Source of the DNA: a virus
Length of the DNA stretch: 28,984 nt
Direction: 5' to 3' (one strand)
Virus record (IMG/VR): IMGVR_UViG_3300025466_000135
Span: 1-28,984 of that record
Numbering within the stretch: position 1 is the first letter of the stretch; each line of letters begins with the position of its first letter. The position numbers and the translations under genes were made by a program. Under the pieces are notes generated by a model. It saw nothing but the letters and a program-made list of their open reading frames with translations. It was not told the origin of the DNA and did not search any database. Positions 1 through 28,984 of this stretch are shown piece by piece.

Positions 1-92
1 TGTTTGTTATCACCGGGCCCGGCGATCCTGCTATATGGACTCGTTGGTATAGTCGTCCAGAGTATCTAATATTAAAATTAAAAGGAAATTAA
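1..92 (+). CDS. C-terminal end of an upstream phage gene (partial)
   Basis: The reading frame beginning at base 3 is open from the window edge to a TAA at 90-92 and encodes about 29 residues, with the segment WTRWYSRPEYLILKLKGN at its end. The aromatic and basic composition looks like a genuine protein terminus, and the stop lies 1 bp before the next ATG at 94, as expected in this tightly packed genome. The other two forward frames also stop before base 94 but give less protein-like sequence. The start lies outside the window and I cannot name the product. Confidence 0.55.
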   Translation, partial: FVITGPGDPAIWTRWYSRPEYLILKLKGN

Positions 93-93
93 A

Positions 94-447
94 ATGACAC
101 AAAATCAAATCTTATTAGCAGTGGCGGCATGGTTAGTATTGATGGGTATTAGTTATACCCACAGCGGATGGAAGAACATGCGTGACTGCTATATGATGTG
201 GTTTACTAAGGAATATTGGACAGGGTACAATACTGTGGAATTTGTAAGCTGGTTGGCCAAGGCCATCATTATTATTCCCGGGCTGATCTTTGGTATTAGT
301 ATTTGGGAATTGTATTATCTAACACTACTAACCAGCGTAAGTCTTATCTGGGCTAGCCGTAAGAAAGCATTGCCAACATTAGTAGGATTTAACACCATGT
401 GGGCTTGGTTAAGTCTTATGGTATTATCACAACATTTAATCAAGTAA
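94..447 (+). CDS. Small multi-pass membrane protein, unknown function
   Basis: A 117-residue protein with about three hydrophobic helices: residues 5-20 (after MTQNQ), about 50-70 (AKAIIIIPGLIFGI) and about 72-87, plus a hydrophobic C-terminus. A loop rich in aromatic residues (about 29-48) separates the first two helices. The start is supported by AAGGA at 82-86, seven bases before the ATG. It follows the upstream gene by 1 bp and is followed by the next gene after an 8-bp gap, so it is probably co-transcribed with both. No catalytic motif is visible. A role in envelope remodelling or exclusion is conceivable but nothing here proves it. Confidence 0.8.
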   Translation: MTQNQILLAVAAWLVLMGISYTHSGWKNMRDCYMMWFTKEYWTGYNTVEFVSWLAKAIIIIPGLIFGISIWELYYLTLLTSVSLIWASRKKALPTLVGFNTMWAWLSLMVLSQHLIK

Positions 448-455
448 GGATGTAT

Positions 456-860
456 ATGTTAAACAAATTATTAGATCGTTTTAAACGGAAACCTGAGGTA
501 AAACAAGAAACATCTAAAGGTGATACAAAAACTAAAAAGAAATCCGCTAAAGATACGGCTACAGAAAAAGGCGAGCCATATGTTGCTATCCTCAGTGTAG
601 AACTAGATCCAGAAAACATTGGCAACGGTGCGTTTGAATTAGATTGGAATGATAAGTTTATCACTAATCTAGTACGTGCCGGCTATCAATTAAAGCCCAC
701 AGACACCGATGCCGATATGGTTGACCGTTGGTTCGCTGATGTATGTAAAAATGTAGTAGCGGAAAACTTTGAACAGTGGGAAGCTAATCAACCCTACGGC
801 GAACGTCCTCGTGTAATCAATCGTGTTGACCTAGGTGGCGGAAAGACTGAAGTTTCATGA
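456..860 (+). CDS. Conserved T4-like phage protein of unknown function
   Basis: 134 residues. The first 45 are very lysine-rich and low in complexity (KRKPEVKQETSK...KTKKKSAKD), probably disordered. The rest is a compact acidic domain with ELDPENIGNGAFELDWND, a DADMVDRWF segment and a C-terminal RVINRVDLGGGKTEVS. I recall similar proteins in marine T4-like phages, always without a function; this is memory and not a search. The frame is open from 399, but AAGGA at 446-450 sits five bases before ATG 456, which is why I choose 456 over the earlier ATGs at 399 and 450. The stop overlaps the next start (ATGA at 857-860), suggesting translational coupling. Confidence 0.8.
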   Translation: MLNKLLDRFKRKPEVKQETSKGDTKTKKKSAKDTATEKGEPYVAILSVELDPENIGNGAFELDWNDKFITNLVRAGYQLKPTDTDADMVDRWFADVCKNVVAENFEQWEANQPYGERPRVINRVDLGGGKTEVS

Positions 861-1621
861 TCCTATACGCTAACGGAGATAGTCACACCGCTGGCGCAGA
901 ACTTGCACACAACTTTAATGGCAAGTTAGTAGTATTCAAAGAAGACGACAGTCAGTATTGGGCACTTGCAGGAACCCCAGAAGGATCAAAAGCACATCCA
1001 GAGTGCATTAAGCGCAGTTACGGACAATTACTTGCTAACAAAATGGGCTACGAATTTTTATGTGATGCCGAGTCTGGTAGTAGCAATGCTCGTATACTTC
1101 GCACTACATACGAATACTTAGAAAACAATCGTCCAGACTTTGTTGTTATCGGATGGGCCACGTGGGAACGAGAAGAGTGGTTACACGAAGGCAAATACTA
1201 TCAAATTACCGGATCAGGTTACGCAGAGTTGCCTACACCTGAGCTAGTTGAAAAATACAAGTACTGGGTAACACAGCAATTAGTACCCGACGTAATGAAT
1301 CATAAAGCAATTTATATTCATAGAGATATACGCAACTTACATTTAAAATTACAAGAGCTAGGCATTCCGCATTTATTCTTTAATACATTCAGTAGCTTCC
1401 AGAACTTTAAAAATTTGCATTACTTGTTACCGGATTCTGAAATGCTAGATTGGTCAGGTTCGTATGTAGAACCATACAAAGATGAACTAACCTACTATCA
1501 CTGGTTAAAGGCTCGCAACTACCAAACGGTTGCACCAGGTAGTCATCACTATGGTCCAGCAGGACACGAAGCCTGGGCTAATTTACTTTTTGACGAATAC
1601 ATTCCGCAAGCATTAAAATGA
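857..1621 (+). CDS. SGNH/GDSL-hydrolase-like protein (paralogue of the 22596 gene)
   Basis: 254 residues. An SGNH-type block I is at residues 7-10 (GDSH in LYANGDSHTAGAE). A GSSNARILRTTYEYL segment fits the region carrying the block II/III oxyanion residues, followed by a beta-strand (FVVIGWATWEREEW). The C-terminus has PGSHHYGPAGHEAW, where SGNH enzymes carry DxxH; here the Asp position is Pro, so the canonical Ser-Asp-His triad would be incomplete. Family enzymes are esterases, lipases or glycan deacetylases. The same architecture and the same Pro substitution occur in the 22596 gene. It overlaps both neighbours by ATGA junctions. The SGNH fold is well supported by motif order; hydrolase activity is uncertain. 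Confidence 0.7.
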   Translation: MILYANGDSHTAGAELAHNFNGKLVVFKEDDSQYWALAGTPEGSKAHPECIKRSYGQLLANKMGYEFLCDAESGSSNARILRTTYEYLENNRPDFVVIGWATWEREEWLHEGKYYQITGSGYAELPTPELVEKYKYWVTQQLVPDVMNHKAIYIHRDIRNLHLKLQELGIPHLFFNTFSSFQNFKNLHYLLPDSEMLDWSGSYVEPYKDELTYYHWLKARNYQTVAPGSHHYGPAGHEAWANLLFDEYIPQALK

Positions 1622-2361
1622 ATCACTGGCAAACAGGTGTAATGCCCTACAGTTGGCACCCCAAGGGAGTAACAATGTCATGGTCTGGCACGGATCAACC
1701 TGAAGCATTAAAAAAGAATCCCGATGCTGGTGCTTGGGCCGGGGTTGATATTTCTTATGAGTATAATCAACACGGATTTAGAACACACGAGCTCGAAAGT
1801 TTATTAGGACAAAAGGTAAACGTAGCATTGGGTTGTAGTTTTACAGAGGGAATTGGATTACCTGTCACCGACTGTTGGCCTAGTCATATTACCAATTATC
1901 CAATGTTAAATCTAGGATTAGGATCCGGCACTACAGACACAGTAGCCAGAATACTAACAAATATTTCAGGTTTGTACGATATACAAACAGCCTTTATACT
2001 ATGGCCAACAAATGCAAGATTTGAAACGTATGTAGTATTCAACGAAGGTACATCTCCAAAAGATCTACAGGCCCGTCATCATGTAAAAACAGTATTACCA
2101 ATGACTAATAGAGTAGAATACACCTGGGCACTAACAGATGAAATGAGCGAACAACGACTTAACCGAAATCGTTGTACAGTAGAATTGCTGTCAAAAGTTT
2201 TTGGATTTCGGGTAATACAATACACAGTCAATGATATTATTGCTAAATTTCGAAGTTTTGGTACCGTGGGGCTTGCAGATAACGCTAGAGATGGGAGCCA
2301 TTGGGGTAGCCAAACGCAACGGGCCATTTCGGATTTAATGCAGTTGACACTTAATGAATAA
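1618..2361 (+). CDS. SGNH-hydrolase-like protein, second copy
   Basis: 247 residues. After an N-terminal segment rich in Trp and Tyr (residues 1-55), the motif ALGCSFTEGIGLP (about 70-82) fits SGNH block I with the nucleophile Ser in a GCSF context. SGTTDTVARILTNI then fits the oxyanion-hole region, and RDGSHWGSQTQRAISDLM at the end supplies an intact DxxH (DGSH). All catalytic positions are therefore present, unlike in the preceding gene. It overlaps that gene by ATGA at 1618-1621. The last 18 bases contain the TTGACA -35 element of the next gene's promoter. The substrate is unknown; an O-acyl group on a glycan is a reasonable guess from the family. Confidence 0.65.
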   Translation: MNHWQTGVMPYSWHPKGVTMSWSGTDQPEALKKNPDAGAWAGVDISYEYNQHGFRTHELESLLGQKVNVALGCSFTEGIGLPVTDCWPSHITNYPMLNLGLGSGTTDTVARILTNISGLYDIQTAFILWPTNARFETYVVFNEGTSPKDLQARHHVKTVLPMTNRVEYTWALTDEMSEQRLNRNRCTVELLSKVFGFRVIQYTVNDIIAKFRSFGTVGLADNARDGSHWGSQTQRAISDLMQLTLNE

Positions 2362-2372
2362 TATGCTATTAT
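2344..2372 (+). promoter_or_regulatory. sigma70-like promoter with extended -10, predicted leaderless transcript
   Basis: TTGACA at 2344-2349, a 17-bp spacer ending in TGC (extended -10) and TATTAT at 2367-2372. Six bases separate the -10 box from ATG 2379, so the expected +1 is the A of the start codon, and no Shine-Dalgarno sequence is present. The -35 box lies inside the end of the 1618 gene. Confidence 0.7.
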
Positions 2373-2378
2373 AACTAC

Positions 2379-3371
2379 ATGAGATATCTAATTGTTGACA
2401 CCGCTAATACCTTTTTCCGTGCTAGGCACTCGGCCCATCGTCAAGCAGACACATGGGATAAGCTAGGTTTTGCTATCCATGTAACTTTGGCTAGCGTTAA
2501 TAAATGTTGGCGTGATCAAAAAGCAGATCATGTTATTTTCTGTTTAGAAGGCCGTAGTTGGCGCAAAGACTGTTATGCTCCTTATAAAGCTAATCGTGCT
2601 GTTGCCCGTGCTGCGCTGACAGAAAAAGAACAAGAAGAAGATCGATTATTTTGGGAAACATTTGACGCCCTTAAAGAGTTTCTAGCCAACAAAACTAACT
2701 GCACAGTATTACAACACGGAGAGCTAGAAGCAGATGATTTAATTGCAGGATGGATACAGAGTCATCCGTTGGATCATCACACCATTGTATCAAGCGATAC
2801 CGACTTCCATCAATTACTAGCAGACAATGTAAATCAATATAACGGAATTGCAGATGAGCTCCATACTATACAAGGTATTTTCGACAAAAAAGGTAAAGCA
2901 GTCATCGATAAAAAGACTAAGGAAGCAAAAGTCATTCCGGATCCTAAGTGGATTCTTTTCGAAAAGTGTATGCGGGGAGACCCAACCGACAATGTCTTTT
3001 CGGCTTATCCCGGGGTCCGCAAGGTGGGAAGTAAAAATAAAGTTGGGCTCCAAGAAGCATTTGCCGACAAAGATTCGAAAGGCTTTGCGTGGAATAATTT
3101 AATGCTACAACGCTGGACTGATCATAATGATGTAGAACATCGTGTACTAGACGATTATAATCGTAACGTAACATTAGTAGACTTAACTGCACAACCAGAT
3201 GATATTAAAGTTAAGATTGCAGAAACTATTGCTGGCGGTAGTGTTCCGCTAAGTCGCCCTATGATTGGTGCTCAGTTTTTAAAGTTCTGTGGCAAGTATG
3301 ATTTGGTTAAGATGTCAGATCAAGCAGACAGCTTTGTTCGCTTTTTAGAAGCAAGTTATCCAGAAAAATGA
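2379..3371 (+). CDS. 5'-3' exonuclease / flap endonuclease, T4 RNase H-like
   Basis: 330 residues, close to T4 RNase H (305). Acidic metal ligands of the FEN/5'-exonuclease family are visible in order: D7 in LIVDTAN, E117-A-D119-D120, SSDTD at 138-142, and GDPTDN at 200-205 preceding a helix-hairpin-helix-like AYPGVRKVG. The segment YNRNVTLVDLTAQPDDIKVKI resembles the T4 RNase H C-terminal region. In T4 the enzyme removes RNA primers and flaps from lagging-strand fragments; the same role is likely here. The first ATG fits both the promoter spacing and the conserved N-terminal beta-strand. It overlaps the next small membrane gene by ATGA, so the exonuclease appears to lead an operon running to about 4943. 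Confidence 0.88.
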   Translation: MRYLIVDTANTFFRARHSAHRQADTWDKLGFAIHVTLASVNKCWRDQKADHVIFCLEGRSWRKDCYAPYKANRAVARAALTEKEQEEDRLFWETFDALKEFLANKTNCTVLQHGELEADDLIAGWIQSHPLDHHTIVSSDTDFHQLLADNVNQYNGIADELHTIQGIFDKKGKAVIDKKTKEAKVIPDPKWILFEKCMRGDPTDNVFSAYPGVRKVGSKNKVGLQEAFADKDSKGFAWNNLMLQRWTDHNDVEHRVLDDYNRNVTLVDLTAQPDDIKVKIAETIAGGSVPLSRPMIGAQFLKFCGKYDLVKMSDQADSFVRFLEASYPEK

Positions 3372-3547
3372 TTGTATTAGCTCAAATTGCATTGTTTTTA
3401 TCTATAGGCTTAGGCTTGGGATTCTTTGGTGCTATGTTTATAGCTGGTATAATGGACTGGCGCAAGGCTCGCCAAGAGAGTAAAAATCGTGTGTGGGCAG
3501 AATTACAACGCACTGATTATGAACGCCGTCGTCCGGCGGCAAAATAA
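3368..3547 (+). CDS. Small single-pass membrane protein
   Basis: A 59-residue frame beginning at the ATGA overlap with the exonuclease. A hydrophobic, glycine-rich segment at residues 2-28 (LFLSIGLGLGFFGAMFIAGI) is followed by a basic cytoplasmic-type tail (WRKARQES...YERRRPAAK), predicting N-out/C-in topology. It is the first of four consecutive tiny membrane genes. The ATGA coupling and an AAGGA after its stop, serving the next gene, support it as real. Function unknown. Confidence 0.75.
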   Translation: MIVLAQIALFLSIGLGLGFFGAMFIAGIMDWRKARQESKNRVWAELQRTDYERRRPAAK

Positions 3548-3556
3548 GGAACAAAT

Positions 3557-3724
3557 ATGAATAAATTTATAGCGTGGTACAATCGTAATTATCAAGCAAT
3601 TACTTGGTTCATGATAGGCTGGCTGAGCTTTGCTTTAGTAATAGACTTTAGCAAAGGCGATTGGGCCGGTTGTGCTATTGATATTTTAATTATTTTTATT
3701 AACTATTTGTTTGCAAGAAAATGA
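3557..3724 (+). CDS. Small membrane protein
   Basis: 55 residues starting nine bases after the previous stop, with TAAGGA at 3545-3550 as ribosome-binding site. Two hydrophobic stretches (about 14-31 and 39-52) are separated by a short loop DFSKGDWAG, and the ends are basic (MNKFIAWYNRNYQ and FARK), suggesting a helical hairpin with both ends in the cytoplasm. I recall similar short proteins in marine T4-like phages, with no known function. It overlaps the next gene by ATGA at 3721-3724. Confidence 0.75.
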   Translation: MNKFIAWYNRNYQAITWFMIGWLSFALVIDFSKGDWAGCAIDILIIFINYLFARK

Positions 3725-3906
3725 GAAAAAGAGAATTACTTCTTGGCCTAGTGCTTATCATTATTGTGTTTAGCATATTAATGTTAGACCAACCTATGCA
3801 CGGACTAAAGAAGTATGACTGTAGTATAGCCGAGATTAGTCCAGACTATCCTGTAGAAGTTAAAGATGCTTGCCGTCGCATTCGTGCAGAAAAGCGTAAA
3901 GAATGA
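3721..3906 (+). CDS. Small membrane-anchored protein
   Basis: 61 residues: a charged MRKRE start, a single strong transmembrane or uncleaved signal segment at about 6-22 (LLLGLVLIIIVFSILML), then a short domain KKYDCSIAEISPDYPVEVK with a single Cys and a basic C-terminus. By the positive-inside rule the soluble part would be periplasmic. It overlaps both neighbours by ATGA (3721-3724 and 3903-3906), so its dose is probably tied to theirs. No function can be named. Confidence 0.75.
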   Translation: MRKRELLLGLVLIIIVFSILMLDQPMHGLKKYDCSIAEISPDYPVEVKDACRRIRAEKRKE

Positions 3907-4262
3907 CTACTATTGTCCTACTACTTGCCGTGTTTGGCGTTAAACACTTTATAGCAGACTTTGTGTTACAGTTTAACTTTATGCTCAAGGACAAAGGTAC
4001 ATATGGTGCTCCTGGCGGACGTGACCATGCTGGCGTACATGGCATTGGTACATTCCTTGTGCTTGTATGGTTTACTAATCCGTATACTGCAATACTACTA
4101 GCAATGATGGATAGCGTTATACACTATCATGTCGACTGGGCAAAAACAAATTTAAGCCGCGGACTAACTCCAGCGGATAGACGCTTCTGGTTATGGTTAG
4201 GAGCCGACCAGGGCCTGCATTACTTGACATATATTTTAATTATAGGAATCATTGTATTATGA
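3903..4262 (+). CDS. Membrane protein, DUF3307-like
   Basis: 119 residues with about three to four membrane helices. It has the scattered polar pattern typical of DUF3307: KHFIADFVLQ near the N-terminus, then a Lys, DHAGVHG, a central HYHVDWAK and finally GADQGLHYLTY. Histidine and aspartate residues inside membrane segments are characteristic of that family, whose biochemical role is not established. The assignment rests on motif memory, not a profile search. Fourth member of the small-membrane-gene run; overlaps the neighbours by ATGA at both ends. Confidence 0.7.
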   Translation: MTTIVLLLAVFGVKHFIADFVLQFNFMLKDKGTYGAPGGRDHAGVHGIGTFLVLVWFTNPYTAILLAMMDSVIHYHVDWAKTNLSRGLTPADRRFWLWLGADQGLHYLTYILIIGIIVL

Positions 4263-4735
4263 CCGAACTAATCGCTAAACCCGTTGTAAAGAATAAGATG
4301 TGGATCGTAGAGTCTGCTGGTACTAAAGTCGGTAACATTATGGCTGTCGACGAAGGAGGTGTTGTTTATGTACACGACAACCAACGTGAGTCATTTCCAT
4401 CGATTAAATTATTAAGCAAACAATATAATATCGAGTTTGCAAAAGCAGAAAAGCCCAAGAAAGAAAAACAAGATGTCTACGACGTCTATGGCTTTCCTAC
4501 TAACAGTCACCCTAATAACGAAGTACTTGATGTTCAGCGTTACTTGCCTATCTATACAAAAGGTTCTAAGTCTAAGAGCTTTTTCTGTGCCGGTTACTAC
4601 ATTATTAAATTTAGCAGTACGTGGGTTCGTGCGTACTGTCCAAAACTAATCACCCTCAATCGCTACGAATACGAAGGCCCGTTTAAGACACAAGAACGTA
4701 TGATTGAAGCAATGAAAGAAGCAAATGGACAATAA
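4259..4735 (+). CDS. Conserved phage protein, unknown function
   Basis: 158 residues beginning at the ATGA overlap (4259-4262). The open frame extends upstream to 4193, but those extra codons lie wholly inside the DUF3307 gene and look non-native. The N-terminal 60 residues resemble a small beta-rich domain (MWIVESAGTKVGNIMAVD), followed by a lysine-rich linker (KAEKPKKEKQ). A strongly patterned C-terminal half carries VYGFPTNSHPNNEVLDVQRY and AYCPKLITLNRYEYEGPFKT. I associate this second half with a widespread marine T4-like phage family of unknown role. No catalytic or metal motif is evident. Overlaps the next gene by 11 bp. Confidence 0.75.
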   Translation: MTELIAKPVVKNKMWIVESAGTKVGNIMAVDEGGVVYVHDNQRESFPSIKLLSKQYNIEFAKAEKPKKEKQDVYDVYGFPTNSHPNNEVLDVQRYLPIYTKGSKSKSFFCAGYYIIKFSSTWVRAYCPKLITLNRYEYEGPFKTQERMIEAMKEANGQ

Positions 4736-4943
4736 TCTTACTTTTCACATTCGAATGTTTAATGATAGAGTTAGGGCAATGAATCAAACCAACGGTAAAT
4801 TGCTTACACTAAATCCACAAGAAGCTCGCAATTTACATGCCGAAATTTACGATTTGATGGCCGTAATTGCCGAATTAAGCAAGGCCAACAACCAAGAAGG
4901 TAGCGTTATTAGCGTAAGCATGGATGGTGGCGGTTTTAAATAA
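4725..4943 (+). CDS. Small helical conserved phage protein
   Basis: 72 residues, predicted mostly alpha-helical (FHIRMFNDRVRAMNQ, then LNPQEARNLHAEIYDLMAVIAEL), ending in a glycine-rich tail (SMDGGGFK). Size and heptad-like hydrophobics suggest an oligomerising or partner-binding helical hairpin. It overlaps the upstream gene by 11 bp. The stop at 4941-4943 is followed by a 50-bp gap with a putative late promoter. Function unknown. Confidence 0.7.
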   Translation: MDNNLTFHIRMFNDRVRAMNQTNGKLLTLNPQEARNLHAEIYDLMAVIAELSKANNQEGSVISVSMDGGGFK

Positions 4944-4960
4944 TATGCGTACTTTAAGAA

Positions 4961-4968
4961 GATAAATA
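4961..4968 (+). promoter_or_regulatory. Putative T4-late-type promoter (GATAAATA)
   Basis: GATAAATA closely resembles the T4 late -10 element TATAAATA. It lies 25 bp before ATG 4994 in one of the few intergenic gaps, with AAGGAT at 4980-4985 downstream as ribosome-binding site. A weak inverted repeat (TACTTT near 4950 and AAAGTA near 4970) flanks it. The assignment rests on similarity to three other TAAATA sites in this window. Confidence 0.45.
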
Positions 4969-4993
4969 AAAAGTATATCAAGGATAGTTAAAA

Positions 4994-5281
4994 ATGTCTA
5001 GACCAAAACCAACGGTGTTGTTGGACCATGTAAATAAAACAACTTATAAGAGTGAGCAAGTTCTGGCCTCTGAAGGTATCTGGGCGGTCTTCTATGACAA
5101 TCAACCTATCAATCTCAAGACACACAATATTTTAGTGTCGTACCCAGGACCGAAGTACAAAAAGGTATCCTTCTCAAATAGCGGACACGCTATCAATCTG
5201 TGTAAGAAACTAAACACTCTGTTCCGCACTGATAAATTTAGCGTTGTACTTTTACGTGCCGGCGACCGAATTTTCCCATAA
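4994..5281 (+). CDS. Conserved phage protein, unknown function
   Basis: 95 residues. The sequence alternates short strands and loops (WAVFYDNQPINLKTHN, then YPGPKYKKVSFSNSGHA), ending with a strand VVLLRAGDRIF, so a small alpha/beta fold is likely. I recall this MSRPKP-type family next to recombination genes in marine T4-like phages, but no function is attached to it. The start has AAGGAT eight bases upstream. It is preceded by a putative late promoter and overlaps the following frame at its 3' end. Confidence 0.75.
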   Translation: MSRPKPTVLLDHVNKTTYKSEQVLASEGIWAVFYDNQPINLKTHNILVSYPGPKYKKVSFSNSGHAINLCKKLNTLFRTDKFSVVLLRAGDRIFP

Positions 5282-5666
5282 GCGTTACACCCAGCGTCAG
5301 CTAACAAAAATTTTTATTGAACAAGCTGGCCTACCTATAGGTGTAACAACCGACATGCAACGTCGTTGGTGGAAGAATCCCACAGATCCTGATAGTCTTA
5401 GACTAAGTCTTGCTGGCTTACAATTAGTTAAGGCTGTACTTAAACTTACCAGCTACGACTTTGCACTTGCTGAAGAACTCAATAACCATCAACTACTATT
5501 GCTAGAACGTCAGTTTAAAGGCATGTACTACTTGCTTAAACGTCAAAAAATTATAGTATTCGAAGAAGAAGAGGCTATGATGCTTACACTACACGGGAAT
5601 GATCTAGTGTCGTATTTAGACAACATTGAATCACAGGGTTGGCTCAAAATTCCCAAAATAGTATAA
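5256..5666 (+). CDS. Conserved phage protein, unknown function (GTG start assumed)
   Basis: The frame has no ATG until well inside the conserved-looking part, so it must start at TTG 5244 or GTG 5256. GTG 5256 gives 136 residues beginning PATEFSHKRYTQRQL and a 26-bp overlap with the previous gene. No Shine-Dalgarno is obvious, so translation may be coupled. The protein is mainly helical and rich in basic residues (TTDMQRRWW, LLKRQK) with a central acidic FEEEEAMMLTLHG segment. Unknown function. The end of the gene carries the -35 box and most of the spacer of the next promoter. Confidence 0.65.
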   Translation: MPATEFSHKRYTQRQLTKIFIEQAGLPIGVTTDMQRRWWKNPTDPDSLRLSLAGLQLVKAVLKLTSYDFALAEELNNHQLLLLERQFKGMYYLLKRQKIIVFEEEEAMMLTLHGNDLVSYLDNIESQGWLKIPKIV

Positions 5667-5667
5667 T
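5639..5667 (+). promoter_or_regulatory. sigma70-like promoter, near-leaderless transcript
   Basis: TTGGCT at 5639-5644, a 17-bp spacer and TATAAT at 5662-5667. The spacer is almost the same as that of the promoter at 5993 (both carry CAAAATTC at its start). The -35 differs from TTGACC at two positions. Expected +1 near 5674 would leave about three bases before ATG 5677. Confidence 0.6.
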
Positions 5668-5676
5668 AGCTATACC

Positions 5677-5988
5677 ATGAAAGATTACGAAATTCAGCGA
5701 GTAGACAAAAGATTTAACGGGCACGGATATTTCAAATATATCGTCAGTCCAGTCTATCGCCGAGGTGATACCACATGGTTATATACCACAAGTCGCTTGC
5801 AATTTCAAGAATGGCGTGAATGGTGTCGTGCGACATTTGGACCAGCAATGGAACGTGAGTGGGCATGTGGCCTAATGTATCAAAATAAATTAGTGTCGCA
5901 GGCTTGGGCATGGGATACCGAACATGGCAATAAGCGTCTATATCTGCGTGGCGACGAAGAACTCACTGTTTTTGAGCTTAAATTCTAA
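5677..5988 (+). CDS. Conserved phage protein; paralogue of the 15478 gene
   Basis: 103 residues. Most of it aligns by eye with the protein from 15478-15795. Shared landmarks are FQEWREWCRATFGP versus FKEWRAWCWEVFGP, QAWAWDTEHGNKRLYLR versus GNWAWNTEFGGMRLYFR, and a closing FxLKF/W. Tryptophans and one Cys are conserved. This indicates an ancient duplication within the phage. The gene stands alone between two promoters, with its own near-leaderless promoter upstream and the helicase promoter starting just after its stop. Function unknown; size and aromatic content suggest a small binding protein. Confidence 0.75.
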   Translation: MKDYEIQRVDKRFNGHGYFKYIVSPVYRRGDTTWLYTTSRLQFQEWREWCRATFGPAMEREWACGLMYQNKLVSQAWAWDTEHGNKRLYLRGDEELTVFELKF

Positions 5989-5992
5989 GCGG

Positions 5993-6021
5993 TTGACCCA
6001 AAATTCTCAATAATGTATAAT
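5993..6021 (+). promoter_or_regulatory. sigma70-like promoter, predicted leaderless helicase transcript
   Basis: TTGACC at 5993-5998, a 17-bp spacer with AATTC and TATAAT at 6016-6021. Exactly six bases separate the -10 box from ATG 6028, placing the expected +1 on the start codon. The open frame extends up to ATG 6013, but that ATG overlaps the -10 box, so 6028 is the usable start. Confidence 0.75.
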
Positions 6022-6027
6022 ACTAGT

Positions 6028-8313
6028 ATGACTAAAAAATCTAACCCTATTGCAGAAACCAAAGTTCGCACTATCCTATATCTCTGGGAGGATAAACGTA
6101 GCCCAGGAGAACCAAAATTTGGTGACCATACTATTGCAGGTAGTCCAACTAAAGTTGAAATAGACAAAGATACCAAGGCCTATATTCGTAGTCAACTTAG
6201 TCGTCAAAAATATATTTACGATGCCGGCGATATTATTGTGCATTGGATCATTGACGCAACCGAATATGCTCAATCCGTAGGCAAAAATTATCCCCATGCT
6301 AAGTTAGATGATTATATTGCTAACGAAAAGACTGACCTTAAGAATTATAGAATACTAGCAGACGTTTATAAAATCTCAGCCGACGAACTTACTCGTAAAG
6401 TAAATGGTGTACTATATGGTGTAAGTAAAACTGGTACTTATGCTCCGCACAAGTTTCAACAAGAAGCAATTAATAAAGCAGTTGATTATTTCAACAATGG
6501 CGGTACTGATTATCTATTAGACGCTGTTATGCGTTTTGGTAAGAGTTTTACTAGTTATAAAATCTGCAAAGATATTGCCGCTAAACGTATTTTAGTTATT
6601 ACAGGTCGTCCTAAGATTAAAGACGGATGGAAGAATGATTTAGATCACGTAGACTTTGCAGGCTGGAATTTCATTGACAGCCAAAAAGAAAAGGATGTAG
6701 CATTTTACAATGCTGATGCATTGTTTACCACCGAAGAAGAACCTGTAGCTGAAGTTATCTTTGCTAGTTTTCAAGGTGGTAAACGTGCAGACAGCCGTAT
6801 TGCTAAAGTAATTGAGCAAGATATCGATGTAGTCATCATTGATGAAGCTCATGCGTACTTTAGCGCCGATGCTATTGATTTTATTAAAAAACTAAAAGCC
6901 AAACGTAAAATTTGGGCAAGCGGCACTCCTTTTAAAGCCTACGAAAGTGGCATGTTTGATGGAGAGACAGATACTTACCGTTTTACTCTATTAGATTTGT
7001 TACGTGAAAAAAAACGTGTAGAGGATTCTATTAAAGCAGGTGAATTTGTGTCTGACTTAGAAATGCGTTATACAGAATTTCCTAATGTACAATTTTTAGT
7101 AGCAGAATATCCGACGTTTAATAACGACGAATTATATAAAGAAGAAGGCCTTAATATGAAGGCTCTCACAAGTAGCAAAGATAATATTCCTAACTATCCA
7201 GACGAAGTCAATGGTCTATTAGACAGTTTGTTTAGAACCGACAGACGCAGTCCGTTTACCATGGGCGGTCGCGAGATTAAATATCCGGTTAATGCACAAC
7301 ATGTATGGATGGCTGTGCCTGCAGGCAAAGATGACACAACTAGCGAATCAGTTGCATCTGCTACTACCCTGGAAACTTCAATTAAAAATCATCCTTTGTA
7401 TAGCACAAAATATTCTCCACTGGCCATTAAAGGCAACAAGGATCAGGACGATGTTAATCGCCATATCACATTAGCAAAACAAAATAATCTTGGGTCTATT
7501 AATATCAGTTGTCGTAGCTTGAACACTGGCACTAAATTTCCTGATATTGATACTGTAGTATTTTTAACTGAAACTACAAGTGCCTCTGAGTTTTGGCAAA
7601 CGGGTGGTCGTGCATTACAACCTAAGCCAGGTAAAAAGAGTATTACTATTATTTGTTACAGTATTGAAATGGTTGTTAATATGGCCAACCGCATGGTTGA
7701 GTATAGCATCAAAGACACCAGTGATAAAAATCATAATGCTGTTATGACAGAATTTTTATCAATGATGCCAGTTTTTGTCAATGACGGCCCTCGTGTAAAA
7801 TCTTTAGATATTGAAGAAGTGTATCAACAACTTAGCAGTAGTGGAAGTGTTAAACGTAGTTTTAGCGATCGTGCTGTGTTAAGCAAAGACTTTGAAGACG
7901 TCGTATTAAACAATATAGAATTTTTCCGGGACATTCCCGACGTTGATAACGATGATCCCAGTTCACGTAAATTATTACATGCATCAGGAGTTAAGGGTAA
8001 AAATGCAACGCAAAAACGCACAGCGCCAACGACTGCAAAAGAAAAAGCTGAAATTGACGAAATTAAAATTAAGGTTCGTGAGTTCCTAACATATATCGGC
8101 GATGTCATGTCTGCTAGTCTTGCCTATGATCAAGCAGTAGTCGAATCATTGACTGACTTAGAGCATATTAACAAAGCCACAATTGATGGGGAATTAGGAA
8201 AAGGCACTAAAGATATTATTTTAGCGTTACTAAAATCGGGCGCACTCAACACATCTGTCTTAGACAGAAAAATTAGTGCTTATTATAATGTTAAACTTAA
8301 AACTGCAATTTAA
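6028..8313 (+). CDS. SF2 DEAD/DEAH-box helicase, restriction-enzyme type, with possible N-terminal nuclease-like domain
   Basis: 761 residues. Motifs: FQQEA (143-147), Walker A variant MRFGKS (168-173), DEAH in VVIIDEAH (272-275), motif III SGTPF (298-302) and motif VI QTGGRALQP (524-532), giving a complete two-lobe helicase core. The MRFGKS form is typical of helicases related to type III/ISP restriction subunits. Residues 11-100 form a separate domain (TILYLWEDKRSPGEPKFGDH, later TEYAQSVGKNYPHAKLDDYI). Its spacing resembles GIY-YIG/T5orf172-like nuclease domains, but this is weak. The C-terminal 150 residues are helical. The next ATG follows the stop directly, so helicase and methyltransferase are one transcription unit. 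ATP-dependent translocation is likely; whether it cuts DNA is open. Confidence 0.85.
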   Translation: MTKKSNPIAETKVRTILYLWEDKRSPGEPKFGDHTIAGSPTKVEIDKDTKAYIRSQLSRQKYIYDAGDIIVHWIIDATEYAQSVGKNYPHAKLDDYIANEKTDLKNYRILADVYKISADELTRKVNGVLYGVSKTGTYAPHKFQQEAINKAVDYFNNGGTDYLLDAVMRFGKSFTSYKICKDIAAKRILVITGRPKIKDGWKNDLDHVDFAGWNFIDSQKEKDVAFYNADALFTTEEEPVAEVIFASFQGGKRADSRIAKVIEQDIDVVIIDEAHAYFSADAIDFIKKLKAKRKIWASGTPFKAYESGMFDGETDTYRFTLLDLLREKKRVEDSIKAGEFVSDLEMRYTEFPNVQFLVAEYPTFNNDELYKEEGLNMKALTSSKDNIPNYPDEVNGLLDSLFRTDRRSPFTMGGREIKYPVNAQHVWMAVPAGKDDTTSESVASATTLETSIKNHPLYSTKYSPLAIKGNKDQDDVNRHITLAKQNNLGSINISCRSLNTGTKFPDIDTVVFLTETTSASEFWQTGGRALQPKPGKKSITIICYSIEMVVNMANRMVEYSIKDTSDKNHNAVMTEFLSMMPVFVNDGPRVKSLDIEEVYQQLSSSGSVKRSFSDRAVLSKDFEDVVLNNIEFFRDIPDVDNDDPSSRKLLHASGVKGKNATQKRTAPTTAKEKAEIDEIKIKVREFLTYIGDVMSASLAYDQAVVESLTDLEHINKATIDGELGKGTKDIILALLKSGALNTSVLDRKISAYYNVKLKTAI

Positions 8314-9621
8314 ATGTTTACTGCCTATATTAGACCCGACAAAGTTTACGATGTCTTACACGACATCAGGACTCCAAAATGGAAACTATCGGCCACTGGA
8401 GAGACTAGAACCAATTCTGCTCTCATTGATGAAATTTTAGCTACGATTCCAGTTGCTGAATGGAAAAGGGGAGGGCCATTTTTAGATCCTTGTTGCGGTA
8501 GAGGTACGTTCCTTTTAAAGGTTATTGACAAATTAGAGAAATACCATTCGCCTGAGAATATATTAAATATGATTAAGGGCATTGACATTGATAGCTATTG
8601 CGTGTATACTACTAAAGAAGTTATCTCTGCACGTTTAGGCGTTAAACCCGAAGAGTTAGATAATATTATCGTTCAGGATAACTTTATAACATGGGATTCA
8701 AAAGGTATGAAATTTAATATAGTGGGAAATCCTCCATTCCAAGAGGGTGGTAGAGATGACGAAGCAAATAAGTTATGGCCATTTTTTATAAAACGAGCCA
8801 GTGAGTTAGTCAAAGACAAAGGTTATGTAGCAATGGTTAGCCCAACTGGATGGATGCAACCCACTGCTGATATTGGTAAGGGAAATAGCAAAAATGCTGT
8901 TAGTATTTTCAATGACATATTTAAAGCAAATAATTTAGTTACTGCCAATATTAACAGTGATACCTTACAAAAAATGTACTTTGCCGGTGTTGGTAGTACT
9001 TTTAGTTATTTTACTTTTCAGAAGGCACCATATAAAGGAATAACCAACTTTATCACTCCCACAGGTACTATTCAAGTCGACATTCGTACAATTGACAGCT
9101 TACCCAAAGTAACAAGTAGTCTAAGTCTTAGTATTACTAAAAAAATGTCAGGTACACCGTTTAAATTTTATGATCAGAATCACGGGTTAAATGGCAAAGA
9201 AAATAGTGTTAAAGATTCTAACTATCAATATCGTGTATATCATACTAATAAAAAAGGTGGAACCTATTGGTATGGTTCTGTAAAATCTGCAGAAGCTAAT
9301 AAGCCCAAGGTTATTATTAGTTTGTCCGGAAAATATCTTGCAGTATATAATAACACTGACGGATTTAGTAATATGTGTATGGCACTTGTTTGTGATACTG
9401 ATGCACAGGCAACGCAAGCAGAAATTGTGTTAAACAGTAAGTTATATCGTTTTTGGGTAGAAATGCAAAAGTTTTCTGGATTTAATCCTAGAAAGTTAAT
9501 CTTAACTTTGCCAGCAGTTGATCTAAATCAACAATGGGACGATCAGTTATTGTATAAACATTTTAACTTAACCACAGATGAAATTGCTTATATTGAAGGA
9601 ATGTTTAGTGTTGCCGAATAA
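8314..9621 (+). CDS. DNA N6-adenine-type methyltransferase
   Basis: 435 residues. The SAM-binding motif DPCCGRG is at 58-64 (FLDPCCGRGTFLLKV), an acidic strand end IKGIDID near 88-93 and the catalytic NPPF at 139-142 (IVGNPPFQEGG). This is the gamma-type motif order (I then IV) of N6-adenine methyltransferases. The remaining 290 residues, including FSGFNPRKLIL near the end, would hold the target-recognition part. The start codon abuts the helicase stop with no gap, implying coupling. Such enzymes protect phage DNA from host restriction or act in modification systems. The specificity cannot be read from sequence. Its 3' end overlaps the next gene by 14 bp. Confidence 0.85.
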   Translation: MFTAYIRPDKVYDVLHDIRTPKWKLSATGETRTNSALIDEILATIPVAEWKRGGPFLDPCCGRGTFLLKVIDKLEKYHSPENILNMIKGIDIDSYCVYTTKEVISARLGVKPEELDNIIVQDNFITWDSKGMKFNIVGNPPFQEGGRDDEANKLWPFFIKRASELVKDKGYVAMVSPTGWMQPTADIGKGNSKNAVSIFNDIFKANNLVTANINSDTLQKMYFAGVGSTFSYFTFQKAPYKGITNFITPTGTIQVDIRTIDSLPKVTSSLSLSITKKMSGTPFKFYDQNHGLNGKENSVKDSNYQYRVYHTNKKGGTYWYGSVKSAEANKPKVIISLSGKYLAVYNNTDGFSNMCMALVCDTDAQATQAEIVLNSKLYRFWVEMQKFSGFNPRKLILTLPAVDLNQQWDDQLLYKHFNLTTDEIAYIEGMFSVAE

Positions 9622-10150
9622 AGAACAAGTTATATCGCATGCAAGGAACAGAGATTATATGAGCGGAGTTGAAAGAGATTCTGCTCGTATTAAGGCCACT
9701 GGCGAAGTTTTTACCCCAACAAAATTAGTACAAGCAATACTAGATAGTTTGCCACAGACTTTATTTACAGATCCATCAGAAACTTTTCTTGATCCTAGTT
9801 GTGGAGATGGTCAGTTTTTAAGTGAAATACTTATAAGAAAAATGGAAAACGGAATTAGCTTTGAAGATGCGTTATCGAGTATCTATGGAGTTGAACTGAT
9901 GGAAGATAATGCAGAAGAATGTCGCAAAAGATTACTTTGTGGACAAGAGCAATTAAGGCATATTGTAGAACGTAACATTGTATGGCACAATGGGCTGACA
10001 TATGATTATAGCTTTAATGGTACTAACTTTACCGAACAAGAACTATTAAACCAAACCATTGGTTTGCCGGTGAACACAGAAAAAAACAATAAAATTAAAA
10101 GGCTAAAAGAAACACTCACACCCGATTTATCTGCATTTGATTTAGAATAA
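9608..10150 (+). CDS. SAM-binding methyltransferase-like protein lacking the catalytic motif
   Basis: 180 residues from GTG 9608, chosen because AAGGA at 9596-9600 lies seven bases before it; the frame also allows ATG 9578 with no such site. TGEVFTPTKLVQAIL (31-45) and FLDPSCGDGQFLSEIL (60-75) are typical of N6-adenine methylases of restriction systems. The expected NPPY/F motif IV is absent: after HIVERNIVWHNGLTYDYSFNG the protein turns into a charged tail. It is far shorter than full methylases. It may bind SAM or DNA as a partner of the preceding methyltransferase or be a reduced descendant. The intact frame and good ribosome-binding site argue against simple decay. Confidence 0.75.
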   Translation: MLPNKEQVISHARNRDYMSGVERDSARIKATGEVFTPTKLVQAILDSLPQTLFTDPSETFLDPSCGDGQFLSEILIRKMENGISFEDALSSIYGVELMEDNAEECRKRLLCGQEQLRHIVERNIVWHNGLTYDYSFNGTNFTEQELLNQTIGLPVNTEKNNKIKRLKETLTPDLSAFDLE

Positions 10151-10151
10151 A

Positions 10152-11204
10152 ATGAGCTACTTAGACAAAATCAAAAAGAAATACGATATCACAGACTACA
10201 AGGAAAGCGGTGTAACTATACCCGAACTTCCTACTGATGGTATTGTATTAATTGTAGGTACGTCGGGTTCAGGTAAAAGTACTATCTTGCGTGGCCTGGG
10301 TGAACTACGTCAGCCTGTAGTAGATAACGCTCGCACTACAATAGAAAACTTTAGTACTCCGGAACGTGGCGAAGAACTCTTACTTGCCTGCGGACTTCGT
10401 AGTATTCCTACTTGGTTTCGATCACCCAATACACTAAGCAATGGTGAGTACCACCGTTTTGAAATGGCTCTTAGTTTAGATCAAGGGCTCAGCACAGTTG
10501 ACGAGTTTACGTCGGTAGTAGACCGCGATACTGCTAAAAGTCTAGCGTTAAGTATTCGCAAGTTCTATGACAAGCGAGGTACAACAGATCCGTTATACAT
10601 TGCAAGTTGCCACAGAGACATAGTAGAATGGTTAGATCCAGACTACGTATATGACACAGATCTCTGTGTCTTAGAAAATCGGAGGTCACTTCTTCGACTG
10701 GGGACAAGACCAGAACTCGCACTCACCATCAAAAGCTCAAGTGTCGACTATTGGAGATATTTCAGTAAGTATCACTATCTAGATACTGCTATTAGTAAAT
10801 CGGCGCACTACTATGTCTTACTCCTAGGTGATAAACCCATTGGTTTCCATGCCGCTATACATTCAACTAATAGAGATATTCATTCGTACTGGCGTGGCCA
10901 TCGTACTGTAATCCTACCCGAGTTTCAAGGCATGGGTATAGGTACAGCATTTAGTGATGCCGTTGCTAAAATTTATGTAGACAAAGGCCTGCGTTACTTT
11001 AGCAAGACAGCTCACCCTAGTTTTGGTGAACACCGCGAAAAATCAGACCTATGGCGCCCTACATCAATGAATAAGAAGAGTCGTGTTGGTAGTTACTTAA
11101 ACAAGGATGGTACTGCACGTGCGATGAAAGGGTATGGCGGCACAACTACTGTTCGCGATGCTTATAGGGTTTGTTACAGCCACGAATATATAGGTAAAAA
11201 GTAA
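10152..11204 (+). CDS. Fusion of ABC-type ATPase and GNAT acyltransferase (Mom-like class suspected)
   Basis: 350 residues. ATPase half: Walker A GTSGSGKST (36-44), signature TLSNGE (94-99), Walker B region STVDEFTSVVDR (114-125) and switch His in ASCHRDI (His154). It has no membrane segment, so it is not a transporter. GNAT half: WRYFSKYHYLD (201-211), then HRTVILPEFQGMGIGTAF with the acyl-CoA loop QGMGIG (259-264), and a conserved-looking TAHPSFGEHREKSDLWRP (286-303). The phage Mu Mom DNA-modification enzyme is a GNAT relative. Position behind two methyltransferase-type genes makes a DNA-directed acyl transfer an attractive inference, not a demonstrated one. It starts 1 bp after the previous stop and is followed by a strong terminator. 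Confidence 0.8.
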   Translation: MSYLDKIKKKYDITDYKESGVTIPELPTDGIVLIVGTSGSGKSTILRGLGELRQPVVDNARTTIENFSTPERGEELLLACGLRSIPTWFRSPNTLSNGEYHRFEMALSLDQGLSTVDEFTSVVDRDTAKSLALSIRKFYDKRGTTDPLYIASCHRDIVEWLDPDYVYDTDLCVLENRRSLLRLGTRPELALTIKSSSVDYWRYFSKYHYLDTAISKSAHYYVLLLGDKPIGFHAAIHSTNRDIHSYWRGHRTVILPEFQGMGIGTAFSDAVAKIYVDKGLRYFSKTAHPSFGEHREKSDLWRPTSMNKKSRVGSYLNKDGTARAMKGYGGTTTVRDAYRVCYSHEYIGKK

Positions 11205-11228
11205 CTCTGTTGTATAAAAGCAACACCC

Positions 11229-11254
11229 AAAACCCCCGTTTTTAGGGGGTTTTT
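11229..11254 (+). terminator. Rho-independent terminator after the helicase/methyltransferase/ABC-GNAT block
   Basis: AAAACCCCC (11229-11237) pairs with GGGGGTTTT (11245-11253) around the loop GTTTTTA, and the T run continues to 11254. It lies 24 bp after the ABC-GNAT stop and 19 bp before the next promoter, cleanly separating two transcription units. Confidence 0.85.
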
Positions 11255-11272
11255 CACGGGGTTTATTTCGAG

Positions 11273-11301
11273 TTGACCCATAATTCGTTCTCAGCTATAA
11301 T
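11273..11301 (+). promoter_or_regulatory. sigma70-like promoter
   Basis: TTGACC at 11273-11278, a 17-bp spacer with AATTC and TATAAT at 11296-11301. The following GTATGTATAGTG is shared with the promoter at 14385 and nearly with 15816. Expected +1 near 11308; the leader carries AAGGAG at 11320-11325. Confidence 0.85.
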
Positions 11302-11331
11302 GTATGTATAGTGATTAATAAGGAGCAGACA

Positions 11332-11610
11332 ATGGAAGTTCAAGTTAAAGATACTATTCGTTCTTATGATTTTAAACCAATGTTGGGCAGATCCGATTGT
11401 TTCGTTGAAGGTGTAGTATTAGACCGCAACGATTCTACTAACGGTTATCAAGCATATAAAATCCGTGTTACTCGTGATGTATTTGATGGTAAAGAATTTA
11501 CAGAAGTTGGTTACAAAAATACAGGTAACCGTGTTGGTGAAATTGTATTTGTTCCTTGGAAAGTTAGTTTTATGGAATACCAAGGTCGTGTTATCAATTT
11601 GAGCAGATAA
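11332..11610 (+). CDS. Conserved small phage protein, unknown function
   Basis: 92 residues from ATG 11332, placed six bases after AAGGAG. The in-frame GTG at 11311 is only a few bases past the expected transcription start and is rejected. The sequence is beta-rich (DTIRSYDF, FVEGVVLDRNDS, AYKIRVTRDVF, GEIVFVPWKVSF), suggesting a small barrel of about six strands, and carries SDCFVEG early. I recall similar DTIRS(F/Y)DF proteins in marine T4-like phages. Its own strong promoter suggests high early expression. Its stop region begins a structured RNA element. Confidence 0.75.
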   Translation: MEVQVKDTIRSYDFKPMLGRSDCFVEGVVLDRNDSTNGYQAYKIRVTRDVFDGKEFTEVGYKNTGNRVGEIVFVPWKVSFMEYQGRVINLSR

Positions 11611-11719
11611 GGCTGTAATGGGGCCGTGCGGTCCCTGGGGAGCCTTGATACCCCAGAATACGAAGCGAGTCAATTTTTGCTGGTGGTTGCGACTCACAAA
11701 CCTAAAACCAGCACTTTTT
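11609..11719 (+). ncRNA. Structured intercistronic RNA with two predicted pseudoknots (novel candidate)
   Basis: Stem 1: 11620-11625 with 11630-11635, loop GUGC, one G-U pair. Stem 2: CTGGGG 11635-11640 with CCCCAG 11651-11656; base 11635 is claimed by both stems. The loop of stem 2 holds AGCCTT (11641-11646), perfectly complementary to AAGGCT at 11609-11614. Stem 3: TGCTGGT 11678-11684 with ACCAGCA 11707-11713, continued by GGTT 11685-11688 with AACC 11699-11702. Its loop GACTC (11691-11695) is complementary to GAGTC at 11667-11671. Five T residues follow at 11715-11719. The element ends just before the ribosome-binding site of the next gene. It matches no riboswitch class I know. It may be a riboswitch, attenuator, RNA-stability element or released small RNA. 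Confidence 0.6.
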
Positions 11720-11735
11720 AACTAAGGAGATGTTG

Positions 11736-11924
11736 ATGTCAAAATGTCAAACTATTGCCGAGTACAAAGAAATGGTACGCAACATGCCCGTGCAAGAATT
11801 AATGGGCTTAGCCGATACCTACAACGATTGTCAAAGCCCAGGGGTCAACGACGTTGTTATCCGCGACATTCTCAACAACGAAGTTGAGCGTCGTATCAAC
11901 AACTGGGAAATCGCAGAAGTATGA
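11736..11924 (+). CDS. Small phage protein downstream of the structured RNA
   Basis: 62 residues, mostly helical (QTIAEYKEMVRNMPVQEL, then VIRDILNNEVERRINNW). ATG 11736 is preferred to ATG 11730 because AAGGAG lies at 11724-11729, six bases upstream of 11736 and directly abutting 11730. Translation is probably affected by the structured RNA that ends five bases before the ribosome-binding site. Overlaps the next gene by ATGA (11921-11924). Function unknown. Confidence 0.75.
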   Translation: MSKCQTIAEYKEMVRNMPVQELMGLADTYNDCQSPGVNDVVIRDILNNEVERRINNWEIAEV

Positions 11925-12265
11925 GCGAAGAAGGTAACCTGTTTATCATGGCCTGGGACTGTAACGGACTCGAGGCTGTGGTTAATATTACAGATCTTGA
12001 AAAAGAAGCTACTTGGGCTATGTTGCAAGACCAAGAACCTTCAAAAAAGATCAGCCATATTGTAAATTACCTAATGTTGCGAGCTCGTGCAAACGGACAA
12101 AGACATTATGAAATCTACACTATGAACGCTGTAGCTGGAATTTCGGATGAAGATATCCGTAGTATGTTTGAAAACGATCCGCAAGGTAGTGCTGACTTAA
12201 TTCGTGATCGTGGTCGTAAGATATATAGCGATCGCAGAGATGCAACAGCGGTAAAGATTGTTTGA
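11921..12265 (+). CDS. Conserved phage protein, unknown function
   Basis: 114 residues. An N-terminal strand NLFIMAWDCNGLEAVVNIT leads into a helical middle (EATWAMLQDQEP) and a patterned LMLRARANGQRHYEIYTMNA. The C-terminus is basic (LIRDRGRKIYSDRRDA). From memory, the WDCNGLE...LRAR...EIY pattern is conserved in marine T4-like phages; no role is known. ATGA coupling to the previous gene means it is downstream of the same structured RNA. The -35 box of the next promoter overlaps its last codons. Confidence 0.75.
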   Translation: MSEEGNLFIMAWDCNGLEAVVNITDLEKEATWAMLQDQEPSKKISHIVNYLMLRARANGQRHYEIYTMNAVAGISDEDIRSMFENDPQGSADLIRDRGRKIYSDRRDATAVKIV

Positions 12266-12290
12266 CCGATAATTCAGTTCAATGTATAAT
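12262..12290 (+). promoter_or_regulatory. sigma70-like promoter for the MoxR-type ATPase
   Basis: TTGACC at 12262-12267, a 17-bp spacer with TAATTC and TATAAT at 12285-12290. Expected +1 near 12297 leaves a leader of about 45 nt with AGGAG before ATG 12342. Confidence 0.85.
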
Positions 12291-12341
12291 AGTTGTATTG
12301 TAGTTAATTCATCCCGTAGTTAAATTTTTTAGGAGTCGTAA

Positions 12342-13442
12342 ATGAGCGTTAGTGAAAATCGTACAGTTACCCCTGCAGAGACTCGTAGTCGTTTGCTTAG
12401 GGCATTTAAAGTTAAGCGTCCAGTATTTTTGTGGGGTCCTCCAGGTGTAGGTAAGTCTGAGTTGGTAGCAGACTTGACTCAAGAATTAGGTGGTTTGTGC
12501 ATTGACTTACGTCTAGGTCAAATGGAGCCGACAGATTTACGTGGTATTCCGTTTTATAACAAAGACAATGGTAAAATGGATTGGGCACAACCAGTTGAAT
12601 TGCCAACTGAAGAAATGGCCGCAGAATATCCTGTTATTACACTATTCTTGGACGAGATGAACGTCGCAGCACCTGCTGTTCAAGCGGCTGCGTATCAGTT
12701 AATTTTGAATCGTAGACTCGGTACTTACTTCCTACCAAAGAACGTTGTAATTGTAGCGGCTGGTAACCGTGAATCCGACAAAGGTGTAAGTTTCCGTATG
12801 CCAATGCCGCTGGCAAATCGTTTCGTACACTTAGAAGTACGTGCAGACTATGATTCTTGGAACGAGTGGGCTGTTAAAAATCGTATCCATAAGGACGTTG
12901 TAGGTTACATCGGCTTTGCTAAACAAGACTTGATGGACTTTAACCCACGTTCTAGTTCACGTGCGTTTGCTACACCACGTTCATGGAGCTTCGTGTCAGA
13001 GTTTTTGCATGATGAAGATGCTACTGATGCAGAGTTGAGCGACTTGATTGCTGGTACTATCGGTGATGGCCTTGGTGTTAAGTTTATGGCGCACCGCAAG
13101 GTTGCTAGTAAGATGCCTAATCCAAGCGAGATTTTGCTAGGTAAAGTTAAGACCTTGGATGTTAAAGAAGTATCAGCCATGTACTCCTTGACTGTATCCA
13201 TGTGCTACGAATTGCAGGATAACTATGCTAAACTAGGCAAAGAAAAGATTGCAGACTGGCATGCTCAAGCAGATAACTTCTTCCGCTTTATGATGGATAA
13301 CTTTACCACTGAGTTGGTTGTTATGGGGGCCAGGGTTGCACTTACGACATACAATCTTCCATTGGTACCAGGTAAGTTGAAGAACTTTGACGAGTTCCAC
13401 AAGCGTTATGGTAAGTACATTATTGCGGCAGGTGGCAAGTAA
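12342..13442 (+). CDS. MoxR/CobS-like AAA+ ATPase
   Basis: 366 residues. Walker A GPPGVGKS (32-39), a MEPTDLRGIP segment (61-70) typical of MoxR/CobS ATPases, Walker B LFLDEMN (101-107), sensor-1 AAGN near 139-142 and a likely arginine finger in PLANRF (Arg160). A helical lid and C-terminal domain follow. MoxR ATPases work as hexamers with vWA partners to remodel proteins or insert metals (RavA-ViaA, CobS-CobT). Marine T4-like phages often carry a CobS-type gene. The likely vWA partner here is at 16141, with a homing endonuclease and small genes between them. It has its own promoter and a strong terminator after the stop. ATPase class is sure; the client is not. Confidence 0.88.
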   Translation: MSVSENRTVTPAETRSRLLRAFKVKRPVFLWGPPGVGKSELVADLTQELGGLCIDLRLGQMEPTDLRGIPFYNKDNGKMDWAQPVELPTEEMAAEYPVITLFLDEMNVAAPAVQAAAYQLILNRRLGTYFLPKNVVIVAAGNRESDKGVSFRMPMPLANRFVHLEVRADYDSWNEWAVKNRIHKDVVGYIGFAKQDLMDFNPRSSSRAFATPRSWSFVSEFLHDEDATDAELSDLIAGTIGDGLGVKFMAHRKVASKMPNPSEILLGKVKTLDVKEVSAMYSLTVSMCYELQDNYAKLGKEKIADWHAQADNFFRFMMDNFTTELVVMGARVALTTYNLPLVPGKLKNFDEFHKRYGKYIIAAGGK

Positions 13443-13466
13443 GATTTCACTAGCATCATAGCAGTA

Positions 13467-14102
13467 TCACAAAAGGGACTCAGGTCCCTTTTGTTTTGGG
13501 TATGTTTTCCCTTTACGTGGAGATACTCTGCCCTTTAATGTTGCAGATCGTTTAGCGTTTGCTTCTTCTGTTTGTGTTCTACCAGTAAGGGCTTCACTGA
13601 TCTTTTTACTAGTTTCTGCTGAACGATTATTGTGTATTTCTAACATCTTTAATCTCTGTTCTTCGCTCATCGGTTTGCCTTTGTTAGGTGCAGGCTGTCC
13701 TTTTCGAGTATTGGCCATTTTTGCTACACTTGGATTAGTGTCTTTAGTTAAACCTTTATTCCACGCAGGTCTTCCTTTGGGAAGCTCTAATCCTTTGTTC
13801 CAGGGTGCTTGGCCAACTGTGCTAAACTTACCATCGCTGTTGTGTTGATTATAGCTCATAGGATCGTTTTTAGCATCTAATGATAATAAGAACTGTGTTT
13901 CCAATTCTAACATATCCGTTGGTTCACCAATAGCAAGTATTTCTCTTTGCCATTCCCCACGGTTTTCTGTGATCATGGGTTTAATGGTTTTACTTGAACA
14001 GATATATCCATCGTCGGGATTACACCCTGTTTTGGTTCTGCTACCAATATACCAACGTCCTGTAGGAATATGTGTCCAACGATATACAAATGCTTTAGTC
14101 AT
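13467..14102 (-). CDS. GIY-YIG homing endonuclease with NUMOD3 repeats
   Basis: 211 residues. GIY-YIG half: VYRW at 6-9 and WYIGSR at 17-22 stand for the two signature elements, with a candidate catalytic Glu in MLELETQFL. DNA-binding half: several NUMOD3-type segments (APWNKGLELPKGRPAWNKGL, GQPAPNKGKPMSEEQ, EALTGRTQTEE, SPRKGKTYP). This is a free-standing mobile endonuclease of the Seg/I-TevI kind. It lies against all its neighbours' direction in the gap between the MoxR gene and 14191. A GAGGA ribosome-binding site precedes the ATG on the reverse strand. Its final codons (QKGPESLL) are encoded by the MoxR terminator hairpin, so the frame ends inside pre-existing regulatory DNA. Confidence 0.88.
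   Translation of the reverse strand: MTKAFVYRWTHIPTGRWYIGSRTKTGCNPDDGYICSSKTIKPMITENRGEWQREILAIGEPTDMLELETQFLLSLDAKNDPMSYNQHNSDGKFSTVGQAPWNKGLELPKGRPAWNKGLTKDTNPSVAKMANTRKGQPAPNKGKPMSEEQRLKMLEIHNNRSAETSKKISEALTGRTQTEEANAKRSATLKGRVSPRKGKTYPKQKGPESLL
13470..13497 (+). terminator. Strong terminator after the MoxR gene, overlapping the end of the homing endonuclease
   Basis: A perfect 10-bp stem, CAAAAGGGAC (13470-13479) with GTCCCTTTTG (13484-13493), loop TCAG, followed by four T residues. It lies 27 bp after the MoxR stop. Because of the A tract on the other side it could also act on the reverse strand, where it codes for the last residues of the homing endonuclease. Confidence 0.85.
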
Positions 14103-14121
14103 AATAATTATCCTCTATACT

Positions 14122-14128
14122 TATTTAG
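14122..14128 (-). promoter_or_regulatory. Putative late promoter of the homing endonuclease (CTAAATA)
   Basis: On the reverse strand CTAAATA lies 19 bases before the ATG at 14102, with GAGGA between. T4 homing endonucleases such as I-TevI are also expressed from late promoters, so the placement is sensible. Based on similarity to the T4 late element and to three other sites here. Confidence 0.45.
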
Positions 14129-14190
14129 TTGAGTTGCCTTAATTACCTACTATTTTATCAATGGGTAATAAATCCTTGCTATATACTAAT

Positions 14191-14373
14191 ATGTTCAACC
14201 CACTTACCCCAGATCTTACCAACTTGTCCGATACTGAATTAGCGGATAAAATAGAGGAACTGTGGCGTCGTGCCGCCGGTATGCGTAGCTATTATGCTGT
14301 GCATCAACAGTTACAGACGCTTATATACCAATATACCCAAGAACTAGACCGTCGCCGAAATACAACACCCTAA
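14191..14373 (+). CDS. Small conserved phage protein (MFNPLTPDL type)
   Basis: 60 residues from ATG 14191: MFNPLTPDLTNLSDTELADK followed by two helices (IEELWRRAAG and QLQTLIYQYTQELDRRR). The frame extends to ATG 14161, but residues before MFNPLTPDL look foreign, and I recall this N-terminus in short proteins of marine T4-like phages. No Shine-Dalgarno is seen for either ATG. TATACT at 14182-14187 may be a -10 box giving a near-leaderless message, but no good -35 box accompanies it. Function unknown. Confidence 0.6.
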   Translation: MFNPLTPDLTNLSDTELADKIEELWRRAAGMRSYYAVHQQLQTLIYQYTQELDRRRNTTP

Positions 14374-14384
14374 AATCCACGAAT

Positions 14385-14413
14385 TTGACCGATAAATCCC
14401 AAAATGCTATAAT
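14385..14413 (+). promoter_or_regulatory. sigma70-like promoter with extended -10
   Basis: TTGACC at 14385-14390, a 17-bp spacer ending ATGC and TATAAT at 14408-14413. It is followed by GTATGTATAGTGA, the same start region as at 11302. Leader of about 24 nt with GGGAG at 14433-14437 before ATG 14444. Confidence 0.85.
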
Positions 14414-14443
14414 GTATGTATAGTGAAATTTTGGGAGCAATCA

Positions 14444-14662
14444 ATGATCTACGATAGCAGTAAGAACTACTTGAACCAAACTATTACCATGGTCTTTGAT
14501 GGTTCTGAACCTACCAGGACAGAGGTCTACGAGTTTGTTAGACGAAACTACGGAGAATCAACACAGGTAAAAAGTTACACGGTTTACCCAGAATCTCCGG
14601 GGTACGGTGGCTACACTAATCCCGGTATGGTAAAGGTTCAACTTGAACGAGAGGATCAATAA
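14444..14662 (+). CDS. Small phage protein, unknown function
   Basis: 72 residues from ATG 14444. The frame is open back to GTG 14423, but that codon sits only a few bases after the expected transcription start and lacks a ribosome-binding site, whereas GGGAG is well placed for 14444. The protein has a strand-rich start (LNQTITMVFDG), a helix (TEVYEFVRRNYG) and a C-terminal strand (GMVKVQLERE) after a glycine/tyrosine-rich loop (SPGYGGYTNPG). Likely a small alpha/beta fold. TAATG overlap with the next gene. Function unknown. Confidence 0.7.
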   Translation: MIYDSSKNYLNQTITMVFDGSEPTRTEVYEFVRRNYGESTQVKSYTVYPESPGYGGYTNPGMVKVQLEREDQ

Positions 14663-14907
14663 TGAACGAGCGGATTAAAGAACTTGCTGAACAAGCTGAT
14701 ATTGGATTTTATTGGGACAGCCCTAGCATATATGCTCCAGTAGATGAACCCCCTGTTGAGCAGGCTGTGATTATTCCAGCAGAGTTAGAAAAGTTCGCCG
14801 AGTTGATTGTGAAAGAATGTGTTGCTATTGCCCATGAACATAATAATTCAGGCGAAGGTGGTGTTGTTGCCGAAGAGATTAAAAAACATTTCGGAGTCGA
14901 AGAATGA
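14662..14907 (+). CDS. Small phage protein with MNERIKELAEQA motif
   Basis: 81 residues. The N-terminus MNERIKELAEQA and the C-terminal block LEKFAELIVKECVAIA...KKHFGVEE are a recurring pattern in small proteins of many T4-like phages, as I recall it; the middle (YWDSPSIYAPVDEPPVE) is variable and proline-rich. No biochemical role is known. TAATG junction upstream and ATGA junction downstream place it in the middle of a coupled run from 14444 to 15795. Confidence 0.72.
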   Translation: MNERIKELAEQADIGFYWDSPSIYAPVDEPPVEQAVIIPAELEKFAELIVKECVAIAHEHNNSGEGGVVAEEIKKHFGVEE

Positions 14908-15140
14908 GAACTGAACTTAAGATAAAACGCTTACTAGCCAGGCATACTACCTATCGCCGACACGATCCAATATTACCGCGTCTTGTGGGTGAACCTGTCG
15001 TGATGGAAACGGTGTATTGTTTCAAGGAAAGTGACTTGAAGAAGTTTGTTATGGGACTCGTTGATATACACAATAAAGCACGGGCACAAGGATTAGACCC
15101 GCAACCTCGATATTATGAGCAATATATCGGAGTTGAATGA
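14904..15140 (+). CDS. Small basic phage protein, unknown function
   Basis: 78 residues, basic N-terminus (MRTELKIKRLLARHTTYRRH) with a proline-rich segment, then VVMETVYCFKESDLKKFVMGLVDIHNKARAQG, a strand followed by an amphipathic helix. Both ends overlap neighbours by ATGA. I see no recognised domain. Its place in a five-gene coupled run suggests shared timing rather than a particular function. Confidence 0.65.
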   Translation: MRTELKIKRLLARHTTYRRHDPILPRLVGEPVVMETVYCFKESDLKKFVMGLVDIHNKARAQGLDPQPRYYEQYIGVE

Positions 15141-15481
15141 GATACTTGGTTATTCTTACTGTTCTACTGTTGCAAGGTTGTGCTGGTGCTATGCTAGTGG
15201 CAGGTGTTGCAGGTATGGCCACAGTAGAAGTAACTGGTAAAAGTGCCAGCGATCATGTTATTAGCGCAGTAAATGGACAAGATTGTAAGATGTCTAGAAG
15301 TATGAAGGGCAAGGATGTATGCCAAGATCAACCCGATGCAGAACCAGATGTTACTGTTGCGGCAAAGCCGCCGCCTATACCGGAAATTCCTACAGAAAAT
15401 CCGCAACCAAAAAGGGTTGTGGTAGTTAGTAATAGCGTAGATGATATGGAACGTGTTATGGCCCAAAGGCGGTCACAATGA
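15137..15481 (+). CDS. Phage-encoded lipoprotein
   Basis: 114 residues. A short signal peptide (MRYLVILTVLLLQGC) ends in a lipobox LLQGC, so Cys15 would be lipidated by Lgt and the chain exported. The mature part starts with an alanine/glycine/valine stretch, followed by SASDHVISAVNGQDCKMSR with a second conserved-looking Cys pair (DC and VC). A proline-rich tail (AAKPPPIPEIP) is typical of periplasm-spanning linkers. I recall DHVxSA...DC lipoproteins from marine bacteria and their phages. Superinfection exclusion by receptor blocking, as for T5 Llp, is a plausible role but not shown. A lipobox supports a Gram-negative host. Confidence 0.75.
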   Translation: MRYLVILTVLLLQGCAGAMLVAGVAGMATVEVTGKSASDHVISAVNGQDCKMSRSMKGKDVCQDQPDAEPDVTVAAKPPPIPEIPTENPQPKRVVVVSNSVDDMERVMAQRRSQ

Positions 15482-15795
15482 AAGTAACGAAGTTAGATCG
15501 GCGTCATAACTGTTATCTAATAATGAAGTATCACGTTGAGATTAATTTTAAACACCTCTGGGGCAATGAAAACCGAATTGAACTTTTTAAGGAATGGCGG
15601 GCATGGTGCTGGGAAGTGTTTGGTCCAGGTACAGAGATTAAATGGATTGTTATTCACCCTGTAGATGCTGGCCCAAATGGCCAATGCCAGATGGTATCCA
15701 AGGGCAATTGGGCCTGGAACACAGAGTTTGGAGGCATGCGTTTATACTTCCGAGATGACGAAACCTTAAGCGCATTCATGCTAAAATGGGGTTAA
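15478..15795 (+). CDS. Conserved phage protein; paralogue of the 5677 gene
   Basis: 105 residues with the same landmark order as the 5677 protein: FKEWRAWCWEVFGPGTEIKW, a variable loop, GNWAWNTEFGGMRLYFRDDE and a closing FMLKWG. Four tryptophans around the shared Cys are kept. The N-terminus here is longer and basic. The two copies lie almost 10 kb apart and belong to different transcription units, which suggests an old duplication with separate roles or timing. ATGA overlap with the lipoprotein gene. Function unknown. Confidence 0.72.
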   Translation: MKVTKLDRRHNCYLIMKYHVEINFKHLWGNENRIELFKEWRAWCWEVFGPGTEIKWIVIHPVDAGPNGQCQMVSKGNWAWNTEFGGMRLYFRDDETLSAFMLKWG

Positions 15796-15815
15796 AAACC
15801 GTTGTAAAAAAGCGA

Positions 15816-15844
15816 CAGACCAATAATTCGGTTTCTGCTATAAT
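15816..15844 (+). promoter_or_regulatory. sigma70-like promoter, degenerate -35 with extended -10
   Basis: CAGACC at 15816-15821 stands in the TTGACC position, followed by a 17-bp spacer with TAATTC ending CTGC and TATAAT at 15839-15844. The transcribed start ATATGTATAGTGA nearly copies those at 11302 and 14414. GGGAG at 15864-15868 serves ATG 15875. Confidence 0.75.
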
Positions 15845-15874
15845 ATATGTATAGTGAAACTTTGGGAGAATGCA

Positions 15875-16084
15875 ATGGGTTATAAAGTCTTAGATACCGT
15901 GGATATTATGCGTACCAAATACAGCCCACGTTCAGGTTTAGAAGGCCCATTTAATTTTTCCGGTCGTGTATTATACTACGATCCAGTGGAAGGTCAGTAT
16001 TATGACCCTACTACAGATTTCTACTTAGAACAACCAGAAATGGACATAGTAAACGGTTACCTGGTTAAAATATTATCCTCTTAA
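15875..16084 (+). CDS. Small phage protein, unknown function
   Basis: 69 residues from ATG 15875, six bases after GGGAG; the upstream in-frame GTG 15854 falls in the promoter leader and is rejected. The protein is rich in Tyr and Asp (VLYYDPVEGQYYDPTTDFYL) with strands at both ends (GYKVLDTVDIM and GYLVKILSS), suggesting a small beta domain. It is the only gene between its own promoter and the promoter of the vWA gene. No family recognised. Confidence 0.65.
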   Translation: MGYKVLDTVDIMRTKYSPRSGLEGPFNFSGRVLYYDPVEGQYYDPTTDFYLEQPEMDIVNGYLVKILSS

Positions 16085-16086
16085 AC

Positions 16087-16115
16087 AAGACCTTTAATTC
16101 TCAATATGCTATAAT
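16087..16115 (+). promoter_or_regulatory. sigma70-like promoter, degenerate -35 with extended -10
   Basis: AAGACC at 16087-16092 in the TTGACC position, a 17-bp spacer with TTAATTC and ATGC before TATAAT at 16110-16115. The leader carries AAGGGAG before ATG 16141. This is the last promoter of this class seen on the forward strand of the window. Confidence 0.7.
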
Positions 16116-16140
16116 TATATATAATAAGGGAGCGAAATAA

Positions 16141-17397
16141 ATGACTACACTAGCAGAAAAATCAAAATCAGTAACAGTAACAGATCCCAAAGTAGATGCA
16201 AGTGCTCGTGAAAAATTAGTAACCGCACGTATTGGTTTGCTACTCCGTGCTCCATTCTTTGGTAATTTAGCTACCCGTATGGGACTAATTAATGCAGACG
16301 AATGGTGTCCTACTGCCGCAACCGATGGACGTAGGTTTTACTATAATTCCGAGTTCGTTAATAACTTACCACTCAAACAATTAGAATTCTTAGTTGGGCA
16401 TGAAGTATTACATGCCGTATATGACCATATGGGACGTCGTGGCAATCGTGATCCCAAGCTGTGGAACATTGCCGATGACTATTGTGTAAACTGGGACTTG
16501 GTAGAACAACGAGTTGGTGACAAGATTCCTGTTGCACTTTACGACTCTAAGTACAAAGGCATGAGTGCAGAAGAAGTCTACGATGACCTATACGAAAACG
16601 CAGACAAGATCAATATTGACGATCTAATGAAACGTCTATTAGACGAGCATTTAGATGGTGAAGGCGAAGATGGTGAAGGCGAAGATGGCGATGGCGATAA
16701 ACCGGGCAATGGCAGACCTAAGCTATCCGAGCAAGAAAAGAAAGAAATTCGCGACGAAGTTAAAGAAGCGGTATTAGCCGCGGCACAGGCAAGTGGTGCA
16801 GGTAACTTGCCAGGTGGTGTCAAGCGTATGATTAAAGATCTCGTTGAGCCAGTAATGGATTGGCGCGAACTGTTGCAACAACAAATTGAGTCTACTGTTA
16901 AATCAGACTTTACTTGGGCACGTCCTAGCCGTCGTAGCTGGCATATGGATGCTGTTATGCCAGGTATGAAGCCAGGCGAGCAGATTGATGTTGTTATTGG
17001 TGTTGATACTTCTGGTTCGATTACTGACAAAGACTTAAAGATCTTCTTGTCAGAAATCAAAGGTATCATGGAAGCCTACGACGAGTACAAGATCACAGTA
17101 ATGGGCTGGGACACTGAAGTACATAATGTTGGTGTGTTTAACAGTGATAACTTAGAAGATATTGCTAGTTTTGAGCCAGGCGGTGGTGGTGGTACAGACC
17201 CACATTGTGTTTGGAACTACTTGCAAGCCAACGATATCGAGCCTAAGAAATTGATCATGTTTACTGACTTCTGTTTCTTTGGTTGGAGCCCAGAAGAAGT
17301 TGAGCAGTATTGCGATACTGTTTGGATTATTAAAGGCAACAAACAAGCAGAGCCAGAGTTTGGTGTTTATGCTCACTATGAGGATGCTGAGAAATGA
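16141..17397 (+). CDS. Metallopeptidase-like / vWA-domain protein, probable partner of the MoxR ATPase
   Basis: 418 residues. N-terminal part: HEVLH at 87-91 within LVGHEVLHAVYDHMGRR, followed by NIADDYCVNWD (109-119), the zinc-peptidase-like pattern of the DUF2201 N-terminal domain. Residues 172-187 are a Gly/Glu/Asp repeat linker. C-terminal part: a vWA domain with MIDAS residues DTSGS (289-293), the Thr of GGGGGTDP (347-354) and TDF (375-377). In RavA-ViaA and CobS-CobT the vWA protein is the adaptor of a MoxR ATPase, and the matching ATPase lies at 12342. Whether the HEVLH site is an active peptidase is unknown. ATGA overlap with the next gene. Confidence 0.85.
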   Translation: MTTLAEKSKSVTVTDPKVDASAREKLVTARIGLLLRAPFFGNLATRMGLINADEWCPTAATDGRRFYYNSEFVNNLPLKQLEFLVGHEVLHAVYDHMGRRGNRDPKLWNIADDYCVNWDLVEQRVGDKIPVALYDSKYKGMSAEEVYDDLYENADKINIDDLMKRLLDEHLDGEGEDGEGEDGDGDKPGNGRPKLSEQEKKEIRDEVKEAVLAAAQASGAGNLPGGVKRMIKDLVEPVMDWRELLQQQIESTVKSDFTWARPSRRSWHMDAVMPGMKPGEQIDVVIGVDTSGSITDKDLKIFLSEIKGIMEAYDEYKITVMGWDTEVHNVGVFNSDNLEDIASFEPGGGGGTDPHCVWNYLQANDIEPKKLIMFTDFCFFGWSPEEVEQYCDTVWIIKGNKQAEPEFGVYAHYEDAEK

Positions 17398-17582
17398 TCA
17401 AAGGATTTGAACACGTAGGAACAGATCACAAGTGTACAGTATGTTCCTGTGCGTTTACCGATGATGAAGGTGGTATCCAAGGCTACTTTGGTATGTTACC
17501 CGTGGCATTTTGCCCTACCTGCTACAGTTGTATGGTAGATATGGCCAGACAAGATTTAGAACTCGAAGGAGAAGACGAATGA
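17394..17582 (+). CDS. Small zinc-ribbon-like protein
   Basis: 62 residues. CTVC (about 14-17) and CPTC plus a further Cys in CPTCYSC (about 40-46) are spaced like a four-cysteine zinc ribbon with a central loop DDEGGIQGYFGMLPVAF. The C-terminus is acidic (DLELEGEDE). It overlaps the vWA gene and the next gene by ATGA. A zinc-binding adaptor or nucleic-acid-binding role is possible; the partner is unknown. Confidence 0.7.
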   Translation: MIKGFEHVGTDHKCTVCSCAFTDDEGGIQGYFGMLPVAFCPTCYSCMVDMARQDLELEGEDE

Positions 17583-17812
17583 GTTTTAGTGTAACAGAAA
17601 CTCCTTGGGTTACCCTACGTCAAGGTGACCCAAGTTTTCAACTCAACGGAACCTATACTTTAGCTAACCGTACAGGTATAGAAATTACTAGTAAATGCCC
17701 TAGAGAGTATGCTACAATTATTGCACAGGCTTACGAGAAGGGCTGGATTAACTGTGTAGCAACTGTACCAAAAAACGATCCAACCTATATGTGGGAAACC
17801 TTAAAGAGATGA
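17579..17812 (+). CDS. Small phage protein, unknown function
   Basis: 77 residues from the ATGA junction at 17579-17582. The frame is open from 17510, but the added residues lie in the previous gene and look like out-of-frame translation. The protein has a strand-rich first half (FSVTETPWVTLRQG, FQLNGTYTLANRTGIEI) and a helix (PREYATIIAQAYEKGW), compatible with a small alpha/beta fold. ATGA overlap with the next gene. No family recognised. Confidence 0.65.
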   Translation: MSFSVTETPWVTLRQGDPSFQLNGTYTLANRTGIEITSKCPREYATIIAQAYEKGWINCVATVPKNDPTYMWETLKR

Positions 17813-17982
17813 AACCGTTGCCTAAATTACCCAATGGCGAATTCCTTAAAGTACGCTATAATTTCAATACATGGAAACCTACAGTAAGATATCGTCAACC
17901 TAAAATGGTTAAGACCGGAACTTGGTTGTTTGGTTTACTTGGTACTTATAAATTAGTTTATACCGATTGGACAGAGGAATAA
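17809..17982 (+). CDS. Small basic phage protein, unknown function
   Basis: 57 residues from the ATGA junction at 17809-17812; earlier in-frame codons overlap the preceding gene and are not needed. It is basic and rich in Tyr/Trp (FLKVRYNFNTWKPTVRYRQ), with a short hydrophobic stretch GTWLFGLLGTYKLVY that is too short and polar to be a sure membrane segment. TAATG overlap with the next gene. Function unknown. Confidence 0.6.
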   Translation: MKPLPKLPNGEFLKVRYNFNTWKPTVRYRQPKMVKTGTWLFGLLGTYKLVYTDWTEE

Positions 17983-18161
17983 TGGAAACATCATTTAGAA
18001 GTAATAATGGAATTTTGTATAACCAATATTATGCATGGATTCCCACGCAAGTAACTAGCGGAGCATGGGTTTGGCTTACTATGTACTATGCTCGCGAAAA
18101 GAAAGAATTAGGGTGGGTAACTATGACCCCGTTTGAATTTATACTCGACCATAAAATTTAA
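17982..18161 (+). CDS. Small aromatic-rich phage protein, unknown function
   Basis: 59 residues from ATG 17982, which overlaps the previous stop (TAATG) and has GAGGA at 17974-17978. Rich in Trp and Tyr (YNQYYAWIPTQVTSGAWVWL), ending GWVTMTPFEFILDHKI. Probably a small beta sheet. It lies in the middle of a run of coupled small genes between the vWA gene and 18746. No family recognised. Confidence 0.6.
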   Translation: METSFRSNNGILYNQYYAWIPTQVTSGAWVWLTMYYAREKKELGWVTMTPFEFILDHKI

Positions 18162-18169
18162 GGACAATA

Positions 18170-18469
18170 ATGGAATTTCAAGACCCAACAAAATTAAAAC
18201 CCAAAGCCGCACGTCAGTTAGCATTTGACTTGCAGGTCCGTATGCTTAAAATTGAGAACTGTTTAGACGATCTTATGCGTTCAGTTGAGATTGCACAGTA
18301 TACCAAGCAATACACAGTAACTGAGGTCTTTGTACGTGACGCAGAAGAACTGTTAAAAGAACGCCTGGTATTGCCTGAAATCAAGCAAGGCGATACTAAA
18401 TTTACCATGATTGAAGGCGAATTAAGTCAAGAAACAATTGACCAGATTAAAGCTAATGCTAAAGCATAA
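18170..18469 (+). CDS. Small conserved phage protein, coiled-coil-like
   Basis: 99 residues, largely helical: KPKAARQLAFDLQVRMLKIE then a long helix through DLMRSVEIAQYTKQYTV and VRDAEELLKERL, with a proline-containing turn and a C-terminal helix (SQETIDQIKANAKA). AAGGA at 18161-18165 precedes the ATG by four bases. Its 3' end overlaps the next frame by 14 bp. Unknown function; the heptad pattern suggests dimerisation. Confidence 0.68.
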   Translation: MEFQDPTKLKPKAARQLAFDLQVRMLKIENCLDDLMRSVEIAQYTKQYTVTEVFVRDAEELLKERLVLPEIKQGDTKFTMIEGELSQETIDQIKANAKA

Positions 18470-18746
18470 CGAAGCAAACCCCTTGGCTGTGTTCGGGCTT
18501 CGCGAGCTCGAACATTGTCCTCCCCATTTTATTCGAGTAGAATTTGATTTAAAAACAACCGAAAAAGCTATTTTGGATTGGATATGGACCAATTTGGATG
18601 GTAGATTTTGGTTTGGAGATTGGTATTATAAAGATGAAAATACTAATGTTAATTTCCATAAATGTGCCGCTTTTGAAATAGCCGGCGAAGCTAGTATGTT
18701 TGCCTTAATACTAGATCAAATAAACAAACCCACTTACGATTGGTAA
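18456..18746 (+). CDS. Small conserved phage protein, unknown function
   Basis: 96 residues from ATG 18456; the frame opens at 18438, but the six extra codons would deepen the overlap with the 18170 gene and add nothing recognisable. RVEFDLKTTEKAILDWIW is followed by GRFWFGDWYYKDEN and CAAFEIAGEASMFALILDQI, an alternating strand and helix pattern with many aromatics. I recall such short GRFxxGD-type proteins in phages but cannot attach a function. After its stop comes a 63-bp gap with a regulatory hairpin. Confidence 0.65.
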   Translation: MLKHNEANPLAVFGLRELEHCPPHFIRVEFDLKTTEKAILDWIWTNLDGRFWFGDWYYKDENTNVNFHKCAAFEIAGEASMFALILDQINKPTYDW

Positions 18747-18763
18747 GAAAAAATTTTCCGGTG

Positions 18764-18804
18764 TCTCCGTAGGTAGTAAATATATGCATAGTTTATTACG
18801 GAGA
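18764..18804 (+). promoter_or_regulatory. Shine-Dalgarno-sequestering hairpin with putative late promoter in its loop
   Basis: TCTCCGTA (18764-18771) and TACGGAGA (18797-18804) form a perfect 8-bp stem with a 25-nt loop. The 3' arm contains the GGAG ribosome-binding site of ATG 18810. The loop holds AGTAAATA (TAAATA at 18777-18782), similar to the T4 late -10 element. A transcript reading in from upstream would fold and hide the site, while one started inside the loop would lack the 5' arm and leave it free. T4 genes such as e, soc and I-TevI use this design. Confidence 0.6.
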
Positions 18805-18809
18805 TATCT

Positions 18810-19076
18810 ATGTCAGAACAAACAACAGAAGTAACCCAAGAAGCAGTAGAAACCCAACAGGCTCCAACCGGTGTACAGTTGCAGTTACAAGATTTATTGT
18901 TAACAGCACAAATTATTACATTGGCTAGTCAACGCGGCGCATTTAAGCCGGAAGAATTTTCACAAGTAGGTGGTGTGTATGATCGTCTAGTTGCTTTCCT
19001 TAAAGAAAGCGGCGCACTACAACCAGCACCAGCACCTGCAGATGAAACATCAGCTGAAGAATCATCAGCTGAATAA
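18810..19076 (+). CDS. Conserved T4-like phage protein of unknown function
   Basis: 88 residues: a polar low-complexity N-terminus (SEQTTEVTQEAVETQQ), a central helical domain with VQLQLQDLLLTAQIITLASQ, RGAFKPEEFSQVGGVYDRL and FLKESG, and an Ala/Pro/Glu-rich tail. The central RGAF..EE...VG..YD pattern is one I recall in marine T4-like phages; its role is not known. Expression appears to be set to late times by the hairpin and TAAATA site just upstream, which would fit a virion-related or assembly function, but this is inference. Confidence 0.75.
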   Translation: MSEQTTEVTQEAVETQQAPTGVQLQLQDLLLTAQIITLASQRGAFKPEEFSQVGGVYDRLVAFLKESGALQPAPAPADETSAEESSAE

Positions 19077-19090
19077 TAAGGAAAAATAAA

Positions 19091-19807
19091 ATGATTAAAC
19101 ATGTCGGTAAACACAATAGCAAAAAGATTGTATTACTATGGCGTCGTGTACCAAATGAAAGTCATATGTGCTTAGTAGCATATAGCGACACACTACCACG
19201 TATGATCCACGATGAACTAATGAAAACATTAGAAAGCGCCGTTGGTCAAAACGCCAAAGAATTGTCGGATGTGTTATTCCGTACAGTTATGGCAGATGGT
19301 CGCAATGCTCTAGAAGTAATGCACAAAGAAGGCTTTATCAAGAAGGTTCCAACAAGCCAAGTATTGATTACTCCTACTGCCAAGTCCACAGTTCGTTTAG
19401 ATGAATTAAATGCCATCTTAGACGAAATGGAAAAAGGCGAAGAAGCAGTTAAACGCCTAGCCGACATTGATAAAGATGCAGGCATGGTTGGTAAAAAGAA
19501 AGTTCGCGAAGGTCGTGAAGTTGGTATGCCTCCTAACAATACTAGTGCTAGTCGTACTAATATTGATGTGGATGCAACTGATAGTGCTGCGGCATATCTA
19601 AAAGGTGCATTAAGCGAAGGTGCGTTAAGTGATCAAGACATTGCAGCAGATCGTCTATCACAAGCTGAAGCAATGCAAAAGCAAGCAATGTCATTGTTGG
19701 CGGAAGCACAACGATTGACTAATGAAGCAAAATCACTAACACCTGCGAAAAATGCCAAAACAACAAGAGCCAAAAAAGCCACGCCGTCCAAGAAGCAAGC
19801 GGCTTAA
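19091..19807 (+). CDS. Conserved phage protein with helical, lysine-rich C-terminus
   Basis: 238 residues with AAGGA before the ATG. Residues 1-100 form an alpha/beta domain (KKIVLLWRRVPNESHMCLVAY, then DTLPRMIHDELMKTLES and LFRTVMADGRNALEVMHKEG). A helical DELNAILDEMEKGEEAVKRL segment follows, then a disordered stretch, then a coiled-coil-like region (RLSQAEAMQKQAMSLLAEAQ). It ends in a lysine/alanine tail (KTTRAKKATPSKKQAA). The 14-bp gap after the previous gene and the absence of another promoter suggest joint late expression. I recall homologues in marine T4-like phages without known function; the basic tail hints at nucleic-acid binding. Confidence 0.75.
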   Translation: MIKHVGKHNSKKIVLLWRRVPNESHMCLVAYSDTLPRMIHDELMKTLESAVGQNAKELSDVLFRTVMADGRNALEVMHKEGFIKKVPTSQVLITPTAKSTVRLDELNAILDEMEKGEEAVKRLADIDKDAGMVGKKKVREGREVGMPPNNTSASRTNIDVDATDSAAAYLKGALSEGALSDQDIAADRLSQAEAMQKQAMSLLAEAQRLTNEAKSLTPAKNAKTTRAKKATPSKKQAA

Positions 19808-20099
19808 TTTAAATCGTAAAGACCAATGGGAGAAGTTGCTCAAAGAAGTAAACAAAGAGCAAGTCCCTGTTGGTGTATTACGTTACATTACAGTTAATCT
19901 TAAAGATGGTACTAGTGTTGACGTTAACATCGCAGAGATGTTAGAAGAAGGCCAAGATCCAGCTCTTATAGAAAAACTAATAAATGCAAAACTAGAAGCA
20001 TTAGATGATATTATACAAGATGTAGACTTTCATATTAGTGTAGACAGCGTAGCAAAAGTAATCCAACCTTTCACAGATCAACTCTTAAAAGACTTATGA
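19752..20099 (+). CDS. Conserved phage protein, unknown function
   Basis: 115 residues. The first 20 are strongly basic (KQQEPKKPRRPRSKRLNLNR). The rest is an ordered domain: DQWEKLLKEVNKEQVP, a strand pair LRYITVNLKDGTSVDVNI and a helical C-terminus DFHISVDSVAKVIQPF. The start lies 56 bp inside the previous gene in another frame, a long overlap in which both frames encode Lys/Arg-rich tails. No later Met is available before the conserved part. ATGA overlap with the folA gene. I associate this type with marine T4-like phages; the function is unknown. Confidence 0.72.
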   Translation: MPKQQEPKKPRRPRSKRLNLNRKDQWEKLLKEVNKEQVPVGVLRYITVNLKDGTSVDVNIAEMLEEGQDPALIEKLINAKLEALDDIIQDVDFHISVDSVAKVIQPFTDQLLKDL

Positions 20100-20593
20100 T
20101 AAATGCCATATTTGCCGTTGACTACAACGGCGGTATGGGGTTTAACGGTACATTGCCGTGGCCCCATAACCCTGAAGATTTAGCCAACTTTAAATCAACC
20201 ACAGAACAACAGGTCGTAGTAATGGGCCGACGTACTTGGGACGATCCTAAAATGCCTAAACCGTTACCTAATCGTATTACCTATGTAGCAACTAATAGAC
20301 CTATTACACAGGCTGCTACCTTTAGTGGAGATGTACAGGAAAATCTATTACGTTTAGAACAACAACATCCAGATAGACAAATCTTTGTTATTGGCGGTGT
20401 TGCACTACTTGAGTCTGCACGTCCTTTACTAGATAGAGTATATGTAACGCACTTTAAAGGTTCGTATCGAGCAGACACACGTATGCACGTCAAAGAATTC
20501 CTGACAGGATTCCGCCCAGTTAGAGGAACTACTAGTAAAGATTTTCAATCAATTTTTACAGTTTATGAGTCAATCTTTAAACGCAAAACCTAA
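20096..20593 (+). CDS. folA: Dihydrofolate reductase
   Basis: 165 residues, normal for the family. The N-terminal AIFAVDYNGGMGFNGTLPWP and NPEDLANFK carry the substrate-binding loop and the acidic residue (Asp28) that protonates dihydrofolate. VVVMGRRTWDD provides the first NADPH phosphate contact, and FVIGGVALLES the second glycine pair. It regenerates tetrahydrofolate, which ThyA (21688) consumes, so the two supply dTMP for phage DNA synthesis. In T4 the equivalent gene is frd, next to td; here two SGNH-like genes intervene. Starts on an ATGA overlap; the next start overlaps its 3' end by 29 bp. Confidence 0.95.
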   Translation: MINAIFAVDYNGGMGFNGTLPWPHNPEDLANFKSTTEQQVVVMGRRTWDDPKMPKPLPNRITYVATNRPITQAATFSGDVQENLLRLEQQHPDRQIFVIGGVALLESARPLLDRVYVTHFKGSYRADTRMHVKEFLTGFRPVRGTTSKDFQSIFTVYESIFKRKT

Positions 20594-20921
20594 TATCTTT
20601 ATCTGCGGACTAAGTTGGACAAGGGGCGAATATGCTAGCGGTAGTCCAACTATACAACACAAAGGCCTCGAACAATATTTTATTGATGCTGGCTATAACG
20701 TTTTTAACGTTTCAAGATCAAATAGTTTTCATAATCAAGTCATTGATGCACTAACTGTATCCATGTCTGAACATTATCGGCTAGGCGACTTAGTATTCTT
20801 TCAACAAACAAAAACCCGTGATATTCTTTTTAACTCAGTTTTCCATCCTGACGGCAATCATCCCAACAGGAACGGTCATAAAATATTATTTGACCACATT
20901 GTAAAGAAACTTAATTTATGA
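20565..20921 (+). CDS. Shortened SGNH-like protein, internal-deletion copy of the next gene
   Basis: 118 residues. Residues 11-83 align with residues 6-82 of the following protein (FICGLSWTRGEY versus YITGGSWARGEW; IQHKGLEQYFIDAG versus VQHKGIEQYFLDDS). After RDIL the sequence jumps directly to SVFHPDGNHPNRNGHKILFDHI, equivalent to the last 30 residues of the neighbour. About 143 residues in between are missing, with the frame kept. The block I Ser (GLSW) and DxxH (DGNH) remain, but the regions that carry oxyanion-hole residues are gone. It may be a regulatory or dimerising remnant or simply decaying. ATGA overlap with the full-length copy. Confidence 0.75.
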   Translation: MSQSLNAKPNIFICGLSWTRGEYASGSPTIQHKGLEQYFIDAGYNVFNVSRSNSFHNQVIDALTVSMSEHYRLGDLVFFQQTKTRDILFNSVFHPDGNHPNRNGHKILFDHIVKKLNL

Positions 20922-21691
20922 CTAAACCCAAAATTTATATAACCGGCGGTAGTTGGGCCAGGGGAGAATGGAGTGACGTTAAACCCATTGTACAACACAA
21001 GGGCATTGAACAATATTTTTTAGACGATAGCTTTCAGGTTGTTAATAAATCTCGTCCACGTACATATCACTTGACCGCAGTAGATATGATTTCTAATTTA
21101 TTACATAATGAATTTACCCCAGGAGATTATGTATTTTTTATTATAACAGATCCACTGTTAGATATTTTACAACCAGAATTAGTTTCTCTAAAATATAAAA
21201 AATCATTAACAAGTGTACACACATTGCCTAACTTTACTAAAACCATCAAAGAAGCTGGCGGATTTAATTTGTTAGTTAAAAAAGTACAGCATCAAATATA
21301 CAATAGAATAAACAATTTAGGCAAACTCTTAGATACCAAAATACATTGTATTGGCGGTTCGTTTAACCTCAATACTGATATAATAAGTGAATACCAGAAC
21401 TTAAATCCCATTGTCCCAAGTTGGGTTAAACTATTAGTTGGGCATTATGATGAATATAAAGATAAAGTCAATGATCCAGAATTTGGTATTATTAATACCT
21501 GGGGCATTGACTATATAGACTTAACACAGTATAATAAAGACTTTGCAGAACAAGTAAAACAAGAATTTGATAACTTTTCTAAAAATCGAGTTATTTTAAC
21601 AGAAACTATTTTTCACCCCGACGGCCATCATCCTAACCGAGAAGGCCATCGAATCCTATACGACTATATTCGAAAAGAATTAAACATATGA
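20918..21691 (+). CDS. SGNH-hydrolase-like protein, full-length copy
   Basis: 257 residues. Block I is GGSW at about 10-13 (YITGGSWARGEW). FIITDPLLDIL, KIHCIGGSFNL and the NPIVPSW region fill the central fold, and the C-terminus FHPDGHHPNREGHRILYDYI carries an intact DxxH (DGHH) and the following HPNxxGH signature. All catalytic positions of an SGNH esterase are thus plausible. The substrate is unknown. Neighbouring sugar-nucleotide genes downstream suggest glycan acyl groups, but the folate genes on both sides give no such hint. ATGA overlaps with both neighbours. Confidence 0.7.
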   Translation: MTKPKIYITGGSWARGEWSDVKPIVQHKGIEQYFLDDSFQVVNKSRPRTYHLTAVDMISNLLHNEFTPGDYVFFIITDPLLDILQPELVSLKYKKSLTSVHTLPNFTKTIKEAGGFNLLVKKVQHQIYNRINNLGKLLDTKIHCIGGSFNLNTDIISEYQNLNPIVPSWVKLLVGHYDEYKDKVNDPEFGIINTWGIDYIDLTQYNKDFAEQVKQEFDNFSKNRVILTETIFHPDGHHPNREGHRILYDYIRKELNI

Positions 21692-22599
21692 AACAATACC
21701 TAGACGCACTACAATACGTATTAGACAACGGACAAGAAGTCAGTGACCGCACAGGTGTAGGTACACTTAGTTGCTTTGGTATGCAACAACGCTACAATTT
21801 ATCTACTTCATTCCCGGCAGTAACAACTAAAAAGTTAGCTTGGAAGGCCTGTGTAGGCGAGCTACTATGGATGATTGAAGGATCTGGCAGTGAACGTCGT
21901 CTAGCAGAACTTACACACGGAACAGCAGATGGTAAAGTAACTATCTGGACTCCTAACGCACTAGCACCATACTGGAAGCCTAAGGCCAAGTACGAAGGCG
22001 ACCTAGGTCGTGTCTACGGAGTACAGTGGCGTCACTGGCGTACTCCTATAGAACACAAACAAGAAACATACAAAGACGAGTTTGGTACGTGGTACAATCG
22101 TCAGGGTAGTGTACACTTTGAAGAAGTTGATCAATTAACAAACCTTATCAATGGTATTAAGCAGGACCCGCATGGACGTCGACACATACTATCTGCATGG
22201 AACCCTGGAGAATTAAACCAGATGGCCCTGCCACCATGCCACGTTTTTGCACAGTTTTATGTTAGTAAAGACAATCGTCTGAGTTGTCAGATGTACCAAA
22301 GAAGTTGTGACATGTTTTTGGGTGTACCCTTTAACATCGCAAGCTATAGCTTGCTGACTGCGTTGGTAGCGCAAGTGTGCAATTTAGATGTAGGGGAGTT
22401 TGTTCATGTACTCGGTGATGCCCACATATACTTAAACCATGTAGAGCAGGTTAAAGAGCAATTAGAACGTGAACCATTACCTGCCCCGCAACTTCTATTA
22501 AACAAAGACATCACAGACATTACCAAGTTCACCATGGCAGATATTACCTTAGAGGGTTATACTAGTCATGCATCAATTAAAGCAGACATGGCAGTATGA
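21688..22599 (+). CDS. thyA: Thymidylate synthase (ThyA type)
   Basis: 303 residues. RTGVGTLSCFG near the N-terminus, LGRVYGVQWR (106-115), DPHGRRHILSAWNP with the phosphate-binding Arg pair (164-165), and the nucleophile Cys184 in ALPPCHVFAQF are all in family order. CQMYQRSCDMFLGVPFNIASY and HVLGDAHIYLNH complete the folate/dUMP site. It methylates dUMP to dTMP using methylene-tetrahydrofolate, with DHFR (20096) recycling the product. As I recall, marine cyanophages more often carry ThyX, so ThyA is of note. ATGA overlaps on both sides; no intron is evident. Confidence 0.95.
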   Translation: MKQYLDALQYVLDNGQEVSDRTGVGTLSCFGMQQRYNLSTSFPAVTTKKLAWKACVGELLWMIEGSGSERRLAELTHGTADGKVTIWTPNALAPYWKPKAKYEGDLGRVYGVQWRHWRTPIEHKQETYKDEFGTWYNRQGSVHFEEVDQLTNLINGIKQDPHGRRHILSAWNPGELNQMALPPCHVFAQFYVSKDNRLSCQMYQRSCDMFLGVPFNIASYSLLTALVAQVCNLDVGEFVHVLGDAHIYLNHVEQVKEQLEREPLPAPQLLLNKDITDITKFTMADITLEGYTSHASIKADMAV

Positions 22600-23324
22600 C
22601 ATATAGTCAAGTACTGGCCTTTGGGGATAGTACAACTGCCGGTTGCGAACTAATACCGCAATCGTTTGATTGGGCTGAAACTAAAAAATTAAGTTTTCCC
22701 AATCAATTAGCCGATAAGCTCAATATACCTTGTGTTAATTTAGCATGGCCTGGGGGTAGCAACGATCGTAGCTTACGCTTGTTGCCAGAAGCACTACTAA
22801 AATATCCTAATAGTCTTGTATTGTTTACCTATACAACATTTGATCGTGCAGAAATGTTTACCACAGATAGTAGTATGCCACAGGTAATTGAGGAAAGTTA
22901 CACAGGACTTGGTATTAATTGGGATTCTGTTACCACCGGCGAATCACATCAACGTGTAAATACTTTATACCTCAAAGAGTTTTACACAGATACACACAAA
23001 TACAATAGATATAAATCGTATAATATGTTGCTGTCAGTAGACCTGCTATGTCAGAGATACGCTAGTAACTACCTACAAATATTCTTATACGACAGACTAA
23101 TTGATCCGCCCGATTACCAACCAGAAGTATTTAATGCTGTGGATAAAGATCACATATACCAATTTGAGTTCGCTAATGTTAAAGCAACATGGAAAACAAA
23201 TAATCAAAATTTTGGAAGTTTGCGCCATTGGGCAAAACAAAAGGGTTACCAATTTTGCCCAGGTGGACATATTGGACAAGAAGCACATGACAATTTCGCT
23301 ATAGAGTTATATAATAAAGTATGA
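22596..23324 (+). CDS. SGNH/GDSL-hydrolase-like protein (paralogue of the 857 gene)
   Basis: 242 residues. GDST at 10-13 (LAFGDSTTAGCELIP) is a standard block I. PGGSNDRSLRLLPEALLKYPN corresponds to SGSSNARILRTTYEYLENNRP of the 857 protein, and the following TYTTFDRAEMF to WATWEREEW. The C-terminal CPGGHIGQEAHDNF aligns with the DxxH block but has Pro in the Asp position, exactly as in the 857 protein. Activity would have to rely on a Ser-His dyad or be lost. The gene sits between thyA and an epimerase with ATGA junctions, linking it to the sugar-nucleotide genes. Confidence 0.7.
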   Translation: MTYSQVLAFGDSTTAGCELIPQSFDWAETKKLSFPNQLADKLNIPCVNLAWPGGSNDRSLRLLPEALLKYPNSLVLFTYTTFDRAEMFTTDSSMPQVIEESYTGLGINWDSVTTGESHQRVNTLYLKEFYTDTHKYNRYKSYNMLLSVDLLCQRYASNYLQIFLYDRLIDPPDYQPEVFNAVDKDHIYQFEFANVKATWKTNNQNFGSLRHWAKQKGYQFCPGGHIGQEAHDNFAIELYNKV

Positions 23325-24289
23325 ACATTTTAATCACCGGAGCAGCAGGGTTTATAGGACACAATTTAGTATATAAACTAGATAATTTAGGACATGTAGT
23401 ACACGGTGTAGATAACTTCACAGACTACGGTATTATACCCAAGGAAGAAATCACAGCACTACACGAAGCAAGACTATGTGGTATGCTAAGTAATACCATT
23501 GACAATGTAGATATTAGAGACTATCCGGGTCTGAGCAAAACATTTTCCATGTGGAAACCTGATCTTGTTGTACATTGTGCTGCTTTCCCCCGTGCCAAGG
23601 CAGTAGATTTAAATCCCAGTGACGGGTGCAATGTATTAACACACGGATTAGTAAATGTATTGCGTTGTTGCGAAGAATTTAAAGTTGATAAATTTGTTTA
23701 TATAAGCTCTAGTATGGTCTACGGCGACTTTGATTTGTACGGGTATGAAGATATGGCATGTAATCCAAAAGGCTTATATGGTATACTTAAACTAGCCGGA
23801 GAAAGCATTACAAAGGACCAATGCGAACGTGCAAAAATAGCCTATACTATTATTCGCCCTAGTGCAGTATATGGACCAAAAGATGCGTTAGATCGTGTAG
23901 TTAGTAAATTTTTAACCGCTGCTATGCGTAATGAAGAGCTTGTAGTTTGTGGCGGTAGCGAGTTCTTAGACTTCACATATATAGATGACTGTGTTGAAGG
24001 AATTTATAAATCTGCATTAAGTGATAGATCAAATAGTAAGACATATAACATTACTCGAGGCAATGCAAGAACATTATTAGAAGCTGCAGAACTTGCTGTT
24101 AGTATTGCAGGTGGTGGGAAAATTCGAGTAGTAGAATCAAATACTAGATATCCTAGTCGTGGCACGTTAAGTAACATCCGTGCAGGCCAAGACTTTGGAT
24201 ACCGAGGTAAAGTAGATATAGAACAAGGGTTTCAACAATATTATGAGTGGTTACGACATTCCGTTTTCTGGAATCCCTCGTCAGTATAA
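23321..24289 (+). CDS. NAD-dependent sugar-nucleotide epimerase/dehydratase (extended SDR)
   Basis: 322 residues. The Rossmann motif GAAGFIG (residues 7-13) follows the first strand MNILIT. LVVHCAAFP marks the fourth strand, YISSSMVYG the catalytic Ser region, and YGILK the Tyr-xxx-Lys pair. IRPSAVYGP and a late FLDFTYIDDCVEGI complete the extended-SDR pattern. Such enzymes convert NDP-hexoses by 4-epimerisation, dehydration or reduction; the exact product cannot be read. With the adjoining aminotransferase it could make an amino sugar for glycosylating phage or host surface. It overlaps the SGNH gene by ATGA and the aminotransferase by 47 bp. Confidence 0.88.
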   Translation: MNILITGAAGFIGHNLVYKLDNLGHVVHGVDNFTDYGIIPKEEITALHEARLCGMLSNTIDNVDIRDYPGLSKTFSMWKPDLVVHCAAFPRAKAVDLNPSDGCNVLTHGLVNVLRCCEEFKVDKFVYISSSMVYGDFDLYGYEDMACNPKGLYGILKLAGESITKDQCERAKIAYTIIRPSAVYGPKDALDRVVSKFLTAAMRNEELVVCGGSEFLDFTYIDDCVEGIYKSALSDRSNSKTYNITRGNARTLLEAAELAVSIAGGGKIRVVESNTRYPSRGTLSNIRAGQDFGYRGKVDIEQGFQQYYEWLRHSVFWNPSSV

Positions 24290-25352
24290 AAGTCTAAGAG
24301 ACGAAATACTAGACGCAAGTGATCGTGCTTATCGTGGCGGTCAAGTTCTTGACGGGCCTTACACCGAGATGTTTGAGCGCCAAATGGCTGCACGTTGTAT
24401 GCGCCAATATGCTGTAGCAGTAAACTCTGGAACACAAGCACTTGTATTCGCACAAATGGCCACTGCACGTAGCGAGGGAGTTGAAACAGTGATGATTCCC
24501 GGCGTTAGTTTTGTTGCTACACTTAACTCTGTCTTAATGGCCGGCAATAAACCTGTTTACTGTGACGTAGATCATAACGCACTATTAGATATTGAATCAA
24601 TTGACTATGCCTTAGATGGTAATGTAGATACTATTATGTACGTTAATCTATTTGGCAACATATTAGACTACGATCGACTACTTAACGTAGCACGTTTCTT
24701 TAATGATGATGTTAAAATTATTGAAGATGCAGCACAATCGTTTGGTGCTACTTACAATGGTATACCTAGTGGCAAGTTGGGCGATGTAAGTGTACTAAGT
24801 TTTGATCCCACAAAAAATTTAGGCAACTACGGGTCGGGCGGCATGCTACTCACAGATGATTACGATATCTATCAGTTTGCATTGGCATTAAGAGATAACG
24901 GCAAAATACTAGATCACGATTTTGCAGGAACTAACGCTAAGATGTCGGAAGCTGACTGTGCTCAAATGTTAGTTAAACTAAAGTACTTTGACAGTTGGCA
25001 ACGCCGTCGTACTGAAATTGCCGAATACTATGCAGATAATTTAACCGACTGGGTAGATGTTATGTTGCCCAATCGTGATGTAGAACACTCCTGGCATAAG
25101 TTTGTTATGCGTACAGGATCACGTAGTGCAATGCAAGGGTACTTGGCTAGTAAGGGCATTGAAACAAAAATACATTACGAAAAACCCTTGTACGAACATC
25201 CAGTGGGCTGGGATTATATTGATTATGCCAGAGATATTATGCGTAACAGTACAGCGCACTCGCAGGAAGCATTAAGCCTTCCTATCTACCCTGAAATGAC
25301 CGACTACGAAGTAGAAATGGTTGTTGATAGTATTACGGCTTACTTAAATTAA
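24243..25352 (+). CDS. DegT/DnrJ/EryC1/StrS-family PLP aminotransferase
   Basis: 369 residues, normal for the family. AVNSGTQALVFAQM is the PLP-phosphate-binding segment, IPGVSFVATLNSVLMAGNKPVYCDVD the typical substrate loop, EDAAQSFGATYNG the PLP-stacking Asp region, and SFDPTKNLGNYGSGGMLLT carries the Schiff-base Lys. The family transaminates 3- or 4-keto sugars on nucleotides. The start at 24243 lies 47 bp inside the epimerase gene, so the pair is probably translationally coupled. The 3' end runs 20 bp into the convergent 941-residue gene. A PLP enzyme in a phage suggests synthesis of a rare amino sugar for virion or capsular glycans. Confidence 0.88.
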   Translation: MSGYDIPFSGIPRQYKSLRDEILDASDRAYRGGQVLDGPYTEMFERQMAARCMRQYAVAVNSGTQALVFAQMATARSEGVETVMIPGVSFVATLNSVLMAGNKPVYCDVDHNALLDIESIDYALDGNVDTIMYVNLFGNILDYDRLLNVARFFNDDVKIIEDAAQSFGATYNGIPSGKLGDVSVLSFDPTKNLGNYGSGGMLLTDDYDIYQFALALRDNGKILDHDFAGTNAKMSEADCAQMLVKLKYFDSWQRRRTEIAEYYADNLTDWVDVMLPNRDVEHSWHKFVMRTGSRSAMQGYLASKGIETKIHYEKPLYEHPVGWDYIDYARDIMRNSTAHSQEALSLPIYPEMTDYEVEMVVDSITAYLN

Positions 25353-28158
25353 ATCTTTCACGTAGCCAGTTCCATTCAAAGCTAAGTTTTAGCTTTTTGT
25401 AATCTCCCCCAACTTCATTATAGTAAGCAACAGCATCCGTTGACCCACGGATACTCCAATTAGCAAAGTCTCCTTCGGCAACTGTTAACCACGTATTAAG
25501 TCTATGCTCTGTTTCCAAAGTGGGCTGTATTTCCATAAAGTATTTTAATTTAACTACTTCACGGAAAGCAGTACGCCATGTCATCCAAGGACTTTGATTA
25601 TAGTGTGCTATACCAGACAAGATAGGAACTACTTCGTGAGGTTGGCTTAATGTAAAGTCAATACCAGGATCATTGTTTTCTAATACTAATCTCTTGTTAT
25701 AAGCAATAACACCTTGATGTCCGTATTCCAATCCATTTACAGGATTACGACTATTAAAGATATAGTGTTTAGGTTCTTGGAAGTAATCTGGTTTCCATTC
25801 TGTCCAGGGAAATTGATTGCCTAATACTTCTAACTTAGCAAACACAGCAAAGAACCACGGTGTGCTACTTTGTCGTGCGGCTTCTTGATAAGCGGCAGTA
25901 CGTCCATTTACACCACGTACCCATTTTGCCTTATAGTTACTTTGGTAACACAAATGCTCATACCATTTTTCTTCATCTGGTTCCCCGTTACTAATGTAGA
26001 CTATATCAAGTTCGTATTGGCCCCCTAAGTAGTCATTAATCATCACTCCCGTGTCCTCAATGTAGGGATAATCGTAGATTTGCGACACTAAATCAGCCTT
26101 AATATCTCGAGGTACGGCCACAGTAGCACCCGCACGTGAAAGACGGTCTACAACTCGGTCTTTCTTAGCCCATAAGCAAGGTACATAATGGATCTGTAAA
26201 TCCTTTTGGTTCGTGAATACCACATAGGGAGTGGTAAACTTGTAGTTCTTAATTTCGGTAATTAAGTCATCTGTATAGTATTGATGTACAGGAACTGGAA
26301 AACGTTCTACTCGTTGATCTTCGCAGTAATTGATTACATTAAACCAATCTAGTAATTCCAATTCAATCATTTGCTTCTTAAATGATTCTACGTGTATATA
26401 GAATGTATCACCACGTTCTTGGTTACCGCTAGGGAATACGTGTATCATTTCACGTTGCCATGGTTCCGGTTCCCACGTAAAATCAAACTGTGAGTAATCG
26501 CATACTGAGTTAATGATCCAAACGTATTCTGTTTCTGCTGTGGCCATAATACGCTTAAACGTATCCAAGTAGTTGTCTACAAAACGTGTTTTAATTATAT
26601 AAGCATCTGTAATAACATCTGCACGTAGGTATTCAAATTGATGTTGGCTTACGTCATTGCCGTGATCAACATAGTAAACATTATATCTGTTTTCTGCACG
26701 AGCAACAACTTGATCTGTAACAAAGTTTAGGTTAGGAAACTCTTCTAATCCTTTAGCCCACTGAGCATGTCGTTCAAATTCATTACGATTAATAAGGAAC
26801 GTATCAGACCACTTTTGGTGCTGGCTAGGGAATACATGGGTCATGTAGCTTTGCCAAGGTTGGGCATGCCATGCAAAGTCAAAGTTGGCATAATCGTATT
26901 CGCTACTAACGACCCAAAACTTATTTGTTTGACTACGGGTAACACAACGCTGTACAGTATCCATAATTGTGTTAGCATAACGAATCTTTTGTATGTTAGG
27001 ATATTGTGCTTTTAATAAGTCGTACTTTGTTTGTGCAGTATCGTTACCCTTGTCTAAGAAGAATATGTCTAGGACTTCTAATGCGTGTTTATGTTGCCCA
27101 CGAACAGGAATATCTCCAGCAAACTTAATTTCTGTAGCACCTGCGACAGTATATGTTAAGCCAACACTAGCTTGCCAGTCTGTACCAAAATGGTATATGT
27201 AAGGTGGGTCCTTAGGATGTGGTACCCAACTAAAGTCTACGCTATCAACATTTACTTCTTCTGGAACCGCCCAGGGCGCCATGTCAACTAGAGTTTCTGC
27301 TACTAAGTCGCCGGTGTACTTTTCCTGTGTAGCACCAGGTACATGATACTCGGGGCCGCCTTCACTGTTCCATACTGTAGGAAACTTATAAATGAATGGA
27401 GGATCCTTAGGATGCGGGCGCCAGCTAAAATCAAATGTTGCTTGATTTATATTGTTGGGTATTACCCAATGTTCCATGTCCGCACGTGTTTTAGCAACAA
27501 AGTCATTGACATATTTGTCACCGGTGGAGTTGGGCATACGACGTACAGGACCGCCAATGTTATCCCAATTCCATTGTACAGGAAAGTGATAATTTAATGC
27601 AGGATCTAATACGTTAGGATGCCATGTACGATCAACTGTACTAGGATCTATATTATCGGGTATCGACCAGTTGCCGTGTTCAATAGACTGTACAGTAAAC
27701 CCATCTGTAAGTTTGACATCTGTTGCACCCGAGACTGTATACGTTACTCCACTAGCACTTTGATGTTGGCTAGGAAAATGATATATGTAAGGAGGGCTAG
27801 CAGGATCTGGACTCCAACGAAGATCAACTGTACTAGGATCTATGTAATCAGGTATTGCAAAGCAAGCGGGATCGCCTAATCTATGTACTGCTTCTGCGTG
27901 ATAGTGTAAGTCGGCTGTGGGATTTTGTGTTAAGTAAACATTGCCATTGGGTTGATGTTGATCGGCCCATACGTGTGTATAGTGCGCTTCCCACGGAACG
28001 GGTACATATTCAAAGTTGAAGCCTGTGTAATCATTGCCCCCATAAATAAACCAGTAGTGACGAGTTCTACTACGACGTGCGGCATCGGCAAGATCTGTTG
28101 CACTTTGTTCAAATGCAAACAATCCCGGTTTTGGCCCTAAATAAAAAACATCAAACAT
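25333..28158 (-). CDS. Large repeat protein with degenerate glycosyltransferase-like C-terminal domain
   Basis: 941 residues. Three type-B units share (V/I)(F/Y)(Y/F)(V/L)...GN, W-hydrophobic-...-DY...F-F, then PW...HV(F/W).S/D.HQ at about 2-77, 361-461 and 491-593. Four type-A units of about 64 residues lie at 99-352. Residues 600-715 form a linker domain. Residues 716-870 (DIVYISNGEPDEEKW, VNGRTAAYQEAARQSSTPWFF, NPVNGLEYGHQGVIAY, WMTWRTAFREVVKL) resemble the GT-A-like domain found in giant proteins of marine T4-like phages. A DxD metal motif is not seen after TPWFF (AVFAKLE follows), so transferase activity is doubtful. It may scaffold glycan enzymes or be a surface protein. The only long reverse-strand gene besides the homing endonuclease. 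Confidence 0.72.
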   Translation of the reverse strand: MFDVFYLGPKPGLFAFEQSATDLADAARRSRTRHYWFIYGGNDYTGFNFEYVPVPWEAHYTHVWADQHQPNGNVYLTQNPTADLHYHAEAVHRLGDPACFAIPDYIDPSTVDLRWSPDPASPPYIYHFPSQHQSASGVTYTVSGATDVKLTDGFTVQSIEHGNWSIPDNIDPSTVDRTWHPNVLDPALNYHFPVQWNWDNIGGPVRRMPNSTGDKYVNDFVAKTRADMEHWVIPNNINQATFDFSWRPHPKDPPFIYKFPTVWNSEGGPEYHVPGATQEKYTGDLVAETLVDMAPWAVPEEVNVDSVDFSWVPHPKDPPYIYHFGTDWQASVGLTYTVAGATEIKFAGDIPVRGQHKHALEVLDIFFLDKGNDTAQTKYDLLKAQYPNIQKIRYANTIMDTVQRCVTRSQTNKFWVVSSEYDYANFDFAWHAQPWQSYMTHVFPSQHQKWSDTFLINRNEFERHAQWAKGLEEFPNLNFVTDQVVARAENRYNVYYVDHGNDVSQHQFEYLRADVITDAYIIKTRFVDNYLDTFKRIMATAETEYVWIINSVCDYSQFDFTWEPEPWQREMIHVFPSGNQERGDTFYIHVESFKKQMIELELLDWFNVINYCEDQRVERFPVPVHQYYTDDLITEIKNYKFTTPYVVFTNQKDLQIHYVPCLWAKKDRVVDRLSRAGATVAVPRDIKADLVSQIYDYPYIEDTGVMINDYLGGQYELDIVYISNGEPDEEKWYEHLCYQSNYKAKWVRGVNGRTAAYQEAARQSSTPWFFAVFAKLEVLGNQFPWTEWKPDYFQEPKHYIFNSRNPVNGLEYGHQGVIAYNKRLVLENNDPGIDFTLSQPHEVVPILSGIAHYNQSPWMTWRTAFREVVKLKYFMEIQPTLETEHRLNTWLTVAEGDFANWSIRGSTDAVAYYNEVGGDYKKLKLSFEWNWLRERFNLSKP
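27103..27864 (-). repeat. Four tandem ~64-residue coding repeats in the 941-residue protein
   Basis: Repeats begin near residues 99, 162, 229 and 294. The consensus core is W.IP..I...T.DF.W.P.P.DPP.IYHFP followed by G..Y.V.GAT..K. The third and fourth units are the most alike (PHPKDPPFIYKFP and PHPKDPPYIYHFG); the second is the most diverged (HPNVLDPALNYHFP). Nucleotide similarity is also visible, for example repeated GGATCC/GGATGC-type stretches around 27390-27420 and 27200-27230. Confidence 0.75.
28138..28143 (+). promoter_or_regulatory. Putative late promoter (CCTAAATA) inside the divergent gene
   Basis: TAAATA, preceded by CC, lies 13 bases before ATG 28157 and inside the first codons of the reverse-strand 941-residue gene. 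Expected +1 near 28150 would leave about seven bases of leader. It is the fourth TAAATA site placed just before a start in this window. Confidence 0.4.
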
Positions 28159-28984
28159 GTATAACTTATCCCAACATTACGAAAATATATATCGATACCT
28201 ACAGACTATTATAGCAGATCCTAGGGTAGCTTCGCTACATCCTTTTGGGTCAACTCAACCAGAAAACCTAGAAATTATGCGTAGTTCGTCCGAACCAGAT
28301 CCGTTACCTGGCAGAGATCCCTATAATAGAGGACCATTGTTTATGTTCCAGGATCAAGAACCACTTGATGCACACTACAATAAACCCATTTTTGATCATT
28401 TATTAAACACCAATAACCCACCATACATATTAGTTAGCACCGAACGTGATAGCGTAGATAAAGAACAAATTCTAAAAGACTATCCATTTGCCAGCATTGA
28501 TTATTTCTTTCATATATTTGCAGCTGCCGATTGGTATCGCGGACATCAATATCTTCCTGGTATTGTTGCACCAGCTGATCGCCAACTAAAAAAAACATAT
28601 ATTACATTTAATCGACTAACTAGCAGTCGTAGAGTATATCGTAGCTTACTTGTTAACGAACTTTATAAAAACAATTTATTAGATGCAGGCTATGTCAGTT
28701 ACAGTAAAGAATGCCCAGATGGTACATCATATAAAGATAGTCTTAGAACTCCTGTCCCCGAATATGCAATCCCTAAAGAATTAATTGAGGAAGCTATTAC
28801 TAATATTAACCAGCTACCTGAACTTAGAATTGACTTTGCCGAAGATGATTATATTCCTAATCAAAGTATGATGCTAAGTCCGTTAGACAAACTAATGGAA
28901 AGTTTTGTATTCTTAGTAACAGAAACTTGTTTTTGGCAAAGTAAAACTCACTTAACTGAAAAGATTTTTAAACCTATTGTGTTG
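28157..28984 (+). CDS. Glycosyltransferase-like phage protein (3' end outside the window)
   Basis: 276 codons open to the window edge. The N-terminal region has PLFMFQDQEPLDAHYN, followed by a strand ILVSTERDS, FFHIFAAADWYRGHQYLPG, and KKTYITFNRLTSSRRVYRSL with an Arg-rich stretch. Near the cut, FVFLVTETCFWQSKTHLTEK is the kind of segment (T/S)E...(F/L)TEK..KP found in GT10/exostosin-like and related GT-B transferases, where it contacts the nucleotide-sugar. I recall close relatives in marine T4-like phages. Its ATG shares the sequence CATG with the start of the divergent gene. A role in glycan transfer fits the nearby epimerase and aminotransferase. Confidence 0.75.
   Translation, partial: MYNLSQHYENIYRYLQTIIADPRVASLHPFGSTQPENLEIMRSSSEPDPLPGRDPYNRGPLFMFQDQEPLDAHYNKPIFDHLLNTNNPPYILVSTERDSVDKEQILKDYPFASIDYFFHIFAAADWYRGHQYLPGIVAPADRQLKKTYITFNRLTSSRRVYRSLLVNELYKNNLLDAGYVSYSKECPDGTSYKDSLRTPVPEYAIPKELIEEAITNINQLPELRIDFAEDDYIPNQSMMLSPLDKLMESFVFLVTETCFWQSKTHLTEKIFKPIVL

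Follow-up and report, generated by a model that had tools for sequence, protein, structure and literature searches.

A phage helicase-methyltransferase operon and an ABC-GNAT gene, two DNA-targeting units, probably independent, in a variable region of the genome of a jumbo phage

A block of four adjoining genes in the window (the whole stretch of DNA analysed, a virus record of 28,984 bases) is read here, with somewhat better than even confidence, as two independent DNA-targeting units, a helicase-methyltransferase operon (HEL-MT1-MT2) and an ABC ATPase-GNAT fusion (ABC-GNAT), joined in a variable region of the genome of a freshwater jumbo phage. The block is real: the HEL-MT1-MT2 order and overlap were repeated in dozens of other phage contigs, beyond chance. 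HEL-MT1-MT2 would be a phage restriction-modification-like module, and ABC-GNAT would be an ATP-driven DNA acyltransferase that adds a bulkier group. The block and its borders held the following features:

5677 to 5988, plus strand: U103, a protein of 103 residues with the C-terminus LTVFELKF, 5' of the block
5993 to 6021, plus strand: sigma-70-like promoter TTGACC-N17-TATAAT
6013 to 8313 (alternative start 6028), plus strand: HEL, SF2 (ResIII) helicase with an N-terminal domain (Pfam ResIII, 1.6e-11)
8314 to 9621, plus strand: MT1, gamma-type N6-adenine-like DNA methyltransferase (Pfam Eco57I, 7.4e-8; PADLOC MTase_II, 1.4e-15; alignment)
9578 to 10150 (likely start GTG 9608), plus strand: MT2, predicted SAM-binding subunit (N6_Mtase; phrog_4376, 2e-21)
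10152 to 11204, plus strand: ABC-GNAT fusion (phrog_11143 over the whole length, E 2e-77; GNAT, E 1.8e-5; P-loop/ABC ATPase)
11229 to 11256, plus strand: intrinsic terminator AAAACCCCCGTTTTTAGGGGGTTTTTC

The four open reading frames were called where an earlier note on this DNA had placed them. HEL and MT1 were separated by 0 bp, MT1 and MT2 overlapped by 44 nt (start 9578) or 14 nt (GTG 9608), and a gap of 1 bp preceded ABC-GNAT, in agreement with the 0-1 bp spacing or short overlap described before. The promoter at 5993 was present as described, with 11 of 12 consensus matches, and was also found by direct reading; three further sites in the region reached the same score, and the match alone is therefore weak evidence. 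Its -10 element ended 6 nt ahead of the ATG at 6028, so that the transcript would be almost leaderless. The terminator noted at 11229 was found by direct reading of the plus strand, while the terminator scan listed the 11229-11256 site on the minus strand only. A second TTGACC-N17-TATAAT promoter was located at 11273, downstream of the terminator. U103 is an uncertain candidate for a clamp-tailed member of the unit, because its paralogue at 15478-15795 had no tail.

The single transcription unit in the window favours the view that all four genes form one modification machine, in which MT1 and MT2 methylate or prepare adenine and ABC-GNAT then acylates the same sites, as do the repetition of the four-gene order in contig L047 (and in L059 with a fused helicase-MT1) and the position of ABC-GNAT in phage PX29, two genes away from a methyltransferase that contains an MT2 domain. 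However, ABC-GNAT adjoined only 3 of 80 MT2 loci, and the joint methylation-then-acylation machine suggested earlier was therefore not supported. The MT1-MT2 systems of cyanophages, gut phages and others had no neighbouring ABC-GNAT, and most of the 57 usable ABC-GNAT loci (from 77 relatives in IMG/VR) had no MT2. We consider a single machine quite improbable. When co-occurrence of the four families was checked, as the earlier note had proposed, the homologues were usually apart and most ABC-GNAT loci had ParB-like or other cassettes: 24 of the 57 held ParB-like genes, 14 held methyltransferases of several unrelated types, and most others held nuclease- or HNH-like proteins, several of these labels being given by motif only. 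Pfam gave nothing significant for the ParB-like and nuclease-like cassette proteins of jumbo phages, and their labels accordingly rest on motifs seen by eye and on ParB_N matches in isolated phages. Six smaller phages known as isolates (LE4, EastWest, Pmp13, Jace, MismyG and SL25) had a ParB_N-type gene, called by Pfam, annotation or sequence, immediately upstream of ABC-GNAT.

In a large ABC-GNAT subgroup, the left neighbours U95 and U140 and the right MoxR-like neighbours were conserved and the intervening genes were exchanged. The same interval was nearly empty in L130 (about 100 bp) and could hold ParB-like modules without ABC-GNAT. The idea of ABC-GNAT as a core gene was dropped because it was not found in the 14 large family records searched; this search lacked a separate positive control, although its query does find its own genome. 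The block is most likely two separable units meeting at an insertion hotspot, not one machine.

The ABC ATPase-GNAT fusion reported before was recovered in full. The ATPase part carried Walker A (GTSGSGKS), the signature LSNGE, Walker B with the catalytic Glu (DEFTS), a D-loop (VVDR) and an H-loop (CH), and the GNAT domain began at about residue 190. Both halves are predicted to be active, because the ATPase motif residues and the GNAT residues were invariant in an alignment of 25 homologues. The AF2 model had a pLDDT of 82.9 and a pTM of 0.80; Foldseek matched its N-half to the ABC fold, and the GNAT domain was not seen among the Foldseek matches, which ABC folds dominated. The gene was spanned end to end by phrog_11143, a family without assigned function. 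It is an ABC ATPase fused to GNAT and is homologous to the protein of Tenacibaculum phage pT24 (35.5% identity over 92%), with common ATPase and GNAT motifs, as in the pT24-type predicted ABC ATPase-GNAT DNA acyl-modification system (Iyer/Aravind; PMC7824862). Acyl modification of DNA has thus already been predicted for phage ABC-GNAT proteins (PMC7824862), and elsewhere the predicted acyltransferase is paired with ParB-type proteins; the window differs in having a helicase-MT1-MT2 module where relatives have the ParB-like partner.

Support for a DNA-modifying role came from Aeromonas phages, in which a DNA glycosyltransferase held the ABC-GNAT position. In Aeh1, a TAGT glycosyltransferase (PF20691, 3.6e-44) and a 66-residue protein with the C-terminus GLASLFDI occupied the place of ABC-GNAT in PX29, between flanking genes that were 73-87% identical; Ah1, phiAS5 and avDM12-TAAL had the Aeh1-like arrangement by annotation or gene layout. 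ABC-GNAT is thus probably a DNA modifier, as the earlier note had proposed. It might instead be an acetyltransferase for a host protein (e.g., RNA polymerase) or a small molecule, since phage GNATs of this kind are known (Rac, PMC7552054; PMC7824862) and membership in the GNAT family does not by itself fix the substrate. We regard this as unlikely, given the replacement by TAGT at one locus, the clamp-type tails on the ABC-GNATs of PX29 and P12024S, the ParB_N-type neighbour in the six small phages and the restriction-modification-like neighbours in jumbo phages.

The suggested kinship of the GNAT domain with phage Mu Mom was not borne out. Membership in the Mom family was not supported: hhalign gave a probability of 0.1 and an E of 0.77 (E 0.24 for the GNAT part alone), the aligned region being a HY..S-like stretch only. 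The comparison is weak because the Mom side was a single sequence; an IMG/VR search with Mom returned close relatives only, so that no broad Mom profile was obtained. Both proteins belong to the GNAT superfamily, and both would act on DNA if the ABC-GNAT prediction holds, but no significant sequence relation was found and Mom has no ABC domain.

HEL-MT1-MT2 recurs as a phage operon and, from these recurrences, appears to be a unit of its own. MT1 held motifs X, I (DPCCGRGTFL) and IV (NPPF at residue 139, as seen before) and a target recognition region, and so had both the SAM and the catalytic motifs of a restriction-modification-like methyltransferase. The partner described earlier as SAM-binding but without NPPF/Y was likewise recovered. 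MT2 carried motif X (ATGEVFTP) and motif I (FLDPSCGDGQFL) and no motif IV (NPPY/F), and an NPPY-like string was present in only 1 of 71 MT2 open reading frames. It matched only the first third of the Pfam family N6_Mtase (profile positions 22-98 out of 311, E 2e-5) and aligned with MT1 residues 12-119, ending at NPPY (E 9e-19). A single MT2 query returned 97 phage records, and a profile search of IMG/VR gave 171 matches, of which 80 were kept as loci; bacterial and archaeal genomes gave 6 matches only, mostly on MAG contigs. The gene immediately before MT2 encoded an NPPY methyltransferase or a fusion of helicase and methyltransferase, and 56 of 61 pairs overlapped.

Motif I was intact in 59 of 60 distinct MT2s compared with 17 of 51 distinct MT1s. 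The whole N-half was absent from six of the 51 MT1s, and the MT1s P-SSM2 gp036 and S-CAM7 gp076 began at NPPY. In Aeh1, PX29 and L035 both halves were found in one protein in permuted order; the AF2 model of the L035 protein (pLDDT 43) was unusable. Because motif I is conserved in MT2 and often decayed in MT1, we infer that MT2 is a SAM-binding half that arose by duplication and then often acted in trans. MT1 would be the part of an adenine methyltransferase responsible for catalysis and target recognition, and MT2 would be the second SAM-binding half, which in most relatives would supply SAM in trans to an MT1 whose own SAM motif has decayed. Motif I was retained in the MT1s of the window, L047, L181 and NatCom. 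This is in keeping with another reading, in which MT1 is the complete enzyme and MT2 a regulatory or DNA-recognition pseudo-methyltransferase whose SAM site only stabilises or regulates. That reading seems doubtful to us, since two thirds of the related MT1s lost motif I, and six the N-half, while MT2 kept its own, and since Aeh1, PX29 and L035 carry the halves as one permuted protein. For the window, MT1 with its intact motif I could work alone, and MT2 may therefore be an addition here, not a necessity. Two-Rossmann or split methyltransferases such as METTL3-METTL14 and the split C5 enzymes join catalytic and non-catalytic Rossmann partners. In contrast, the conserved SAM site of MT1-MT2 belongs to the partner that has no catalytic motif.

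The extra N-terminal domain that had been noted in the helicase was confirmed at about residues 15-131 and was distantly T5orf172/GIY-YIG-like. HEL aligned with the T5orf172-helicase of NatCom from residue 132 (E 1e-31), and the profile of the N-domain aligned end to end with a T5orf172-type set at E 0.0014, compared with 0.2-0.45 for column shuffles. A Pfam search of this domain gave no match, and a HEL homology search returned near-identical loci only. A relation to the GIY-YIG family is probable, not proven, from this weak match, and the domain is a predicted nuclease. In many loci of relatives, nuclease-like domains of related and other types lay upstream, on the helicase or as a separate protein: T5orf172 in the NatCom helicase (2.3e-9), MUG113 in L226 (1.8e-4) and Mrr_cat_2 in L231 (2.4e-6), with T5orf172/MUG113-like helicase N-domains below the Pfam cut-off in L199 and L220. 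The helicase and an Mrr-type nuclease were separate proteins in L231 and, by sequence, in Bellamy and ACG-2014f. NatCom, an unrelated gut phage, carried these three genes in the opposite order. The recurrence of HEL, MT1 and MT2 together with nuclease-like domains in relatives favours the restriction-like set considered in the earlier note; HEL would attack unmodified DNA with its probable GIY-YIG-family nuclease domain, and the module may protect phage DNA or attack the DNA of rivals or of the host. A nuclease-like domain, an SF2 helicase and an N6-type methyltransferase are likewise joined in one operon in restriction-modification systems that have a translocase (type III/ISP-like) and Alw26I-type methyltransferases (TIGR02987). 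The operon differs from these in being phage-encoded, in its second SAM-binding half-protein and in the clamp-type tail of the MT2 family.

Unrelated cassette proteins shared common C-terminal tails (e.g., FDVLFEEVA and NPAVFEIA), with an enrichment p of 7e-7 for a pattern picked after the cassette tails had been seen. The DNA polymerases of 12 cassette phages ended in TTFDDLFSFE, NTFQSLFEF and similar tails. When the patterns fixed from the cassette set were applied to later-fetched MT2 loci (three of them already seen before), [LIVMA]F[DE] was present in the last 8 residues of 22 of 58 MT2s compared with 18 of 634 other open reading frames (p 1e-15). At the level of the tails, MT2 type tracked polymerase type between phage groups: cyanophage polymerases ended in LESFFG, LDSFFS or LELFFS and MT2s in GLEAFF, GLEMFM or GVEQFF; in the jumbo group, the polymerase tail TFDDLFSFE and the MT2 tail RFESLFSFD were found in different phages; and in KpV477 the polymerase ended in SLLDMFDF and MT2 in NLDFFFE. 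Most MT2s ended in a tail like the clamp-binding tail of DNA polymerase, while about 40% lacked [LIM]F among their final 8 residues. MT2s beside a fused helicase-MT1 were often tailless, although their polymerases carried LF tails. The MT2 of the window ended in LSAFDLE, a weak clamp-type match. The PX29 ABC-GNAT, gp085, ended in GLDFMFGI, comparable to T4 gp43 (SLDFLFG) and gp55 (SLDFLYEAND), and the P12024S ABC-GNAT ended in NQISLF; no clamp-type tail was found in the ABC-GNATs of the window's own family.

In T4, the hydrophobic-acidic C-termini of gp43 and gp55 bind the sliding clamp gp45 (PMC2988020). The MT2 tails would similarly dock on the phage sliding clamp and keep the methyltransferase at freshly replicated phage DNA. 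A profile search for a clamp gene (PF02916/PF09116) gave no match, with controls equally silent, and so carries no information on the presence of a clamp. T4 alpha-glucosyltransferase, which binds gp45, is a precedent for a DNA modifier held by the clamp, as predicted here, although clamp binding did not account for the share of alpha-glucosylation (PMC13216743); its chemistry and fold differ from those of MT2, a predicted SAM-binding subunit that bears a terminal peptide. As the tails were first noticed in the products of genes immediately upstream of ABC-GNAT, they might dock cassette proteins on ABC-GNAT and not on the clamp. This is very unlikely: tails were common in MT2s even where ABC-GNAT was not a neighbour, they agreed with the polymerase tails within a phage group, and the PX29 ABC-GNAT itself has one. 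Docking on the clamp is thus the preferred reading, and the polymerase-type tail on these enzyme relatives suggests that phage DNA is modified while being copied. More tentatively, at a little under an even chance, the sliding clamp may be a general mobile platform for phage enzymes that modify DNA, with a tethered MT2 supplying SAM in a two-part methyltransferase family widespread among jumbo phages and cyanophages, and a tethered ABC-GNAT, interchangeable with a glycosyltransferase, acylating at the fork.

Two points appear new, namely a methyltransferase in two parts whose SAM half is conserved, and the clamp-type tails; these were not described in the open-access literature searched, which is no proof of novelty, and the replacement of ABC-GNAT by TAGT was not found there either. 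If true, these readings would account for the ability of large phages to modify DNA at the pace of its replication, and would give a function to phrog_4376, phrog_11143 and P-SSM2 gp036/gp037. They would also define a methyltransferase whose conserved SAM site and catalytic motif do not sit in the same protein. The DNA of PX29 and Aeh1 offers a concrete comparison for finding an undescribed base modification.

The hexamers are identical in the two promoters flanking the block, and this pair possibly represents a phage-specific promoter type. The promoters and other features of the window are the following.

5993-6021, TTGACC-N17-TATAAT promoter, before the block
11273-11301, TTGACC-N17-TATAAT promoter, after the block
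13467-14102, minus strand, GIY-YIG/NUMOD3 homing endonuclease gene, adjoining a MoxR-like ATPase gene
857-1621, 20565-21691 and 22596-23324, SGNH-hydrolase-like paralogues (by reading), several in one window

Among relatives, a single MT2 (the small SAM-binding partner) was preceded by three consecutive MT1-type methyltransferases of 386, 387 and 381 aa (L181:2175-6528), and two MT1-type enzymes were present in each of L217 and L223; several MT1s that differ in their targets may share a single MT2. In KpV477, an N-terminal GIY-YIG-like domain (by reading) was fused to an MT1-type methyltransferase (L262:2532-3677), followed downstream by a separate target-recognition-like ORF and then MT2.

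Aeh1 p092 (L261:2255-2455), a 66-residue protein with the C-terminus GLASLFDI, was located between the glycosyltransferase TAGT and the methyltransferase unit; it is possibly a clamp adaptor for TAGT. The ABC-GNAT fusion gene was directly preceded by a UvdE-like TIM-barrel protein, so labeled by sequence reading, in L051 (489-1493) and also L054. A conserved protein of ~185 aa with a FEHLIPA motif (c6 family, e.g., L003:6659-7216) was found with ParB-like proteins, and is perhaps a divergent HNH protein (Pfam E of 0.1 only).

A QueD/PTPS-like gene (by reading; L128:8368-8916) adjoined a helicase-MT1-MT2 module, hinting that deazaguanine chemistry may occur in that phage family.
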